NCBI RefSeq assembly: GCF_014137995.1
Contig: NZ_JACGWV010000003.1
Location: forward strand, 186,001 to 250,000
Source: Promicromonospora sukumoe
GTDB lineage: Bacteria; Actinomycetota; Actinomycetes; Actinomycetales; Cellulomonadaceae
Direction of reading: 5' to 3'
DNA: 64,000 nucleotides
The notes below the pieces were generated by a model, which searched no databases, was not told the origin of the DNA, and saw nothing but the letters and a program-made list of their open reading frames with translations. Of this stretch, positions 1-64,000 are shown in pieces. The translations under genes were made by a program, and so were the position numbers. How positions within the stretch are numbered: the first letter of the stretch is position 1; every line of letters begins with the position of its first letter.

Positions 1-1014
1 CACGCGGACCCGGCCGTCGGGCCCCGCGGCGTCGACCGCGTTGTCGATCAGGTTGCCCAGCACGACGAGGGCGTCGGTGTGCAGGGCGGAGGCGTCCGGC
101 GTCGTCGGCGCGTCCAGCGTGGTCTCCTCGGCGACGTCGAGCGTCGCGCCCCGCTCGCGCGCGGTGATGGTCTTGACCAGGAGCAGCGCGGCGATCTCGG
201 GGGAGCGCACGCCCGGCGCGACGGCGGACGTGCTGAGTAGCCCGCCGTAGCCCGAACGCTCGATGAACGCGACCGCCTCCTCGGTGCGGCCCAGCTCCAG
301 GAGGCCGGAGATGACGTGCACGGTGTTGGCGAACTCGTGCGACTGGGAGCGCAGGGCGTCCGTGAGCCCGCGGGTCTCCAGCAGGGTCGCGATGTCGTCG
401 GGTTCGAGCAGGTAGATCCGACGGCGGACCAGCCGGGTCACCCACGCCGCGCAGACCACCCCGACCACCGTCGCGGCGGCGAGCGTCCCCAGCAGCCAGC
501 CCCGTTCGTCGGTCAGATCGGCGCGCAGCTCGGACTCCAGGATGCCGACGCTGGCGGTGCCGATGACGGGGGCGGGGGAGGAGTCGTCGGCGGCGGAGCC
601 GAAGACGGGCACCTTGACCCGCCACGACGTGCCGAGCGTGCCGGTCTGCGTGCCGGTCCAGACCTGCCCGGACAGCGGCACCGACGGGTCGGTGGAGACC
701 CGCCGTCCGATCTGCTCCGGGTCGGGGTGGGAGTAGCGGACGCCGTTCTCGTCGGTGACCACCACGTACGTGACCTCGGAGGCCTCGCGGATCACCTCGG
801 CGATCGGCTGGATCGTCGCGGACGGGTCCTCGTCGTCGAACGCGTCGAGGATGACGGGCAGGCGCGCGACGGACTGCGCCACCCCGGACATCCGGTCGAC
901 GTAGGCCTCACGAAGCTGCCGCTCCTGAAGGGCGGAGGCCACCAGCCCGGTCGTGCACACGAGCACGAGCACGATGACGACCTGCAGCACCAGCAGCTGC
1001 GCCCGGAGCGTCAT
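1..1014 (-). CDS. CitA/DcuS-type sensor histidine kinase, partial (C-terminus off window)
   Basis: About 338 residues are visible and the gene runs off the left edge inside the ATPase domain. The start is the ATG at 1014-1012, preceded by GAGAAGAG. Seen: a transmembrane helix near residues 8-28 (LLVLQVVIVLVLV), an extracytoplasmic Cache/PAS-like domain with YVVVTDENGVRYSHPDPEQI, a second helix near 175-200, then the phospho-acceptor box SQSHEFANTVHVISGLLEL with His226, and the N-box region NLIDNAVDAAG. This H-box is typical of citrate/C4-dicarboxylate sensor kinases. The gene is divergent from the tctCBA operon, so it most likely senses the tricarboxylate and, with a response regulator beyond the window edge, controls that operon (inference). 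Odd: the linker EPDDIATLLETRG runs straight into the H-box, so the cytoplasmic PAS domain usual in this family is absent. Confidence 0.85.
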   Translation of the reverse strand, partial: MTLRAQLLVLQVVIVLVLVCTTGLVASALQERQLREAYVDRMSGVAQSVARLPVILDAFDDEDPSATIQPIAEVIREASEVTYVVVTDENGVRYSHPDPEQIGRRVSTDPSVPLSGQVWTGTQTGTLGTSWRVKVPVFGSAADDSSPAPVIGTASVGILESELRADLTDERGWLLGTLAAATVVGVVCAAWVTRLVRRRIYLLEPDDIATLLETRGLTDALRSQSHEFANTVHVISGLLELGRTEEAVAFIERSGYGGLLSTSAVAPGVRSPEIAALLLVKTITARERGATLDVAEETTLDAPTTPDASALHTDALVVLGNLIDNAVDAAGPDGRVRV

Positions 1015-1211
1015 CGCTCTTCTCACGGACGCAAGTGTGCACCGGGTCACACCCCGCGCGGTAGTTGCGGGTATGACCGAAACGACCACAACCTTCCTTG
1101 CGACCAGAACCCGGGCCGCGCCACCCGTCGTCCCTACGCTCTCGCCGAAGTGGACCGGGAGCCGCCGAAGCGGCCGGCTGACGAGTACACGCATCCGCTC
1201 AAGGAGGAGAA

Positions 1212-2213
1212 ATGCGCAATATCCGTACCGGGGCCGTCCCGGTAGGAATCGTCCTGGCCCTGGCCCTCGCGGGCTGTTCGCTGCTGGAGTCCGGCGGTGG
1301 CGGTGACGACACCGCGATCGACGAGCTCAGCATCGTCGTCCCCGCGGGACCCGGCGGCGGCTGGGACACGACCGGCCGTGAGATGCAGGCCGGCCTGCAG
1401 TCGGAGGGCCTGGTCGGCTCGGCGACCGTCACCAACGTCGACGGCGCGGGCGGCACCGTCGGCCTGGCGAACATCGCCAACGCGACCAACCCGAACACCC
1501 TGCTCGTGATGGGCCTGGTCATGGTGGGGGCCGTCGAGACCAACGAGTCCCAGGCCCGGATCGAGCACACCACCCCGATCGCGCGCCTCACGGAGGAGCA
1601 GGAGGTGATCGTGGTCCCGAAGGAGTCGCCGTACGAGACCATCGACGACCTCGTCGCGGACATCGACGCGAACGGCAAGAAGGTCTCGATCACCGGCGGC
1701 TCGGCCGGCGGTACCGACCACATCCTCGCCGGGATGCTGCTCCAGGCCGGTGGCGTGGAGTCGGGCCTCATCGCGAACAAGCTGAACTACATCGCCTACT
1801 CCGGGGGCGGCGAGTCCCTGGCGGCGCTGCTGGGCAACAACGTGAACGCGGGCATCTCGGGCGTCAGCGAGTACGCGGAACAGGTCAACGCGGGTGAGCT
1901 GCGGGCGCTCGCCGTCTCCGGCGCGGAGCGCGTCGAGGCCCTGCCCGACACGCCCACCCTCACCGAGGCCGGCTACGACGTCGTGCTGACCAACTGGCGC
2001 GGCGTGGTCGCCCCCGGCAACATCGACGACGCCCAGCGCGAGACGCTGACCACCGCGGTCACCGACCTCGTCGCGTCCGAGACGTGGCAGGCGACCCTGG
2101 AGGAGAAGGGCTGGGACGACGCGTTCCTGGCCGGCGAGGAGTTCGACACGTACCTCGAGGGCAACATCGCCGAGTCGCAGACCGTCCTCAAGGACATCGG
2201 GCTCATCCGTTGA
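1212..2213 (+). CDS. tctC: Tripartite tricarboxylate transporter substrate-binding lipoprotein TctC
   Basis: 333 residues, the extracytoplasmic solute receptor of the three-part tricarboxylate (citrate-type) uptake system. A strong ribosome site AAGGAGGAG lies just before the ATG. The N-terminus is a lipoprotein signal peptide with lipobox LALAGC (Cys22), so the protein is anchored outside the membrane as expected in a Gram-positive. The glycine-rich ligand-loop motif PAGPGGGWDTTGRE follows at about residues 43-56, typical of the TctC/Bug family, and the length matches the family. It is the first gene of a tightly coupled operon with tctB (4-base overlap) and tctA. The divergent sensor kinase upstream suggests substrate induction. 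The exact substrate cannot be read from the sequence. Confidence 0.92.
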   Translation: MRNIRTGAVPVGIVLALALAGCSLLESGGGGDDTAIDELSIVVPAGPGGGWDTTGREMQAGLQSEGLVGSATVTNVDGAGGTVGLANIANATNPNTLLVMGLVMVGAVETNESQARIEHTTPIARLTEEQEVIVVPKESPYETIDDLVADIDANGKKVSITGGSAGGTDHILAGMLLQAGGVESGLIANKLNYIAYSGGGESLAALLGNNVNAGISGVSEYAEQVNAGELRALAVSGAERVEALPDTPTLTEAGYDVVLTNWRGVVAPGNIDDAQRETLTTAVTDLVASETWQATLEEKGWDDAFLAGEEFDTYLEGNIAESQTVLKDIGLIR

Positions 2214-2815
2214 GCGCCGACGGCGCGGCGCCCGCGGCGCCCGACCTCCCGGACACGCCGACGGCGGAGGCCGGCCCTCCGCCGCCGGGCGTCCCGGAAC
2301 CGGTGCCGGCCGAGCCGCCGCGCCGTCGGTGGGGCGAGCTCGTGCTCGCCCTGGCCACGACCGCGCTGGGCGCGTACGTGCTGGTCGCGGCCGGGAGCAT
2401 CATCGTCCCGGGCTCGACCAACACGCTGGGCCCGCGGGCCTTCCCGTACCTGGTGGGCGGCATGCTCGTCGCCGCGGGCCTCGTGCTGGTCGCGCTCGTC
2501 CTGACCGGCCGGGGCGGGCAGGAGGAGGGCGGCGAGGACGTCGACCCCACCATCCGTACCGACTGGCTGACGGTCGCGCTTCTCGCGGTCGTCCTCGTGG
2601 TGCACGTGTTCGCGATCAACGTCGTGGGCTGGCCGTTCGCCGCCGCGCTCCTGTTCGCGGGCGCCGCGGTGGTGCTGGGCGCGCGCCCGTGGTGGCGCGC
2701 CGCCCTGGTGGGTCTCGTACTGGGCCTGGTGATCCAGGTGATCTTCGGCGGGATGCTGGGGCTGTCGCTCCCGGCCGGCCCGCTGCTCGAAGGGGTGTCT
2801 TTCCTCCGTGGATAA
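2210..2815 (+). CDS. tctB: Tripartite tricarboxylate transporter small membrane subunit TctB
   Basis: 201 residues from a TTG at 2210 that overlaps the tctC stop codon (TTGA), a translationally coupled start. The longer open frame upstream lies inside tctC and is not used here. After a proline-rich N-terminal cytoplasmic tail (about 40 residues) come four predicted transmembrane segments with the typical TctB sequence STNTLGPRAFPYLVGG between the first two. TctB is the poorly conserved small membrane subunit that works with TctA and TctC. Its last codons overlap tctA by 8 bases, so all three subunits are likely made from one mRNA. The call rests on position and topology more than on motif strength. 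Confidence 0.85.
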   Translation: MSADGAAPAAPDLPDTPTAEAGPPPPGVPEPVPAEPPRRRWGELVLALATTALGAYVLVAAGSIIVPGSTNTLGPRAFPYLVGGMLVAAGLVLVALVLTGRGGQEEGGEDVDPTIRTDWLTVALLAVVLVVHVFAINVVGWPFAAALLFAGAAVVLGARPWWRAALVGLVLGLVIQVIFGGMLGLSLPAGPLLEGVSFLRG

Positions 2816-4310
2816 CTTCTCGGCGCTGATGGACGGGTTCGCCACCGTCCTGCATCCGATGTACCTGCTGTACGCGCTGTTCGGCGTGTTCGTCGGCACG
2901 GCGGTGGGTGTGCTGCCGGGCATCGGCCCGGCCATGGCGATCGCCCTGCTCCTGCCGCTCACGTACTCGCTGGACCCGACGGCGGCGATCATCGTCTTCG
3001 CCGGCATCTACTACGGCGGCATGTACGGCGGGTCGACGACGTCGATCCTGCTCAACACACCCGGTGAGTCCGCCTCGATCGTCACGGCGATCGAGGGCAA
3101 CAAGATGGCGCGCGCCGGGCGCGGGGCCGCTGCGCTGGCGACGGCTGCCATCGGCTCGTTCGTGGCCGGCTCGCTCGCCACCGTGGCGCTGACGTTCCTG
3201 GCGCCGGTGATCGCGCGCTGGGCGGTGCAGCTCAGCGAACCCGACTACTTCGCCCTCATGGTGGTCGCCTTCGTCACCGTGGGCGCGCTGCTCGGGTCCT
3301 CCGTGCCGCGCGGCCTCGCCGCGCTCGCCCTCGGCCTGTTCCTCGGCCTGGTCGGCACGGACACCCTCACCGGCCAGCAGCGGTTCACGTTCGGCGTGCC
3401 CAACCTCGCGGACGGCATCGACGTCGTCATCGTCGCCGTCGGCCTCTTCGCCGTCGGCGAGGCCCTGTACGTGGGCTCGCGGATGCGGCATGGACCGGTC
3501 CGGATCATCCCGGTCGAGAAGGGCTGGCGCACCTGGATGAAGCCCGACGACTGGCGCCGCTCCTGGAAGCCGTGGCTGCGCGGCGCCGCCATCGGGTTCC
3601 CCGTCGGCACCATCCCGGCCGGCGGCGCCGACGTCGCGACCTTCCTCTCCTACGCCACCGAGCGCCGGCTCGCCGGCCCGCGGCGCAAGCAGTTCGGCAA
3701 GGGCGCCATCGAGGGCGTGGCCGGACCCGAGGCCGCGAACAACGCCGCGGCGTCGGGCGTGCTGGTCCCGCTGCTCACCCTCGGCCTGCCCACGACGGCG
3801 ACCGCGGCGATCATCATCGTCGCGTTCCAGTCCTACGGCATCCAGCCCGGTCCGCTGCTCCTGCAGAACCAGTCGGCGCTGGTGTGGGCACTCATCGCCA
3901 GCCTCTACATCGGCAACATCATGCTGGTGGTGCTGAACCTCCCGCTCGTGGGCATGTGGGTCAAGGTGCTGCGCATCCCGCGGCACTACCTGTACGCGGG
4001 CATCCTCCTGTTCGGCGCGCTGGGCTCCTACGCGCTGAACTTCTCGCCCGTGGACGTGCTGATCCTGGTGCTCATCGGCCTGGCGGGGTTCTTCATGCGC
4101 CGGTACGGGTACCCCGTGGCGCCCCTGGTGGTCGGCATGATCCTCGGCCCGATGGCGGAGGACCGGCTGCGCCGCTCCCTCGCGATCAGCCAGGGCGACC
4201 TGACCTACCTGGTGACCAGCCCGTTCGCCGCGACCGCGTACATCGCCATCGTGGTGCTCCTGGTCGTCGGCATCTGGCTCAAGCGCCGGGAGCGGGCCGA
4301 GGAGGTCTGA
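2808..4310 (+). CDS. tctA: Tripartite tricarboxylate transporter large membrane subunit TctA
   Basis: 500 residues starting at a GTG inside the 3' end of tctB. This is the large permease subunit, with about 10-12 membrane segments. Clear TctA (DUF112) signatures are [20 protein letters not shown] near residues 35-54, [20 protein letters not shown] near 65-85, and [19 protein letters not shown] near 320-340. Length and motifs match full-length family members. The family couples citrate or other tricarboxylate/dicarboxylate uptake to an ion gradient, with TctC delivering substrate. It is the last gene of the operon; a new promoter for the SDR gene follows within 20 bases. Confidence 0.95.
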
Positions 4311-4329
4311 GGAGGCCTAGGGTGCCCCC

Positions 4330-5109
4330 ATGGGCACAGCACTGATCACCGGCGGGTCCGCCGGCCTGGGTCTCGAGTTCGCGCGACAGCTCGCGGCCGC
4401 CGGGCACGACCTGGTCCTCGTGGCACGGGACGAGCAACGGCTCGAGGAGGTCGCCGCGCAGCTCCGCACCGCCACCGGTGTGGCGGTCGAGGTGCTGCCG
4501 GCGGACCTCTCCGTGCCCGACGACGTCGCGCGGGTCGCCCGGCGGCTCGCCGTCGTCGGCGGCCGGCCCGACGACGGCGACCTGCGCCCCGTCGGGCTGC
4601 TCGTCAACAACGCCGGGTTCGCCACGAGCTCGCCGTTCTCGGCGGGCCGGGTCACCACCGAGCGCCGCGGCATCGATGTCATGGTCAAGGCCGTCGTCGA
4701 GCTCACCCACGCCGCCGTCGGGCAGATGCGCGAACGCGGGCGTGGCGCCGTCCTCAACGTCGGCTCCGTCGCCGCCCTCACCGCCGGCGGCACGTACGCC
4801 GCCGCGAAGGCCTACGTGCGCACCTTCACCGAGTCGCTGGCCGCCGAGCTCAAGGGCACCGGCGTCACGGCCACCGTGGTGGCCCCCGGCTTCACGCACA
4901 CCGAGTTCCACGCGCGGGCGGGCATCACCGAATCGTCGATCGTCCCCGAGTGGGGCTGGCTGGAGGCCGAGGACGTGGTGCGGGCGGCGCTCGCGGACGT
5001 GCGCCGCGGCGTCGTCCTGTCCACCCCCTCGCTGCGTTACAAGGCCGCCTCCGCCGCCCTGCGGGTCATGCCTCGCTGGGCCGTCCGGGCGGTCGGCAGC
5101 TACCGCTGA
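4330..5109 (+). CDS. Short-chain dehydrogenase/reductase
   Basis: 259 residues with a complete classical SDR Rossmann fold. The cofactor loop TGGSAGLGLEFA is at residues 7-18, the NNAG motif near 95 and the catalytic YAAAK near 157. The sequence VVAPGFTHTEFH after the active site is usual for the family. No ribosome site is visible; a TAGGGT box at 4318-4323 sits six bases before the ATG, so a leaderless transcript is likely. The gene follows tctA in the same direction but appears to have its own promoter. The substrate cannot be predicted. The 3' end is odd: the last codons and the TGA are duplicated in a perfect 17-bp tandem repeat. Confidence 0.88.
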   Translation: MGTALITGGSAGLGLEFARQLAAAGHDLVLVARDEQRLEEVAAQLRTATGVAVEVLPADLSVPDDVARVARRLAVVGGRPDDGDLRPVGLLVNNAGFATSSPFSAGRVTTERRGIDVMVKAVVELTHAAVGQMRERGRGAVLNVGSVAALTAGGTYAAAKAYVRTFTESLAAELKGTGVTATVVAPGFTHTEFHARAGITESSIVPEWGWLEAEDVVRAALADVRRGVVLSTPSLRYKAASAALRVMPRWAVRAVGSYR

Positions 5110-5130
5110 CGTCCAGCTACCGCTGACGTC
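5097..5130. repeat. 17-bp perfect tandem duplication spanning a stop codon
   Basis: CAGCTACCGCTGACGTC occurs twice head to tail (5097-5113 and 5114-5130). The first copy holds the last codons and TGA of the SDR gene; the second runs into the reverse-strand TGA of corA (5129-5131). The stop codons of the two convergent genes are therefore both touched by the repeat. It looks like a slippage duplication at a gene end. Confidence 0.9.
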
Positions 5131-6226
5131 AGAGCCAGCCGACCCGCTTGAAGAGCCCGTAGAAGATGCCGCCCAGGCCGATCATCCCGCCGATCGCGAG
5201 CGGGTACCCGAAGGTCCAGTGCAGCTCGGGCATGTGGTCGAAGTTCATGCCGTAGATCGTGCCGACCAGCGTGGGCGCGAAGAGGATGGCCGCCCAGGCC
5301 GAGATCTTCTTCATCTGCTCGTCCTGCTTGAGGCTGATCTCCGTCATCCGGCGCGACTCCTCGTTCTGCTCCTGCGTCACGAGCGTCGAGTGCACGTTCA
5401 GGGCGTTGGTCAGCAGCGACCGGAACGTCTCCGCGGTCTCGGCGTGCTTGATCGCGTGGTCGAGCACGTTGCGCAGGCTCCGCAGCAGCTCGACCCAGCG
5501 GTGGTCCTGCGCGTCGGCGTCGGGCCGCGCGGTGTCGTCCGGGTGCGCGGCGACGGACTGCTCGTCGGCGTACTCCCGCTTGGCGTCGTACAGGTCCTGG
5601 AGCATCTCGACCAGCGGGCCCGTGGCGCGCTGCAGGCCGATCACCTCGCGCGTCGCCTCGTAGATGCGGAACGACACCTCGGGGTCGCGGGAGAAGAGCT
5701 GGTCCTCGATCTGGTCGATGTCGCCGCGCAGGCGCGAGACCACGGGCCGGTAGGTGTCCACGACCTCGTCGAGCAGCGCCGCGAGGATCGCGACCGGCCC
5801 GAGGCGCAGCAGGTCCGGGTCCTGCTCCAGCCGGCCGCGCATCGCGTCCAGGTCGGGGGTGACGGACCGCCGGATCGTGACGACGAAGTCCGGGCCCACC
5901 CACGCGTGCACCTCGCCGAACTCGACGCGGTCCACGTGCCCGTCGCCGTCGTCGTCCACGCTGCGCGCGGGGTGCAGCACCACGAACAGCACGTCGTCGT
6001 AGTGCTCGACCTTGGGGCGCTGGTGCGCGTTGATCGCGTCCTCGACCGCCAGCGGGTGCAGGTCGAACTCCGCGGCGACGGCCTCGATCTCCGCCGGCGC
6101 CGGCCAGGCCAGGTCCACCCAGGCGATGCCGCCGCGCTCGCGGGTCGTCTCGCAGGTCTCCTCGATGCTGACCGGGTTGGCCGTGCGCCTGCCGTCCACG
6201 TACACCGCGTTGTCCATGATGCTCAC
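5129..6226 (-). CDS. corA: CorA family divalent cation transporter
   Basis: 365 residues from a GTG at 6226-6224 that is preceded by GGGAAGG at a good distance; a longer upstream reading exists but lacks a ribosome site. CorA proteins are pentameric Mg2+ (or Co2+/Ni2+) channels. Seen: a large soluble N-terminal domain with ILAALLDEVVDTYRPVVSRL, a long helical stalk, and two C-terminal membrane helices with the signature YGMN between them (IYGMNFDHMPELHW), ending in a basic tail GLFKRVGWL. Length and architecture match CorA. It is convergent with the SDR gene and its stop codon falls in the tandem repeat there. Cation choice between Mg2+ and other metals cannot be told from sequence. Confidence 0.95.
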   Translation of the reverse strand: MSIMDNAVYVDGRRTANPVSIEETCETTRERGGIAWVDLAWPAPAEIEAVAAEFDLHPLAVEDAINAHQRPKVEHYDDVLFVVLHPARSVDDDGDGHVDRVEFGEVHAWVGPDFVVTIRRSVTPDLDAMRGRLEQDPDLLRLGPVAILAALLDEVVDTYRPVVSRLRGDIDQIEDQLFSRDPEVSFRIYEATREVIGLQRATGPLVEMLQDLYDAKREYADEQSVAAHPDDTARPDADAQDHRWVELLRSLRNVLDHAIKHAETAETFRSLLTNALNVHSTLVTQEQNEESRRMTEISLKQDEQMKKISAWAAILFAPTLVGTIYGMNFDHMPELHWTFGYPLAIGGMIGLGGIFYGLFKRVGWL

Positions 6227-6315
6227 AGCAGAACCTTCCCAGAGCCGGACGGCAACCCGTGCCGCGGTCCGGTGGCCCGCGGCTGCGGGCGGCACGCCCG
6301 ACGTACCCTTGCACC

Positions 6316-6891
6316 GTGAACGCTGACTTCTCCCCGACCCCGCGCGAGCAGCTCGCCGAGCTCATCAAGGAGCTTGCCGTGGTGCACGGCAAGGTGACCC
6401 TGTCCTCCGGCAAGGAGGCCGACTACTACGTCGACCTGCGCCGCATCACGCTGCACCACCGGGCCGCGCCGCTCGTGGGGCACGTGCTGCTGGACCACCT
6501 CGAGGAGGTCGGGCTCGGCACCGCCGAGATCGACGCCGTCGGCGGCCTGACCCTGGGCGCGGACCCCATCGCGGACGCCCTGCTGCACGCCGCGGCGTCG
6601 CGCGGGCAGGACCTGGACGCGTTCGTCGTGCGCAAGGCGGCGAAGGCGCACGGCATGCAGCGCCAGATCGAGGGCCCGGACATCGCGGGCCGCAAGGTCG
6701 TCGTCGTCGAGGACACGACGACGACGGGCGGGTCGCCGATCGCGGCGATCGAGGCCGCCCGTGCCGCCGGCGCCGAGGTGCTGGGCGTCGCCACGATCGT
6801 CGACCGGGCCACGGGCGCGGGCGAGAAGATCGAGGCGCTCGGGGTGCCGTACCACTACCTGTACGGCCTCGAGGACCTCGGCCTCGCCTGA
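6316..6891 (+). CDS. pyrE: Orotate phosphoribosyltransferase
   Basis: 191 residues. It makes orotidine monophosphate from orotate and PRPP in pyrimidine synthesis. The PRPP-binding motif VVVVEDTTTTGGS lies near residues 128-140 and the N-terminal SSGKEADYYVDLRR is typical of the family; the length is normal. I chose the GTG at 6316 because TACCCT (6304-6309) ends six bases before it, giving a leaderless start, and the protein then begins with the conserved region. A longer reading from 6259 overlaps the corA promoter and adds unconserved sequence. A clear hairpin with a T run follows at 6914-6944. The order pyrE, HAD, TrmH-type methylase, fba is also found in mycobacteria. Confidence 0.94.
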   Translation: MNADFSPTPREQLAELIKELAVVHGKVTLSSGKEADYYVDLRRITLHHRAAPLVGHVLLDHLEEVGLGTAEIDAVGGLTLGADPIADALLHAAASRGQDLDAFVVRKAAKAHGMQRQIEGPDIAGRKVVVVEDTTTTGGSPIAAIEAARAAGAEVLGVATIVDRATGAGEKIEALGVPYHYLYGLEDLGLA

Positions 6892-6913
6892 GGCCTCATA
6901 CCGTAAACTGGCC

Positions 6914-6944
6914 GTCTCCATATCACTCCGTCGTGGAGACTTTT
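6914..6944 (+). terminator. Intrinsic terminator after pyrE
   Basis: Stem GTCTCCA / TGGAGAC (6914-6920 and 6934-6940) with a 13-base loop is followed directly by TTTT. It lies 23 bases past the pyrE stop and before the promoter of the next gene. It is one of the few hairpins in the window with a U tract. Confidence 0.8.
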
Positions 6945-6971
6945 GCCTAGCCCTACGGTATCTTTAAGTTC

Positions 6972-7700
6972 ATGGGGCCATTTGTCGCATTAGTCCTGCT
7001 CGTCGCCGGCGTCGTGATCTTCACGTTCGTCGCGTCGCGGTACATGGGCCGTGGGCGTACGCAGGACGTCGAGCGCTGGGCCGAGGCGAACGGCTGGGAG
7101 TACGTCGGCACCGACCCGGTGCTCGCCCAGCGGTGGAGCGGCCGGCCGTTCGGCATCGGCCTGGACCGCACGGCGCGCGACGTGGTCCGCGGCAACGTGG
7201 ACGGCTTCGACATGGTCTCGTTCACCTACACCTGGCGCTCCGGCGCGGCCGAGGGTGACACCCGCAAGCTGGGCCTGCGTCGCAGCGCCCACGTGGTGGC
7301 GCTCGACGCGATCCCGGGCGAGCCCGTGGTCGACCTGTCGCCGGAGGGCCTCCGCGAGAAGTGGCAGAAGCTGTTCGGCGCGCAGGACGTCCAGATCGAC
7401 AACCCGGCGTTCGACGGACAGTGGCTCGTGCGGGCCTCCGACGAGTTCTTCGCGCGACGCGCGCTCGACGCCCGCCTCGCGAACATCGTCATGCTGCCCG
7501 ACTTCCACGGCTCCCGGCTGCGGATCGAGGGCCCGTCGGTGCTCCTGTGGCGTCCGGGCCGCACGGACGTGACGTCGCTGACCGAGCGGGCCAAGCGGGT
7601 CGCCGACGTCGCGCGCATCGTGCTGCCCATGGAGAAGGGCGGTCCGCGCTTCGAGTCGGGCGGCACGATCGACGGGTTCGGCATCCCCGGTCTGACCTGA
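6972..7700 (+). CDS. Conserved hypothetical protein with one N-terminal membrane helix
   Basis: 242 residues. The first 20 form a single membrane anchor (FVALVLLVAGVVIFTFVASRY), followed by a soluble cytoplasmic domain of about 215 residues. I recognise no catalytic motif. The soluble part starts with VERWAEANGWEYVGTDP and has several beta-strand-like stretches, a pattern common in actinobacterial membrane-anchored proteins of unknown function. The start is the ATG at 6972, seven bases after TATCTT (6959-6964), with no ribosome site, so probably leaderless. It sits between the pyrE terminator and a convergent HAD phosphatase, so it is likely a single-gene unit. No function is assigned. Confidence 0.7.
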   Translation: MGPFVALVLLVAGVVIFTFVASRYMGRGRTQDVERWAEANGWEYVGTDPVLAQRWSGRPFGIGLDRTARDVVRGNVDGFDMVSFTYTWRSGAAEGDTRKLGLRRSAHVVALDAIPGEPVVDLSPEGLREKWQKLFGAQDVQIDNPAFDGQWLVRASDEFFARRALDARLANIVMLPDFHGSRLRIEGPSVLLWRPGRTDVTSLTERAKRVADVARIVLPMEKGGPRFESGGTIDGFGIPGLT

Positions 7701-7750
7701 CCTTCCCGGCCGGGTTGGGCCGGGTGCGTCGGGCCCGCCAGGCCCCGTCG

Positions 7751-8527
7751 TCAGACCAGGTCGACCAGGTCCGCGATCGAGTTCTTCACGTGGCTCGGCC
7801 GGAACGGGTACTTCTCGACCTCTTCGATCGACGTCGAGCCGGTGAGCACCAGGAACGTCTCCAGGCCGGCCTCCATGCCGCCCAGGATGTCCGTGTCCAT
7901 GCGGTCGCCGACCATGGCGGTCGACTCCGAGTGCGCGCCGATCAGGTTGAGCGCCGACCGGAACAGCACCGGGTTGGGCTTGCCCACGTAGTACGGCTGC
8001 CGGCCGGTCGCGGCCGTGATCATCGCGGCGACCGAGCCCGCGGCGGGCAGCAGGCCGTCCTGGGACGGGCCGGTCACGTCCGGGTTGGTGCAGATGAACC
8101 GGGCGCCGTCGACGATCAGGCGGATGGCCTTGGTGATCGCCTCGAACGAGTACGTCCGGGTCTCGCCGAGCACCACGTAGTCGGGGTCGGACTCGGTGAG
8201 CGTGTAGCCCGCCTGGTGCAGCGCCGTCGTCAGGCCCGCCTCGCCGATGGCGTACGCGCTGCCGTTCGGGATCTGGTCGGCGACGAACTGCGCCGTGGCC
8301 AGGGCGGACGTCCAGAGGTTGTGCTCCGGCACGTCGATCCCGCTGTACGCGAGCCGGGCGCGCAGGTCGCGCGGCGTGAAGATCGAGTTGTTCGTCAGGA
8401 CGAGGAACGGCAGGTCCTTGTCCCGCAGGGCCTTGATGAACTCGGGGCCGCCGGGCAGGGCCGTCCCCTCGTGCACCAGCACGCCGTCCATGTCCGTGAG
8501 CCAGGCTTCGGTGGTCCGCTCGATCAT
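7751..8527 (-). CDS. HAD-superfamily hydrolase, NagD/phosphatase type (IIA)
   Basis: 258 residues. Motif I WLTDMDGVLVHEG holds the two catalytic aspartates near residues 11-13, motif II is VLTNNS near 44-49, motif III lysine is in YVGKPNPVLF near 178, and motif IV is MVGDRMDTDILGG near 203-215. The cap domain lies between motifs II and III, the IIA arrangement of NagD, 4-nitrophenylphosphatase and 2-phosphoglycolate phosphatases. The substrate is likely a small phosphorylated metabolite. A TAGGCT box on the reverse strand (8540-8535) lies seven bases before the ATG, suggesting a leaderless message. It is divergent from the methyltransferase gene. Confidence 0.9.
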   Translation of the reverse strand: MIERTTEAWLTDMDGVLVHEGTALPGGPEFIKALRDKDLPFLVLTNNSIFTPRDLRARLAYSGIDVPEHNLWTSALATAQFVADQIPNGSAYAIGEAGLTTALHQAGYTLTESDPDYVVLGETRTYSFEAITKAIRLIVDGARFICTNPDVTGPSQDGLLPAAGSVAAMITAATGRQPYYVGKPNPVLFRSALNLIGAHSESTAMVGDRMDTDILGGMEAGLETFLVLTGSTSIEEVEKYPFRPSHVKNSIADLVDLV

Positions 8528-8726
8528 GGGCGCCAGCCTAGTGTCTCGCTGCGCGGACCCCGGCGGAGAGACCAGGTGCTGGGGCTACGTTGCTTTCGGT
8601 AGACGTCGTCTACTCTCCGCAACACACCCCTGGGAGCAGCAGTCTCCCCGGGAGCCGGAGCGGCAGGCCGCTTACGGGATGGAGGCCGACGGCGCGGTCC
8701 GAGCCTGGCGGGGCACAATGACAGGC

Positions 8727-9359
8727 ATGACCAGCGAGCCCGCCGAGACCGCCGCCTCGACCGTGGACGAGCCGCAGGTCGGCGTCGGACCCTGGCCGGG
8801 CATCCTGCCCGACGACCCCCGCTACGACCCCGAGCTGCTCGCCGACGGCGACCGCCGGAACGTGGCCGACCACTACCGGTACTGGACCGTCGAGGCGATC
8901 GTCGCGGACCTGGACACGCGCCGGCACCCGTTCCACGTGGCGATCGAGAACTGGGCGCACGACCTGAACATCGGCTCGGTGGTCCGCACGGCCAACGCGT
9001 TCAACGCGGCGGGCGTGCACATCGTGGGCCGACGCCGCTGGAACCGACGGGGCGCGATGGTCACCGACCGCTACCTGCACGTGACGCACCACCCGGACGC
9101 GGAGGCGCTGGCCGGGTGGGCCGGGGGCCTGCCGATCATCGGCATCGACAACGTGCCCGGGTCGGTGCCGATCGAGGGGCACGCGCTGCCGCGCGAGTGC
9201 GTGCTGCTGTTCGGCCAGGAGTCCACGGGCCTGACGGCGGAGGCCCAGGCGGCGTGCGACGTCGTGCTGCACATCACCCAGTACGGGTCGACCCGCTCGA
9301 TCAACGCGGGCGCGGCGGCCGCCATCGCCATGCACGCCTGGATGCAGCAGCACGCCTGA
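8727..9359 (+). CDS. SpoU/TrmH family RNA 2'-O-methyltransferase
   Basis: 210 residues. SpoU (SPOUT) enzymes transfer a methyl group from S-adenosylmethionine to ribose 2'-OH in tRNA or rRNA. The three motifs are visible: motif 1 NIGSVVRTANAFN near residue 80, motif 2 LLFGQESTGL near 161, motif 3 STRSINAGAAAAIAMH near 188. The C-terminal trefoil knot is complete. The start is uncertain: ATGs at 8718 and 8727 are both possible; I prefer 8727 because CACAAT (8714-8719) lies seven bases before it, a leaderless layout. The target nucleotide is not predictable. It is followed by an MFS gene with its own start region. Confidence 0.88.
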   Translation: MTSEPAETAASTVDEPQVGVGPWPGILPDDPRYDPELLADGDRRNVADHYRYWTVEAIVADLDTRRHPFHVAIENWAHDLNIGSVVRTANAFNAAGVHIVGRRRWNRRGAMVTDRYLHVTHHPDAEALAGWAGGLPIIGIDNVPGSVPIEGHALPRECVLLFGQESTGLTAEAQAACDVVLHITQYGSTRSINAGAAAAIAMHAWMQQHA

Positions 9360-9434
9360 CCCGCCCCGCGCCGCCGCCCGGGACAGCGGCGGAAAATCGT
9401 TGCCCGGGGCTCGCGGCTCCGACAGGATCGTCAG

Positions 9435-10667
9435 GTGAACCGGCGATCCCTCGCGCGCGACCGGAACTTCCTCCTCTTCTGGGGCACCCAGACGTTCTCG
9501 GTGCTCGGCGACTCGTTCTCGGTGATCGCCTTCCCGCTGCTCATGCTGGAGGCGACCGGGTCGCTGGTACAGATGGGCCTGCTCACGAGCGTCATGGCGG
9601 CCGGGTCGCTCTCGATGGGCCTCGTCGGCGGGGCGATCGTCGACCGGTTCGACCGGCGGCGGCTCCTCATCGTGTGCGACGTGGCGCGCCTGCTCCTGTT
9701 CGCGGCCGTGCCCGTGTGCTGGGCGATCGAACCGCAGACGTGGCTGCTCTTCGTCGTCGCAGGTGTGGCGTCCGTGTTCGGGCAGCTCTTTCAGATCACC
9801 TACATCACGGCCGTGCCGAACATCGTCGGCCGCGACCGGGTGGCCGAGGCCAACGGCAGGCTCCAGGCCACGGCCTCGCTGGCCAGCATCGGCGGGCCGG
9901 CGCTCGCCGGGCTCGTCGCGGCGGCGCTCGGGGTCACGGCGGCGATCGCGATCGACGCGGCGACCTTCGGCATCTCGGCGCTCGGTCTCCTCGCCGTCCG
10001 GCTCGACCGGGTGGCGCCTGCGGCGTCGGACAGGGCCGGCCTCGGCCGCGACCTGCGGACCGGGTTCGTCACGGGTGCCCGTTTCCTGTGGCGCCACCCC
10101 GTGCTCCGGGTGCTGACCGTCTTCCTGACGATCACGACCTTCGTCACCTACGGCATGACCGACGTGATCATCTACCAGGTGCGGTACGGCCTGGAGCAGG
10201 GTGAGAACGTCGTCGGGTACGTGATGGCCGCGGCCGGCGTCGGCACGTGCGTCGCGGCGGCCCTGTCCGCCTGGCTGCGCCGGAAGCTCGGGTTCGGCGC
10301 CCTCTGGCTCGGCGCGATGACCCTGTGCGGCGTTGCCGCGGCCGTGCTGGCCCTGAGCCAGGACGTGCTCGTCCTCGGTGCCGCCGTGCTCGGGTTCTGG
10401 TTCGGGCTGATGCTCGCGGCGGTCTCCTCGATGTCGCTGCGCCAGACGGTCACGCCCGATCCGCTGCTCGGGCGGGTCACCGCCGCCTTCTGGACCATCC
10501 ACTACAGCCTCGCGCCCCTCGGCGCCGCCGCGCTGACCGCCGCGGCGGACCGGTTCGGCGCCGCGCGGCCGCTGCTCGCCGTCGCGACGATCTACCTGGG
10601 CGTGGTCGCCGTCGCGTTCTTCACCCCGATCCGCGGCCGCAACCCGGAGGGGCGGCCGGCCGGGTAA
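9435..10667 (+). CDS. MFS transporter (MFS_3/EntS-like exporter type)
   Basis: 410 residues with about 12 membrane segments in two halves. It opens with the cytoplasmic NRRSLARDRNFLLFWGTQTFS, has the helix 2-3 loop GGAIVDRFDRRRLLIV, and ends in a short basic tail (FTPIRGRNPEGRP). This arrangement is typical of the MFS_3 group that includes siderophore and macrolide exporters. The start is the GTG at 9435; a weak CAGGATCG element precedes it. No neighbouring biosynthetic genes suggest a substrate. It precedes fba by 157 bases, with a small perfect inverted repeat in the gap. Confidence 0.85.
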   Translation: MNRRSLARDRNFLLFWGTQTFSVLGDSFSVIAFPLLMLEATGSLVQMGLLTSVMAAGSLSMGLVGGAIVDRFDRRRLLIVCDVARLLLFAAVPVCWAIEPQTWLLFVVAGVASVFGQLFQITYITAVPNIVGRDRVAEANGRLQATASLASIGGPALAGLVAAALGVTAAIAIDAATFGISALGLLAVRLDRVAPAASDRAGLGRDLRTGFVTGARFLWRHPVLRVLTVFLTITTFVTYGMTDVIIYQVRYGLEQGENVVGYVMAAAGVGTCVAAALSAWLRRKLGFGALWLGAMTLCGVAAAVLALSQDVLVLGAAVLGFWFGLMLAAVSSMSLRQTVTPDPLLGRVTAAFWTIHYSLAPLGAAALTAAADRFGAARPLLAVATIYLGVVAVAFFTPIRGRNPEGRPAG

Positions 10668-10700
10668 GTATCGGAAAGACGAAAACCACAGCGTTTCGGC

Positions 10701-10717
10701 CGTTCGACTGTCGAACG
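10701..10717. promoter_or_regulatory. 17-bp inverted repeat upstream of fba (possible operator)
   Basis: CGTTCGAC T GTCGAACG is a perfect 8-bp inverted repeat with a one-base centre, 108 bases before the fba start. It could be a protein-binding site or a small hairpin at the end of the MFS message. The half-sites are oriented GTTC...GAAC, the opposite of a LexA box. Confidence 0.35.
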
Positions 10718-10824
10718 ACCGCACACGACCACTGGTGGATCGTGGCAAGATCGATGGTGCATCCCCGGGCGGCCTTGGACACACTTGCGACCGCCCACCT
10801 CACCATTCGTTTGGAGTTTCGCAG

Positions 10825-11844
<1,020 letters not shown>

Positions 11845-11858
11845 GCATCCCGCTCGCT

Positions 11859-11922
11859 TGATCGGCAAAAGGTCAGGTGGTCGGCAGCTCGAGCTGCCGA
11901 CCACCTGACCTTTTGCCGATCA
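11859..11922. terminator. 64-bp perfect palindrome between convergent genes
   Basis: Two 32-base arms meet with no spacer (centre between 11890 and 11891, CAGCTC|GAGCTG). It lies between fba (+) and the STAS gene (-), so it can serve both strands as a bidirectional terminator without a T tract. No second copy of this arm sequence was found in the window. Confidence 0.75.
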
Positions 11923-11959
11923 TTCGGTTTGTCACGCCACCCACCCAGCGGGCGCGGGC

Positions 11960-12439
11960 TCAGGAAGCCGGCGGGCCGCCTACGCCGGCCGGGGCCGGGG
12001 TGGTGCCCGACGGCGGGCCCGAGGGGCCGTCGTCGTCCAGCTCGAAGCCCGGGTCCTCGTCCACGATGTCCAGGAGGTCGCCGATCCGGGTGACCTCCAG
12101 CAGGAAGCGCACGGTCGGGGGCGCGCGCAGCACGCGCACGCGGTGCGGGCTCCGGCTCGCGAGACGCGCGAGGAACGCGACGCCGGACGAGTCCATGAAG
12201 GTCACGTGGTGGGCGTCGATCTCGACGGGCAGACGCGACTCCTCGGCCGCGGCCGTCGCCTCGTGGAGGTCGCCGCCGATGTCGGCGTCGATCTCGCCGG
12301 AGAGAACGATCCGTGCGCGCGAACGACCCACGATGACGTGGATGCTCGCAGGATCGCCGATCTCTGGAGTCTGATGTCCGGGGTCCTGGGGGCTCCCGCC
12401 CTGCGGACCGCGCGGCGGGTCATAGGTTCCGTCCTGCAC
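11960..12439 (-). CDS. STAS-domain anti-sigma factor antagonist
   Basis: 159 residues from a GTG at 12439, with GGAGA just upstream. The central STAS domain (about residues 30-130) carries VTFMDSSGVAFLARLA, where the serine pair after MD is the site normally phosphorylated by an RsbW-like kinase and dephosphorylated by a SpoIIE/RsbU phosphatase. The N-terminal 28 residues and the C-terminal tail after 130 (DDDGPSGPPSGTTPAPAG) are low-complexity. It is divergent from the large phosphatase gene, its probable partner. Its sigma-factor target is unknown. Confidence 0.9.
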   Translation of the reverse strand: MQDGTYDPPRGPQGGSPQDPGHQTPEIGDPASIHVIVGRSRARIVLSGEIDADIGGDLHEATAAAEESRLPVEIDAHHVTFMDSSGVAFLARLASRSPHRVRVLRAPPTVRFLLEVTRIGDLLDIVDEDPGFELDDDGPSGPPSGTTPAPAGVGGPPAS

Positions 12440-12583
12440 GGTTCTCCTTCCGGGAGCAGTGGTCGTGACGCTGTATCGGTCCGATGATAGAGGTTGTGCT
12501 TCAGATCTCGGACTGTCCCAATCTACGGTTGAATGTCCTGCTGGAACAGCACCTCGAGCAATAGATACCGTAGGGAGGGCATT

Positions 12584-15145
12584 TTGACCGATTCATCCGG
12601 TCTGTCACCGTCCTCTCCGCCGCCGCGGCACCCCGGCCTTTCCGTTTTCGGCCTTGGTCCGACTCAGGACGGAATATCGAACGGCATCAGCGAAGGAACG
12701 TCCGGCGACGCGCCGAACGCATCCCGGAACGCACCCTCGAACGCATCATCGAACGCACCTTCCGACACGCCGGTGAACGCGCCGACGAACGACGCGTCGG
12801 ACGACGGCGCGAACGGGAACGGCTGCGGCGGCCGCCGGCCCCCGCCCTCACCCGCCGGCGTGCCGCCGAGCATCCCGCCCACGCCCCCGGGCGGCACCTA
12901 CCGGGTGCCGGGCTCCGAGCCGCGCTCGCGCGTCTCGGGGACGGGCATCCCGCGCACCCTGCCGCCGTCGGTCGGCGACGTGGTGCTGCGCGCCGCGGTG
13001 TCCGTCGGCATCCCCGTGTTCCTGACCGGCCCCACCGAGGACGGCATGCCCATGCTGTGGGCCAACCAGGCGTTCGAGCGCTACGCGGGCGTGCGGTTCA
13101 GCGACTTCGCCGGTTACACGGTGCGCCGGCTCGGCGAGATGCTCGTCGAGCCGCAGGACCTGGAGCGGATGACCGAGCTCGTGAACGCGGGCCAGGAGGT
13201 GCACGCGACGGTGCGGTCGCACCTGCGGGGCGGCACGCAGGGCTGGGCGCAGCTCACGCTCACCCCGGCCCGCGCGGGCCACGACGACCGCATCACCCAC
13301 TGGGTCGGGTTCAGCGTGGACGTCACCGACCACGTGGAGCGGCACGCCGCGCAGGTCGCGAGCCTGGAGATCGAGCGCCAGCAGCGCGAGGACCTCGACC
13401 TCATCGCACAGACGACCGAGATCCTCACCGACCTCGAGTACCCCTACGCCCTGCGGGACATCGCCGAGCTGCTCCAGACGATGGTGCGCTGGGCCGGCTT
13501 CTACGTGAACGACGACGGCCTCAAGCACGCGGCCGGCGTCGACGTCGCCGCCCCGCCGAGCGGCCGTGGCCGCCGGCACGCGCGGTACATCGAGGGCGAC
13601 AACATCGCGGACAAGACGCAGCGCCGCCGTCCGCAGACCGATGCCCTCGGCGACTCCGTGACCACGGGCCCCATGCCGATCCTCGAGGTCGTGGACTCGG
13701 TGCAGGACGTGCTCGACGGCGTGCTCGACGGCCCCGTCACGCTGCACCTCGACATCCCGCACGCGCCGCACTCGGCGTCGGGCTGGCTGCAGCGCGACCT
13801 GACGCTCCGGCTCGCGGACGAGCTGGGCAAGGCCCCCGACTCCGTGGTGGTGCACCCCGTCGCCGGACGGCGGGACGTGCTCGGCCTCGTGGTGATCGTG
13901 CCGGACGAGGAGGAGCCGGGCGACTACGTCGAGTCCGAGGAGCCCGACACTCTGCGCACCGTGATCGAGGTCGTGGCGCGCCGCGCGGGCAGCGCCATCG
14001 ACAACGCGCGGATGTACGCGCGCGAGCACCGCCTGGCCGAGACCCTGCAGCGCGCGATGCTCCCCGAGCAGGCCGACGTCGCCGGCCTGGACGTCTGGAC
14101 CTACTACGCCCCGAACGCCGAGCACGCGCAGGTGGGCGGCGACTGGTACGACGTGCTGCAGATCTCGCCGGAGCTGGTCGGCCTGGTGATCGGCGACGTC
14201 GTCGGGCACGACGTCGAGGCCGCCGCCACCATGGGCCAGCTTCGCTCGGTCGTGCGCTCGTACGCGTTCGAGCTGTCCACGCCGAGCCGGGTGCTGGAGC
14301 GCGTCGACCAGCTCGTCGCCGGCATGGGCATCCCGCGCTCGGCGAGCATGGTGTACGCCTCCCTGCAGCGCGAGGAGGAGCCGGACGTCTGGACGGTCGG
14401 CTACTCGCGCGCGGGCCACCTGCCGCCGCTCCTGCTGCGCGGCGGCGAGGTCATCAAGCTGGACGACGGCGGGGGCGCGCTCGTCGGCTTCGGCTCCCGG
14501 GAGCGGACGACGGGCGAGGCCCGGCTGCAGCCTGGCGACACGCTGCTCTTCTACACCGACGGCCTCATCGAGCGCCGCGACCGGTCGCTGCGGCTGGGCC
14601 TGGAGGCCCTGCTGGAGACGGCGTCGGCGATCACGGCCCGCGACGCCGCGGGCGTGGGCGAGGAGCTCCTGTCCCGTCTGGCCGACGCGCCGGAGGACGA
14701 CGTCGCGATCGTCGTCGTGCGCATCCCCGACCCGGCGGGCGACGCCACGGAGACGGCCCTGTCGCCGCGCTGGCGGCGCTGGATGCTCCCGAGCGAGCCG
14801 TCGTCGATCGGCCGCGCCCGGCACGCCGTGCTGCGCACCTGCCAGGCGTGGGGCATCGAGGAGTCCGCGCAGGCCGAGCTGGTCGTGTCCGAGCTGGTGG
14901 CGAACGGCGTGCTGCACGGCTGGGGCCACATCGCGCTGCGTCTGTACGACACGGGCGACGGGCTGCGCATCGAGGTCGAGGACAACAACCCCGCCCCGCC
15001 CGTCGCGACCGACGGTCACCCGAACCGCCTGGGCGGGTTCGGCATGCAGATCGTGGACCGGCTGGCCGAGTGGGGCTGGCGCCCGTCGGGCAGCGGCAAG
15101 CTGGTCTGGGCGAAGCTGCGCCGCCAGCCCACCCCGCCGAAGTAG
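12584..15145 (+). CDS. PAS-GAF-SpoIIE phosphatase fused to RsbW-like ATPase (partner-switch regulator)
   Basis: 853 residues from the TTG at 12584, which has GGGAGGG at 12573-12579; an earlier ATG at 12533 has none. Order: a disordered, Asn/Ala/Ser/Pro-repetitive leader (to about 110) with a repeated NA(P/S)SN pattern, a PAS domain (about 130-255, LWANQAFERYAGVRF), a GAF-like region (about 265-480), a SpoIIE-type PP2C phosphatase (about 485-715, metal aspartate Asp520 in GGDWYD, then FYTDGLIE and DDVAIVVV) and a C-terminal histidine-kinase-like ATPase (about 735-853, SELVANGVLHG and GGFGMQIVDRLA). Such proteins dephosphorylate STAS antagonists and can phosphorylate them again, releasing or capturing sigma factors. 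STAS genes lie on both sides. The stop codon falls inside a repeat array. Confidence 0.92.
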   Translation: MTDSSGLSPSSPPPRHPGLSVFGLGPTQDGISNGISEGTSGDAPNASRNAPSNASSNAPSDTPVNAPTNDASDDGANGNGCGGRRPPPSPAGVPPSIPPTPPGGTYRVPGSEPRSRVSGTGIPRTLPPSVGDVVLRAAVSVGIPVFLTGPTEDGMPMLWANQAFERYAGVRFSDFAGYTVRRLGEMLVEPQDLERMTELVNAGQEVHATVRSHLRGGTQGWAQLTLTPARAGHDDRITHWVGFSVDVTDHVERHAAQVASLEIERQQREDLDLIAQTTEILTDLEYPYALRDIAELLQTMVRWAGFYVNDDGLKHAAGVDVAAPPSGRGRRHARYIEGDNIADKTQRRRPQTDALGDSVTTGPMPILEVVDSVQDVLDGVLDGPVTLHLDIPHAPHSASGWLQRDLTLRLADELGKAPDSVVVHPVAGRRDVLGLVVIVPDEEEPGDYVESEEPDTLRTVIEVVARRAGSAIDNARMYAREHRLAETLQRAMLPEQADVAGLDVWTYYAPNAEHAQVGGDWYDVLQISPELVGLVIGDVVGHDVEAAATMGQLRSVVRSYAFELSTPSRVLERVDQLVAGMGIPRSASMVYASLQREEEPDVWTVGYSRAGHLPPLLLRGGEVIKLDDGGGALVGFGSRERTTGEARLQPGDTLLFYTDGLIERRDRSLRLGLEALLETASAITARDAAGVGEELLSRLADAPEDDVAIVVVRIPDPAGDATETALSPRWRRWMLPSEPSSIGRARHAVLRTCQAWGIEESAQAELVVSELVANGVLHGWGHIALRLYDTGDGLRIEVEDNNPAPPVATDGHPNRLGGFGMQIVDRLAEWGWRPSGSGKLVWAKLRRQPTPPK

Positions 15146-15267
15146 AACCCTGGCGAGATAGAACCCTGGCGAAGTAGAACCGCAGCGCACCGGACGGGGT
15201 GCGCTGCGGTTCTACTTCGCCAGGGTTCTACTTCGCTGCGGTCCTACCTCGCCAGAGTTCTATCTCG
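15138..15267. repeat. Array of 16-bp units in inverted orientation (family A, copy 1)
   Basis: Three units of the form CGARRTAGAACCSYRG (15138, 15154, 15170) are followed by a short turn (CGCACCGGACGGGGTGCG region) and four units in reverse orientation (15204, 15220, 15236, 15252), for example CCAGGGTTCTACTTCG. The array can fold into a long hairpin. The first unit contains the TAG stop (15143-15145) of the phosphatase gene. It lies between convergent genes. A second copy is at 31838-31969. Confidence 0.85.
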
Positions 15268-15288
15268 GCGGAGGGGTTGGATAACGTT

Positions 15289-15693
15289 TTACGCCGTGGA
15301 CACGTCGCGGTGGGATAACGGAGACGTGTCGTCGTCCCGGGAGGTCATCACCGCGAACCCCGAGTCGGGGGCGGCCGGCTCGCACGAGTGCTCGTCGTCC
15401 ACCCGGAAGAGCTCCATGGCGCCGCACACCTCGAGCACGAACAGGTCGCGCTCGTCGGCCCCGCGGATCACGGTGGCCCCGCCGCGCTTGCGGCCGGCGT
15501 CGGCCAGGGAGATGAGGAACGCCGCGCCGGTCGAGTCCATGAAGGTGACCCGGCACATGTCGATGACGAGCAGCTGTCGGCGCAGGCCGACCACGCGCGC
15601 CGCGATCTCCGGGAACTGGTCTCGTTCGGCAAGGTCAAGGTCGCCGGCGATCACGAGCGTCGTCGTCGTGGGAGACGTCGCGATCTCGATCAT
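15289..15693 (-). CDS. STAS-domain anti-sigma factor antagonist
   Basis: 134 residues from the ATG at 15693 (MIEIATSPTTTTLVIAG). A longer reading to 15771 adds unconserved sequence; TACGCT on the reverse strand (15705-15700) ends six bases before the chosen ATG, so a leaderless start is likely. The STAS motif VTFMDSTGAAFLISLAD near residues 57-73 carries the phosphorylatable Ser-Thr pair. The C-terminal 25 residues are polar and probably disordered. It is convergent with the SpoIIE/ATPase gene and is the second antagonist of the module, suggesting one phosphatase/kinase controls two STAS proteins (inference). Confidence 0.88.
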   Translation of the reverse strand: MIEIATSPTTTTLVIAGDLDLAERDQFPEIAARVVGLRRQLLVIDMCRVTFMDSTGAAFLISLADAGRKRGGATVIRGADERDLFVLEVCGAMELFRVDDEHSCEPAAPDSGFAVMTSRDDDTSPLSHRDVSTA

Positions 15694-15854
15694 GTGTCGA
15701 GCGTAACGACTGTTGCTCGATCGCACCGGATGAAAGGCAAAATTCACCGTCACCAGTGGCGGTATGGGCAATCCTGTGCGACCTCTTTGTCCCGTGTTGT
15801 CCCTACCATGTGGTCGGTGCTCCCCGGATGTTCCCGAGGTGTGAGAATTCGAGC

Positions 15855-16298
15855 ATGAGCTCCCACGAGAACCTGCTGCAGGGTCCGGCCCCCACGCTGC
15901 TGGCCGACGACCACCCGACCGCCCGTGAGCGGCTGGCCGACGGCGTCGACCCCGTCGAGGTCGCGGCGCAGGACCCGGCGTCGTCCCTGGTGTGGGCGGT
16001 CCTGGCCGAGGGCGCGCTCACGGCGGGCACCCCCGCGGGCGACGTCGAGGCGTACGCCTACGCGCGCACCGGCTACCACCGCGGGCTCGACGCGCTCCGC
16101 CGGTCGGGCTGGCGCGGGCAGGGCCCGATCCCGGCCGCCCACGTGCCGAACCAGGGCTTCCTCCGCGCGCTCCTCGCGCTCTCGGAGGCCGCGCACCGCA
16201 TCGGCGAGGAGGCCGAGGCCGAGCGCTGCGCCACGTTCCTGGGCGACTCCGGCACGTCCGTGGACGAGGTTCGCGCCCTGGTGCCCACCACGAAGTAG
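15855..16298 (+). CDS. DUF3151 family protein
   Basis: 147 residues. The sequence is a full-length match in style to the actinobacterial DUF3151 family: ASSLVWAVLAEGAL, VEAYAYARTGYHRGLDALRR and WRGQGPIPAAHVPNQGFLRAL are its hallmark blocks. No enzymatic function is known for the family; the helical repeat-like build suggests a protein-binding role but this is not established. It lies directly upstream of purA, a gene order also seen in mycobacteria. The start is the ATG at 15855. A TAGACT box at its 3' end (about 16296) may be the purA promoter. Confidence 0.85.
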   Translation: MSSHENLLQGPAPTLLADDHPTARERLADGVDPVEVAAQDPASSLVWAVLAEGALTAGTPAGDVEAYAYARTGYHRGLDALRRSGWRGQGPIPAAHVPNQGFLRALLALSEAAHRIGEEAEAERCATFLGDSGTSVDEVRALVPTTK

Positions 16299-16376
16299 AC
16301 TCGGGCGCGGCCCGCCGGCGCCTCTCGATGCGCACCCGTGCGGAGCAACCCTAGGAATTTGAGAAGGTGGAGATCC

Positions 16377-17669
16377 ATGCCAGGCGTCGTGCTCGTCGGG
16401 GCCCAGTGGGGCGATGAGGGCAAGGGAAAGGCGACGGACCTCCTGGGCTCCCGCGTCGACTACGTGGTCAAGTTCAACGGTGGTAACAACGCGGGGCACA
16501 CGGTCGTCATCGACGACGAGAAGTACGCCCTGCACCTGCTGCCGTCGGGCATCCTGTCGCCCGGCGTGGTGCCGGTCATCGCCAACGGCGTGGTGGTCGA
16601 CATCGAGGTGCTGTTCGAGGAGCTCGACGCGCTGATCGCGCGCGGCGTGGACGTGTCCCGCCTGCTCGTGTCGGGCAGCGCGCACATCATCGCTCCGTAC
16701 CACCGCACCATCGACAAGGTGACGGAGCGGTTCCTCGGCAAGCGCCGCATCGGCACCACGGGCCGGGGGATCGGCCCGGCGTACGCCGACAAGACGAACC
16801 GCGTCGGCATCCGCATGTGGGACCTGTTCGACGAGAAGATCCTGCGCGCCAAGATCGAGGGCTCGCTGGACCAGAAGAACCACCTGCTCGTGAAGGTCTA
16901 CAACCGGCGCGCCATCACGGTCGACGAGACGCTCGACGAGCTGCTGCAGCACGCCGACCGCCTGCGGCCCATGGTCACGGACACCGCCGTCGAGCTCAAC
17001 AAGGCGCTCGACGACGGCAAGAACGTGCTGTTCGAGGCCGGCCAGGCGACGATGCTCGACATCGACCACGGCACCTACCCGTTCGTCACGTCGTCGAGCG
17101 CGACGGCGGGCGGCGCGGTGACCGGCTCCGGCGTCGGGCCCACCCGGATCGACTCCGTCATCGGCGTCATCAAGGCGTACACGACGCGCGTGGGCGAGGG
17201 GCCGTTCCCCACGGAGCTGTTCGACGACAAGGGCGAGTTCCTCCGCAAGACCGGCGGCGAGTACGGCGTCACCACGGGCCGCGCCCGGCGCACCGGCTGG
17301 TACGACTCCGTCATCGCGCGCTACGCGACCCGGATCAACGGGCTCACCGACATCGTGCTCACCAAGCTCGACGTGCTCACCGGCATGGAGAAGGTCCCGG
17401 TCTGCGTGGCGTACGACGTCGACGGCGTCCGCCACGACGAGATGCCGACGGACCAGACGGCGTTCCACCACGCGAAGCCGGTCTACGAGCAGCTCGACGG
17501 CTGGTGGGAGGACATCTCCCAGGCGCGCTCGTTCGACGACCTGCCGAAGAACGCGCAGAACTACGTGAAGGCGCTCGAGGAGATGTCCGGGACCCGGATC
17601 TCCGCCATCGGGGTGGGCCCCAAGCGTGACGAGATCATCCCCGTCCACGACCTCATCCACCAGCGCTGA
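16377..17669 (+). CDS. purA: Adenylosuccinate synthetase
   Basis: 430 residues, the normal length. The enzyme condenses IMP with aspartate using GTP, the first step from IMP to AMP. The GTP-binding P-loop [15 protein letters not shown] is at residues 7-21, NNAGHTVV near 36, and the IMP-binding block [14 protein letters not shown] near 126. The start is the ATG at 16377 with AAGGTGGAG upstream. It is followed by purD after 17 bases, so the two are probably cotranscribed: purD acts early and purA late in purine synthesis. Confidence 0.98.
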
Positions 17670-17686
17670 GAAGGACCTCTGCCACA

Positions 17687-18976
17687 GTGAAGATCCTCGT
17701 CATCGGGACCGGTGCCCGCGAGCACGCCATCGTCCACTCGCTCGACCGGGAGAACGTCTCCGGCGTCGCCTCCCACGAGCTGCACGCCGCGCCCGGCAAC
17801 CCGGGCATCGCGGGAGCGGCCACGCTGCACCCGGTCGACGCGCTCGACGGGGCCGCCGTGGCGGAGCTGGCGCAGCGGATCGGGGCGGAACTGGTCGTCG
17901 TCGGCCCGGAGGCGCCCCTGGTCGCGGGCGTCGCCGACTCGGTCCGGGCCGCGGGCATCCCGGTGTTCGGCCCGTCCGGCGAGGCGGCCCGGCTCGAGGG
18001 CTCCAAGTCGTTCGCCAAGGAGGTCATGGCCGCCGCCGGCGTGCCGACCGCGATGGCGCACGTCTGCACCGACGTGGACGAGCTGGAGGCCGCGCTGGAC
18101 GCCTTCGGCGCCCCGTACGTGGTCAAGGACGACGGCCTCGCGGCCGGCAAGGGCGTGGTCGTCACCGACGACCGCGCGGCGGCGCTCGTCCACGGCGCGG
18201 CGTGCCTCGCGGGCGAGAACGGCCGCGTGGTGGTCGAGGAGTACCTCGACGGCCCCGAGGTCTCGCTGTTCTGCGTGTGCGACGGCACGACCGTGGTGCC
18301 CCTGGTCCCCGCGCAGGACTTCAAGCGCGTCGGGAACGACGACGAGGGCCCCAACACCGGCGGCATGGGCGCGTACACCCCGCTGGACTGGGCGCCGTCG
18401 GGCCTGGTGGACGAGGTGGTCGCCCGCATCGCCCAGCCCACCGTCGACGAGATGGCCCGCCGCGGCACGCCGTTCTCCGGCGTGCTCTACGTCGGGCTCG
18501 CGCTCACCAGCCGCGGCACCCGCGTGGTGGAGTTCAACGCGCGCTTCGGGGACCCGGAGACGCAGTCCGTGCTGGCCCGGCTCGCGACGCCGCTGTCCGA
18601 CGTGATGCTCGCGGCGGCCCGCGGCAACCTCGGCGAGCTGGAGCCGCTGCGCTGGCGCCCCGAGGCCTCCGTGACGGTGGTCGTGGCGTCCGAGGGCTAC
18701 CCGGCGTCGGCCCGGTCCGGCGACCCGATCACGGGTATCGAGGACGCCCAGATCCTCGCCGGGGTGCACGTGCTGCACGCCGGCACCGGGCTCTCCGAGA
18801 CGGGCGACCTGATCAGCGCCGGCGGGCGCGTGCTGTCCGTCGTCGCGCTGGGCACCGACCTGGCCGACGCCCGGGCGCGGGCCTACGAGGGCGTGGCGCG
18901 CATCGAGCTCAAGGGTTCGCACCACCGCACCGACATCGCGCTGAAGGCGGAGCGCGGCGAGGTCACCGTCCCGTAG
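17687..18976 (+). CDS. purD: Phosphoribosylamine-glycine ligase (GARS)
   Basis: 429 residues from a GTG at 17687 with GAGAAGGACC upstream. It joins glycine to phosphoribosylamine with ATP, step two of purine synthesis. The ATP-grasp fold shows the lysine loop DDGLAAGKGVVVTDD near 145-160, EEYLDGPEVSLF near 185, PNTGGMGAYTPL near 224, and the metal site FNARFGDPETQ near 283. Length is standard; it is a monofunctional PurD. It is the distal gene of the purA-purD pair and ends in a strong GC hairpin at 18997-19029. Confidence 0.97.
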   Translation: MKILVIGTGAREHAIVHSLDRENVSGVASHELHAAPGNPGIAGAATLHPVDALDGAAVAELAQRIGAELVVVGPEAPLVAGVADSVRAAGIPVFGPSGEAARLEGSKSFAKEVMAAAGVPTAMAHVCTDVDELEAALDAFGAPYVVKDDGLAAGKGVVVTDDRAAALVHGAACLAGENGRVVVEEYLDGPEVSLFCVCDGTTVVPLVPAQDFKRVGNDDEGPNTGGMGAYTPLDWAPSGLVDEVVARIAQPTVDEMARRGTPFSGVLYVGLALTSRGTRVVEFNARFGDPETQSVLARLATPLSDVMLAAARGNLGELEPLRWRPEASVTVVVASEGYPASARSGDPITGIEDAQILAGVHVLHAGTGLSETGDLISAGGRVLSVVALGTDLADARARAYEGVARIELKGSHHRTDIALKAERGEVTVP

Positions 18977-18996
18977 CACGGCCTCCCTGCCCGACG

Positions 18997-19029
18997 ACGG
19001 CGCGCCGCCCCCGCCGGGTGGCGCGCCGT
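18997..19029. terminator. GC-rich hairpin between purD and the convergent sensor gene
   Basis: ACGGCGCGCCGCCC and GGGTGGCGCGCCGT form a 14-base stem with a G-T mismatch/wobble and a five-base loop CCGCC. It lies 20 bases past the purD stop and 25 bases before the reverse-strand stop of the next gene, fitting a bidirectional terminator without a T tract. Confidence 0.65.
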
Positions 19030-19054
19030 CGCCGTTCCGTCGGGTGCCGCGCCG

Positions 19055-21364
19055 TCAGCGCGCCACACCCCGCCGCTCCCGCGCCGGCATCCCGGTGACG
19101 TCCATCAGCACGCCGATCATGCGGGCCCGGACACCCGCGTCGTCGGTGACGGTCGTGGCGCGGCAGCGCACCCACATCTCGCGTCCGTCCGCCGCGACCA
19201 GGCGGTGCTCCAGGTCGAGCGGGTCCGCGGCGCCCGCGAGCTGCCGGGCGATCGCGATCTGCACCGCCCGCACGTCGTCGGGGTGCACGCGCCCGGTCCA
19301 CTCCTCGATGCCGGTGCACGGGGCGTCGTCGGGCAGGCCGACCAGGGCGCGCCAGGTGCGCGAGTAGAACACCTGCCCGCTCGCGATGTCCCAGTCCCAG
19401 GTGCCCTCCAGGGCGACGTCCTGGACCAGCGCGCTGCGCTCGACCTCGGTGCGCAGGTCCAGCACGAGCGCCCGCTCCCGGTCCGCGGCCTCCGCGAGGG
19501 CGGCCCGCTGGCGTTGCAGCGACGTCAGCCGGTCCTCCCGGTCCAGCGCGACGGCGACCATCGCGGCCCAGTGGTCGTACTTGTCCCGGGAGCTCGTGGC
19601 GCGCGTGTCCACCCCGCCTGCGATCGCAAGCATGCCCCAGTCGCTCTGCCCGAACGTCACCGGCACCACGAAGACGACGCCGTCGCCGGACAACGCGGGC
19701 GGCGGGAACCGGCCCACCGGCATGCGTTTGCCCACGAGCGCCGTCGCCTGGCGGGACGTGGCGGTGGTGCCGACGATCTCCAGGGTCCGCGCCCCGGCCA
19801 CGGGGTCGTCCACAGCCCTGTCCACAGGGTCCTCGGCATCCGTCCACAGGGCGAGCGTCGCCGGGCTGCGGTGCCCGCGCGGCAGCCAGGTCAGTGCGCG
19901 GATGGCTCGGCCGTCGGCGTGCAGCAGGTCGAGGTCGAGCTCGTACTGGTCGGTGATGGTCCGTTCGAGCTGCCCGGACCGGGCCAGCAGCGTCTGGGTG
20001 CACCCGGCGCTCAGCGCCACGAGCACGTCCGTCGCCGTCCGGGTGACGGCGCGGGCCCGGGCGGCGCGGCTCGGGGCGCGGGGCGCCCCCGTCGTCGTGC
20101 CCCCGGTCCCGCTCCCGGTTCCTGCCCCGCTCCTGCCCGACGGCGCAGGCTCCGCGCCCGTCCCTGCACCCGTCGCCGCCTGCCCGTTCCGTACCTGCTC
20201 CCGGAACTCCTCCTCGACCGCCCGCAGCGCGGGGATGAGCTGCTCCAGCGCCTCGGGGTGGGGCCGCAGCACGCGCGTGCTCTCGGCGAGGCTCGCGAGC
20301 GTCGCCTGCGTGGGCGGCTGGCCCAGCGCCGCGGCGCCCCGGAACACCCGCTGCACGCCGCGCATCCACGACTCCAGGTCGGCGCCGGTCCCCAGGCGCG
20401 CCTCGGCGCCGTCGAACGTCGCGCGCGCCACCTCGCCGAACCGGCGCCACGCCGTCGAACCCTCCTGGGCAGGCAGGCCCTCCAGGAGGGCGCCCGCCCG
20501 CGCGTCGAGGCAGCCGCACGACTCGCGGGTCACCAGCGTGGAGCGCGACAGGTGCTGACCCGCCACCCGCTCGCCCCGGATCCGGGACAGGAGCAGGGAC
20601 ACGGCCAGCTCGCCGACCTGGTCGTGGTGCGGGTCCACGGTCGCGAGCCGGGGGCGCACGCGCGAGCCCGCCTCCGAGTGGTCGAAGCCGACGACCGCCT
20701 GGTCGCGCGGCAGCGACAGTCCCTCGGCCCGCAGCACCCGCGAGAACCCGATCGCGTTGCGGTCGGTCGCCGCGACGGTCGCCGTCGTCGGCAGGCCGGG
20801 GCCGGCCACGAGGGCCCGCGCCACGGCCGCCGCGCTCGCCTCCTGGTTGTCGCTCGTGCGGTAGAGCCACTCGGGCCGGGGCGTGATGCCGTGGGCGGCG
20901 AGCGTCGCCAGGTAGGCGGCGTGCCGCTCGACGATGTCGGCCTGCCGCAGGCTGCCGAGGAACCCGATCTCGCGGTGCCCGTGCGCGATGAGGTGCTCGA
21001 CCGCGGCCCGGGTACCGCCCTCGTTGTCGGGCGTGACGACCGGGGCGTCGATGCCGGCCGCGCGCTCGCTGACCAGCACGACCGGCGTCCCGTCCGCCTC
21101 GATCCGGAGCAGCGTGGCCTCGTCGACGGCCGACGTGATGACGATGACGCCGTCCAGCCGCCCGAGGCTCACCGCTGCGGTGCCCGGCGGGCGGTCCGGG
21201 AACTGCGCCCGCTCCAGGTCCGCCGGATAGGTCTGCACCGCCACGACCCGGTGCCCCTCGGGACGGACGGTACGCGCGATGCCGGCGAGCACCCGCCCGA
21301 AGTAGTAGCCCCCGACCACCGGGGACAGCACCCCGATGACATACCTGCGCTTTCCACCCAGCAT
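19055..21364 (-). CDS. LacI-type sugar-binding domain plus PAS sensor, lacking HTH and output domain
   Basis: 769 residues from the ATG at 21364 (MLGGKRRYVIGVLSP). It opens directly with a LacI/periplasmic-binding-like domain (residues 1-290: GVLSPVVGGYYFGRVLAGIA, VTPDNEGGTRAAVEHLIAHG, ATDRNAIGFSRVLR, VVGFDHSEAG), then a helical/GAF-like middle (about 300-620) and a C-terminal PAS domain (about 635-760, LEGTWDWDIASGQVFYSRTW ... WTGRVHPDDV ... GVLMDVTG). There is no helix-turn-helix and no signal sequence, and nothing after the PAS (no GGDEF, EAL, kinase or phosphatase). In other bacteria this front end is usually joined to GGDEF or kinase output. It is divergent from the LacI repressor, 60 bases apart, so a shared ligand or regulatory link is plausible. 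The output mechanism is unknown. Confidence 0.75.
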   Translation of the reverse strand: MLGGKRRYVIGVLSPVVGGYYFGRVLAGIARTVRPEGHRVVAVQTYPADLERAQFPDRPPGTAAVSLGRLDGVIVITSAVDEATLLRIEADGTPVVLVSERAAGIDAPVVTPDNEGGTRAAVEHLIAHGHREIGFLGSLRQADIVERHAAYLATLAAHGITPRPEWLYRTSDNQEASAAAVARALVAGPGLPTTATVAATDRNAIGFSRVLRAEGLSLPRDQAVVGFDHSEAGSRVRPRLATVDPHHDQVGELAVSLLLSRIRGERVAGQHLSRSTLVTRESCGCLDARAGALLEGLPAQEGSTAWRRFGEVARATFDGAEARLGTGADLESWMRGVQRVFRGAAALGQPPTQATLASLAESTRVLRPHPEALEQLIPALRAVEEEFREQVRNGQAATGAGTGAEPAPSGRSGAGTGSGTGGTTTGAPRAPSRAARARAVTRTATDVLVALSAGCTQTLLARSGQLERTITDQYELDLDLLHADGRAIRALTWLPRGHRSPATLALWTDAEDPVDRAVDDPVAGARTLEIVGTTATSRQATALVGKRMPVGRFPPPALSGDGVVFVVPVTFGQSDWGMLAIAGGVDTRATSSRDKYDHWAAMVAVALDREDRLTSLQRQRAALAEAADRERALVLDLRTEVERSALVQDVALEGTWDWDIASGQVFYSRTWRALVGLPDDAPCTGIEEWTGRVHPDDVRAVQIAIARQLAGAADPLDLEHRLVAADGREMWVRCRATTVTDDAGVRARMIGVLMDVTGMPARERRGVAR

Positions 21365-21426
21365 GCTTACACCCCGTCTTCGTTGACGCTGTGCAAAATT
21401 CACCCAAGGGTGCATGCTACGTGGTT

Positions 21427-22563
21427 ATGGTCCCACCGTCGCGACCGAAACATCCAGAAGTGCCCGATTATTCGTCCCCTGCGCGACGGCCGACCATCGT
21501 CGACGTCGCGCGCGCCGCCGGCGTCTCGACCGCCGTCGTGTCGTACACGCTCAACGGGCGCCGCGGGGTCTCGGCGGCGACGCGCGAGCGGGTGCTCCGC
21601 GCGGCCGACGAGCTCGGCTGGCGCCCGGCCAGCGCGGCCCGCTCGCTGCGCAGCGGTCCGGCGGCCGCCGCGCTCGTCGTCGTGCACGACCAGCCGTTCG
21701 GCACCCGGGCCGCGTTCCCGCTCGACCTCGTCACCGGCGCGCTCCAGACCATCGGCCCGGACACCCTCACGCTCGCCGTGCACGTCGCGGGTTCGCCCGC
21801 CGACGCCGCGCGGCTCATGGACCGCTGGTGGACCGAGCGGCGCTACGGCGCGTTCGTCGTCACCGGGGTGCGGGTCGACGACGCGCGCCTCGCCGCCCTG
21901 CGCTCCCTGCCCGCGCCGGCCGTCGTGGTGGGCACCGCGCCCGACGGCGGGCCCGCGACCTGGCAGCACGTGGTGCTCGACGACGGCGCCGCGTTCGCCC
22001 AGGTCGGCGCCTTCCTGGCGGAGCTCGGCCACCGGCGGGTCGCGATGGTCGCCGGGTCGGAGCGCCTCGTGGCGCCCGTCCGCCGGGCCGCCGCCCTGGG
22101 GTCCGCGCTGGCGGGGCACGGCATCGAGCTGCGCACCGTCGCGGGCGACGGGCCCGAGCGCGCGGCGGCGGCGCTGCTGCCGCTGCTCGCCGCCGCCGAC
22201 CGTCCCACGGCGGTCGTGACCGACGACGACGCCACCGCCGGCCTCGTGCTCGACGTCGCCCGGAGGCTCGGCCTCGGCGTGCCGTGGGACCTGTCCGTGG
22301 TCGCCGGCACGGACTCGCCGGCGTGCTACCTGACCGCGCCGTCGCTGACCGCCGTGCCGTACCCGGTCGAGGAGCTCGGCCGGGCGACGGGCCGGGCGCT
22401 GCGCACGGCGCTCGGGGCGGGGCCGGTGTCGGGTGCGGGGCCCTCGCCGGGCGCCGGGACGTCGTCGGGCGCGGCCCCGTCCGTGGGGGTGGAACCGCCG
22501 CGCACCGTGCCGGTGGGGCGGCTCGTCGTCCGTGGCTCGACGGCGCCGCCGCCCGGCGACTAA
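21427..22563 (+). CDS. LacI family transcriptional regulator
   Basis: 378 residues from the ATG at 21427. The DNA-binding helix-turn-helix and hinge are complete: TIVDVARAAGVSTAVVSYTL near residues 23-42, then RERVLRAADELGWRPASAAR. The ligand domain is a periplasmic-binding fold with GHRRVAMVAGSERL and VVTDDDATAGLVLDVARRLG, truncated-looking loops, and a Gly/Pro/Ser-rich insert near 325-350 before the last strand. Its stop codon overlaps a perfect TAAACGTTTA palindrome, 138 bases before the GH6 start, which is a good candidate for its own operator. It most likely represses the cellulase gene downstream (inference). Confidence 0.9.
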   Translation: MVPPSRPKHPEVPDYSSPARRPTIVDVARAAGVSTAVVSYTLNGRRGVSAATRERVLRAADELGWRPASAARSLRSGPAAAALVVVHDQPFGTRAAFPLDLVTGALQTIGPDTLTLAVHVAGSPADAARLMDRWWTERRYGAFVVTGVRVDDARLAALRSLPAPAVVVGTAPDGGPATWQHVVLDDGAAFAQVGAFLAELGHRRVAMVAGSERLVAPVRRAAALGSALAGHGIELRTVAGDGPERAAAALLPLLAAADRPTAVVTDDDATAGLVLDVARRLGLGVPWDLSVVAGTDSPACYLTAPSLTAVPYPVEELGRATGRALRTALGAGPVSGAGPSPGAGTSSGAAPSVGVEPPRTVPVGRLVVRGSTAPPPGD

Positions 22564-22570
22564 ACGTTTA
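22561..22570. promoter_or_regulatory. Candidate LacI-family operator upstream of the GH6 gene
   Basis: TAAACGTTTA is a perfect 10-bp palindrome centred on CG, the usual core of LacI-family operators. It includes the TAA stop of the lacI-type gene (22561-22563) and lies before the GH6 gene on the same strand. Confidence 0.5.
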
Positions 22571-22707
22571 AGACGGTTCTGCCGAGGTCAAACGGTAGGC
22601 AAGGTTGCGCCATGCCGCGGCGGAACGAGCCGCCGCGGTGCGCGGACCGTCGTCGGGCCAACCGGGGCCGGCACGGTACGCGCCCGGTCCGGCCAACGGA
22701 GGTCACC

Positions 22708-24114
22708 GTGTCCACAGCACCCCGCCGCACCCGCGGCACGTCCCCACGTAGGTCCCGCAGCGTCGCGGCAGCGGCGGTGGGCGCTCTCCTCGCGGCTCCC
22801 GCGCTCGTCGCCGTCTCCAGCGCACCCGCCGTCGCGCTGGAGGACAACCCGTTCGTCGGGGCCGCGCAGTACGTCAACCCGGACTGGTCGGCCCTGGTCG
22901 AGACGGCGGCCGACGAGGTGGGCGACGCCGGCCTCGCGGCCGACATGCGCGCCATCGCCGACGAGCCGACGTCGGTCTGGATGGACCGCATCGCCGCGAT
23001 CGAGGGGACCGAGCGGCAGAACGGTCTCGAGTGGCACCTCGACCAGGCGGTGGAGCAGTCGGGCGGCTCGCCCCTGGTGTTCAACGTGGTGATCTACGAC
23101 CTGCCCGGGCGCGACTGCCACGCGCTCGCCTCGAACGGTGAGCTGCCCGCCACGGCGGCCGGGATGACGCGGTACAAGACCGAGTACATCGACCCGATCG
23201 TCGCGCTGCTGGACCGGCCCGAGTACGAGAACCTGCGGATCGTCGCCACGATCGAGCCCGACTCCCTGCCCAACCTGGTGACCAACCAGTCCGACGCCGA
23301 CTGCGTCGCCGCGGCGCCGTACTACCGCGAGGGCGTGCAGTACGCGATCTCCGAGCTGTACGAGGTCGGCAACGTGTACTCCTACATCGACGCGGCGCAC
23401 TCGGGCTGGCTCGGCTGGCCCAACAACTCCAGCGGTGCGGCCCAGGAGTTCGCGAACGTCATCGAGGGCAGCACCTACGGGTGGGCCGCCGTGTCCGGGT
23501 TCGTCACCAACACGGCGAACACCACGCCGCTGGAGGAGCCGTTCCTGACCAACCCCGACCTCCAGGTCGGCGGCGGCCAGGTGAAGTCCGCGGGCTGGTT
23601 CGAGTGGAACCCGGACTTCGACGAGATCGACTGGACCGCGAACCTCTACGACCTGATGGTCGCGCAGGGTGCGCCGTCGAGCATCGGCATGCTCGTCGAC
23701 ACCAGCCGCAACGGCTGGGGCGGGGCGGCCCGTCCGACGGCGGTGAGCACGTCGACCGACCTGAACACCTACGTCAACCAGTCCAAGGTGGACCGCCGCA
23801 ACCACCGCGGCGCGTGGTGCAACCCGGCGGGCGCCGGCATCGGGGAGCGGCCGACCGTCGCGCCGTCGGGCCACGCCGAGTCGCACCTCGACGCCTACGT
23901 GTGGGTCAAGCCGCCGGGCGAGTCGGACGGGTCGTCCACGGAGATCCCGAACGACGAGGGCAAGCGGCTGGACCGCATGTGCGACCCGACGTACCAGTCG
24001 AGCGAGCTGGGCGGCCGGTTCACGGGCGCCCTCGCGGACGCGCCGCTGTCGGGCCACTGGTTCCAGGCGCAGTTCGAGATGCTCGTCGCCAACGCGTACC
24101 CGGCGATCGGCTAG
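22708..24114 (+). CDS. Secreted glycoside hydrolase family 6 cellulase (cellobiohydrolase/endoglucanase)
   Basis: 468 residues from a GTG at 22708 with a perfect GGAGG at 22698-22702; a longer reading from 22612 covers the promoter. Residues 1-42 form a signal peptide with an Arg-rich start (RRTRGTSPRRSRS), hydrophobic core and an alanine cleavage region. The mature protein is a single GH6 catalytic domain. Family motifs are FNVVIYDLPGRDCHALASNG, whose Asp in RDC is the proton donor, VATIEPDSLPNL, SYIDAAHSGWLGWPNN and the C-terminal VWVKPPGESDG. GH6 enzymes hydrolyse beta-1,4-glucan with inversion. No cellulose-binding module or linker is present, unlike many Cellulomonas-type GH6 enzymes. 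The LacI gene upstream is the likely regulator. It ends at a family B palindrome. Confidence 0.95.
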   Translation: MSTAPRRTRGTSPRRSRSVAAAAVGALLAAPALVAVSSAPAVALEDNPFVGAAQYVNPDWSALVETAADEVGDAGLAADMRAIADEPTSVWMDRIAAIEGTERQNGLEWHLDQAVEQSGGSPLVFNVVIYDLPGRDCHALASNGELPATAAGMTRYKTEYIDPIVALLDRPEYENLRIVATIEPDSLPNLVTNQSDADCVAAAPYYREGVQYAISELYEVGNVYSYIDAAHSGWLGWPNNSSGAAQEFANVIEGSTYGWAAVSGFVTNTANTTPLEEPFLTNPDLQVGGGQVKSAGWFEWNPDFDEIDWTANLYDLMVAQGAPSSIGMLVDTSRNGWGGAARPTAVSTSTDLNTYVNQSKVDRRNHRGAWCNPAGAGIGERPTVAPSGHAESHLDAYVWVKPPGESDGSSTEIPNDEGKRLDRMCDPTYQSSELGGRFTGALADAPLSGHWFQAQFEMLVANAYPAIG

Positions 24115-24131
24115 GCCCGGCTGCCCCCTCC

Positions 24132-24195
24132 CCTTCGAGACCTAAGTTTCTTCGCTCTCGGCCCGACGAGAGCGAAGAAACTTAGGTCTCGAAGG
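24132..24195. terminator. Long inverted repeat, family B copy 1
   Basis: Two perfect 29-base arms (24132-24160 and 24167-24195), starting CCTTCGAGACCTAAGTTTCT, with loop GCCCGA. It lies 18 bases after the GH6 stop. Nearly identical stems occur at 39076-39145 and 42151-42214. No T tract follows. It probably ends the GH6 message. Confidence 0.75.
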
Positions 24196-24292
24196 TGAGG
24201 GTCGAGCGCCCCCGTCTCGCTGCGCGTCGGCGTCACCTCCGCGAAACCCGGGTGGCGTTAACATCGCCGCTTCGTCGAGAAGGGGAGTGGTC

Positions 24293-25051
24293 GTGGCTGA
24301 GCGCGTCACGTTCGAGAGCACCACGGGGCCACGGCTCGCGGGCATCATCGACCGGCCGGAGGGCGAGGTGCGCGGCTGGGGCGTGTTCTCCCACGGGTTC
24401 ACGCTGGGCAAGGACTCGCCGGCCGCGGCGCGGATCTGCAAGCAGCTCGCGAGCGAGGGCATCGGCATGCTGCGCTTCGACAACCTGGGCCTGGGCGACT
24501 CCGAGGGCGACTGGGGCGACGGGTCGTTCACGCACAAGGTGGCCGACACCGTGCAGGCCGCCCAGTTCATGGCCGACCACGACATGCCGGTGCACCTCCT
24601 GGTGGGGCACTCGTTCGGCGGGGCCGCCGTGATCGCCGCCGGCGCGGACGTCCCGGGCGTGCAGGCGGTCGCGACGATCGGCGCCCCCGTGCAGCCGCGG
24701 CACGCGGAGCACAACTACGACGCCGTCCTGGGCCGGGTGTTCGACGACGGCCACGCCCAGTGGATGGTCGGCGGCCGCGCGCTCACCCTGAAGCGGCACT
24801 TCGTCGAGGACGTGCGGCGGGCCGAGCTGCGCTCCAAGATCCGTGAGCTGGGGTCGCCGCTGCTGGTGATGCACTCGCCGACGGACAGCACCGTGGACAT
24901 CTCGAACGCGGGCGAGATCTTCCGGGAGGCCCGGCACCCCCGATCGTTCGTGTCGCTGGAGGGCGCGGACCACCTGCTCACCGCGCCCGGTCAGGCCAAG
25001 CGCGCCGCCCGCATCATCAGCGCCTGGGCGGACCAGTACCTCACCGCGTGA
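24293..25051 (+). CDS. Alpha/beta hydrolase, OsmC-associated type
   Basis: 252 residues from the GTG at 24293 (AGGGGA upstream); a GTG two codons earlier is also possible. The alpha/beta-hydrolase fold shows the nucleophile elbow GHSFGG near residues 104-109, GFTLGKDSPAA near the oxyanion loop, the acid region in HSPTDSTVDISNA and the histidine in EGADHLLTAP. This set is typical of the hydrolase domain found alone or fused to OsmC-like redox proteins. The substrate is unknown. Its last 11 bases overlap the 3' end of the convergent membrane-protein gene. Confidence 0.85.
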   Translation: MAERVTFESTTGPRLAGIIDRPEGEVRGWGVFSHGFTLGKDSPAAARICKQLASEGIGMLRFDNLGLGDSEGDWGDGSFTHKVADTVQAAQFMADHDMPVHLLVGHSFGGAAVIAAGADVPGVQAVATIGAPVQPRHAEHNYDAVLGRVFDDGHAQWMVGGRALTLKRHFVEDVRRAELRSKIRELGSPLLVMHSPTDSTVDISNAGEIFREARHPRSFVSLEGADHLLTAPGQAKRAARIISAWADQYLTA

Positions 25052-25793
25052 GGTGGCGCGGCCGCCGGCTCAACGCCCGTCGGCCCGGTACCCGTCGGCT
25101 CCGTGTCCGCCGGCCCGACGCCAGCGTCTCCGGCGTCGACCGGTGCCCGCAGAACGCGAGCGCGTAGAGGAACGTGACGACGACGCCGAGCAGCAGCACC
25201 TCGCCGCCGTCCTCCAGCGAGCTCATGACCACGTGCCACGGTCCCTGGTTCGTCGTGAACCCGTGCACGGCGTCGAGCCCGACGCCGCAGAGCACCAGCA
25301 GGGCGAGCAGCACGAGGAGCACGCGGGACGCCGCCCGCCACTCCGGCGTCGCGAACCGGTACCCGACCGCGATGGCCGCCAGCAGCACGGAGCCGGTGAA
25401 CGCGAGCCAGACGATCTCGCCGACCGGCTGGCCGTAGGGGTGCGGGACGTCGACGGCGGCCGCGACCACCTTGGCCATGCGCTCGTGCAGCATGAGGAAG
25501 TCGTCGGCCAGCAGCACCGCGAACAGGGCGGACCACCCCGCCAGCACGGCCTGCCGGTGCGTCACGGCGAGGTAGGCGGCGAGCCCCGCCGCCCACGCGG
25601 TGTACACGAACCCCACCACCGCGGGGATACCCCGCTCCTTCTCGAAGCGGAAGCCCTCGTGCTCGGGGACACCGAGGAACGAGTGCGTGAGGAAGAGCAG
25701 GTTCAGGCCGAGCGCCACCGTGACCAGCATCCCGAGGAGCCCGGCGGCCGGACGGTGGTGCAGCCCGAGGGCTTCGACGGCTCGCGTGTGCAC
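25041..25793 (-). CDS. Integral membrane protein of unknown function
   Basis: 250 residues with about six hydrophobic segments (for example LLGMLVTVALGLNLLFLTH, VGFVYTAWAAGLAAYLAV, VLLVLLALLVLCGVGLDAVH). Between segments lies FALLLADDFLMLHERMAKV-like acidic/His-containing sequence (LADDFLMLHE), and near the C-terminus SSLEDGGEVLLLGVV. Conserved acidic and histidine residues inside the membrane region hint at metal binding, but I do not recognise a named family. The C-terminal 25 residues are strongly basic. It overlaps the hydrolase gene tail to tail and is divergent from purS across 200 bases. Confidence 0.7.
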   Translation of the reverse strand: MHTRAVEALGLHHRPAAGLLGMLVTVALGLNLLFLTHSFLGVPEHEGFRFEKERGIPAVVGFVYTAWAAGLAAYLAVTHRQAVLAGWSALFAVLLADDFLMLHERMAKVVAAAVDVPHPYGQPVGEIVWLAFTGSVLLAAIAVGYRFATPEWRAASRVLLVLLALLVLCGVGLDAVHGFTTNQGPWHVVMSSLEDGGEVLLLGVVVTFLYALAFCGHRSTPETLASGRRTRSRRVPGRRALSRRPRHLTR

Positions 25794-25868
25794 TGCTGTT
25801 CTCCTCTGACCTGCGGTGACGTGGACGCGGCCTACGCTCCCGCCGCCCGATGAACCGGTGAGGAGAAC

Positions 25869-25890
25869 GCGATGAGAGTGCTCTCATCGC
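25869..25890. promoter_or_regulatory. 22-bp palindrome in the purS upstream region
   Basis: GCGATGAGAG TG CTCTCATCGC has two perfect 10-base arms around a TG centre. It lies between the divergent membrane-protein and purS genes, about 70 bases before a TAGACT box (25956-25961) that is the likely purS promoter. It could be an operator for purS-purQ or for the divergent gene. Confidence 0.45.
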
Positions 25891-25993
25891 GCCCGGCCGC
25901 GGACGTGGGCGCAGGTCACTGTCCACGGACAGCGGGGCACCCCGCGGCGCACGTAGACTCTTCCCGGAATTCCCTCACCTTCAAGGAGCCTTC

Positions 25994-26281
25994 GTGGGAC
26001 GCGTCGTCGTCGAGGTCATGCCCAAGCCCGAGATCCTGGACCCCCAGGGCAAGGCTGTGGTCGGAGCGCTGCCGCGCCTCGGCTTCACCCAGTTCTCCGG
26101 TGTGCGTCAGGGCAAGCGGTTCGAGCTCGAGGTGGACGGTGAGGTCACGCCGGAGATCCTCGCCGCCGCCCGGGAGGCCGCGGCCACCCTGCTGTCCAAC
26201 CCGGTGATCGAGGACGTCGTCTCGGTCGTCGACGCCGCCGCGGTCCCGGGTGAGGCGACCGGCACCCCGGTGAGCGCCTGA
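25994..26281 (+). CDS. purS: Phosphoribosylformylglycinamidine synthase subunit PurS
   Basis: 95 residues from a GTG at 25994 with AAGGAG upstream. PurS is the small bridging subunit of the three-part FGAM synthase (PurS-PurQ-PurL), which converts FGAR to FGAM with glutamine and ATP. The sequence [19 protein letters not shown] and [16 protein letters not shown] are family hallmarks; length is slightly longer than the usual 80-85 because of a short acidic C-terminal tail. It overlaps purQ by one base (TGATG), so the two are translationally coupled. Confidence 0.95.
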
Positions 26282-27030
26282 TGTCGGTCACCGAGCCGAT
26301 GCCCGCCGCCGTGGCGGCCCCCGTGCTGGCCGGCGCCCGCATCGGCGTCATCACGTTCCCCGGGACGCTCGACGACCGTGACGCGTCGCGGGCCGTGCGC
26401 CTCGCCGGCGCCGAGGCCGTGTCGCTCTGGCACGCCGACGAGTCGCTGCAGGACGTCGACGCCGTGGTGCTGCCGGGCGGGTTCTCCTACGGCGACTACC
26501 TGCGCGCCGGTGCGATCAGCCGGTTCGCGCCCGCGATGGCCGCCGTGGTCGACGCCGCCAACGGCGGCATGCCGGTGCTCGGCATCTGCAACGGCTTCCA
26601 GGTCCTCACCGAGGCCCACCTGCTGCCGGGCTCGATGGTCAAGAACGACCACCTGCACTTCGTGTGCCGGGAGCAGTCGCTCGTCGTCGAGAACGCGCGC
26701 ACGGCCTGGACCAACGAGTTCCGCCGGGGTCAGCAGATCACGATCCCGCTGAAGAACCAGGACGGCCAGTTCGTCGCCGACGAGCGCACCCTCGACGAGC
26801 TCGAGGGCGAGGGCCGTGTCGTCTTCCGCTACGACGGCTGGAACCCGAACGGGTCCCGCCGCGACATCGCGGGCATCACCAACGACCGCGGCAACGTGGT
26901 GGGGCTCATGCCGCACCCGGAGCACGCGGTGGAGGCCGGCTTCGGCCCGGCGTCCGCCGAGGGTCCGCGCGCCGGCGTCGACGGGCTGACGTTCTTCACG
27001 TCGGTGCTGTCCTCCCTGGTCCACGCGTGA
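26281..27030 (+). CDS. purQ: Phosphoribosylformylglycinamidine synthase glutaminase subunit PurQ
   Basis: 249 residues. PurQ hydrolyses glutamine to supply ammonia to PurL. The class I glutamine amidotransferase triad is complete: nucleophile Cys103 in [11 protein letters not shown], and the His/Glu pair in [10 protein letters not shown] near residue 210. [24 protein letters not shown] N-terminus and [10 protein letters not shown] are typical. The N-terminal 20 residues extend a little beyond the usual start. It is coupled to purS. purL, usually next, is absent here and lies at 55552-57891; a GNAT gene follows instead after 27 bases. Confidence 0.97.
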
Positions 27031-27057
27031 CCACGGGTCAGGTCCCGGCAGGCGGTC

Positions 27058-28284
27058 ATGGTCGCTGAGGTCCTCGCGGGTCTCACCATCGAGACGGTCG
27101 GCTGGGACCACGCGGACGCCGTCCGCCTGCGCGCCGAGCAGCAGCACGAGATCGACCTGCGCTACACGCAGCCCGGCCGGCCGTCGACGACGGATGCCGA
27201 CGGCGCCCCCGTGCCCGACGCGCGCGACCAGGTCGACCCGTCGAACGTGTTCGCGACCCTGCTGCTGCGGGTCGACGGCGCACCGGCCGGGCACGCCGCG
27301 CTGCGCGACCTGTCCGGCCGTGACGACTACCGGGGCGGCCTGCACCCCGACGGCACGTCCGAGGTCAAGCGCGTGTACGTGGCGCCGGGCTTCCGCGGGC
27401 GCGGGCTCTCCCGCACGCTGATGAGCGCCGCGGAGGACGTCGCCCGCGACGCCGGCGTGCGGCACCTGGTCCTGGAGACCGGGCTCATGCAGCCCGAGTC
27501 GCTCGGGCTGTACCTGCGGCTGGGCTACGACCCCGTCGAGTCGTTCGGCGTGTTCTCCGACGAGCCGGGCTCGCGCTGCTTCGGCAAGTGGTTGGTGCCG
27601 GACGCCGGCCCGCAGGACGCAGCTCCAGCCGGCGTGGCACCGCCGGTCGAGCCTTCGCTGGTCGAGCCTTCGCTGGTCGAGCTTGTCGAGACCCCGCCCG
27701 CCCTGGTGCTCCGCGAGGCGCCCTGGGACGACCCGGACGCCGCCGCCCTGCGGCTCGCCATGTGGGCCTTCCACCAGGAGCGTTACCCGCAGATGGCGCG
27801 CGACATCGAGGCGCGCGGCGGCCACGAGGTCGCCGACGCCGAGCGCGGGCGCGCCGCCCTTGCCACGTTCGTCGCGGTCCTGGACGGGAAGCCGGTGGGC
27901 TGCGCGTCGGTCGCCGCGGCGCCGATCGGCCCGGAGCACCTCGCCGCTGACCCGCTGCGCGGCGTCGGCGGGCTGCCTGCCGTTCCCGCCGTTCCCACCC
28001 TCGCCGGAACGGTGGACGGCGGGGCGACGGAGTCGCACGGCTTCGAGATGCGCAACGTGTTCGTGGACCCGGCCGCGCGGCGCGCGGGCGTGGCGACGGC
28101 CCTGGTCCGGCAGATCGAGGCCGAGGCCCGACGCCGGGGCGGGCTCGCGCTCTACCTCGGCACGGGCATCCGGCAGCCGGAGGCGCTGCGGCTCTACGTG
28201 AATCTCGGCTACCGGCCGGTGCTGCCCTACCCGCCGCACGACCCGGACGACGCGCTGCTCCTCTTCCTGGGCAAGCCGCTCTGA
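27058..28284 (+). CDS. Tandem GNAT acetyltransferase (two domains)
   Basis: 408 residues holding two complete GNAT folds. Domain 1 (about 1-185) has the acetyl-CoA loop VYVAPGFRGRGLSRTLM and LGLYLRLGYDPVESFG. Domain 2 (about 215-408) has VFVDPAARRAGVATALV and LRLYVNLGYRPVLPY. The linker (about 196-215) reads PPVEPSLVEPSLVELVETPP and is encoded by an imperfect direct repeat built on GGTCGAGC that resembles an intergenic repeat also present at 46031-46050. The acceptor substrate is unknown. The gene follows purQ by 27 bases and may be cotranscribed. No clear ribosome site precedes the ATG. Confidence 0.85.
   Translation: MVAEVLAGLTIETVGWDHADAVRLRAEQQHEIDLRYTQPGRPSTTDADGAPVPDARDQVDPSNVFATLLLRVDGAPAGHAALRDLSGRDDYRGGLHPDGTSEVKRVYVAPGFRGRGLSRTLMSAAEDVARDAGVRHLVLETGLMQPESLGLYLRLGYDPVESFGVFSDEPGSRCFGKWLVPDAGPQDAAPAGVAPPVEPSLVEPSLVELVETPPALVLREAPWDDPDAAALRLAMWAFHQERYPQMARDIEARGGHEVADAERGRAALATFVAVLDGKPVGCASVAAAPIGPEHLAADPLRGVGGLPAVPAVPTLAGTVDGGATESHGFEMRNVFVDPAARRAGVATALVRQIEAEARRRGGLALYLGTGIRQPEALRLYVNLGYRPVLPYPPHDPDDALLLFLGKPL
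27645..27693 (+). repeat. GGTCGAGC repeat encoding the linker of the double GNAT protein
   Basis: GGTCGAGCCTTCGCT occurs twice in a row (27645, 27660), followed by GGTCGAGCTTGTCGAGACC (27675-27693). The last part is an inverted repeat (GGTCGA...TCGAGACC type) and matches the noncoding copy at 46031-46050 in 18 or so positions. Here it is in frame and translated. Confidence 0.7.
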
Positions 28285-28319
28285 CCCTGGGCGCGACGAG
28301 GCAGTGCCGGGGAAAGATG

Positions 28320-28384
28320 TGCGCAGCCGAGGGGGTAACGCAGAGGTAGCACTGCTGGCTCAGCGTTACCCCCTCGGCTGCGCA
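28320..28384. terminator. Long inverted repeat between convergent genes (singleton)
   Basis: Perfect 22-base arms (28320-28341 and 28363-28384), TGCGCAGCCGAGGGGGTAAC GC, enclose a 21-base loop. It lies between the GNAT gene (+) and the MBL hydrolase (-). No other copy was found in the window. Probably a bidirectional terminator. Confidence 0.7.
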
Positions 28385-28433
28385 ACGTACTTCCCGAGCC
28401 ATGCGTGAGCCCCGGCCGGGACGGCGGAACTCC

Positions 28434-29273
28434 CTAGGGCCGCCCGCGCAGATACTCCAGCTGCGCCCGCACCGACGAGCGGGCCGCCGGCAGCACCGAC
28501 GCGTCGACGTCGGAGTAGACGGCGCCGGTCACCGCGTCCAGCACGGCGTCCGGGAGCGGGCCCTCGTCGTCGGGCAGCGTGACCCCGAGGGCGGTGAGCG
28601 CGGACCGCACCTGGTCCAGGCGCTCCGTGCGGTGCTCGCGGTACGCGTGCACCGCGGCGCGCAGGTCCGGGAGGACCGGCCCGTGGCCCGGCAGACCGGG
28701 CACCGGGTCGGGCAGGTCGAGCGAGCTCAGCCGGTCCAGCGAGGCCAGGTAGTCGCGCAGCGAGCCGTCCGGCTCGGCGAGCACGGTGGTGCCGCGGCCC
28801 AGCACGGTGTCGCCGGTGAGCACCACGGTGCCCGACGCCGGGTCGCCGGGCACGGAGACCACGAAGCACGCCGAGTCCGCGGTGTGCCCCGGCGTGGCCA
28901 GCACCTCGATACGCAGGCCCGCCACCTCCAGCACCTCGCCGTCCACCAGAGGGCCCGCACCGCTCCCGTCCGCAGCGCCGCCGCCCGGGGCGCAGAACTC
29001 CGCCGACACCCCGCGCGACGGCGCCCCGGTGAGCTCCCGGAACAGCGCCAGACCGCCGGTGTGGTCGGCGTGCCGGTGGGTCACGAGCACCAGGTCGACG
29101 GGGCCGGCGTCGGCCAGTGCGGTGAGGTGCGGCGCCAGGTCCGGGCCGGGGTCCACGACCACGCGGCCGGGCGCACCAGGGGCGCGCAGCACGTACGACC
29201 GGGTTCCGTCGAGCGTCATCGGGCCGGGGTTGTCGGCCCGCAGCACGGACGCGAAGGGGGCAATGGGGTGCAC
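28434..29273 (-). CDS. Metallo-beta-lactamase-fold hydrolase
   Basis: 279 residues from a GTG at 29273. The zinc-binding motif THRHADHTGG (HxHxDH) lies near residues 80-89, followed by ATPGHTADSACFV, LTGDTVLGRG and GLPGHGPVLPD, the other metal ligands of the fold. The C-terminal helix region with EHRTERLDQV is the pattern of the LACTB2-like group, which includes RNases and thioesterase-like hydrolases, so both nucleic-acid and metabolite substrates are possible. A TAGGGT box on the reverse strand (29285-29280) lies six bases before the start, a leaderless layout. It is divergent from the GH3 gene. Confidence 0.88.
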   Translation of the reverse strand: MHPIAPFASVLRADNPGPMTLDGTRSYVLRAPGAPGRVVVDPGPDLAPHLTALADAGPVDLVLVTHRHADHTGGLALFRELTGAPSRGVSAEFCAPGGGAADGSGAGPLVDGEVLEVAGLRIEVLATPGHTADSACFVVSVPGDPASGTVVLTGDTVLGRGTTVLAEPDGSLRDYLASLDRLSSLDLPDPVPGLPGHGPVLPDLRAAVHAYREHRTERLDQVRSALTALGVTLPDDEGPLPDAVLDAVTGAVYSDVDASVLPAARSSVRAQLEYLRGRP

Positions 29274-29370
29274 CGAATCACCCTATCCAGGGGTCAATAC
29301 CGGTTGTGTCCTGCGAGAACGCGGTGTGTGATCGGTAAATCACCTCCCAAAGAAGAGAGGAATACCTCAG

Positions 29371-31845
29371 ATGTCCGCCATCTCAGGCGCGGCGCAGCAC
29401 TACCGCGTCCGCAGAACACCGGCACTCATCGCCGTGGGGGCGCTCGCCGTCACGACACTGTTCACTCTTCCCCAGACCACCCGGGCCACCACGGCCGAAC
29501 AGCCCGTCGTACGCGCGGGCTCCGTCACCTTCGTGGACGACGGCGACACCGCCGCGGTCACCCTGACGGTCGAGGCGGCCGACGGCGCCGCCCTCGCCGC
29601 ACCGGTCAGCGTCGGCTGGAGCACCGGCTCCGGCACGGCCACCGCCGACGCCGACTACGCCGCCGCCTCCGGCACCGTCGAGTTCCCCGCGGGCACGCCG
29701 TCCGGCACCCAGCGCACCTTCCAGATCGCCACCCGCGCGTCCGACGCGGGGGAGACGGCGGAGACCGTGCCCGTGACCCTGCGGTCGCGGGACGCGGAGG
29801 TCTCCGGCCGGCCCGCCGTCGTCGTGCGGGCGCACGGGCTGCCGTACCTCGACCCGCGGCTGTCGACCAAGAAGCGCGTCGCCGACCTGCTGGGCCGCAT
29901 GACCCTCGCCGAGAAGGTCGGGCAGATGACCCAGGCCGAGCGCGCGAACGTCACGAGCGACCCGGCGGCCATCGCCGAGCTGGGCCTCGGCTCGGTGCTC
30001 AGCGGCGGCGGCTCGACGCCCGCCGAGAACACGCCCGAGGCCTGGGCCGACGCGATCGACGGCTTCCAGACGCAGGCCCTCTCGACGCGGCTGCAGATCC
30101 CGCTGGTCTACGGCGTGGACTCCGTGCACGGCCACGGCAACCTGTTCGGCGCGACGATCCTGCCGCACAACATCGGGCTCGGCGCCACGCGCGACCCGGC
30201 GCTGGTCACGCGGGCGGAGCGCATGGTCGCGACCGAGACGCGCGCGACCGGCATCCCGTGGACCTTCGCGCCGTGCGTGTGCGTGGTGCGCGACGACCGC
30301 TGGGGCCGCACGTACGAGTCGTTCGGGGAGCACCCCGCGCTCGCGAGCGTGCTCGGCGCGGCCGCCGTCGCCGGGTTCCAGGGCAGGGACCTGGAGAGCA
30401 ACCGGTCCGTGCTCGCCACCGCCAAGCACTTCGTGGGCGACGGCGACACCACCTTCGGCACCGGCGAGGGCGACTACACGATCGACCAGGGCATCACCGA
30501 GCAGAGCCGGCGCCACGTCGAGAAGGTGGACCTGCCGCCCTACGTCGCGACGCTGAAGGCCGGCGTCGGCTCGGTCATGCCGAGCTTCTCCAGCATCGAC
30601 TGGACCGACGACGGCCTCGGCAACCCCGTGAAGATGCACGCGAACCGCGAGCTGGTCACCGGGTGGCTCAAGCAGAAGCAGGGCTTCGACGGCTTCGTGA
30701 TCAGCGACTGGCAGGGCATCCACCAGATCCCGCCGGTGGCGGCCGACTCGCCGACCACCGCCCAGATCGTCACCAGCGTGAACGCCGGCATCGACATGTT
30801 CATGGAGCCGTCGCAGTTCGAGCGGTTCCACACGCGGCTGGTCGCGGCGGTGCAGGACGGCCAGGTCAGCGAGCGGCGCATCGACGACGCCGTGTCCCGC
30901 ATCCTGACCGCCAAGTTCGAGCTCGGGCTGTTCGAGGAGCCGTACGCGGACCGCTCGCACGCCGACGAGATCGGCTCCGCCCAGCACCGGTCGATCGCCC
31001 GCGAGGCGGTCGCGAAGTCGCAGGTGCTGCTGAAGAACAGCCGCCGTGCGCTGCCCCTGGACGACCGCGACAGCATCTACGTCGCGGGCCGCAACGCCGA
31101 CGACCTGGGCAACCAGGCCGGCGGCTGGACCGGCACGTGGCAGGGCTTCTCGGGCGACGTCACGCCGGGCACCACGATCCTGGAGGGTATCGAGGCGGCG
31201 GCCGACGACGTCACGTTCAGCGAGGACGCGTCCGCGCCGACCGACGGCGCAGACGTCGGCGTCGTCGTCGTGGGCGAGACCCCGTACGCCGAGGGGTTCG
31301 GCGACGTGGGCGGGCCCGAGTGGGCCTGGGACCCGGCCGACGGCGGGGTGCCCCGCGAGGAGAAGTCGATGTCCCTGCAGCCCGGCGACGCCGAGGTCGT
31401 GGAGAAGGTCTGCTCCGAGATCAGGACCTGCGTGGTCCTTGTGGTGTCGGGGCGGCCGCAGGTGCTCACCGAGCAGCTCGGGTCGATCGACGCGCTCGTC
31501 GCGTCGTGGCTGCCCGGCACGGAGGGCGCCGGCGTCGCGGACGTGCTGTTCGGCGACCGGAGGTTCACGGGCAAGCTGCCGGTCTCGTGGCCGCGCTCCG
31601 CGGACGACCCGGTGGTGAACGTGGGCGACCGGGACTACGACCCGCTCTTCCCGTTCGGCTGGGGCCTGACCACCGGCAAGGGACACCACGGTGACCAGCG
31701 GCTCACGCTGCAGGACGCCGTGCTCGACCCGGCGGACGGCGTGCCGCCCGCGGCGTCGCGCGCGATCGCGACGTCGGAGGTGGCCCTCCTGGAGGGCCGC
31801 ACGGGCGTGGCGCGCGGCATCCTCAACGCGGCCCTGCCGAGATAG
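29371..31845 (+). CDS. Secreted glycoside hydrolase family 3 beta-glucosidase with N-terminal Calx-beta domain
   Basis: 824 residues. A signal peptide (residues 1-43, hydrophobic ALIAVGALAVTTLFTLPQ) is followed by a Calx-beta-like domain (about 48-150, with DADYAAASGTVEFPAG) and the GH3 N and C domains (about 155-800). The catalytic nucleophile is Asp446 in GFVISDWQG; LGRMTLAEKVGQMTQAER, WTFAPCVCVVRDDRWGRTYE and AKHFVGDG are further family blocks. It removes terminal glucose (or similar) from beta-linked oligosaccharides, complementing the GH6 and GH16 enzymes. AGAGAGG precedes the ATG. The TAG stop lies in the first unit of repeat array A2. Confidence 0.94.
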   Translation: MSAISGAAQHYRVRRTPALIAVGALAVTTLFTLPQTTRATTAEQPVVRAGSVTFVDDGDTAAVTLTVEAADGAALAAPVSVGWSTGSGTATADADYAAASGTVEFPAGTPSGTQRTFQIATRASDAGETAETVPVTLRSRDAEVSGRPAVVVRAHGLPYLDPRLSTKKRVADLLGRMTLAEKVGQMTQAERANVTSDPAAIAELGLGSVLSGGGSTPAENTPEAWADAIDGFQTQALSTRLQIPLVYGVDSVHGHGNLFGATILPHNIGLGATRDPALVTRAERMVATETRATGIPWTFAPCVCVVRDDRWGRTYESFGEHPALASVLGAAAVAGFQGRDLESNRSVLATAKHFVGDGDTTFGTGEGDYTIDQGITEQSRRHVEKVDLPPYVATLKAGVGSVMPSFSSIDWTDDGLGNPVKMHANRELVTGWLKQKQGFDGFVISDWQGIHQIPPVAADSPTTAQIVTSVNAGIDMFMEPSQFERFHTRLVAAVQDGQVSERRIDDAVSRILTAKFELGLFEEPYADRSHADEIGSAQHRSIAREAVAKSQVLLKNSRRALPLDDRDSIYVAGRNADDLGNQAGGWTGTWQGFSGDVTPGTTILEGIEAAADDVTFSEDASAPTDGADVGVVVVGETPYAEGFGDVGGPEWAWDPADGGVPREEKSMSLQPGDAEVVEKVCSEIRTCVVLVVSGRPQVLTEQLGSIDALVASWLPGTEGAGVADVLFGDRRFTGKLPVSWPRSADDPVVNVGDRDYDPLFPFGWGLTTGKGHHGDQRLTLQDAVLDPADGVPPAASRAIATSEVALLEGRTGVARGILNAALPR

Positions 31846-31969
31846 AACCCCAGCGAGGTAGAACTGCAGCGAGGTAGAACCGCGATGTACTGCGGTTCTA
31901 CCTCGCTGCAGTTCTACCTCGCCAGAGTTCTACTTCGCCCTGGTTCTATCTCGCCCTGGTTCTATCTCG
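31838..31969. repeat. Array of 16-bp units in inverted orientation (family A, copy 2)
   Basis: Two to three units of CGARRTAGAACYSCAG (31838, 31854, partial 31870) face five reverse units (31890, 31906, 31922, 31938, 31954), the last two identical (CCCTGGTTCTATCTCG). The TAG stop of GH3 (31843-31845) is in the first unit and the reverse-strand TAG stop of metZ (31962-31964) is in the last, so both convergent genes end inside the array. Confidence 0.85.
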
Positions 31970-33227
31970 TCGCCGCGAGGGCCTGCTCGACGTCCTCGAT
32001 GATGTCCCGGACGTCCTCCAGGCCCACCGACAGCCGCACGGTCGTCTCCGCGATGCCGACGGCGGCCCGTCCCGGCGCGCCCAGCTTGCGGTGCGTCGTC
32101 GTCGCCGGGTGCGTGACCAGGGACTTCGCGTCGCCGAGGTTGTTCGAGATGTCGACCAGCCGCAGGGCGTCGAGGAACGTGAACGTGTGCCGCTTCGCCG
32201 CGTCGTCGTCGGTGCCCTCGGGGACCGCCAGGTCGAACGTGACCACGGTGCCGCCGCCGCCCATCTGGCTGCGCGCCAGGTCGGCCTGCGGGTGGGAGTC
32301 CAGGAACGGGTAGCGCACGGTGCCCACCCCGGGGAGCTCCTCCAGGGCGTGCGCGACGGCGAGGGCGCTCGCGCTCTGGGCGGCGACCCGCACCGGCAGC
32401 GTCTCCAGGCCCTTGAGCAGGGTCCACGCGTTGAACGGCGAGAGCGACGGCCCCGTGTTGCGGATGAACGTCTGCACGGGCCCGGTGATGTAGTCGGTCG
32501 AGCCGAGGATCGCGCCGCCCAGCACGCGGCCCTGCCCGTCGATGTGCTTGGTCGCCGAGTAGACGACGACGTCGGCGCCGAGCTCCAGCGGCTTCTGCAG
32601 CAGCGGCGTCGCGAACACGTTGTCGAGCACCACGGTCGCCCCGGCGGCGTGCGCCAGGTCCACGACGGCGCGCACGTCCACGATGTCCTGCATCGGGTTG
32701 GACGGCGTCTCGAAGAACACCACGTCCGCGGGCGTGGCCAGGGCCTCCTCCCACTGGGAGAGCACGTGCCCGTCCACGTAGTCGGTGCGCACGCCCCACT
32801 TCTTGAAGATCTCCTCGAAGATCACCACGCTGGACCCGAACAGCGCCCGGGCCGCCACGATCCGCGAGCCCGACTCGACGAGCGCGGCCAGTGACGTGAA
32901 CACCGCCGACATGCCGGTCGCGGTCGCGTAGCAGGCGTCGGCGCCCTCGAGCTGGCGCAGCCGCTCCTCGAAGGTGTGCACCGTCGGGTTGCCGTAGCGC
33001 GAGTAGACGAACCGGTCGACGTCGCCCTTGAAGGCGGCCTCGGCCTCGGCGGCGTTGTCGTAGACGTAGCCCTGCGTGAGGAACAGCGCCTCGCTGGTCT
33101 CCTGGAACTCGCTGCGCTGGTGGCCGCCGCGCACGGCGAGGGTCGCCGGGCGGACGCCGTCGGGCAGGGGCTTGCGGCCGGAACCGCCCGGGTTCGCGTC
33201 GGGCGGGTACGCACCGGTGACGGTCAC
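31962..33227 (-). CDS. metZ: O-succinylhomoserine sulfhydrylase
   Basis: 421 residues from a GTG at 33227 that overlaps the rhodanese stop (GTGA). A longer open reading frame upstream overlaps the rhodanese and is not used. MetZ joins sulfide with O-succinyl (or O-acetyl) homoserine to make homocysteine, the direct-sulfhydrylation route to methionine. The PLP-dependent Cys/Met fold shows YSRYGNPTVHTFEERL, ATGMSAVFTSL, FFETPSNPMQD and the PLP lysine Lys227 in VVYSATKHIDGQG. The close family relation to MetB/MetC means acyl preference cannot be fixed by eye. The operon is preceded by a SAM-binding riboswitch, fitting a methionine gene. Confidence 0.92.
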   Translation of the reverse strand: MTVTGAYPPDANPGGSGRKPLPDGVRPATLAVRGGHQRSEFQETSEALFLTQGYVYDNAAEAEAAFKGDVDRFVYSRYGNPTVHTFEERLRQLEGADACYATATGMSAVFTSLAALVESGSRIVAARALFGSSVVIFEEIFKKWGVRTDYVDGHVLSQWEEALATPADVVFFETPSNPMQDIVDVRAVVDLAHAAGATVVLDNVFATPLLQKPLELGADVVVYSATKHIDGQGRVLGGAILGSTDYITGPVQTFIRNTGPSLSPFNAWTLLKGLETLPVRVAAQSASALAVAHALEELPGVGTVRYPFLDSHPQADLARSQMGGGGTVVTFDLAVPEGTDDDAAKRHTFTFLDALRLVDISNNLGDAKSLVTHPATTTHRKLGAPGRAAVGIAETTVRLSVGLEDVRDIIEDVEQALAATR

Positions 33228-33673
33228 GCGGGGCCCGCCGTCCACGGCAGGCCGGCGACCTTCCAGCCCTGCTGGTCGCGGACGCCGTCCACGCCGGGCG
33301 CGCCCTCGAAGCCCTCCAGCACGTTGTACGACGGCGCGATGCCGGACGACGTCGCGAGCCGCGCCGCGGCGATCGAGCGCTGGCCGGAGCGGCACAGGAA
33401 GACGATGGGCCCGTCGGAGACGCCGGCCGACCGGAGCTCCTCCAGGAACCGCGGGTTGGGCACGCCGCCGGCCTGCACCCACTCGGCGAACACGGGCTGC
33501 TTCTCCAGCGACGCGGTGTCCGGGATGCCGATCGCGCGCCACTCGCCCTCGGTGCGGACGTCCACCAGGGTGGCCGTCGGGTCGCCGGCGAGCAGGTCCC
33601 AGGCCTGCTGGGGCGTGATGTCACCGGCGTAGCCCTGGGCCGGCCGTGCCTCGATGCGCGCGGGGTCGCTCAT
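33224..33673 (-). CDS. Rhodanese-like sulfurtransferase domain protein
   Basis: 149 residues from the ATG at 33673, with GGAGGAG at 33684-33678. A single rhodanese domain with the active-site loop FLCRSGQRSIAAAR, where Cys95 or so carries the persulfide, and LVDVRTEGEWRAIGIPD near the N-terminus. Rhodaneses move sulfane sulfur or act as a sulfur carrier. It is the first gene of the rhodanese-metZ operon and overlaps metZ by four bases; the pairing suggests it handles sulfur for homocysteine synthesis (inference). Its ribosome site overlaps the 3' side of the riboswitch P1 stem. Confidence 0.92.
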   Translation of the reverse strand: MSDPARIEARPAQGYAGDITPQQAWDLLAGDPTATLVDVRTEGEWRAIGIPDTASLEKQPVFAEWVQAGGVPNPRFLEELRSAGVSDGPIVFLCRSGQRSIAAARLATSSGIAPSYNVLEGFEGAPGVDGVRDQQGWKVAGLPWTAGPA

Positions 33674-33682
33674 GATGCTCCT

Positions 33683-33785
33683 CCATCGGTCGTGGCGGTA
33701 GCACCCTCGTCCGTCCTCCGCTGCTGCGGGGAACGCTGGGTTGCTGCGGCGTCGTCGTGCCACGTCACTCGGCCGCTCGGGATGG
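33683..33785 (-). promoter_or_regulatory. SAM-I clan riboswitch before rhodanese-metZ
   Basis: Read on the reverse strand from 33785: CCATC, then CCGAGCGGCCGAGTGA, GCCGCAGCAACC, a P3-like hairpin region, and GGGTGCTACC, ending GATGG. CCATC/GATGG forms the closing P1 stem. These are the conserved SAM-I/S-box core blocks. The P4 hairpin usual in S-box RNAs appears to be missing, so it may be the SAM-I/IV variant. GATGG runs into GGAGGAG, so ligand-stabilised P1 would hide the ribosome site. Confidence 0.6.
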
Positions 33786-33970
33786 TCGCTGACAACCCTA
33801 CGACATGTGTCCGGTGGGTGGAACAGTGTCTCGACAGGCAACCCGACCAATCCGGTAGGGAAGCCGGTTCTCGCTCCGGTGACGACGATGCCAGGCCCCG
33901 ACCAGCAGGTGGGACCAGCATCTGAGACATGCGTTGACAGGGGTTTTGCCCGCAGCACAGGATGTCCGCA

Positions 33971-34084
33971 GGTCATGAGTGCCAGCGTCAAGCCCCGGCT
34001 CGCTGGCCGGCAACCCTCCCTCCGCGGTGGGGTGCCCCGGGTGACGACCAGGCCGTGCGCACCCGCGTGCGGCAAGCGCGGGGG
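33971..34084 (+). promoter_or_regulatory. SAM-IV riboswitch before the class V aminotransferase
   Basis: GGTCATGAGTGCCAGCGTCA, CCCCGGCTCGCTGGCCGGCA, ACCCTCC, GGTGGGGTGCCCCGGGTGAC and GACCAGG are followed by a hairpin and GGCAAGCGCGGG. This matches the actinobacterial SAM-IV aptamer, including the well-known mycobacterial sequence, almost base for base in the core. After the aptamer, GGGGG-AACCT-CCCCC (34080-34095) can form, while the CCTCC in it can instead pair with the GGAGG ribosome site at 34106-34110, a plausible switch. Confidence 0.9.
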
Positions 34085-34115
34085 AACCTCCCCCAGGACT
34101 GTGCTGGAGGACGCC

Positions 34116-35534
34116 ATGTCTGCTCCCACTCTCAGCCGTGCCACCGCGGTGACCGACCTCGCCCCGCTGCGCCCCGTCGTCGGCGGCGGCACGCTCGTCC
34201 CGCTCGTGGACGGCACCCAGGTCTCGTACGCGAACCTCGACGTCGCCGCGTCCGCCCCGGCCCTGCAGGCCGTCGCCGACCGCGTCACCCAGGTGCTGCC
34301 CCTGTACGCCAGCGTGCACCGCGGCGCGGGCTACCTCTCCCAGGTGAGCACGGCGCTCTACGAGACCGCCCGGCGCACCATCGGGGCCTTCGTCGGCGCC
34401 CGCGAGGACGACCTGACGATCATCACCCGGAACACCACCGACTCCCTCAACCTCCTCGCCGGCTGCGTCCCCGCGCAGGCCGACGGCGAGCCCGGCCGCG
34501 TGCTGGTGCTCGACGTCGAGCACCACGCGAACCTGCTGCCCTGGCAGCGCACCACCGGCGCGACCGTGCTGACCGGCGGCGCGACCGTCGCCGAGACCGT
34601 CGCCCAGATCCGGGAGGAGCTGGCCGACGCCGCGGAGGACCGGCCGTACGCCCTCCTGGCCCTGACCGGCGCGTCGAACGTGACGGGGGAGTCCCTCCCG
34701 ATCGGCGAGATCGTCGCCGTCGCCCACGAGTTCGGGACGCGCGTCGCGCTCGACGGCGCCCAGCTCGTGCCGCACCGCCGCATCTCCCTGGAGTCCACCG
34801 GCGTGGACTACCTCGCCTTCTCCGGGCACAAGACCTACGCCCCGTTCGGCGCCGGCGTGCTGGTGGGCCGCCGCGACTGGCTCGACGCCGGCACGCCGTA
34901 CCTCGCGGGCGGCGGCGCCGTCCGGCGGGTGCGCGTCGGCGGCACCGACTGGCACGAGGGGCCCGCCCGCCACGAGGCCGGCTCGCCCAACGTCATCGGC
35001 GCCGTCGCGCTCGCCGCGGCCTGCGAGGAGCTGGCCGCGCTGGACGCGGCCGAGGTCGTCGCCCACGAGAACACGCTTCGCCGCCGGCTCGTGTCGGGGC
35101 TCGAGGCGATCGACCGCGTCGAGGTCGTGCGGGTCTGGGCCGACGCCGTCGACCCGGTCGGCGTCGTCACCTTCACCGTGACCGGGTACGACCCGGGCCT
35201 CGTCGCCGCCTACCTGTCCGCGGAGCACGGCATCGGCGTGCGCGACGGCCGCTTCTGCGCGCACCCGCTGCTCGGCCGGCTCGGCTTCGACGCCGGGGCC
35301 GTGCGTGCCTCGGTCGGCGTCGGCACCGCGGGCGAGGAGATCGAGCGCCTGATCGCCGCCGTCGGCAGCCTGGTCGAGGACGGCCCGCAGGCCGGGTACG
35401 ACGTCGTCGACGGGCTGTGGGTCGTGATCGACGACCCGCGTCCTGTGCCCGAGGGCTCCGGCCTGGCGGGCCTGCTCGCGACGGCCGCCCTGGGCTTCGA
35501 CGAGGCCTTCGGCTGCCTCCCCGACGAGGACTGA
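34116..35534 (+). CDS. Class V aminotransferase / cysteine desulfurase-like protein
   Basis: 472 residues from the ATG at 34116 with GGAGG upstream; a longer reading to 33741 would cover the riboswitch. The PLP fold is clear: TTDSLNLLAGC, VEHHANLLPWQR, LTGASNVTGE, ALDGAQLVPH and the PLP lysine Lys239 in FSGHKTYAPFGAG. The C-terminus adds GIGVRDGRFCAHPLLGRLG, where a cysteine lies in a loop placed like that of cysteine desulfurases (SufS/CsdA type). The enzyme may release sulfur from cysteine or a related compound; control by SAM-IV ties it to methionine/sulfur metabolism. Exact substrate uncertain. Confidence 0.88.
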   Translation: MSAPTLSRATAVTDLAPLRPVVGGGTLVPLVDGTQVSYANLDVAASAPALQAVADRVTQVLPLYASVHRGAGYLSQVSTALYETARRTIGAFVGAREDDLTIITRNTTDSLNLLAGCVPAQADGEPGRVLVLDVEHHANLLPWQRTTGATVLTGGATVAETVAQIREELADAAEDRPYALLALTGASNVTGESLPIGEIVAVAHEFGTRVALDGAQLVPHRRISLESTGVDYLAFSGHKTYAPFGAGVLVGRRDWLDAGTPYLAGGGAVRRVRVGGTDWHEGPARHEAGSPNVIGAVALAAACEELAALDAAEVVAHENTLRRRLVSGLEAIDRVEVVRVWADAVDPVGVVTFTVTGYDPGLVAAYLSAEHGIGVRDGRFCAHPLLGRLGFDAGAVRASVGVGTAGEEIERLIAAVGSLVEDGPQAGYDVVDGLWVVIDDPRPVPEGSGLAGLLATAALGFDEAFGCLPDED

Positions 35535-35536
35535 CG

Positions 35537-35578
35537 TGTCAGACGTACAGGTCACCCCGGTGACCTGTACGTCTGACA
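35537..35578. terminator. Inverted repeat, family C copy 1
   Basis: TGTCAGACGTACAGGTCACC and its exact complement (20-base arms, two-base centre CC) lie between the aminotransferase stop (35534) and the reverse-strand stop of the next gene (35580). Similar stems occur at 36295-36340 and 55430-55479. A bidirectional terminator is likely. Confidence 0.75.
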
Positions 35579-35579
35579 G

Positions 35580-36182
35580 CTACAGCGCCAGCGCCAGCGC
35601 CACGCAGATGCCGCCCAGCGTGAGGTCCAGGCCGATGCACCACAGGGCCAGCGAACGGTTCACCACGACGTCGCGGCGGTAGTGCACCACATCCCACCCG
35701 GCGTGCGCGGCGAGGGCGAGGCCCGCGAGGGCCAGCCCGAGCCGCGGCTCCAGGAACAGGGCCGCGGTCGCGACGCCGAAGTAGCCGGCCATCGCGAGGG
35801 CCTGGGGCCAGGTCGCGCGCCGTCCGCGGGCCAGCCCGATGCCGGTCAGGACCAGGCCCACCAGGGCGAACGCGATCCAGCGGGGTGTGTCCAGCAGCTC
35901 CGACGCGACGGGGATCACGGACGCCAGCAGCGCGACCAGCCACGCCGTCCAGCGCACGCCGGCCACCGCGGCGGCCAGATAGCAGAGGGCCGCCACGCCG
36001 ACGGCGGTGGTCGGGTCCTCGGCCACGGCGTCCTGCCAGGTGCCGCCCGCGATCGCCGTGCCGCCGACCAGGAGCCCGAAGCCGGTCAGGGCGCCGACCA
36101 CGATCCACGCGGTGTTGGCGGGCCAGGTCCCGGTCCAGCGGCTCGGCCGTGCGGGGACGGTCGTCTCGAACGTCTCGGTCAT
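35580..36182 (-). CDS. Integral membrane protein of unknown function
   Basis: 200 residues from the ATG at 36182 (MTETFETTVPARPSRWTG). Seven or so hydrophobic segments in pairs: AWIVVGALTGFGLLVGG, AVGVAALCYLAAAVAGV, WLVALLASVIPVASELL, WIAFALVGLVLTGIGLA and others, with HAGWDVVHYRRDVVVNRSLA before the last segment. I recognise no transport motif. It lies between two family C palindromes, so it is probably a single-gene transcript. A weak GGGAGACC element precedes the start. Confidence 0.75.
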   Translation of the reverse strand: MTETFETTVPARPSRWTGTWPANTAWIVVGALTGFGLLVGGTAIAGGTWQDAVAEDPTTAVGVAALCYLAAAVAGVRWTAWLVALLASVIPVASELLDTPRWIAFALVGLVLTGIGLARGRRATWPQALAMAGYFGVATAALFLEPRLGLALAGLALAAHAGWDVVHYRRDVVVNRSLALWCIGLDLTLGGICVALALAL

Positions 36183-36294
36183 CGTCCCGGTCTCCCTGTC
36201 CCGGCGGGCTCCGCCGTCGTCATGAATACCCTCTAGGGGTACCCAACCACGGGCCGCCGAGGCACGGAACGACATTCGGCCACCACTGAAGCCC

Positions 36295-36340
36295 CGTGTC
36301 AGACGTACAGGTCCCCCGAGGGACCTGTACGTCTGACACG
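36295..36340. terminator. Inverted repeat, family C copy 2
   Basis: Arms CGTGTCAGACGTACAGGTCC C (21 bases, 36295-36315 and 36320-36340) with loop CCGA. It lies just past the amidase stop on the reverse strand and before the membrane-protein promoter. The tip GGTCCC/GGGACC differs from copy 1 (GGTCACC/GGTGACC) on both arms, keeping pairing. Confidence 0.75.
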
Positions 36341-36349
36341 AGGGAGGGG

Positions 36350-37864
36350 TCAGAGGGGGAACGCGCGCGGGCGTGAGACGACGGACTCCAGTTGCGCCGC
36401 CAGGGCCAGCAGCGTGCGCTCGCCGCCCGGCCGGCCGATGATCTGCACCCCCATGGGCAGCCCCGCGGGCGCGTCGGCGGTGGGCTCGGTCCAGTGCGTC
36501 GGCACCGTGATCGCGGGCAGCCCGGCGACGTTCAGCATCGACGTGAATGGCGTGTACTGGCACTGCTGCTCGAAGTTCCGCTCGGGGTCCTCGGCGTCGT
36601 ACCACCCGACAGGGCGCGGGGTGAGCGCGAGGGCGGGCGTCACGACGGCGTCGTACGCGCTGACCTGCGCGACGAGCGAGCGCTCGTAGCCGGTGAGCGT
36701 CCGCACCGCCTCCGCGAGCTGCCGGGCGGGGACCGTCCGGCCGGTACGGATGAGCCACTGCGTCAGCGGCTCCAGCTTGTCCAGGATCTCCGGGTCGTCG
36801 ATCGGCACCGCCGAGGCGCCGCCCATCCACAGGGTCCGGAACGCCGGGGCGTACTCGGGCGCCTCGGCCAGCGCGAACTCGTCGACCTCGTGCCCCAGGC
36901 CGGCCAGGGCGAGTACCCCGGCGTCCAGCCCGGCGCGGGCCTCGAGGGACACGGCGATGTCGTAGAAGCCGTCCCACGCCGAGGAGGTGGTCACCCCGAT
37001 CCGCGCGGTGCGACCACCGGTCGTGCGAGCGGCATCGCCGCCCGCGGGCAGCTCCGCCCGCTGCGCGGCCGCGAGGTACGCGCCCGCGGCGGACGACGGC
37101 GCCCGCAGCGTGTACGGGTGCGCGACGCCGCCCCCGGCGCGCCGCGGGAGCATCGCCTCCAGCAGCAGGGCGGTGTCGGCGACGGTGCGCGCGATCGGCC
37201 CGTTCACGACCAGCCCGCCCAGCGAGTCGACGCCGCTGCCAGCGGGCAGCAGCCCGCGCGTGGGCTTGAGGCCGACGACGCCGCAGGCCGCCGCCGGGAT
37301 GCGGACCGACCCGCCGCCGTCGGACCCGGGCGCGAACGGCAGCATGCCCGCAGCCACCGCCGCGGCCGCACCGCCGCTGGAGCCGCCCGCGCCGCGGGTC
37401 AGGTCCCACGGCGTGACCACGGGCGCGGCGCCGACGGGCTCGGTGTAGGCAGGGAAGCCGAGCTCGGGGGCGGCGGTCTTGCCGAGGCTGACGATGCCGG
37501 CGTCGTCGAGCACCCGCACGATCTCGTCGCTCTCCTGGGCCGGGGGCAGCCCCGCGAAGGCGCGCGACCCGAAGCCGGTGGGCACGCCCGCGCGGTTCCA
37601 CAGGTCCTTGTCCCCGGTCGGCAGGCCCCACAGGGCGCCCGACGACGGCGGTGTGCCCCCGCCGGAGCCGGAGCCCCGCGACTCCTCGAGCTCGGCCGCG
37701 CGCTTGCGTGCCAGCTCCGGGGTGACGGTGGCGAAGGCGCCGACCGCGGGGTTCAGCCTCTCGATCCGGCCGAGAAAGTGCTCGGCGACCTCGGTGGGGG
37801 TGAGCTCTCCGGCGGCGAGCAGGTCGCGGAGCTCGACGGCGGTCCGTTCGTGCAGGGCATCCAT
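36350..37864 (-). CDS. Amidase signature family amidohydrolase
   Basis: 504 residues. The Ser-Ser-Lys catalytic set of amidase signature enzymes is visible: the lysine in LWGLPTGDKDLWNRAG near residue 85, the glycine/serine loop TRGAGGSSGGAAAAVAAG near 165 with the cis-serine, and the nucleophile serine in GSDGGGSVRIPAA near 187. Such enzymes hydrolyse amides, and relatives include GatA; the absence of gatB/gatC neighbours argues against a GatCAB role. The start is the ATG at 37864, six bases after TAGCCT on the reverse strand (37876-37871), so likely leaderless. Confidence 0.88.
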   Translation of the reverse strand: MDALHERTAVELRDLLAAGELTPTEVAEHFLGRIERLNPAVGAFATVTPELARKRAAELEESRGSGSGGGTPPSSGALWGLPTGDKDLWNRAGVPTGFGSRAFAGLPPAQESDEIVRVLDDAGIVSLGKTAAPELGFPAYTEPVGAAPVVTPWDLTRGAGGSSGGAAAAVAAGMLPFAPGSDGGGSVRIPAAACGVVGLKPTRGLLPAGSGVDSLGGLVVNGPIARTVADTALLLEAMLPRRAGGGVAHPYTLRAPSSAAGAYLAAAQRAELPAGGDAARTTGGRTARIGVTTSSAWDGFYDIAVSLEARAGLDAGVLALAGLGHEVDEFALAEAPEYAPAFRTLWMGGASAVPIDDPEILDKLEPLTQWLIRTGRTVPARQLAEAVRTLTGYERSLVAQVSAYDAVVTPALALTPRPVGWYDAEDPERNFEQQCQYTPFTSMLNVAGLPAITVPTHWTEPTADAPAGLPMGVQIIGRPGGERTLLALAAQLESVVSRPRAFPL

Positions 37865-38006
37865 CACGCCAGGCTAGGCGGTCGGGCCCGATCGGGCTCC
37901 GGAATGTCGTTGATGTCTCACGCGCTCGCCGGCGGAATGATCCGGACGCATGAATCTTGCGGCAGGCCTTCAACGATGTGACCTGCGGTGACGTTCTTCG
38001 TCGGCG

Positions 38007-38026
38007 CGAAATGGTGGTCCATTTCG
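38007..38026. promoter_or_regulatory. Inverted repeat upstream of the MscS-like gene
   Basis: CGAAATGG TGGT CCATTTCG is a perfect 8-bp repeat with a four-base loop, 122 bases before the channel gene. A second hairpin, CGCGCCGT C ACGGCGCG (38092-38108), lies nearer the start. Whether they act as DNA sites or RNA hairpins in a 5' leader cannot be told. The remaining sequence of the 280-base gap shows no other feature. Confidence 0.4.
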
Positions 38027-38147
38027 TCAATTCCCGCCGCGCAGAATGCGCTTCTCAGGCTTATGTTCGTCCAGTGCTGGCACCTTTGCGCCGCGCCGTC
38101 ACGGCGCGCCCGAGGTGACCGGAAAGATCTCGAAGGGGGAAAGCACC

Positions 38148-38936
38148 ATGACATTCTTCAATACGGCACTCGTCGTGCCGGACCAGGTCGACTGGCTGGC
38201 GCCGCTGACCAACGCGCTCAGCGCCGTCGCGAGCTTCATCCCGAAGCTTCTCGTGTTTCTGGTCGTATTCCTCATCGGCTACTTCATCGCCAAGGCGATC
38301 GCCCGGTTCGTCGGGATGATCCTGACGCGCATCGGCTTCAACAGGGTGCTCGAGCGGGCTGGCGCCAACCGGCTCCTCGCCGGGTCGGGCATCGAGCCGA
38401 TCTCGCTGCTCACGAAGATCATCTACTACTTCATCCTGCTCATCACGCTCCAGCTCGCGCTGAGCGCGTTCGGGCCCACCAACCCGGTGAGCGCCATCGT
38501 CAACGACATCGTGGCGTGGCTCCCGAGCCTGGTCGTCGCGATCGTCATCGTGGTGATCGCCGGCGCCATCGCGAATGCCGTCAAGGACCTTCTTCTGAAC
38601 ACCATGAGCCGTGTTTCCTACGGCCCGCTGGTGGCAAAGACCGTCTCCTTCTTCATCATCGCGCTCGGTGTTATCGCGGCCGTGAACCAGATCGGCATCG
38701 GCACCACCGTGACAATGCCCGTCCTCGTGGCATTCCTGGCGACGATCGCCGGCATTCTCATCGTCGGTGTCGGCGGTGCGCTGATCGGCCCCATGCGTTC
38801 GCGCGTCGAGGGTTTCCTGGGCAATCTCTCGGACGGCGCCGGCGCCGCTGCCGCGCCCGCCGCGGACCCGAACGGCGGGCCCGCCCCGGCCCCCGGCGCG
38901 CCGGGCACGTTCGCCCCGCCGCCCCGCGACGTCTGA
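38148..38936 (+). CDS. Small-conductance mechanosensitive channel-like membrane protein (CmpX/conserved TM-helix type)
   Basis: 262 residues from the ATG at 38148 with AAGGGGGAAAG upstream. Five membrane segments: FIPKLLVFLVVFLIGYFIAK, ISLLTKIIYYFILLITLQLA, WLPSLVVAIVIVVIAGAIAN, VSFFIIALGVIAAVNQIGIG and VAFLATIAGILIVGVGGALI. The first carries the conserved TM-helix repeat of CmpX-type MscS relatives; the full MscS beta domain is absent. The C-terminal 35 residues are Ala/Pro/Gly-rich and disordered. Likely in osmotic or membrane-tension response. A long leader with two hairpins precedes it. The 3' end and stop codon are copied in a repeat. Confidence 0.8.
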   Translation: MTFFNTALVVPDQVDWLAPLTNALSAVASFIPKLLVFLVVFLIGYFIAKAIARFVGMILTRIGFNRVLERAGANRLLAGSGIEPISLLTKIIYYFILLITLQLALSAFGPTNPVSAIVNDIVAWLPSLVVAIVIVVIAGAIANAVKDLLLNTMSRVSYGPLVAKTVSFFIIALGVIAAVNQIGIGTTVTMPVLVAFLATIAGILIVGVGGALIGPMRSRVEGFLGNLSDGAGAAAAPAADPNGGPAPAPGAPGTFAPPPRDV

Positions 38937-39010
38937 CGCTCGACGTCTGACGCGCGCCGTGCAGCCGCGCGACGTCTGACGCTCGCGCACCACTGAAGCT
39001 CGCGCACCAC
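38925..39010 (+). repeat. Short direct repeats at the 3' end of the MscS-like gene
   Basis: CGCGACGTCTGACGCTCG occurs at 38925-38942 (with the TGA stop) and again at 38968-38985; a shorter CGACGTCTGACG copy lies at 38941. GCTCGCGCACCAC is then repeated at 38981 and 38998. It looks like step-wise local duplication starting from the gene end. Confidence 0.75.
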
Positions 39011-39057
39011 GACGCCGGGGTCGCGCCGTCCACGAGACGGTGCGACCCCGGCGTCGT
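39009..39057. terminator. GC-rich hairpin before the family B repeat
   Basis: ACGACGCCGGGGTCGCGCCG T pairs with ACGGTGCGACCCCGGCGTCG T over 21 bases with one mismatch and a seven-base loop (CCACGAG). It lies between convergent genes and is followed 19 bases later by the family B palindrome, giving two stacked hairpins. Confidence 0.7.
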
Positions 39058-39075
39058 CCTGCCGCCGTCCGCGAC

Positions 39076-39145
39076 TCTCCTTCGAGACCTAAGTTTCTTC
39101 GCTTTCCAACGCCGGAAAGCGAAGAAACTTAGGTCTCGAAGGAGA
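39076..39145. terminator. Long inverted repeat, family B copy 2
   Basis: Perfect 32-base arms (39076-39107 and 39114-39145) with loop AACGCC. The stem matches copies at 24132 and 42151 except at the tip, where CTTTCC/GGAAAG replaces CTCTCG/CGAGAG with both arms changed together. It lies between convergent genes. Confidence 0.75.
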
Positions 39146-39175
39146 TCGGCTCACCGGCCTCGGCCACCCGCCGGC

Positions 39176-39259
39176 CCCGTCAGCGCCGGCTCCGCCCCCG
39201 TCAGCGCCGGCTCCGCCCCCGTCAGCCCCGACTCAGCCCCCGTCAGTCCCGGCTCAGCA
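39176..39259. repeat. Four 21-bp tandem repeats across the 3' end of the LLM gene
   Basis: Units start at 39176, 39197, 39218 and 39239. The first two are identical (CCCGTCAGCGCCGGCTCCGC C), the last two diverged. The unit at 39239 holds the reverse-strand stop (39243-39245) and last five codons of the oxidoreductase, and each unit carries a TCA at the same place, so the stop codon has been copied in frame. Confidence 0.85.
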
Positions 39260-40136
39260 GCTCCCGCGCCTCGCCCAGCACCTCGGCGAGCCGCTCCAGG
39301 TCCGGGTCGTCCACGGTCGGCTGGATCGCCACGGTGTCCGCCCCGGCCGCACCGAGCCGGCGCACGCCCTCGGCCAGCGCCAGGGCGTCGCCCCAGACCG
39401 CGTAGCCCGCCAGCTTCTCGTCGTCGGACACGTCCTGGCCCCACTCGGTCAGCTCGGCGCGCAGCCGCTCGGCGGCGCCGGGTCCGGTGCCGCCGGTGAC
39501 GAACTGCACCACGGAGAACTCGTCGCCCTCGCGCCCGGCGGCCGCACGGCCCTCGGCGACCAGTTCCAGGGCGGCCGGCAGCCCGACCAGGCCCACGGAG
39601 CCTTCCAGCACCACGCCGTCGCCCACCTCGCCCGCGAGGCGCAGCGACTTGGGCCCCGTCGCGGCGACGGGCACGCGCACGGGCCGGGCCGGCGGCCAGT
39701 CCAGCTTCACGTCGTCGAGGTTCACGTACCGGCCCGACGTCGTCACGCTCTCCCCGGCCAGCAGGGCGCGCAGCGTCGTCGCGTACTCCCGCATGAGGGT
39801 CAGGGGCGACGCGGCGCGGGCGCCCACCTGGCCCATCCACGACTGAACGCCGTGCCCGATGCCAGGCAGCAGCCGGCCCGGGAACATCCCGTCGACGGTC
39901 GCCACCTCCATCGCGGTGAGGGCGACGTTCCGCAGCGGCGTCGGAATCACGCCGATCCCCACGCGGACGCGCTCGGTCGCGGCGAGGATCGCGCTCGCGG
40001 CGGAGATGCCGCCGGTCTGGAAGCAGTCCTCCCAGAGCCAGATCTCCTCGATCCCCGCTGCCTCGACGGCGCGGGCGAGCGGGATCACGCGGGACGGCGG
40101 GGTCGAGGGGCGGATGATGCACGCCAGTGTGGTCAT
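39243..40136 (-). CDS. LLM class F420-dependent oxidoreductase
   Basis: 297 residues of the luciferase-like monooxygenase (LLM) fold, in the group that usually uses F420 in actinobacteria. Typical blocks are ARAVEAAGIEEIWLWEDCF near residues 22-40, RVRVGIGVIPTPLRNVALTA near 58-77, MEVATVDGMFPGRLLPGIGHG and RPVRVPVAATGPKSLRLAGEVGDGVVL-type sequence near 143-165. The substrate is unknown and F420 versus FMN use cannot be proved from sequence. The start is the ATG at 40136. It is upstream of nothing cotranscribed; the HTH gene 5' of it on the same strand is 27 bases away and may share a transcript. Its 3' end lies in a tandem repeat. Confidence 0.85.
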   Translation of the reverse strand: MTTLACIIRPSTPPSRVIPLARAVEAAGIEEIWLWEDCFQTGGISAASAILAATERVRVGIGVIPTPLRNVALTAMEVATVDGMFPGRLLPGIGHGVQSWMGQVGARAASPLTLMREYATTLRALLAGESVTTSGRYVNLDDVKLDWPPARPVRVPVAATGPKSLRLAGEVGDGVVLEGSVGLVGLPAALELVAEGRAAAGREGDEFSVVQFVTGGTGPGAAERLRAELTEWGQDVSDDEKLAGYAVWGDALALAEGVRRLGAAGADTVAIQPTVDDPDLERLAEVLGEARELLSRD

Positions 40137-40163
40137 GGGCTCACGCTGTCACGCCGCGTGCCG

Positions 40164-41159
40164 TCAGATCCAGCCCTTACGCGCGGCGTGCCAGCCGAGC
40201 TGGATCCGGGTCGAGACCCCGGCGACGTCCATCAGCACCTTGACCCGGCGCTGCACCGTCCGCAGGGAGAGGCCGAGCTGGTTGGCGACCGACTGGTCCG
40301 TGAGGCCGACGAGCATCAGCCCCAGGATGCGGACGTCCTGGTGGTCGAGGTCGGAGCCGCCCGCGTGCTCGCCCGGCCGCGCGAACGGCGTGGCGTCGCG
40401 CCACACGGCCTCGAACAGGGCGATCAGGGCGTCGAGCAGGCCCGACGGGTGGATGATCAGCGCGCCCACCAGGTCGGGCGTCAGGTCGGAGTCCTCGGCG
40501 TCGACCACGGTCTGGATCGGCACGAACGCGAGGCGGCGGTCGATGATGAACAGCTTGATAGGCACCCGCTCGGAGAACCGCACCTCCTCGCCGTTGTCGA
40601 TCGCCTCGGCGACGTCGTCCACGCGCATCATGCCCGTGTCGAGGAACACGCGGTCCACGACCACCCGGTACCGGACGCCGCGTGCCACGGCCTGGTCCTC
40701 CGCGGTGTTGTCCTCGGCGGACATCACGAAGACCGGCGGCTTGGTGAACGACTCGACCGTCTCGCGCGCCCCGAGCTGGAGCTGCATGATGCGGTGCTTC
40801 ACGGCGTCGGCCCCGCGCACGACGTCGACCACGTCGGTCGCCGGCCGCAGCGCCGACGAGCGCCGGAAGTCCTCTTCGAGCTCGATCAGCTCGACCTGCG
40901 CCGCGCGGATCTCGTCCTTGCGCCGGGCGAGGAGCGCGCCGAGCGCGATCTCCGGGGGTGCGGCCTGGAAGCGGGAGTCGTCGGCGCTCTGTCGCGCGGC
41001 GAGGCCGTGGCTCTCCAGGGTGCGGAGCACGTCCAGGGCATCGCCCGGGTCGCACCCGAGCCGTTGCGCCAGCTCCGCCGCGTCGAGCGAAGGGGAGGCC
41101 ACGAGCTCCCGATACGCGAGCGACTGCGACTTGGTCAGGCCGAGCACGTCACTGAGCAT
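40164..41159 (-). CDS. TrmB/LuxR-type HTH transcriptional regulator
   Basis: 331 residues from the ATG at 41159, with GGGAG upstream. The N-terminus is a TrmB-like winged helix (MLSDVLGLTKSQSLAYRELV, then DAAELAQRLGCDPGDALDVL). The middle resembles the phospholipase D-like sensor region of this group (VRYRVVVDRVFLDTGMMRVD, KLFIIDRRLAFVPIQT). The C-terminus is a LuxR-type HTH (HQDVRILGLMLVGLTDQSVA, NQLGLSLRTVQRRVKVLMDV). Proteins of this build are common in actinobacteria near secondary metabolism or stress genes. It may control itself and the divergent hydrolase or the LLM gene downstream (inference). Confidence 0.85.
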   Translation of the reverse strand: MLSDVLGLTKSQSLAYRELVASPSLDAAELAQRLGCDPGDALDVLRTLESHGLAARQSADDSRFQAAPPEIALGALLARRKDEIRAAQVELIELEEDFRRSSALRPATDVVDVVRGADAVKHRIMQLQLGARETVESFTKPPVFVMSAEDNTAEDQAVARGVRYRVVVDRVFLDTGMMRVDDVAEAIDNGEEVRFSERVPIKLFIIDRRLAFVPIQTVVDAEDSDLTPDLVGALIIHPSGLLDALIALFEAVWRDATPFARPGEHAGGSDLDHQDVRILGLMLVGLTDQSVANQLGLSLRTVQRRVKVLMDVAGVSTRIQLGWHAARKGWI

Positions 41160-41282
41160 GTCATTCTCCCGCCGGATGAATTTCACCGCGCCGTGGCGAG
41201 GATACGCCAGAGGTGCGCTTCGACGCTTTTGTCCGGGTACCTCGGGGCGGCGGCCGGCGGTCCGGTTGGTAGCCTCCCCGAC

Positions 41283-42143
41283 GTGAGCACCGAAGACGTG
41301 AGCTTCCTCGCCGACGGCGGCGAGCGGGTAGCGGGCCGCTGGTTCCTGCCCGACGGCGCCCCCGTCGGCGTCGTGGTGATCGCACCCGCCATGGCCATGC
41401 CGATGCGCTTCTACCGGCACACCGCTGCCTGGCTCGCCGAGCGTGGCTTCGCGGTGCTCACCTTCTCCTACCGCGGCTCGGACCCGGAGCTCTACGGCCC
41501 CCTGCGGGACTCCCGCGCGACGGCTCTCGACTGGTACCACGACGCCGAGGTCGCCGCGGCACACGCGCGCGCCCGGGCCGACGCCGACGGCGTCCCGCTC
41601 ACCTGGGTCGGCCACTCGTTCGGGGGCCAGAGCCTGGGCTTCCTGGCCGACGTCGGCGTCGACCGCTGCGTCATGGTGACGTCGGGGACCGGCTGGCGGG
41701 GCAAGGCCGCGCCGACGATCCGCACCTGGTCGCCGCTGCTCTGGCGCGTCATCGCGCCGGCCGCGACGGCGGTCGCGGGCTACTACCCGGGCCGGCGGCT
41801 CCGCATCCTCGACGACCTGCCCGCCGGCGTCATGCGCCAGTGGGGCCGCTGGTGCCTGCACCCGGACTACCTGTTCAGCGAGCACCCCGAGCTGCGCGAC
41901 CGCTTCGCGAAGGTCGCGACGCCGGTCACCGCCCTGTGGACGGCCGACGACGAGCTGATCTCCCCCGAGTCGATCCGGTACTGGAGCCGCGAGTTCCCGG
42001 GCACCGCGGTGGAGCTCGTCGAGATGCGGGCCGCCGACCACGGCCTGACCCGGATCGGGCACTCGGGCTTCTTCCGCCCCAAGCGCGCGGTCCTCTGGGA
42101 GCAGATCCTGCTCCCGCGCCTGGCCCTCCGCACTGCGTCCTGA
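41283..42143 (+). CDS. Alpha/beta hydrolase family protein
   Basis: 286 residues from the GTG at 41283. The nucleophile elbow is GHSFGGQSLG near residues 116-125, preceded by APAMAMPMRFYRHTAAWLAE, where the oxyanion region lies, and followed by the acid in LWTADDELISPESI and the histidine in MRAADHGLTRIGH. This matches the group of predicted alpha/beta hydrolases with an APAMG-type start. TAGCCT (41270-41275) lies seven bases before the start, so a leaderless message is likely. It is divergent from the TrmB/LuxR regulator. Substrate unknown. Confidence 0.85.
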   Translation: MSTEDVSFLADGGERVAGRWFLPDGAPVGVVVIAPAMAMPMRFYRHTAAWLAERGFAVLTFSYRGSDPELYGPLRDSRATALDWYHDAEVAAAHARARADADGVPLTWVGHSFGGQSLGFLADVGVDRCVMVTSGTGWRGKAAPTIRTWSPLLWRVIAPAATAVAGYYPGRRLRILDDLPAGVMRQWGRWCLHPDYLFSEHPELRDRFAKVATPVTALWTADDELISPESIRYWSREFPGTAVELVEMRAADHGLTRIGHSGFFRPKRAVLWEQILLPRLALRTAS

Positions 42144-42150
42144 CGCCTCG

Positions 42151-42214
42151 CCTTCGAGACCTAAGTTTCTTCGCTCTCGAGCGCCCGAAAGCGAAGAAAC
42201 TTAGGTCTCGAAGG
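42151..42214. terminator. Long inverted repeat, family B copy 3
   Basis: 29-base arms (42151-42179, 42186-42214) with loop AGCGCC and one C-A mismatch near the tip. Starts eight bases past the hydrolase stop, between convergent genes. Stem body identical to copies at 24132 and 39076. Confidence 0.75.
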
Positions 42215-42296
42215 AGAGTTACGTCCCGGGCCCGACGTCGGACGGTCGCGGCCCGACGTCGGACAACCGGGCCCGACGTCGCGTCGAAGGGGACCG

Positions 42297-43271
42297 TCAG
42301 AGGGGGCGGACCGTGCCCCGGAAGTTGCGGGTGCCCTTGCCGGAGCGCCAGCCGTCGTAGACGAACCCGCCGGCCGCGCCCTCCCGGGCCACGCCCGCCG
42401 AGCCCGACCCCACCGCGTCCACGTCGGACACGTACCGGATCGCCACGTCGACCGTCCCCGGCAGCAGGACCGGCCGGAAGAACTCGACCGTCCACTCGTA
42501 CGCCTCGCCGCGCCGCGCGGGCCCGACCTCGGCCAGCGCACGCGCCGCGGAGTACATCCCGTGCGCGATCGCCCGCGGGAACCCGAACGCCTTGGCGCCC
42601 AGGCTCGACGTGTGGATCGGGTTCTGGTCGCCGGACACCGCACCGTAGGCCCGGCCGGTCCCGCCGCCGAGCTTCCAGCGCGCCGTCGGCAGGGGTGCCG
42701 TCCACTCCTCGCGCGGGGACTCCTGGGCCGGGGCCGCGCCGTCGGGCGCCGTGAAGCCCTTGGCGAGGTACGTCGAGACGCCCTGGTAGGCGAGGTCGCC
42801 GTCCACGAGCACCTCGGCGACCAGGTCCACCTGGACGCCGCGGCGGTGGGCCCGGGCGTCCTGCGCCCACGCCCGCACCTCGACCGTCTCGCCCAGCCGC
42901 ACCGGCCGCAGCACCCGCGCCACGTTCTTCAGGTGCACCATGCCGAGCAGCGGCAGCGGGAAGTCGCCGCGCACCATCACGGCCGTGGCCAGCGGGAACG
43001 CCAGCACGTGCAGGAACCCGGCGGGCAGCACGTCGGACGACGGCTCGCCCAGCAGGTCCAGGTAGGCCGCCAGATGCGCCCCCTCGCCCGAGGTGTCCAC
43101 CCGCGCGACGCGGTAGACCACCTCGGGCAGCCGGACCTCGCCCTTCGGGCGCTTGCCGGCGGACCCGGCGACGCCCTTCGTGAAGAGCCCGCCCAGCTTC
43201 GGGAGCGCAGGAAGATCGGTCACGCCGTACGACTCCGGCGCCGTCGGCGCGCCCTCGTGCCGTCCCGTCAC
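42297..43271 (-). CDS. MaoC-like (R)-specific hydratase, HtdX type
   Basis: 324 residues from a GTG at 43271 that overlaps the fabG4 stop (GTGA). It has a double hotdog build: the C-terminal hotdog carries the hydratase 2 motif YGAVSGDQNPIHTSSLGAKA near residues 210-230 with the Asp/His active pair, and HGMYSAARALAEV. The N-terminal half lacks the motif. Mycobacterial HtdX (Rv0241c) has this form and neighbours FabG4. It likely hydrates or dehydrates (R)-3-hydroxyacyl thioesters. Coupled translation with fabG4 supports a joint role. Confidence 0.85.
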   Translation of the reverse strand: MTGRHEGAPTAPESYGVTDLPALPKLGGLFTKGVAGSAGKRPKGEVRLPEVVYRVARVDTSGEGAHLAAYLDLLGEPSSDVLPAGFLHVLAFPLATAVMVRGDFPLPLLGMVHLKNVARVLRPVRLGETVEVRAWAQDARAHRRGVQVDLVAEVLVDGDLAYQGVSTYLAKGFTAPDGAAPAQESPREEWTAPLPTARWKLGGGTGRAYGAVSGDQNPIHTSSLGAKAFGFPRAIAHGMYSAARALAEVGPARRGEAYEWTVEFFRPVLLPGTVDVAIRYVSDVDAVGSGSAGVAREGAAGGFVYDGWRSGKGTRNFRGTVRPL

Positions 43272-44611
43272 TTGCCCACCATGTGCTGGCCGCACACCCG
43301 GAGGGTCTGTCCGTTGATCCCGGCGGCCGGGCCGGACGCGAGGAAGGAGATCGCCTCGGCGATGTCCACAGGCAGGCCGCCCTGGCCCAGCGACGGCATC
43401 CGGCGCGCCACGGTGCGGGTGAGCGCGGGTACCTTCGCGGTCATCTCGGTCTCGATCCAGCCCGGCGCGACGGCGTTCGTCGTGCCGCCGGTCGCCGCGA
43501 GCACGGGAGCGCCCGCGGCGGCGTTCGCGATGACCCCGGCCTTCGTGTAGCCGTAGTTGGTCTGCCCCCGGTTGCCGGCCAGGCCGGTGGTCGAGGCCAG
43601 GGAGACGATCCGCAGGCCCTCGACGCCGGCCGCGAGCAGGCGCTCGTTGATCTGGAGCTGCGCCGTGAGGTTCACCGCGATGACCGGGTCCCACTTGTCC
43701 GCCGTCATGTTGGCGAGCAGCTTGTCGCGCGTGATGCCGGCGTTGTGGACCAGGATGTCCAGGCCGCCGAGCGGCTTGGTGGCGGCCAGGATCTTGTCGG
43801 CCGCGTCGTCGGCGGTGATGTCGAGCTGGAGCGCGACGCCGCCGATCTCGTTCGCGACGGTCGCGAGCGACTCGCCGGCGGGCGGCACGTCGATCACGAC
43901 CACCTTGGCGCCGTCGCGGGCCATGGTCCGGGCGATCGCCGCGCCGATTCCGCGCGCGGCACCGGTGACGACGGCCACCTGGCCGGCCAGCGGGGCCTCC
44001 CAGTCGACCGGCCCGGCGGCGTCGGACGGGCCGACGGGCAGGAGCTGACCGTCCACGTACGCCGACTTCGCGGACAGGAAGAAGCGCAGCGTGGCCACGG
44101 CCGAGGCCGAGTCGACGGCCGCGTCGCCCGTGAGCTGGATGCCGTTGGCCGTGGAGCCGCCGCGCAGCTCCTTGCCGAGCGAGCGGACCAGACCCTCGAC
44201 GCCGCCCCGGGTCGCGGCCAGGACCGGCGCGTCGCCGTCGGCCACGGCGCGGGAGACCGTCACGACCCGGCCGTTGCCCGCCAGGCGCCGCAGCGTGCCG
44301 GCGACGGTGAGCACGGGGGCGGAGACCGCGGCGGGCGTCTCGGCACCGGTCAGCACCAGCACGACGGCGCCGAACCGCTCGCCGTCGGCGGTCTCCGGGC
44401 TGCGGCGCACGTCGACGTCCCAGCCGGTCAGGACCTTGGCGACGGCGTCGGCGTCGGCGGCCGACGCGTCGTCGGACACCACCAGGACCGGGCCCACGGT
44501 GAGCGGGCTACCGGGCCGGTAGCGCCGGAGGATGGCCGGTTGGGGCAGGCCCAGCTTCTTGAAGACGGGCTTGAGCGTCCCGTTGGCCAGGTTGAGATAG
44601 CTGTCGGTCAC
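43268..44611 (-). CDS. FabG4-type 3-oxoacyl thioester reductase
   Basis: 447 residues from the ATG at 44611. Residues 1-205 form an extra N-terminal domain (Rossmann/flavodoxin-like, with GPVLVVSDDASAAD and GRVVTVSRAV) that lacks a clear active site; residues 208-447 are a classical SDR: VVTGAARGIGAAIART, DILVHNAGITRDKLL and the YGYTKAG active-site Tyr/Lys. This two-domain form matches mycobacterial FabG4 (Rv0242c), which reduces 3-oxoacyl-CoA, rather than housekeeping FabG. It lies between the thiolase and the hydratase in one reverse-strand operon. Confidence 0.88.
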   Translation of the reverse strand: MTDSYLNLANGTLKPVFKKLGLPQPAILRRYRPGSPLTVGPVLVVSDDASAADADAVAKVLTGWDVDVRRSPETADGERFGAVVLVLTGAETPAAVSAPVLTVAGTLRRLAGNGRVVTVSRAVADGDAPVLAATRGGVEGLVRSLGKELRGGSTANGIQLTGDAAVDSASAVATLRFFLSAKSAYVDGQLLPVGPSDAAGPVDWEAPLAGQVAVVTGAARGIGAAIARTMARDGAKVVVIDVPPAGESLATVANEIGGVALQLDITADDAADKILAATKPLGGLDILVHNAGITRDKLLANMTADKWDPVIAVNLTAQLQINERLLAAGVEGLRIVSLASTTGLAGNRGQTNYGYTKAGVIANAAAGAPVLAATGGTTNAVAPGWIETEMTAKVPALTRTVARRMPSLGQGGLPVDIAEAISFLASGPAAGINGQTLRVCGQHMVGK

Positions 44612-44663
44612 GATGTCCTCTTCGATAACGGGGCGGTTCGGGCAGACGCAGACAGACTCAGCC

Positions 44664-45986
44664 TCACACGGACTCGACCAGCGCGACCGCGCCCAGGCCG
44701 CCGGCGGCGCAGACCGAGATCAGCGCGCGAGCGGGCTGCCCGGTCTCCCTGGCCTTGGCGGAGACCAGCTTGGCGGCGGTCGCGATGATGCGCCCACCGG
44801 TCGCGGCGAACGGGTGGCCCGCCGCGAGCGAGGAGCCGTTCACGTTGAGCCGGCTGCGGTCCACCTTGCCGAACGCGCCGTCGAGCCCGAGCTCCGTACG
44901 GCAGTATTCCTCGTCCTCCCACGCGGCGAGCGTGGTCAGCACCGTGGAGGCGAACGCCTCGTGGATCTCGAAGAAGTCGATGTCCTCCAGCGTGAGGCCC
45001 TGGCGGGCCAGCAGGCGCGGGACCGCCGCGACCGGGGCCATGAGCAGGCCCTCGTGCCCGTGCACGAAGTCGACGGCCGCCGTCTCGGCGTCCACGAACT
45101 TCGCGAGGATCGGGAGTTCCCGCTCCTCCGCCCACTCGCGGGACGCGAACAGGACGGCGGACGCGCCGTCGGTCAGCGGCGTCGAGTTGCCCGCGGTCAT
45201 CGTGGCGGCGTCGTCCAGCTTGGCGCCGAACACGGGCCGGAGCTTCGCGAGTTTCTCGAGCGAGGTGTCGGCGCGCAGGTTGTCGTCGCGGGTCAGGCCC
45301 TTGTACGGCGTGACCAGGTCGTCGAAGAAGCCGGACTCCCAGGCGCGGGCGAGGTTCTGGTGCGAGTTGAACGCGATCTCGTCCTGCGCCTCGCGGGAGA
45401 TGCCCCACTTCGCCGTCGTGATGGCCTGGTGCTCGCCCATCGAGAGGTGGGTGCGCGGCTCGCCGGTGCTCGGCGTGGCCGGGGCCAGGTCCTTGGGACG
45501 GATCTGCAGCAGGGCCTTGACCTTCGCTCCGGTGGTCTTGGCGTGGTTCGCGTCCAGCAGGGCGGCGCGGAGCCGGTCGCTGACGACGATCGGCGCGTCC
45601 GAGACGGTGTCGGTGCCGCCCGCGATCGCGGACTCGATCTGGCCGAGCTTGATCTTGTTCGTCACCGCGATGGCGGCCTCGAGGCCGGTGGCGCAGGCCT
45701 GCTGCACGTCGTAGGCCGGCGTGGTGGGCGCGAGGGACGAGCCCAGCACGCTCTCGCGGACGAGGTTGAAGTTCTTGCTGTGCTTCAGCACGGCGCCGCC
45801 GACGACCTCGCCCAGGCGCTCGCCCTGCAGGCCGAAGCGGGCGACGAGCCCCTCGAGGGCCGCGGTGAACATGTCCTGGTTGCTGGTCCGGACGTACTTC
45901 TTGCCGGCGCGGGAGAACGGGATGCGGTTGCCGCCGATGATCACGGCTTCGCGCGTGGACGGGACGGGGGCGGGGGTAGTGGACAC
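44664..45986 (-). CDS. Acetyl-CoA acyltransferase (thiolase, FadA2/FadI-like)
   Basis: 440 residues from a GTG at 45986 (about 49 codons shorter than the longest reading, whose extra part overlaps the regulator's promoter). The thiolase nucleophile is the cysteine in DVQQACATGLEAAI near residue 95, with EIHEAFASTVL near 335, AAGHPFAATGGRI near 377 and the C-terminal SVCAAGGLGAVALVE. It cleaves 3-oxoacyl-CoA with CoA (degradative thiolase) or condenses acyl-CoAs. It heads the reverse-strand operon with fabG4 and htdX, 52 bases before fabG4. Confidence 0.92.
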   Translation of the reverse strand: MSTTPAPVPSTREAVIIGGNRIPFSRAGKKYVRTSNQDMFTAALEGLVARFGLQGERLGEVVGGAVLKHSKNFNLVRESVLGSSLAPTTPAYDVQQACATGLEAAIAVTNKIKLGQIESAIAGGTDTVSDAPIVVSDRLRAALLDANHAKTTGAKVKALLQIRPKDLAPATPSTGEPRTHLSMGEHQAITTAKWGISREAQDEIAFNSHQNLARAWESGFFDDLVTPYKGLTRDDNLRADTSLEKLAKLRPVFGAKLDDAATMTAGNSTPLTDGASAVLFASREWAEERELPILAKFVDAETAAVDFVHGHEGLLMAPVAAVPRLLARQGLTLEDIDFFEIHEAFASTVLTTLAAWEDEEYCRTELGLDGAFGKVDRSRLNVNGSSLAAGHPFAATGGRIIATAAKLVSAKARETGQPARALISVCAAGGLGAVALVESV

Positions 45987-46030
45987 GTCACTGTTCCTTG
46001 TCGTTCGTCGTCGGGCAGAGGGCTTCGTTG

Positions 46031-46050
46031 GGTCGAGCCTTGTCGAGACC
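46031..46050. repeat. Intergenic GGTCGAGCC-type repeat
   Basis: GGTCGAGCCTTGTCGAGACC is an imperfect inverted repeat between the thiolase and tetR genes. It differs from the in-frame copy inside the double GNAT gene (27675-27693) only by one inserted base and one change. Similar sequences are, as I recall, scattered in many Micrococcales genomes. Confidence 0.6.
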
Positions 46051-46114
46051 AGGCCGGGCCGCGACCCGGTTCGCCCCGGGTGGTGCCCAGGACTCACAGT
46101 ACCTGATACTCTCA

Positions 46115-46126
46115 GTCTCGTGAGAC
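46115..46126. promoter_or_regulatory. Candidate TetR operator between thiolase and tetR
   Basis: GTCTC GT GAGAC is a perfect inverted repeat in the divergent region, 44 bases before the tetR start and next to TACCTGATACTCTCA, which could contain a promoter box. Position and symmetry fit an operator for the TetR protein. Confidence 0.45.
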
Positions 46127-46169
46127 GAATCACAAGACCTCTAGCGAGTCAAGGTGGGGAGGCGGACCG

Positions 46170-46901
46170 ATGAGCATCGGAGTCGACGGTCGTTCGACCC
46201 GCTGGGACGACCACCGCACGGCGCGTCGGGCCGAGCTCGTCCGCGCCGCGCGCAAGGCCGTGCACCGCCTCGGGCCCGCGGTCTCGATGGACGAGATCGC
46301 CGCGGCCGCCGGGACGTCCAAGTCCATCGTCTACCGGTACTTCGACGACAAGGCGGGCCTGCGGCTCGCCGTCGCCGAGACCGTGGTGATGCAGATGCAC
46401 GACGCGCTGCGCGCCGCCGCGCAGCAGGCGGACAACCCTGAGATGGCGCTCCGCGAGATGGTGCGCGTCTACCTCGAGATGATCGAGAGCTCGCCCAACG
46501 TCTACTGGTTCGTCACCCGGACCGCCATCGGCGGCAACGAGCCGGCCCCCGTCGAGAGCGGACGGCGCGGCCGCCGCGCCCCGGCACCCGCCGAGGACGC
46601 CGGCGCGACCACCCCGGCAGACCTGCACCCGCTCGGCGCCTACCTCGACTCGGTGATCGAGCTCGTCGCGGAGCCGTTCGCGCGGGCCACCGACGTCCCC
46701 CCGGCCGACGCCGCGGCCTGGGCCGCGGGCGCCGTCGGCTTCGTGCGCGGCTCGGGTGAGTGGTGGCTCGGCCACCGCACCGTCGAGTCGACGCCGCTGA
46801 CCCGTGAACAGCTCACCGAGCGAGTGACCCTCTGGCTCTGGACCGGTCCCGTGGGCGTGCTGCATCACGACCGGCCCGGCGCCGCACCCGCGACCGCCTG
46901 A
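46170..46901 (+). CDS. TetR family transcriptional regulator
   Basis: 243 residues. The N-terminal helix-turn-helix spans about 14-60 (LVRAARKAVHRLGPAVSMDE, IAAAAGTSKSIVYRYFDDKA), with the usual Y-R-Y-F-x-D-K end. The C-terminal ligand domain is about 180 residues with a disordered Gly/Ala/Pro insert near 130-150. It is divergent from the thiolase-fabG4-htdX operon and directly upstream of the acyl-CoA dehydrogenase, so it probably represses both arms and responds to an acyl-CoA or fatty acid (inference). GGTGGGGAGG precedes the ATG at 46170. Confidence 0.92.
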   Translation: MSIGVDGRSTRWDDHRTARRAELVRAARKAVHRLGPAVSMDEIAAAAGTSKSIVYRYFDDKAGLRLAVAETVVMQMHDALRAAAQQADNPEMALREMVRVYLEMIESSPNVYWFVTRTAIGGNEPAPVESGRRGRRAPAPAEDAGATTPADLHPLGAYLDSVIELVAEPFARATDVPPADAAAWAAGAVGFVRGSGEWWLGHRTVESTPLTREQLTERVTLWLWTGPVGVLHHDRPGAAPATA

Positions 46902-46962
46902 TCCTGACCCACCCTCCCGACACCCAGTACCCGGCCCCCTGGCCGAAGACCGAGGAGAACCG

Positions 46963-49110
46963 ATGACGACCACCTCCGAGCCCGTGACCACCACCGCGGC
47001 GGCTCCACAGGCCGTGGCGCCCCAGCCCGAGGCGGCGCGTCCGACGTCGGGCACCCGTGTGGACGTGCCGGCCCTGCAGCAGATGCTGCTGGGCCGGTGG
47101 CCCGAGGAGCGGTCCGAGGCCCGCCGGATGGTGGCCGAGCACCCCGAGCTGTGGAAGCAGGAGGGGATCACCAAGGAGGCGCACCGGGAGACCACCCTCG
47201 CGCAGATGAAGCAGATGGTCCCCTACGGCCAGGTGCTGCGGGCGTTCCCGGAGCGCCTCGGCGGCCGGGACCAGGCGGGCGCCAACCTGGTGGGCTTCGA
47301 GGAGCTCGTCGCGGCCGACCCGTCGCTGCAGATCAAGTCGGGCGTGCAGTGGGGTCTCTTCGCCTCCGCGATCAACCACCTCGGCACGGAGGAGCAGAAG
47401 GACCGCCTGCTCCCCGGCGCGATGGACCTGAGCGTCCCGGGCGCGTTCGCGATGACCGAGACGGGCCACGGATCCGACGTCGCCGCCATCGGTACCACCG
47501 CGACGTACGACCCGGAGACCGAGGAGTTCGTCATCAACACCCCGTTCCGCGGGGCGTGGAAGCAGTACCTCGGCAACGCCGCGAAGCACGGTGTGGCGGC
47601 GACGGTGTTCGCGCAGCTCATCACCAACGGCGTGGACCACGGGGTGCACTGCTTCTACGTGCCGATCCGGGACCCGCAGACCATGGAGTTCCTGCCCGGC
47701 GTCGGCGGCGAGGACGACGGCCAGAAGGGTGGCCTGAACGGCATCGACAACGGCAAGCTGCACTTCACGGACGTGCGCGTGCCGCGCCGCGACCTCCTGG
47801 CCCGGTACGGCCAGGTGGCGGCCGACGGCTCGTACACCTCCTCGATCGACAGCCCCGGGCGCCGCTTCTTCACCATGCTCGGCGCTCTCGTGCAGGGCCG
47901 CGTGTCCCTCGACGGCGCGGCGATCACCGCCGCGAAGATCGGCCTCGCGATCGCCACGAAGTACGCCGAGCAGCGCCGCCAGTTCTCGCCGGCCACGGGC
48001 GCCGACGAGCTGACGCTGCTGGACTACGCGACCCACCGGCGCCGGCTGTTCCCCGCCATCGCCGAGGCGTACGCGATGCACTTCGCGCACGACGAGCTGC
48101 TCGACCTGTTCGACGACGTGTTCTCGGGCCGCGAGGACACCCCCGCCAAGCGCGAGGACCTGGAGACGACGGCGGCGGCGCTCAAGGCCACCTCCACCTG
48201 GTACGCGCTCGACACCCTGCAGGAGTGCCGCGAGGCCTGCGGCGGCGCCGGCTTCCTCTCCGAGAACCGGTTCACCGGGCTGCGCGCGGACCTCGACATC
48301 TACGCCACCTTCGAGGGCGACAACCACGTGCTCCTGCAGCTCGCGGCCAAGCGCCTGGTCGGCGACCACGGCAAGCGGATGGCGCGGGCGGCGAAGTCCC
48401 CGGCCGGCATGGCGGGCATCGTGGCGGGGCAGGCCAGGGACGCGGTGCTGCACAGGACCCCGCTGCGCCGGCTCGGCCAGTCGGTGGCCGACGGCGGCGC
48501 GGCGCGCTCCGCGGGCCGGCTGCTCGACGCCGAGGTGCAGCGCGGCCTGATCGCGGGCCGCTACGAGGGCATGGTCGCGGCCACCGCGATGGGCATGCGC
48601 CCGGCGCTCAAGGCCGACCCGGTCAAGGCGCAGGAGATCTTCGACGACAACCAGGTCAGCCTCATCGGGTCCGCCGCCGCGTGGGCCGAGCTGGTCCGCT
48701 GGGACGCGTTCACGAAGGCGATCGGCAAGGTGTCCGACGCCGACACCCGCAAGGTGCTGACCCTGCTCCGCGACATCTACGGGCTCACCACGATCGAGCG
48801 CCACCTGGACTGGCACCTAACCAACGGCCGCATCTCGACGGGCCGTGCCAAGGCCGTCACCGCGACGATCGACCGCCTGCTGAAGGTGCTGCGCCCGCAC
48901 GTGCTCGACGTCATCGACGCGTGGGGCTTCTCGCAGGAGCACCTGCGCGCGCCGATCGCCGACGGTTCGGAGAAGGTGCGTCAGGACGAGGCGCGCGCCT
49001 ACTACCGCGAGCTGCGCGCGAGCGGCACGGCGCCGATCAGCGAGAAGGAGCTGCGCAAGCAGCACGCCCAGCAGGTCAAGCAGGCCAAGGCGGCCGAGCG
49101 GTCGAAGTAG
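46963..49110 (+). CDS. Acyl-CoA dehydrogenase, FadE5-like long form
   Basis: 715 residues, longer than the usual 380-600, matching mycobacterial FadE5 (Rv0244c) in length and neighbours. Blocks: FAMTETGHGSDVAAIGTTAT near residues 165-184 (flavin/substrate loop), FAPTRDLLARYG-like VRVPRRDLLARYGQV, a central GAALVQGRVSLDGAAITAAK, TFEGDNHVLLQLAAKRLVGD near 447, and a helical C-terminal extension. It oxidises acyl-CoA to 2-enoyl-CoA with FAD, the first step of the cycle completed by HtdX, FabG4 and the thiolase. GAGGAGAACC lies before the ATG. It ends at a strong hairpin. Confidence 0.9.
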   Translation: MTTTSEPVTTTAAAPQAVAPQPEAARPTSGTRVDVPALQQMLLGRWPEERSEARRMVAEHPELWKQEGITKEAHRETTLAQMKQMVPYGQVLRAFPERLGGRDQAGANLVGFEELVAADPSLQIKSGVQWGLFASAINHLGTEEQKDRLLPGAMDLSVPGAFAMTETGHGSDVAAIGTTATYDPETEEFVINTPFRGAWKQYLGNAAKHGVAATVFAQLITNGVDHGVHCFYVPIRDPQTMEFLPGVGGEDDGQKGGLNGIDNGKLHFTDVRVPRRDLLARYGQVAADGSYTSSIDSPGRRFFTMLGALVQGRVSLDGAAITAAKIGLAIATKYAEQRRQFSPATGADELTLLDYATHRRRLFPAIAEAYAMHFAHDELLDLFDDVFSGREDTPAKREDLETTAAALKATSTWYALDTLQECREACGGAGFLSENRFTGLRADLDIYATFEGDNHVLLQLAAKRLVGDHGKRMARAAKSPAGMAGIVAGQARDAVLHRTPLRRLGQSVADGGAARSAGRLLDAEVQRGLIAGRYEGMVAATAMGMRPALKADPVKAQEIFDDNQVSLIGSAAAWAELVRWDAFTKAIGKVSDADTRKVLTLLRDIYGLTTIERHLDWHLTNGRISTGRAKAVTATIDRLLKVLRPHVLDVIDAWGFSQEHLRAPIADGSEKVRQDEARAYYRELRASGTAPISEKELRKQHAQQVKQAKAAERSK

Positions 49111-49163
49111 GGCCGACGGCGAGGCGCGACCGGCGGCGTCGAGCCGGCGGCGAGCCACGACCG

Positions 49164-49203
49164 TAGCCGCGGCGCGGGCCCCTCGGGGTTCGCGCCGCGG
49201 CTA
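49164..49203. terminator. Strong GC hairpin between convergent genes
   Basis: TAGCCGCGGCGCG and CGCGCCGCGGCTA form a 13-base perfect stem (49164-49176, 49191-49203) with a 14-base loop. It lies 54 bases past the acyl-CoA dehydrogenase stop and 12 before the convergent gene end. No T tract. Confidence 0.75.
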
Positions 49204-49214
49204 TGTCGCGCGGG

Positions 49215-49514
49215 TCACGCGGCGTCCGGCACCGCGGCCACGACCGGGACCGGGAGCTGCTGCACCGGGACCGGCTCGGACTCGGTGTCGGGCTCCTCGA
49301 TGTCGGCGGGGCGCGCGAGCGACCCGCCGAGGATGATCGGAGCGTTCATCGCGGGCGCCGGCTCGGGTATCGCACGCACGACGGCGAAGATGCCCGCCAG
49401 CCCCAGAAGGGCCGCGAGCACCGCGAGTGGTACGAGCTGATAAGCGAGCGTCATGCCGAGCAACAGACCGCCGCCGACTGCGACGGATGATCCGAGGACG
49501 ATTACACGGGTCAT
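49215..49514 (-). CDS. Small membrane protein with acidic tail, unknown function
   Basis: 99 residues from the ATG at 49514 with GGGAGG upstream. Two hydrophobic helices near the N-terminus (VIVLGSSVAVGGGLLLGMTL and LVPLAVLAALLGLAGIFAVV), then a Pro/Glu/Val-rich tail (IEEPDTESEPVPVQQLPVP). No known family. The next 290 bases upstream (49515-49805) hold no gene; I see only a small hairpin (GACGCCC/GGGCGTC near 49599-49615). Confidence 0.6.
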   Translation of the reverse strand: MTRVIVLGSSVAVGGGLLLGMTLAYQLVPLAVLAALLGLAGIFAVVRAIPEPAPAMNAPIILGGSLARPADIEEPDTESEPVPVQQLPVPVVAAVPDAA

Positions 49515-49805
49515 CTGGAGCCTCCCTGCCAAGGTGTCTCCGAGGAGAAATTGCCTGACCCCAGGGGGGAACTCTGGTGGCGCCGCACTCCGGCAGACGC
49601 CCCTCGGGCGTCCGGGGGCGCACGAAGAACATGTACTGGAGCCCGGCTGAGCTGGGGCTCATCAGTTGATTTTTTGGCGAGCCTGCCTCGCCGCCTTTCC
49701 AGGAAACCCCAACCTTCGTGGCTCCGCACGCCGAACGGCGGCCGCCGTGGTCACGACTGGATCACGGCTCGCGACCGGGGTGCCGGTGGCTTTCGGCCGA
49801 TGCGG

Positions 49806-50663
49806 TCACACCGGGTTGCAGTGGGCGGTGGCGGTGAGGATCAGGCCGACGTCGGGCCGCCAGGGCTCCAGGTTCCACGTGTCCTTGTCGACGGCGCCCA
49901 GCGCGTGGCACACGAGCTGGTGCTCCATGGTGCCGCTGTCCGCCTCGGGCTCGGCGGCCACGAGCTGGGTGCGGATGAGGTCGAGGCCGGCCTCTCCCGC
50001 GTACCGGGCCCAGTCCGCCGGGTCGACGGCGAGCGACCGGCCGCCCTCGTTCTCGCCCCAGGACATGCCGTCGATCGCCTCGGTGCCGACCACGAACGTG
50101 ACGGTCACCGGCTCGGCGCGGGCCGACGACCCGTCGCCCTGGGCCGCGGCCGAACGGTCGTCGACCTCGATGCGGGCCTGGGTCTCGTCGATGTTCTCGA
50201 CGTCGATGCGCGGCGCGCCCTCCGCGGCGTCGGCCGGCGGTGCGGGCGGGCCCATGGCGGCGACGGTCGTGCCGTTGCCGTCGAGCACCGCGATGCTCCC
50301 GTCGGAGTCCACCGCGAGCGTGCCGGGCGAGGACAGGGAGACGCGGGCGGTGCGTCCGGGCGCGAGGGTGAGCGTGACCGTCCGCGTGCCGGGGCCGAGC
50401 GTGTCCTCCTGCACCTCCGCGGCCTGCCGCGAGCTGACCTCCAGGACGACGTCGCCGGCCGTGACGGTGCTGGTCTGCGTCGTGGGCCGGGTGCCGCCCT
50501 GCTCGGGTGTCGGTGTCGGCTGCGATGCTGTGGGCGTCGGGTCGCCGCCGGCTCCGCCCGACCCCTGCGCGCGCTCGGCGAGGCCGCACCCGCCCAGGGC
50601 GAGGACGGCGGCAAGGGTGGCGCAGGCGGCAAGCGGCGCCGCAACGGCACGTCGGATCAGCAC
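49806..50663 (-). CDS. DUF2599 domain lipoprotein
   Basis: 285 residues from a GTG at 50663. A lipoprotein signal with lipobox LALGGC (Cys26) is followed by a Gly/Pro/Thr-rich linker (PTPTASQPTPTPEQGG), a beta-rich middle (EVSSRQAAEVQEDTLGPGTR), and a C-terminal DUF2599 domain ending in VDKDTWNLEPWRPDVGLILT and ATAHCNPV. DUF2599 proteins are secreted actinobacterial proteins of unknown role, often with one conserved disulphide and Trp/Pro-rich end. The long reading to 52262 on this strand is not a gene; it overlaps another gene in the opposite frame. Confidence 0.8.
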   Translation of the reverse strand: MLIRRAVAAPLAACATLAAVLALGGCGLAERAQGSGGAGGDPTPTASQPTPTPEQGGTRPTTQTSTVTAGDVVLEVSSRQAAEVQEDTLGPGTRTVTLTLAPGRTARVSLSSPGTLAVDSDGSIAVLDGNGTTVAAMGPPAPPADAAEGAPRIDVENIDETQARIEVDDRSAAAQGDGSSARAEPVTVTFVVGTEAIDGMSWGENEGGRSLAVDPADWARYAGEAGLDLIRTQLVAAEPEADSGTMEHQLVCHALGAVDKDTWNLEPWRPDVGLILTATAHCNPV

Positions 50664-50750
50664 CTGCCCATTGTGCGGGGTGGCGGGCCGCAGGTGGACG
50701 GGTCCGGGTCGGCGCGCCGGGTGGCGCGCCCCGACCTCACCCCCTATGGT

Positions 50751-50766
50751 TAGAACATGCGTTCGA
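50751..50766. promoter_or_regulatory. LexA (SOS) box overlapping the DUF222 gene start
   Basis: TAGAACATGCGTTCGA matches the actinobacterial SOS box TCGAAC-N4-GTTCGA with one mismatch (A for C at position 2). It sits between a TATGGT box (50745-50750) and the ATG at 50757, six bases later, so LexA would block a leaderless start. Confidence 0.75.
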
Positions 50767-51410
50767 ACAAGGTGCTGGTGACTCGCGGTCCGGCCGACGT
50801 GCCGGGCCAGTCTCCGCGCGGTGTGTCCACACCGCGCGAGTCGGGGTTCGCGAGCGGTTTCGCGGACCTTTCGGAGGCGGTCGACGCCGTGGCGGCGGTC
50901 GACTCCCTGCTCTCCTCGCTCGCGGCCTCGCGTGCCGTGCTGATGGAATCGGTCCGGGAGTGGGTGGCCGACCAGCCCGACCTGTTCGACGCCCCCGAGG
51001 TCGAGGCGGACGAGCTCGCGGGCCTGGCCCCCGAGCTCGTCGAGCGGCTGGCCGCGGCGCTCCGGGTGCCGGAGGGCTCGGCGGTCGCGCTGATCGAGGA
51101 GTCCCGGGCGCTGGTGCACGAGCACCCGCGGACGCTCGCCGCGCTGCGCGGCGGGCACATCACGCACGCGCACGCGCAGACGATCCTCGGTTACACGGAC
51201 GGGCTGCGCCGAGGCAACCGGGTGGCGCTGGAGACTCGCCTGCTCAAGCACGCGCGCACCACGACACCCGGTGAGCTGAGCCTCGTGGCGCGGACGGAGC
51301 GTGAGCGGCGGCTGCGTCCGGGGCGGCGGACCGAACCTCAGGTCGCGGCACCGGACCGGTCCAGGCGGCAGCGCGTCAGCGCCTACCCCACAGGTCGTCC
51401 CATGCCGTGA
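50757..51410 (+). pseudogene. Truncated DUF222/13E12-family protein
   Basis: 217 residues. The first 175 match the N-terminal DUF222 domain of the 13E12 repeat family (ADLSEAVDAVAAVDSLLSS, SLRALVHEHPRTLAALRGGH, ITHAHAQTILGYTDGL). Full-length relatives are 400-500 residues and carry an HNH endonuclease domain after a middle region; here the reading stops soon after TPGELSLVARTERERRLRPG with an unrelated basic tail, and its end overlaps the convergent DUF1851 gene (51376-51410). It therefore looks truncated by loss of the 3' half. The SOS box at its start is a known feature of this family in mycobacteria. It could still be expressed as a short protein. Confidence 0.7.
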
Positions 51411-52743
51411 AGCTGTCGTCGGAGCGGGGGGCCCGCTGCTGGCTGCCGGGGGGCGGTGGCGGGGGCGGCGCACCCCAGGCGGGGGCGTCCCACACCGGCG
51501 CGGCCTGGGCCTCCTGCGCGTGGCCGGCGTCCTGCCCGGTCTCGTACGGGGCCCAGGGCTGCTGGTCGTACTGCGCTCCGGGCTGCTCGGTCGCGCTCGT
51601 GCCGTACGGCTCGGGGGCGGCCCCGTAGTTCGGGTCGTACGGGGCGTCGTAGCCGCCGGGCGGGGTCGGCGGCTGCGCGGCCTGGTGTTGTTGGGCGGGC
51701 TGCTGCGGTTCCAGCCAGGGCTGGGCGGACTCCGTCTGCCCCGACCAGGGTGGCGCGGCCTGGGTCTCCTGCGACCAGGGCTGGTCCGACCAGGGCCGGT
51801 CCAGGGCGCTGGGTGCCTGATAGGCCTGGGCGCCGTCGTGCGCCGTGCGGTCGTGCCCTGTGCGGTCGTGCGCTGTGGCCTCGTGCCCCGCGCGGTCGCG
51901 CCCCGTGCGGTCGTCGGCGGAGTCGTCCCGCCGGCTGTCGTAGCCGCGTCCGGCCGGGCCGAGGGCGTCGTAGGCGGCGTCGCGGAACCCCTGCGACCCG
52001 AACTCCTGCGACCCGAACTCCTGTGACCCGAGTCCTTGCGATCCGAGTCCCTGCGAACCGAACCCTTGCGACCCATGGGCCGGCGCGGTGTACGGAGCCT
52101 GGCCGAACGCGTCGTCCCGCCCGGGTGTCGGCGGGAGCGACGGGTAGGCGTCGACGTTCCGGCGGGCTGAGACCGCCGCGAACGTCGTGGTGGCCAGGTA
52201 CTGCTCGAACGGGACGTCGAAGGTCTCGTCGTGCGACCACGTCGAGTCCCACGGCTCGGCAACCGGGGCCTGCGCGGCCCGTCGTCCGCCGTCGGGCATC
52301 GGGGGCAGGCGGACCTCGCCCGAGCTGTGCCGTACGCGGTCGTGCATCTGCCCCACCCAGTTCAGGGCGAGCTCGAAGCGCATGGTGCCGAGGCCGTCCA
52401 CGCCCAGCTCGCCGCCGAGGGCGGGGTGCGGGTTGAACGTGTAGACGTCCTCCTCGCCGAGCGCCAGGCCGCGGCTCCGGGCGTCCCGGACCAGGTCGTC
52501 CATGAGGTACGTGGAGCGGCCGTCGGCGGACTCCAGCTCCGCGTACATGGTGACGGCGGAGTTCCAGCGCAGCTCGAGCGTGCCCTCGACGGTGTCCAGG
52601 AACCACCACCCGTCCAGGGACTCCAGGAAGATGTCGCCGAAGCAGGTGGCGAAGCGGGGGGTCTGCTCACGGATGCCCATCCACTGCCACGAGGCCAGCC
52701 CGAACTCGAAGGCAACCTTCGGGAAAGTCCGGAGCAGCTTCAT
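51376..52743 (-). CDS. DUF1851 (T6SS Tdi1 immunity-like) protein with long disordered repeat tail
   Basis: 455 residues. The first 150 resemble the DUF1851/Tdi1 immunity fold: FATCFGDIFLESLDGWWFLD, VDGLGTMRFELALNWVGQ. Thereafter the protein is low complexity: a repeat of six GSQ(G/E)(F/L) pentads near 225-250, a DRTGHDRTAHDG run near 275-300, then Pro/Gln/Trp-rich sequence with regularly spaced W (WSQETQAAPPW, WLEPQQPAQQ) and a final FTAWDDLWGRR. DUF1851 proteins are usually short and paired with toxins; none lies next door here. The tail suggests protein-protein contact. Function unknown. Confidence 0.7.
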   Translation of the reverse strand: MKLLRTFPKVAFEFGLASWQWMGIREQTPRFATCFGDIFLESLDGWWFLDTVEGTLELRWNSAVTMYAELESADGRSTYLMDDLVRDARSRGLALGEEDVYTFNPHPALGGELGVDGLGTMRFELALNWVGQMHDRVRHSSGEVRLPPMPDGGRRAAQAPVAEPWDSTWSHDETFDVPFEQYLATTTFAAVSARRNVDAYPSLPPTPGRDDAFGQAPYTAPAHGSQGFGSQGLGSQGLGSQEFGSQEFGSQGFRDAAYDALGPAGRGYDSRRDDSADDRTGRDRAGHEATAHDRTGHDRTAHDGAQAYQAPSALDRPWSDQPWSQETQAAPPWSGQTESAQPWLEPQQPAQQHQAAQPPTPPGGYDAPYDPNYGAAPEPYGTSATEQPGAQYDQQPWAPYETGQDAGHAQEAQAAPVWDAPAWGAPPPPPPPGSQQRAPRSDDSFTAWDDLWGRR

Positions 52744-52891
52744 GTCCGAATGAAACCACTTTCGGGTAAACGTCGGGAACCCCTACGTGACATCTTTGTT
52801 TCACCCTTAACGGGAGCGCGTCGGAGAGCTCGCGTGAGGCCCCTGGCGCGCACGGAACGGGAGTGTCAGGGGGAAGGCCTACCGTTTCCGC

Positions 52892-53428
52892 ATGAGCATC
52901 GAGGTACGCGACGCGGTCCCCGCCGAGTACGACGCCGTCGGCAAGATCGTCGCGGCGGCGTTCGCCGCGGACGGGCAGCTCGACGCGCCGGACTCCGTCT
53001 CCTACCGGGACGTGCTGCACGACGTCGCGGCACGGGCGGCCGCGGCGGAGATCATCGTCGCCCTGGACGACGGCGTGGTGGTCGGCGGCGTGACGTACGT
53101 GCCGCGGGGCGGTCCCATGGCCGACATCGCCGGGGACGGCGAGGCGGAGATCCGCATGCTCGGCGTCGCGCCAGACGCGCAGGGCCGGGGCGCCGGGTCC
53201 GCGCTGATGCGCGAGTGCCTCGCCCGGGCGGCGCGTGACGGCGGGACGGCCGCGGGCAGCGGCCGGGCGGCCGCGAGCACGCGGACCCGGCGCGTCGTCC
53301 TCTCCACCAACACCATCGCGCACGGCTCGCACCGGCTCTACGAGCGTCTCGGCTTCGTGCGCGACCCCGCCCGGGACTGGACGCCCGTGCCCGGCGTGGA
53401 CCTGCTCTGCTACGTGCTGGACCTGTAG
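52892..53428 (+). CDS. GNAT family N-acetyltransferase
   Basis: 178 residues from the ATG at 52892; TACCGT (52880-52885) lies six bases before, with no ribosome site, so probably leaderless. Acetyl-CoA binding motif IRMLGVAPDAQGRGAGSALM near residues 85-104 and the last strand LYERLGFVRDPARDW near 149-163 define a complete GNAT fold. The insert GGTAAGSGRAAASTRTRR near 115-130 is Gly/Ala-rich. Acceptor unknown. It is convergent with the EamA transporter three bases away. Confidence 0.85.
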   Translation: MSIEVRDAVPAEYDAVGKIVAAAFAADGQLDAPDSVSYRDVLHDVAARAAAAEIIVALDDGVVVGGVTYVPRGGPMADIAGDGEAEIRMLGVAPDAQGRGAGSALMRECLARAARDGGTAAGSGRAAASTRTRRVVLSTNTIAHGSHRLYERLGFVRDPARDWTPVPGVDLLCYVLDL

Positions 53429-53431
53429 CGG

Positions 53432-54361
53432 CTAGGCGCTCGCGCCGAACCGGGGCCGCCCCGGCCGGCCGGGCCGCCGCAGCAGCCCCGACGTGACGGC
53501 CACGCCCAGCAGAAGCAGCAGCCCGCCGCCGACCTCGGCCCCGTTCGGCACCTCGCCCTGTGCCAGCCAGGCCGCCGTCATGCCGACCACCGGCACCAGC
53601 ATGGTGAACGGCACCACCGCGCTCGCCCGGTGCCGGGCGAGCAGCGTGTTCCAGATGCCGTAGCCCACCAGGCTTGCCAGCCACGCGGTGTAGAGCGTGG
53701 ACAGCACGGCGGCCCAGGTCGGGTGCGTCAGCGAGTACCCGACGGCGGCAGGCCCGTCGAGCACCAGCGCGAGCGCGAACATCGGCACCGGGACCACGAG
53801 CGCCGACCACACGGTCATGGACAACCCGGCCAGCGGCGTCGGCCGGGCGCCGGTCACCTGCGCCGCTGACCCCAGCCGCCGCACGATCACGTTGCCCGTC
53901 GCCCACGACGCCGCGGCCCCGAGCGTGAGCAGGAACGCGAGGCCCGGGGTCGCGGCCGACCTGCCGAGCCCCACGATCACGAGCCCCGCCGCGCCGAGCA
54001 GCACGCCCACGAGCTGCGGCGTCGTCGGGCGCTCGCGGAGCGCGACGCTCGCGAACAGGACCGTGAGGACCACCTGCGCCTGGAGCACGAGCGAGGCCAG
54101 GCCGGGCGGCATGTCCAGCCAGATCGCGGTGTACATGAGGGCGAACTGGCCGAGGCTGAGGAACAGGCCCACGACCAGCACGTCCTTCATCGCCGCGGCG
54201 GGCCGGGGGACCAGGAAGATCGCGGGGACCAGCACCACCACGAAGCGGATCGCTAGGAAGAGCACCGGCGGCACGTCGTCGACGCCGATGTCGATCGCGA
54301 GGAAGTTGGTGCCCCAGATGATCATGACGAGCACGGCGAGGAGCGAGTGGCGCAGGGGCAT
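53432..54361 (-). CDS. EamA/DMT family permease
   Basis: 309 residues with ten membrane helices in two EamA repeats, the drug/metabolite transporter fold. It starts at the ATG at 54361 (PLRHSLLAVLVMIIWGTNFL, where I-W-G-T-N-F is the usual first-helix motif) and the second half opens with LGAAASWATGNVIVRRLG. Such proteins export amino acids or small metabolites; the substrate is unknown. The C-terminal tail is short and Arg/Pro/Gly-rich. It overlaps no neighbour and is divergent from the GH16 gene across 177 bases. Confidence 0.88.
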   Translation of the reverse strand: MPLRHSLLAVLVMIIWGTNFLAIDIGVDDVPPVLFLAIRFVVVLVPAIFLVPRPAAAMKDVLVVGLFLSLGQFALMYTAIWLDMPPGLASLVLQAQVVLTVLFASVALRERPTTPQLVGVLLGAAGLVIVGLGRSAATPGLAFLLTLGAAASWATGNVIVRRLGSAAQVTGARPTPLAGLSMTVWSALVVPVPMFALALVLDGPAAVGYSLTHPTWAAVLSTLYTAWLASLVGYGIWNTLLARHRASAVVPFTMLVPVVGMTAAWLAQGEVPNGAEVGGGLLLLLGVAVTSGLLRRPGRPGRPRFGASA

Positions 54362-54417
54362 GGCGTCATGGTCGGGCGCGCCGACGCTGTGCGTCCATCG
54401 CGTATCACTGGCTGATT

Positions 54418-54434
54418 GTTCAGTGGCGCTGAAC
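54418..54434. promoter_or_regulatory. Inverted repeat upstream of the GH16 gene
   Basis: GTTCAG TGGCG CTGAAC is a perfect 6-bp repeat with a five-base spacer, 104 bases before the GH16 start. It is a possible operator for the glucanase gene or for the divergent EamA gene. No LacI-type CG-centred core is present. Confidence 0.35.
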
Positions 54435-54538
54435 GGTGGTGGGCCCCTGACTACGTACTTTCACGATCTTGTTCCACACAGCGGGTGAAAAGTAGCGTCG
54501 ACGGCCACGGGAGACACATGTTCGCGAAGGAGCGTCCG

Positions 54539-55420
54539 ATGCGTAGCACCAGAAACCGCACCATCCGCACCACCGTCACGGCGACCGCCGCCCTGACGCT
54601 CGTCCTGTCCGCCTCGCTCGTCGCCTCCGCCGCGACGCAGAAGGTGCCCGACGGCGCGTCCGCGCCGTCCGCGCAGGACGCCGCGCCCGCCGCCGTCGGC
54701 GCCCTGACCTGGTCGGACGAGTTCGACGGCGCCGCGGGCGGCGCCCCCAACCCGGCCAACTGGAACCTGGAGACGGGTGCCGGCGGCTGGGGCAACAACG
54801 AGCTGCAGAACTACACGAGCTCGCGGGACAACTCGGCCCTGGACGGCAACGGCAATCTCGTCATCACGGCCCGCCAGGACGGGAACGGCGGCTACACGTC
54901 GGCGCGCCTGACCACCGCGGGCAAGGTGGAGCCCACCTACGGCCGCGTCGAGGCCCGCATCAAGATCCCGCGCGGGCAGGGCATCTGGCCCGCCTTCTGG
55001 ATGCTCGGCGGTCAGATCGACTCCGGCGTGCCGTGGCCGAACTCCGGCGAGATCGACATCATGGAGAACGTCGGCTTCGAGCCGCACATGGTGCACGGCA
55101 CCATCCACGGTCCCGGGTACTCCGGGGGCAGCGGGATCGGCGGCTCGTACACGCACCCGCAGGGCTGGTCCTTCGCCGACGACTTCCACACGTTCGCGGT
55201 GGACCGCGAGCCCGGCCGCATCACCTGGTCGGTCGACGGGAACGTCTACCAGACCCGCTCCACCGCCGACGTCGGCGGCAACCAGTGGGTCTTCGACCAG
55301 CCGTTCTTCATGCTGCTGAACGTCGCGGTGGGCGGCAACTGGCCCGGCTACCCCGACGGCACCACCCAGTTCCCGCAGCAGATGGTCGTCGACTACGTCC
55401 GCGTCTACGACCAGGGCTGA
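54539..55420 (+). CDS. Secreted glycoside hydrolase family 16 endo-beta-1,3-glucanase (laminarinase)
   Basis: 293 residues from the ATG at 54539, with GAAGGAG at 54525-54531; longer readings start in the leader. A signal peptide (RNRTIRTTVTATAALTLVLS, cleavage after SAAT or similar near 33) is followed by a GH16 jelly roll. The catalytic signature EIDIME has nucleophile Glu171, Asp173 and acid/base Glu176. WSDEFDGAAG, NWNLETGAGGWGNNELQNYT and WPAFWMLGG are characteristic of bacterial laminarinases. It acts on beta-1,3-glucans such as fungal wall glucan or laminarin. No carbohydrate-binding module is present. It ends at a family C palindrome. Confidence 0.95.
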   Translation: MRSTRNRTIRTTVTATAALTLVLSASLVASAATQKVPDGASAPSAQDAAPAAVGALTWSDEFDGAAGGAPNPANWNLETGAGGWGNNELQNYTSSRDNSALDGNGNLVITARQDGNGGYTSARLTTAGKVEPTYGRVEARIKIPRGQGIWPAFWMLGGQIDSGVPWPNSGEIDIMENVGFEPHMVHGTIHGPGYSGGSGIGGSYTHPQGWSFADDFHTFAVDREPGRITWSVDGNVYQTRSTADVGGNQWVFDQPFFMLLNVAVGGNWPGYPDGTTQFPQQMVVDYVRVYDQG

Positions 55421-55429
55421 CCACCCCGA

Positions 55430-55479
55430 CACGTGTCAGACGTACAGGTCACAGGAGGGACCTGTACGTCTGACACGTG
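55430..55479. terminator. Inverted repeat, family C copy 3
   Basis: Arms CACGTGTCAGACGTACAGGT C (21 bases, 55430-55450 and 55459-55479) with loop ACAGGAGG. It lies nine bases past the GH16 stop and before the purL promoter (TAGACT near 55497). The stem body equals copies 1 and 2. Confidence 0.75.
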
Positions 55480-55551
55480 GTGGCGGGCCCACGTCGTAGA
55501 CTGGTTGGGCGCTCCGGCGCCCAGAAACCTACCCCGCACGCGAGGAACTAC

Positions 55552-57891
55552 ATGACCGCGCCCGCGTCCCAGGCACCCTCCCGCCCGACTCCCGCCGTTC
55601 CGTCACTGGACACGGTCGAGGCCGCCGCCGCCACACCCGACGAGGTGCAGCCGTACGGCGAGCTCGGACTCAAGGAGGACGAGTACCAGCGCATCAAGGA
55701 CATCCTGGGCCGCCGCCCCACCGCGGCCGAGCTCGCGATGTACTCCGTGATGTGGAGCGAGCACTGCTCGTACAAGTCGTCGAAGGTGCACCTGAGCAAG
55801 TTCGGCGAGAAGGTGACCGACGAGATGAAGGAGCACCTCCTCGTCGGCATCGGTGAGAACGCCGGCGTCGTCGACATCGGCGACGGCTGGGCCGTCACCT
55901 TCAAGGTCGAGTCGCACAACCACCCGTCGTTCGTCGAGCCCTACCAGGGCGCCGCGACCGGTGTGGGCGGCATCGTCCGCGACATCATCTCGATGGGCGC
56001 GCGCCCCGTGGCCGTCATGGACCAGCTGCGCTTCGGCGCCGTCGACCACCCCGACACCGCGCGCGTCGTGCACGGCGTCGTCTCGGGCGTGGGCGGCTAC
56101 GGCAACTCCCTCGGCCTGCCGAACATCGGCGGCGAGCTCGTCTTCGACGGCTCCTACCAGGGCAACCCGCTGGTCAACGCCCTCTGCCTGGGCGTGCTGC
56201 GGCACGAGGACATTCACCTCGCCAACGCGACCGGCCTCGGCAACAAGGTCGTCCTGTTCGGCGCCCGCACGGGCGGCGACGGCATCGGCGGCGCCTCGAT
56301 CCTGGCCTCCGAGACCTTCGAGGACGGCGTCCCCGCCAAGCGCCCGAGCGTGCAGGTCGGTGACCCCTTCATGGAGAAGGTGCTCATCGAGTGCTGCCTG
56401 GAGCTGTTCTCGGCCAAGGTCGTCGAGGGAATCCAGGACCTCGGCGCGGCCGGCATCTCCTGCGCCACCTCGGAGCTCGCGTCCAACGGTGACGGCGGCA
56501 TGCACGTCGACCTCGACGACGTGCTGCTGCGCGACCCCACGCTGAACGCCGGCGAGATCCTCATGTCGGAGTCGCAGGAGCGCATGATGGCCGTCGTCCG
56601 GCCCGACCAGCTCGACGCGTTCCTCGCGATCACGGGCAAGTGGGAGGTCGAGACCGCCGTCATCGGCGAGGTCAACGGCTCCGGCCGCCTCACGATCGAC
56701 CACCACGGCCAGCGGATCGTGGACGTCGACCCCAAGACCGTCGCGCACGAGGGGCCCGTGTACGAGCGCCCCTACGCGCGTCCCGAGTGGCAGGACGGCC
56801 TGCAGGCCGACTCGACGACGGCCGCGGGACTCGCCCGCCCGTCGTCCGGCGAGGAGCTGCGCCAGACCGCGCTCACGCTCCTGGCCTCGCCCAACCTCGC
56901 CTCCAAGGAGTGGGTCACCAACCAGTACGACCGCTTCGTCCAGGGCAACACGGCGCTCGCCCAGCCCGACGACGGCGGCGTGATCCGCGTCGACGAGTCC
57001 ACCGGGCTCGGCGTCGCGCTCGCGACCGACGCCAACGGCCGGTACGGCAAGCTCGACCCGCGTGCGGGTGCCGCGCTGGCGCTCGCGGAGGCGTACCGGA
57101 ACGTCGCCACGTCCGGCGCCGAGCCGCTCGCGGTGACGGACTGCCTCAACTTCGGCTCCCCGGAGCACCCGGACTCGATGTGGCAGCTCGTCGAGGCGAT
57201 CGAGGGCCTCGCCGACGCGTGCCAGGAGCTCGGCGTCCCCGTCACCGGCGGCAACGTCTCGCTGTACAACGGCACGGGCGAGCCCGGCCAGATCGACTCG
57301 TCGATCCACCCCACCCCCGTGGTGGGCGTGCTCGGCGTGCTCGACGACGTGAGCACCGCGCTGTCCTCCGGCTGGCAGACCGAGGGGCTCTCGCTGCTCC
57401 TGCTCGGCACCACGCGCGACGAGCTCGACGGCTCGGCCTGGGCCGACGTCGTTCACTCGCACCTCGGTGGCGTGCCGCCGCGGGTGGACCTGGCCGCCGA
57501 GAAGGCGCTGGCCTCGGCGCTCGTCGAGGCGCGGAAGACCGGCCTCGCGGCCGCCGCGCACGACCTGTCCGAGGGCGGCCTCGTCCAGACGCTGATCGAG
57601 TCCTCGCTGCGGTTCGGCGTCGGCGCCTCGGTGGCGCTGGAGGGCGTGACGGGCCGCGACAAGGTGGACCCGTTCGTGGCGCTGTTCTCGGAGTCGACCG
57701 GCCGCGTCGTCGTCGCCGTCGACCCGGAGCACGAGGGCGAGCTGACCCACCTGGCCGAGGACGCCGGCGTGCCGGTGCTCCGCCTGGGCACCACCGGCGG
57801 CGACGCCGTGGTGGTCGAGGGCCACTTCGAGATCCCGCTGGCCGAGGCCCGCGAGGCGCACGAGGCGACCCTCCCGCGCATCTTCGGCTGA
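55552..57891 (+). CDS. purL: Phosphoribosylformylglycinamidine synthase subunit PurL
   Basis: 779 residues from the ATG at 55552 (CGAGGAAC upstream); a longer reading enters the palindrome. This is the short bacterial PurL that works with PurS and PurQ. Motifs: [19 protein letters not shown] near residues 63-81 with the catalytic His, [20 protein letters not shown] near 115-134 (ATP/metal site), [14 protein letters not shown], and [17 protein letters not shown] in the second half. It converts FGAR to FGAM using ammonia from PurQ. It is monocistronic here and far from purSQ, which is unusual. Confidence 0.97.
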
Positions 57892-57909
57892 CGCGTCGGC
57901 GGACCCGTA

Positions 57910-57950
57910 GGGGCCGGACCGGCCGGGGAGACCCGGTGGTCCGGCCCCTT
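57910..57950 (+). terminator. Terminator after purL
   Basis: GGGGCCGGACC and GGTCCGGCCCC form an 11-base stem (57910-57920, 57938-57948) with a 17-base GC-rich loop, followed by TT. It lies 18 bases past the purL stop. Confidence 0.65.
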
Positions 57951-57974
57951 CCCGTCACCCGATAGGGTCCGGGG

Positions 57975-58940
57975 GTGCGATTTGTCCGTGGCGTCCTGTC
58001 CCTCGTGCTCTGGGTCATCTCGATCCCCGTGCTCCTCGTCGCGCTGGCCCGGGTGCTCCCGTTCGACCACGTGGTGCCCTTGCCCCAGCTCGCGGCGTTC
58101 ACGCCCTGGGCGACCATCGCGGCACTGCCGCTGCTGATCGTCGCCCTGTTCTCGCGCCGCTGGGTGCTGACCTCGCTGCTCGGGGTCTCCTTCGCGGGCT
58201 TCCTGTACTGGATGGCGCCCTTCTTCCTGCCGCCGGACACGTCTACGGCCGCTGACCCGGCCGACGCCGGCACGGTGCGGGTCATGACGGTGAACGCGCT
58301 GTACGGGCAGGCCGACGCCGAGACCGTGGTCCGCCTCGTCGGCTCCCAGAACGTCGAGGTGCTGTCGGTCCAGGAGCTCACCCCGGACTTCGCGCAGGCT
58401 CTCACGGACGCCGGCCTCGACGACCTGCTGCCGCACAGCTTCACCGTCCCCGCCGAGGACACCCCGGCGGGCAGCGGGCTCTGGTCCACGACCGAGCTCC
58501 GGGAGGTCGAGCAGCAGCGCGGCTCGACCTTCGCGATGCCGTCGGCCCTGGTCGACGTCGGTGGCACCGACGTCCGGGTCACCGTGGTGCACCCGTACCC
58601 GCCGATGCCGGCCGAGACCACCACGTGGCACACCGAGCTGGCCGAGCTCGCGGAGCGGGTCCACTCGGACACCACCACCCCGCAGATCCTGGCCGGCGAC
58701 TTCAACGCGACGTACGACCACGCGAGCTTCCGGGACCTGCTCGGCTCGCGCTTCCTGGACGCCAGCCGTGAGTGGGGCGCGGGCCCCGCCGTGACCTGGC
58801 CGGAGGGCAGCCAGGTCCCCGCGCTCCTCGCGCTGGACCACGTGGTGGTGGAGAAGGACATGCCCGTCTCCGACGTCGTCTCGATGGAGGTCTCGGGGAC
58901 CGACCACCGGGCGCTGGTGGCGACCGTCGTCGTCGAATAG
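57975..58940 (+). CDS. Membrane-anchored endonuclease/exonuclease/phosphatase family protein
   Basis: 321 residues from a GTG at 57975, six bases after TAGGGT (57963-57968), so leaderless. Three membrane helices in the first 90 residues (VLSLVLWVISIPVLLVAL, WATIAALPLLIVALF, LLGVSFAGFLYWMAPFF) are followed by an extracytoplasmic EEP domain: VMTVNALYGQADAETVV, VEVLSVQELTPDF (metal Glu), LAGDFNATYDHASF (Asp/Asn), and SGTDHRALVATVV (His). This class includes secreted phosphodiesterases and nucleases. The active site would face outside the cell. Substrate unknown. Confidence 0.85.
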   Translation: MRFVRGVLSLVLWVISIPVLLVALARVLPFDHVVPLPQLAAFTPWATIAALPLLIVALFSRRWVLTSLLGVSFAGFLYWMAPFFLPPDTSTAADPADAGTVRVMTVNALYGQADAETVVRLVGSQNVEVLSVQELTPDFAQALTDAGLDDLLPHSFTVPAEDTPAGSGLWSTTELREVEQQRGSTFAMPSALVDVGGTDVRVTVVHPYPPMPAETTTWHTELAELAERVHSDTTTPQILAGDFNATYDHASFRDLLGSRFLDASREWGAGPAVTWPEGSQVPALLALDHVVVEKDMPVSDVVSMEVSGTDHRALVATVVVE

Positions 58941-58988
58941 CACAGCGACACCGCGCGGTGAGCGCGGAACCGGCTTATGTTCGCAGTT

Positions 58989-61652
58989 GTGCCGACCCGT
59001 CAGATGCGCCTCGCGCCCGCCGCGACCGACGAAGTGAGTGGTGCCCTCGCGGCTCTCCGCGCCGAGGTCGGACTGCCCGCGATGTTCCCGCAGGACGTGC
59101 TCGAGGAGGCCCGGGCCGCCGTCGAGAACGACTTCACCGCCGGCCGGACGGACCGTCGCGACATCGGGTTCGTGACCATCGACCCGCCCGGTTCGAAGGA
59201 CCTGGACCAGGCGGTCCACGTGGAACAGTCCGGCGAGGGCTACGTGGTGCACTACGCCATCGCGGACGTCGGCGCGTTCGTGACGCCCGGCGGCGCGATC
59301 GACGCCGAGGTGCGCCGGCGCGGCATGACCGTCTACGGCCCCGACGCCCGGACGCCGCTGCACCCCAAGGTCCTGTCCGAGGGCGCGGCGAGCCTGCTGC
59401 CCGAGGAGGACCGTCCGGCCGTGCTCTGGACGGTGACCCTCGACGCGCGCGGCATCATCACGGGCGCCTCGCTGGAGCGCGCGTTCGTGCGCAGCCGCGA
59501 GCGGCTCACGTACGCCGAGGTGCAGTCGACCCTCGACGCGGGCACCGCGAGCGAGTCGCTCCAGCTCCTGGCCGACGTCGGGCGGCTGCGCCAGTCGCTC
59601 GAGCAGGCGCGCGGCGGCGTCTCGCTCTCCGTCCCCGAGCAGGAGGTGGAGCGGCGCGAGGACGGCACGTACACGCTGTCGTTCCGCCGCAACCTGCCGG
59701 TCGAGGAGTGGAACGCCCAGATCTCGCTGCTCACGGGCATCGCCGCCGCGCACCTGATGCGCGAGGCGGGCGTGGGCATCCTGCGCACCCTCCCCGAGGC
59801 CGACCCGCGCGACCTGGCCCGGCTGCACCGCACCGCCCGCGCGCTCGGCATCGACTGGCCGGACAGCCTCCCGTACGCGCGGCTGCTCCCGACGCTCGTC
59901 TCGCGCGTCCCCGAGCACGCGGCCTTCCTCAACGAGGCCACCACGCTCTTCCGCGGCGCCGGGTACGTCGCGTTCGGCATGCGGGGGCCCGACGGCGCCG
60001 TCGTGCCCACGCCCGAGAACACCCGGCACGCGGCGATCGCCGCCGACTACGCCCACGTCACGGCGCCGCTGCGCCGCCTCGTGGACCGGTACGCGACCGA
60101 GATCTGCCTCGCGGTCTCCGCCGGACGACCCGTGCCCGACTGGGCGCTGGAGGCGCTCGGGGACCTGCCCGCCGTCATGGCCGAGACCGGGCGGCGCGCC
60201 TCCTCGTTCGAGCGCGAGTGCGTGAACATCGTCGAGGCCTCGCTCCTCGCCGACCGCCTCGGCGAGGAGTTCGACGGCGTGGTCGTCGACGTCGACGAGC
60301 CCGACAAGGAGCTCCAGCGCGGCGAGGTCGTGCTGCGCGATCCCGCGGTGCGGGCGCGCGTGGTGGGCGTGGCCCTGCCGCTGGGCGAGGAGGTCCGGGT
60401 CCAGCTCGCCGAGGCCGACGTCGCCGGGCGGCGTGTCACGTTCACGCTCGGCGGCCCGTTCTCGGGCCGGGCGGAGGGCGCGCCCGGCCAGCCGGACCGG
60501 CGGGTTGGGAGCGAGTCGGGTGGGCCTGACGGCTCTGGTGGGTCGGACGGTGCGCCGGAGCGCGTCGGACGCCGCGCCGCCCGGCGCGCCGCCGCGGAGA
60601 CGGACGGCGGACCCGCCGCACCGGCCTCGTTCGCGGCCCAGACCCCGGTCTCTGCGGCGTTCGCGACGCCGGCCGACGGCCCGCTCCCCGCGCACGGCGT
60701 GGTCCCTGCGCCCGGTGTGGTTCCCGCGCACGGCGTGATCGCGGAGCCCGGGCCCGTCGCGGAGCCCGGGCGGACCGCCGAGCCGGGTCCGGTCGCCGAC
60801 GCCGGGCCGGAGCCGTTCTCGCGGCCGCGGCCCGAGCTCCCGCGCCGGGCCGAGCGCATGTCGCAGCCGGAGCCGCAGCCCGATACGTGGCGACCGGCGG
60901 AGCCCCAGCCCGAGTCCTGGCGCGGGCCCGGGACACCGCCGCACGAGGCGCCCCTCTACGGCTCCGAGACGCTCGCCGCGCTCGCCGCCGCGTCCCGTTC
61001 CGACGACGTCTACCGGCCCGAGGCCGCGTACCCGTCGGAGCCGCTGCTCGCGCCGTCGCCTGAGCCCCGCCGCCTCGCCGAGGAGCCCCGCCCCGCGCCG
61101 CCGCTCCGGTCGCGGGCGCAGCACCAGCGGCAGCCGGAACCGGTGGTGGTTCCCGACCTGTGGCAGCAGCCGGAACCTGTGGCGAGCCCTGACCTGTGGC
61201 AGCAGCCGGAGCCGAGCCCGAGCCCGCAGCCGCGCCCCGTTCCCCGGCCGCGCCCGACGCCGCCGCCCCGCCCGACCCCGCCTCGCCCGACGCCGGAGCC
61301 TCGCCCCGCGGCGCAGCAGGCGCCGCCGCCCGCGTTCCGGCCCGTGACGTCGGAGGTTCCCGGCCGGCCGGCGACACCGGACGTCCCGCGGCGCACGCGC
61401 CGCGCCGACTACCCGCCGATGAGCCGCCCGGTGCGGCCCCAGGTCCGGGACGAGATGCCCCTGTCGGAGCCATGGCCCCGGCGCGCCCCAGGCGGCCACC
61501 CGCTGTCGCAGCCCGTGCCCGCCGTCCACACGGGCGGGCTGCCGCACGTCGTGCAGGTGGCCCGGTACCCGGCCTCGCGCGAGCTGCCCGTGGTGGTCGC
61601 GGCGGACCTGCTCGCGGTGGAGGGTCCGACGCCGGACGTCTACCGGTACTGA
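58989..61652 (+). CDS. RNase II/R-type exoribonuclease (RNB domain) with long disordered C-terminal tail
   Basis: About 887 residues. I prefer the GTG at 58989 (MPTRQMRLAPAATDEV) because TATGTT (58976-58981) ends seven bases before; an ATG at 58977 overlaps that box. The RNB catalytic domain (about 50-370) has IDPPGSKDLDQAVHV with the metal aspartates, YAIADVGAFVTPGG, MTVYGPDARTPLHPKVLSEG and PLRRLVDRYATEICLAV near 350. After an S1-like end (about 500) a tail of about 390 residues follows, rich in Pro/Glu/Ala/Arg with repeated AEPGPVAEPGRTAEPGP, AHGVVPAPGVVPAHGV and WQQPEPVASPDLWQQPEP blocks. It degrades RNA 3' to 5'. The tail is far longer than in typical relatives. Confidence 0.88.
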   Translation: MPTRQMRLAPAATDEVSGALAALRAEVGLPAMFPQDVLEEARAAVENDFTAGRTDRRDIGFVTIDPPGSKDLDQAVHVEQSGEGYVVHYAIADVGAFVTPGGAIDAEVRRRGMTVYGPDARTPLHPKVLSEGAASLLPEEDRPAVLWTVTLDARGIITGASLERAFVRSRERLTYAEVQSTLDAGTASESLQLLADVGRLRQSLEQARGGVSLSVPEQEVERREDGTYTLSFRRNLPVEEWNAQISLLTGIAAAHLMREAGVGILRTLPEADPRDLARLHRTARALGIDWPDSLPYARLLPTLVSRVPEHAAFLNEATTLFRGAGYVAFGMRGPDGAVVPTPENTRHAAIAADYAHVTAPLRRLVDRYATEICLAVSAGRPVPDWALEALGDLPAVMAETGRRASSFERECVNIVEASLLADRLGEEFDGVVVDVDEPDKELQRGEVVLRDPAVRARVVGVALPLGEEVRVQLAEADVAGRRVTFTLGGPFSGRAEGAPGQPDRRVGSESGGPDGSGGSDGAPERVGRRAARRAAAETDGGPAAPASFAAQTPVSAAFATPADGPLPAHGVVPAPGVVPAHGVIAEPGPVAEPGRTAEPGPVADAGPEPFSRPRPELPRRAERMSQPEPQPDTWRPAEPQPESWRGPGTPPHEAPLYGSETLAALAAASRSDDVYRPEAAYPSEPLLAPSPEPRRLAEEPRPAPPLRSRAQHQRQPEPVVVPDLWQQPEPVASPDLWQQPEPSPSPQPRPVPRPRPTPPPRPTPPRPTPEPRPAAQQAPPPAFRPVTSEVPGRPATPDVPRRTRRADYPPMSRPVRPQVRDEMPLSEPWPRRAPGGHPLSQPVPAVHTGGLPHVVQVARYPASRELPVVVAADLLAVEGPTPDVYRY

Positions 61653-61677
61653 GGCCCTGGTCGGAGATACTGGCGCC

Positions 61678-61752
61678 ATGATCGACGCCGTTCCCGGTGC
61701 CGCCCTCGCGGCGCCGCCGACCACCCGCCCGTCGTCGGACGGGGCGCCCTAG
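61678..61752 (+). CDS. 24-codon leader ORF coupled to the next gene
   Basis: MIDAVPGAALAAPPTTRPSS DGAP. An ATG at 61678 lies six bases after GATACT (61666-61671), a leaderless layout, and the stop TAG shares its last base with the GTG of the next gene (TAGTG). The downstream GTG has no other visible start signal, so translation may depend on reading this ORF through. It may equally be a chance ORF. Confidence 0.4.
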   Translation: MIDAVPGAALAAPPTTRPSSDGAP

Positions 61753-62168
61753 TGCCGCCGCGGCGCCGGACCGACCCGGCCGTGGGACGCGCCGCCGTCG
61801 GCGTCTGGGCGCGGGGCGAGGCCGAGCGCAAGGACGTGACCACGGCCGTGCGGTTCACGCTGGAGGAGCTGGCCGAGGTCGCGCCCGGGAACTCCGTGGA
61901 GGTGCGCGTGCCGCCCGCCGGTGCCGTGCAGGCCGTCGCCGGGCCGCGGCACACGCGCGGCACGCCGCCCAACGTGGTCGAGACCGACCCGGAGACCTGG
62001 CTCGGCCTGGCCACCGGCGCCCTGGCCTGGGCGGACGTCGTCGAGGACGGGCGGGTCCGGGCCTCGGGCGACCGGTCCGACATCTCGCACCTGCTGCCGC
62101 TGACGGCCGGGCGCCGGGCGGCGTCGGGCTCGGGCGGAGAACCGAAGGCTCCGGTCGTTCCGGGGTGA
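61752..62168 (+). CDS. Sterol carrier family protein (actinobacterial)
   Basis: 138 residues from the GTG at 61752. The sequence matches a small actinobacterial family named for an SCP2-like fold: RRRTDPAVGRAAVGVWARGE, NSVEVRVPPAGAVQAVAGPR, HTRGTPPNVVETDPETWLGL and ATGALAWADVVEDGRVRASG DRSDISHLLP. The fold binds lipids or other hydrophobic ligands in eukaryotic SCP2; the bacterial ligand is unknown. Translation probably relies on the coupled leader ORF. The 290 bases after it hold no gene I can support. Confidence 0.75.
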   Translation: MPPRRRTDPAVGRAAVGVWARGEAERKDVTTAVRFTLEELAEVAPGNSVEVRVPPAGAVQAVAGPRHTRGTPPNVVETDPETWLGLATGALAWADVVEDGRVRASGDRSDISHLLPLTAGRRAASGSGGEPKAPVVPG

Positions 62169-62460
62169 ACCGGGCGCCGTCGGCGTGTACCGCACCGTGG
62201 ATGTCGGTGACACCCGCTAGCCTCGGCGTCGATCTCGTGGCTCGGCCGCGGGCAGGTTCACCCGGTGACCGGACCTCAGTTTTCCCGGCGGGTGTCCGAC
62301 CGTAACCGCCGGTTCACGATGCAGTGATTGGTTGGTGCCGCTCGTGCCGGACCGCCTGCGCAACTGATGCGCGCCCGGCCGCGGCGATGCCGCCGAGCAT
62401 GTCGTCCATCAGCAGTGCACTCCACCCCGGCCCCGGTCGGCTATTGCAGAAGGAGTCAGC

Positions 62461-64000
62461 GTGAGACCCAGCACGCTCCGGTCCCCGCGACCGCACCCCC
62501 GAACCCGTGGGAGAGCCGCCGTCGCAGTGGCAGTTTCCGCAGCCCTCACCGTGCCCGCCACGGCGGCTCTCGCCGTGCCCGCGGTGGCCGCGGACGGCCC
62601 GGACTCCGGGCACGTCGTCATCAGCGAGGCCTACCTGGTCGGCGGCAGCTCCGGCCAGCCGTACCGGAACAAGTTCGTGGAGCTGTACAACCCGACGGAC
62701 GAGCCGGTCAGCGTCGACGGCTGGTCGGTCCAGTACAAGTCCGCCACGGGCGCGTCGTTCTCCGGGATCACCGCACTGAGCGGCACCATCGCCGCCGGCG
62801 GCCACTACCTGGTGCAGGGCGCCTCGAACGCCGCCAACGGCGAGGCGCTCCCCACGCCCGACGCCGTCGGCAGCCTCAACCTGAGCGGCACGGCCGGCGT
62901 GATCGCGCTCGCGTCGCAGAGCACCGCCGTCACGCCCGCCAAGGGCGCCGTGCCGGCCGCGGGTGCCGCGGGCGTCGTGGACCTGCTCGGGTACGGCACC
63001 GCCGACACCTTCGAGACCGCCCAGGGCCCGGCGGGCAAGGGCACCGGCGTCGTCGGCTCGCTGGAGCGCACGGGCGACGCGGGCGACAACTCCGCGGACT
63101 TCGCGTTCAGCGACGAGGTGACCCCCACGAACAGCGAGGGCGGGGAGCCCGAGCCCGAGCCGTCGGAGCCGACGGAGCCCGGCGAGGTCACCCCGATCGC
63201 CGAGATCCAGGGCACCGGTGACACCAGCCCGCTCGTCGGCGACACCGTCACGACGCAGGGCGTCGTCACCGCCGTCTACCCGACCGGTGGCTTCAACGGC
63301 CTGTACCTCCAGACCGCCGGTACCGGCGGCACCGAGGACCCGACGCCCGGCGCGTCGGACGCCGTCTTCGTGTTCTCCGCCGCGGCAGCCGCCGACCTCT
63401 CGGCCGGCGACCACGTCGAGGTCACCGGCGTCGTCTCGGAGTTCAACGGCCTCACGGAGCTCACGCCCGCCGCTGGCGGCTGGACCGTCCTGGACGCGCC
63501 CGCGACCGTCGAGCCGACCGTGACCGCCTGGCCCGCCACCGCGGCGGGCCGCGAGGCGCTCGAGGGCATGCTCCTCGCGCCCGAGGGCGAGTTCACGGTG
63601 ACGGACAACTACGACACCAACTACTACGGCACGGTCGGCCTCGCCGCGGGCGACAGCCCCCTGGTGCAGCCCACCACGGCGGGCCGCCCCGGCTCGGCCG
63701 AGTACGACGCGCAGGTCGCCGACAACGCCGCGCGTGCGGTGCTGCTCGACGACGGCTCGTCGACGAACTACAACTCGGCCGCCAACAAGTCGAAGCCGCT
63801 GCCGTACCTGACCGGCGGCGAGCCGCTGCGGGTGGGTGCCGGCGTCACGTTCACCACCCCGGTGATCCTCGACTACCGCTACGACGCGTGGGGCTTCCAG
63901 CCGCTGACGCACCTGACGCCCGACGTCGCCGACGCCGTGCAGCCGGCCACGTTCGAGAACACCCGCGAGGACGCGCCCGCCGAGGTGGGCGGCGACCTCG
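62461..64000 (+). CDS. Secreted ExeM/NucH-type nuclease with lamin-tail domain, partial
   Basis: 513 residues visible, cut by the right edge. GTG start at 62461 with AAGGAG upstream. Signal peptide (residues 1-45, TRGRAAVAVAVSAALTVPAT AALA). Then a lamin-tail domain (about 48-165: VISEAYLVGGSSGQPYRNKF VELYNPTDEPVSVDGW), a Glu/Pro linker (GGEPEPEPSEPTEPGE) and the start of the OB-fold/nuclease region (about 245 on: IAEIQGTGDTSPLVGDTVTT QGVVTAVYPTGGFNGLYLQT). This order is that of extracellular DNases of the ExeM/NucH group, whose EEP catalytic domain would follow beyond the window. It is probably anchored or released outside the cell. Confidence 0.85.
   Translation, partial: MRPSTLRSPRPHPRTRGRAAVAVAVSAALTVPATAALAVPAVAADGPDSGHVVISEAYLVGGSSGQPYRNKFVELYNPTDEPVSVDGWSVQYKSATGASFSGITALSGTIAAGGHYLVQGASNAANGEALPTPDAVGSLNLSGTAGVIALASQSTAVTPAKGAVPAAGAAGVVDLLGYGTADTFETAQGPAGKGTGVVGSLERTGDAGDNSADFAFSDEVTPTNSEGGEPEPEPSEPTEPGEVTPIAEIQGTGDTSPLVGDTVTTQGVVTAVYPTGGFNGLYLQTAGTGGTEDPTPGASDAVFVFSAAAAADLSAGDHVEVTGVVSEFNGLTELTPAAGGWTVLDAPATVEPTVTAWPATAAGREALEGMLLAPEGEFTVTDNYDTNYYGTVGLAAGDSPLVQPTTAGRPGSAEYDAQVADNAARAVLLDDGSSTNYNSAANKSKPLPYLTGGEPLRVGAGVTFTTPVILDYRYDAWGFQPLTHLTPDVADAVQPATFENTREDAPAEVGGDL

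Follow-up and report, generated by a model that had tools for sequence, protein, structure and literature searches.

Divergent SAM-I-type and SAM-IV leaders between rhodanese-metZ and a class V aminotransferase gene in Promicromonospora sukumoe

In Streptomyces lividans, a SAM-IV element precedes a cysteine desulfurase gene and a separate SAM-I element precedes threonine genes, according to the accessible part of PMC8079986. Two SAM riboswitch classes in tandem, such as SAM-II/SAM-V, have been described on one transcript (PMC9481103, in excerpt). By the published class marks, as given in the available sections of the sources, SAM-I has P4, a kink-turn and no second pseudoknot, as well as a uridine at position 121 in the numbering of the same paper (PMC7270179); SAM-IV lacks P4 but carries PK-2 and P5, while SAM-I/IV lacks PK-1 (PMC6890682), and SAM-I/IV variants without the P2 internal loop are known (PMC2864571). 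A form of SAM-I with the ribosome site in the 3′ strand of P1 has also been described (PMC2258182).

Here, a stretch of 64,000 nucleotides from Promicromonospora sukumoe (the window) was analysed, in which a SAM-IV aptamer and a SAM-I-type element are found in one divergent intergenic region. The observation as a whole is real, conserved and mostly ordinary in mechanism, and each half appears to work in an already known way.

Two SAM-clan elements in one divergent region

A cmscan of positions 33000-34800 returned a full SAM-IV aptamer on the forward strand (RF00634, 106.6 bits, E 3.4e-20, cutoff 38 bits) at 33971-34084, exactly where an earlier reading of the letters (the sequence-only reading) had placed it. 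On the reverse strand, RF00162 matched 33788-33680 with 41.4 bits (E 1.5e-7); the match extends 3 nt beyond either end of the SAM-I clan element proposed at 33785-33683. This is 3 bits short of the Rfam gathering score of 44.4, which leaves the element outside RF00162 by score. Since it lies just below that value, a default Rfam scan shows SAM-IV alone, and SAM-IV was the only element listed for the whole window at gathering cutoffs. The sequence-only reading had staked the pair on more than one significant cmscan hit; the outcome hangs on the threshold, with both elements significant by E-value and one at the gathering score, and the relatives decide for both. The reverse element is no chance match: a P4-less SAM-I model, built from 18 sequences of this genome and related genomes, detects it in 74 of 80 relative loci with a weakest match of 78.9 bits, the window itself being among the training sequences and some of the 80 loci possibly being the same genomes. 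A mir-9318 match (E 0.96) and an RF00162 match at C1:853289 (E 0.06, amid overlapping ORFs) were dismissed as chance.

Two SAM-clan classes had been read as divergent leaders of rhodanese-metZ and a class V aminotransferase gene, within 440 bp. Both cmscan and the gene profiles (Table 1) agree with this, and the start codons (33673, reverse; 34116, forward) are 443 bp apart. The likely GTG start of metZ overlaps the rhodanese stop (GTGA). The nearest family of the forward protein is SufS, yet the score is under the cutoff of that family. All 14 aligned sequences, that of the window among them, have Cys381, which lies at what we take to be the position where cysteine desulfurases carry their catalytic cysteine. 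The enzyme roles of both arms are putative.

Table 1. Coordinates of the features in the window
Feature	Position	Strand	Basis
metZ, O-succinylhomoserine sulfhydrylase	31962..33227	-	NCBIfam NF005870, 726.4 bits, above cutoff 618; codons
Rhodanese-domain protein, 149 aa	33224..33673	-	Pfam PF00581, 34.8 bits; start and stop codons
Shine-Dalgarno GGAGGAG of rhodanese	33678..33684	-	sequence
P4-less SAM-I-type aptamer: P1, P2a/P2b with kink-turn G-A pairs, PK-1, P3	33680..33788	-	RF00162, 41.4 bits; 74/80 relatives; covariation
P1 3′ strand GAUGG, last GG opens Shine-Dalgarno	33683..33687	-	sequence; GATGGAGG 52/75 rows, GATGGGAG 16/75 rows
PK-1 3′ strand CCACG	33691..33695	-	just ACC between PK-1 strand and P1
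PK-1 5′ strand CGUGG in loop L2	33760..33764	-	pairs with 33691-33695; covariation
P1 5′ strand CCAUC	33781..33785	-	pairs with 33683-33687; 99.7% of cells paired, 68 distinct rows
Reverse promoter candidate: -10-like TAGGGT, ~6 nt before aptamer	33795..33800	-	alignment of relatives
Conserved GAGAC motif upstream of forward -35	33924..33928	+	41/50 distinct short intergenic regions
Forward promoter candidate: TTGACA, 18 nt, CAGGAT; 7 nt to aptamer	33934..33963	+	alignment of relatives
SAM-IV aptamer	33971..34084	+	RF00634, 106.6 bits; 80/80 relatives; PK-1 and PK-2 paired
PK-2 5′ strand CCGC in L3	34022..34025	+	alignment and sequence
Predicted anti-anti-SD hairpin (CGCGGGGG...CUCCCCC), exclusive with PK-2	34077..34094	+	tail folded with and without PK-2
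PK-2 3′ strand GCGG, also in foot of competing downstream hairpin	34078..34081	+	alignment, fold, sequence
Anti-Shine-Dalgarno CCUCC	34087..34091	+	predicted pairing with GGAGG 34106-34110 when PK-2 strand taken
Shine-Dalgarno GGAGG of forward gene	34106..34110	+	sequence
Class V aminotransferase, SufS-family-like (cysteine desulfurase?), 472 aa	34116..35534	+	TIGR01979, 284.7 bits, below cutoff 475.1; PF00266

In a 16-row alignment of the forward element, 97.3% of the cells are paired (PK-1 100%, PK-2 96.9%, P5 89.5%) and there is no P4. Since PK-1 of SAM-IV never varies, it draws no support from covariation. In 61 of 79 distinct regions upstream of SAM-IV, the first hexamer that fits best is TTGACA. 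SAM-I is preceded by a -10-like hexamer, with no common -35 found in the upstream regions of relatives. A stricter consensus scan found neither promoter candidate, and the promoter claim rests on the alignment of relatives.

Structure and class of the reverse element

The reverse element was aligned with relatives in 18 rows and then, by the model, in 75 rows, 68 of them distinct. The P3 core is GCAACC/GGUGC in both alignments, the kink-turn in P2 is found at the sequence level (all 18 rows have G19 A20 and G36 A37) and the core columns are invariant. P4, which the sequence-only reading had already found missing, is absent in 18/18 and 75/75 rows; about 3 nt separate PK-1 from P1, and since in the window these are ACC alone, there is no P4. 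Nor is there a PK-2: the Shine-Dalgarno and the start codon come straight after P1, with 9 nt from P1 to the start codon.

Conservation of the pairs was evaluated on the 68 distinct rows. As many as 99.5% of 1696 cells pair, and both partners have changed at 8 of 25 pairs. Covariation scores 0.113, against 0.045 for shuffles and no more than 0.019 for slid controls; none of 500 shuffles scored as high. No other position gives as strong a signal as the second pair of PK-1 (33 rows with G-C, 27 with C-G, 1 with G-U, 5 unpaired and 2 gapped). Nested pairs guided the fitting of the alignment, with PK-1 outside the model, and PK-1 pairs in 98.5% of cells with double changes at 3 of its 5 pairs. One P2b pair is U-A in 42 rows and A-U in 26. 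Much of this variation seems to split by clade, which means fewer events than cells.

Given the published class marks, with PK-1 and kink-turn present and neither PK-2 nor P4, the element is to be classed from its sequence as SAM-I minus P4, a P4-less SAM-I-type variant rather than a plain member, and not as SAM-I/IV. The sequence-only reading had suggested a SAM-I/IV intermediate, which would fit the loss of the SAM-I P4, as in SAM-IV. However, PK-1, absent from SAM-I/IV in the available text of PMC6890682, is present and covarying here, the P2 internal loop is kept, unlike in the SAM-I/IV variants of PMC2864571 (as excerpted), and no space is left for PK-2 or P5. In addition, a whole-genome search with E up to 1 gave no RF01725 match at the reverse element, the single match in the genome (E 0.39) lying elsewhere. 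The intermediate was rejected on the RF01725 null and the PK-1 covariation, and we regard it as highly improbable.

Loss of function in a decaying SAM-I riboswitch would explain both the missing P4 and the score under the gathering cutoff, but the core columns are invariant, the pairs are upheld by double changes, the element is found at 74 of 80 loci, and the same P4-less form precedes metE-like and metF-like genes in the same genome. On this conservation and covariation, decay was rejected as very unlikely. Neither is a change of ligand probable, being hardly more than conceivable: spermidine variants of SAM-I exist, but their J1/2 and P3 internal loop are altered and they sit with polyamine genes, according to the part of PMC10853860 available, whereas here the P3 core, the part compared, fits the SAM consensus and the associated genes are rhodanese, metZ, metF and similar. 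SAM binding by both elements, the P4-less SAM-I-type one and SAM-IV, is presumed. Free folding of the reverse leader gave a best structure that did not show the whole aptamer and was no more stable than shuffles (z -0.14), which is not decisive, since a pseudoknotted, ligand-dependent core need not appear in a free fold.

The P4-less form was also found elsewhere. Both other SAM-I elements of this genome lack P4; one precedes a metE-like gene (by eye) and the other a metF-like gene (TIGR00676, 232.9 bits, below the cutoff of 293.7). Among 198 Actinomycetota genomes, the P4-less model matches 72 and RF00634 matches 19. Pairing of P1 in the P4-less register was passed by 26 of 31 loci (29 from the phylum scan and 2 from this genome), in a simple test whose weaker passes may be misread; one locus (L140) that by eye seems to have P4 also passed. 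The genes behind the clearest P4-less loci (L124-L136) include, by eye, threonine synthase and homocysteine-methyltransferase-like genes, with threonine synthase checked on L134. Several of these loci score well above the Rfam cutoff, e.g., 78.8 bits for L134, and a missing P4 alone was rejected as the cause of the low Rfam score. At 13 related loci scanned, 12 have the reverse element and 6 of these 12 reach the Rfam cutoff; in this family, the cutoff thus misses about half of the P4-less elements. In another family of the class, one locus (L132, genome G107) carries a relative of the desulfurase-like gene with SAM-IV and, 164 bp from it and divergent, a P4-less SAM-I, which here precedes another gene, by eye an oxygenase-like ORF.

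Expression platforms and proposed mechanism

The sequence-only reading had noted that P1 of the SAM-I element runs into GGAGGAG, and this was confirmed, the P1 3′ strand GAUGG holding the first GG of the Shine-Dalgarno. The junction reads GATGGAGG or GATGGGAG in 68 of 75 rows and deviates in the other 7, and an ATG- or GTG-like triplet in any frame is found 9-22 nt past the start of GATG in 70 of 74 reverse leaders. Since P1 has only 5 bp and the AGGAG that follows stays unpaired, occlusion of the Shine-Dalgarno may be partial. At two Luteimicrobium loci (L073 and L078), what by eye seems to be a GC-rich hairpin comes right after the SAM-I P1, followed by the Shine-Dalgarno, which would be a different platform.

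For the forward arm, it had been proposed that the SAM-IV platform can hide GGAGG, and the predicted pairing of the CCUCC strand with the Shine-Dalgarno agrees with this. Two pairings are open to the SAM-IV tail GCGCGGGG, one within PK-2 and one with a C-run further downstream; the Shine-Dalgarno is a possible partner of that C-run as well. Tails were taken from the 80 loci and the window (81 in total); 10 had no Shine-Dalgarno and start by the rule used, 67 were distinct and 64 remained after the length filter. When these 64 were folded to the start codon, the mean Shine-Dalgarno pairing rose from 0.51 to 0.76 once the PK-2 strand was taken, compared with 0.56 to 0.67 for shuffled linkers. 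The gain was above 0.2 in 33 of 64 tails and below -0.2 in none, and in the window, pairing rose from 0.17 to 0.83. Pairing of the PK-2 strand with downstream sequence was not above shuffles (0.69 versus 0.64, p 0.1; the platform p-values treat related sequences as independent). The result depends on the end point of the fold: it is clearer when folding to the start codon, while with 15 nt of coding sequence added, the shift is small (mean unpaired Shine-Dalgarno 0.28 to 0.24) and the window is reversed (0.06 to 0.16). With results on both sides, the modelling supports a hidden Shine-Dalgarno in the SAM-IV arm without amounting to proof. Both arms look translational, as the sequence-only reading had it, in that P1 overlaps one Shine-Dalgarno and a tail exchange is predicted at the other; this concerns the look of the platforms only.

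The SAM-IV arm, perhaps both, might act mainly by premature transcription termination instead of hiding the ribosome site. In Streptomyces clavuligerus, a premature transcript end is described for an aminotransferase class V gene whose leader is a predicted SAM-IV (PMC8269248, accessible portion), which points to transcriptional control in that organism, and GC-rich inverted repeats are seen by eye after SAM-IV at many loci. However, scanning 33600-34200 for promoters and terminators turned up no U-tract terminator-like site, only 9 nt run from P1 to the start codon in the reverse leader, and the anti-Shine-Dalgarno strand is predicted to pair with the Shine-Dalgarno when PK-2 forms. Termination as the main mode is considered unlikely.

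The translational mechanism proposed is that each of two divergent sulfur operons would begin with a SAM-sensing OFF switch of its own. On the reverse side, SAM would stabilise the 5-bp P1 of the P4-less aptamer, whose 3′ strand holds the first GG of the Shine-Dalgarno GGAGG, and the ribosome would be blocked from the rhodanese start; metZ, overlapping rhodanese at the GTGA junction, would fall along with it. In the forward leader, SAM would stabilise SAM-IV with PK-2, which would take the foot of the downstream hairpin, and the freed C-rich strand could then pair with the Shine-Dalgarno of the desulfurase-like gene. Without PK-2, the downstream hairpin would free that Shine-Dalgarno. High SAM would lower homocysteine synthesis and sulfur mobilisation together, and the adjacency of the arms would be inherited gene order. 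We consider this explanation as a whole probable. It builds on both aptamers, their conserved pairs and the P1/Shine-Dalgarno overlap, all directly seen, along with the exchange predicted on the SAM-IV side; translational repression and the coupling of metZ are inferred.

Conservation, adjacency and comparison with known systems

A scan of genomes with the forward-protein alignment matched at least 590 stretches, at least 400 of which encode a relative, and the best 80 were used, Promicromonospora first. This list is biased to near relatives, and since it includes close relatives and one genome twice (L103 = L106), counts are not independent events. Among these best 80 of at least 400 loci, SAM-IV lies upstream of the forward gene in all 80 and a P4-less SAM-I is divergent to it in 74. 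The six loci without the reverse element are four of Nocardioides, a Micrococcales MAG (L122) and L112, whose sequence ends 935 bp upstream of SAM-IV. Rhodanese was matched at 74 of 74 pair loci and metZ at 73, L102 being cut off by a contig end. In a first DNA search, 49 of 59 relatives were matched by any part of the region.

In 26 evenly sampled genomes of the family, the SAM-I model matched in 24 and SAM-IV in 25, and a divergent pair within 3.4 kb was found from coordinates in 20. Both RNAs are present but apart in G013 (360 contigs, on different contigs), G016, G017 and G036; G019 has SAM-IV only and G033 neither. The arrangement had been called unusual; within the family it is the rule (74 of the best 80 loci, 20 of 26 genomes), and the word needs qualifying to that extent.

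The gap between the elements is 83-188 bp in 50 of the 74 pairs, 47 of which fall within 97-160 bp, and such constancy would be expected if adjacency were itself functional, with a shared promoter geometry or a shared transcription factor coupling the arms. The GAGAC motif, which 41 of 50 distinct short gaps contain, 37 times at 55-58 nt before SAM-IV, and which also lies 65 bp upstream of another SAM-IV of this genome, speaks for the same view. In those 50 gaps, its reverse complement GTCTC (33828-33832 in the window) is found in 18, with 14 occurrences 43-45 nt before SAM-I, and CGAGAC occurs in 27 gaps versus 2.5 in mononucleotide shuffles. GAGAC may be a transcription-factor site, possibly of an unknown sulfur regulator. 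Genome-wide, a GAGAC-TTGAC pattern, whose spacing omits the window's own site, was found at 3 places, one of them upstream of SAM-IV, which is a lead, no regulon. However, 24 of 74 pairs are 270-3369 bp apart, 21 of them at 700 bp or more, with both elements kept, and in 4 of the 24 sampled genomes with both RNAs, one of them in 360 contigs, the RNAs are apart. Functional adjacency is accordingly given a low probability. Since both elements persist at separations of 0.7-3.4 kb in 21 of 74 pairs, adjacency is probably inherited gene order.

Other arrangements were observed at single loci. The Micrococcales MAG (L122) has SAM-IV at 717-830 (-) and at 2739-2852 (+), back to back and about 1.9 kb apart, the reverse one preceding a small cupin-like ORF (cysteine-dioxygenase-like by eye). 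L043 (genome G041) shows two tandem SAM-IV-like stretches (1330-1394 and 1501-1614) 106 bp apart, the first matched by BLAST only partly. After some SAM-IV elements, a short reading frame is made up of clustered cysteines or closes with them (MCCHCSCR in L012, 4451-4777; TGC-TGC-TGT or similar in L201 and L208, just after SAM-IV). Cysteine-responsive leader peptides with clustered cysteines occur in mycobacteria, and by analogy these frames suggest SAM-IV and a cysteine attenuator in tandem.

The genes behind each class were classified in the family sample. For SAM-I, 28 newly fetched loci of at least 47 matches gave rhodanese-metZ in 17, metF in 10 and neither in 1 (L171, acyl-CoA-dehydrogenase-like by eye), i.e., methionine-synthesis genes at 27 of 28. 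For SAM-IV, 28 loci of at least 53 matches gave the desulfurase-like gene in 19, an LLM monooxygenase in 3 and no match to the labelled set in 6, with a doubtful reading frame chosen for L196; one of these 6 resembles the FMN reductase SsuE (below cutoff); by eye, the remaining 5 are mostly transporter- or monooxygenase-like. In the genome of P. sukumoe, an alkanesulfonate-monooxygenase-like gene (below cutoff) likewise has SAM-IV in front of it, as does an LLM gene; the latter is followed by a Cys/Met-enzyme gene whose alignment to metZ gives 38% and which is read from its sequence as a putative metY. The classes thus largely divide labour, SAM-I on methionine synthesis and SAM-IV on the desulfurase-like gene and mostly sulfur-acquisition-like genes, with an imperfect split given the SAM-IV before the LLM and metY-like genes.

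A wider proposal is that the minimal SAM-clan aptamer, with PK-1 only and neither P4 nor PK-2, is a distinct Actinomycetota-wide subtype partly below the Rfam cutoff, and that it is kept with SAM-IV in one family because each class responds to a SAM level of its own, with SAM-I acting on methionine synthesis and SAM-IV on sulfur acquisition and mobilisation. We advance it tentatively, as possible rather than probable. The P4-less form would show how little of SAM-I suffices. Why two RNA architectures serve one ligand in one cell could be tested in one organism with two leaders, since both classes occur at one locus, conserved over many genera and largely split by pathway.

The literature searched, with subscription papers mostly outside its scope, gave no description of a divergent SAM-I/SAM-IV pair or of a P4-less SAM-I subtype, which is weak evidence of absence; the available text of PMC9481103 mentions 'SAM-IV' a single time, in its reference list, and never uses 'divergent'. 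The points of interest are the P4-less SAM-I form, about half of whose members in the family the Rfam cutoff misses, and the two classes, largely split by pathway, at one locus. The forward element has PK-1, PK-2 and P5 and is a complete member of RF00634, with no aptamer difference found, while the platform proposed here, PK-2 versus an anti-anti-SD hairpin, is putative. The reverse element shares with SAM-I (S-box, RF00162) the P1-P2-P3 core, the kink-turn G-A pairs, PK-1, the GCAACC/GGUGC core and the ribosome site within the P1 3′ strand (PMC2258182), and differs in having no P4, 3 nt linking PK-1 to P1 and a score under the gathering value. As in S. lividans, both classes occur in one actinobacterial genome and SAM-IV is on the same kind of gene, whereas there, by the accessible coordinates, the elements are more than 2 Mb apart (6,033,447 and 3,785,632) and form no divergent pair (PMC8079986). 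As with the SAM-II/SAM-V tandem in the excerpt of PMC9481103, two SAM classes meet at one locus; that tandem lies on one transcript, whereas here two divergent leaders head two operons.
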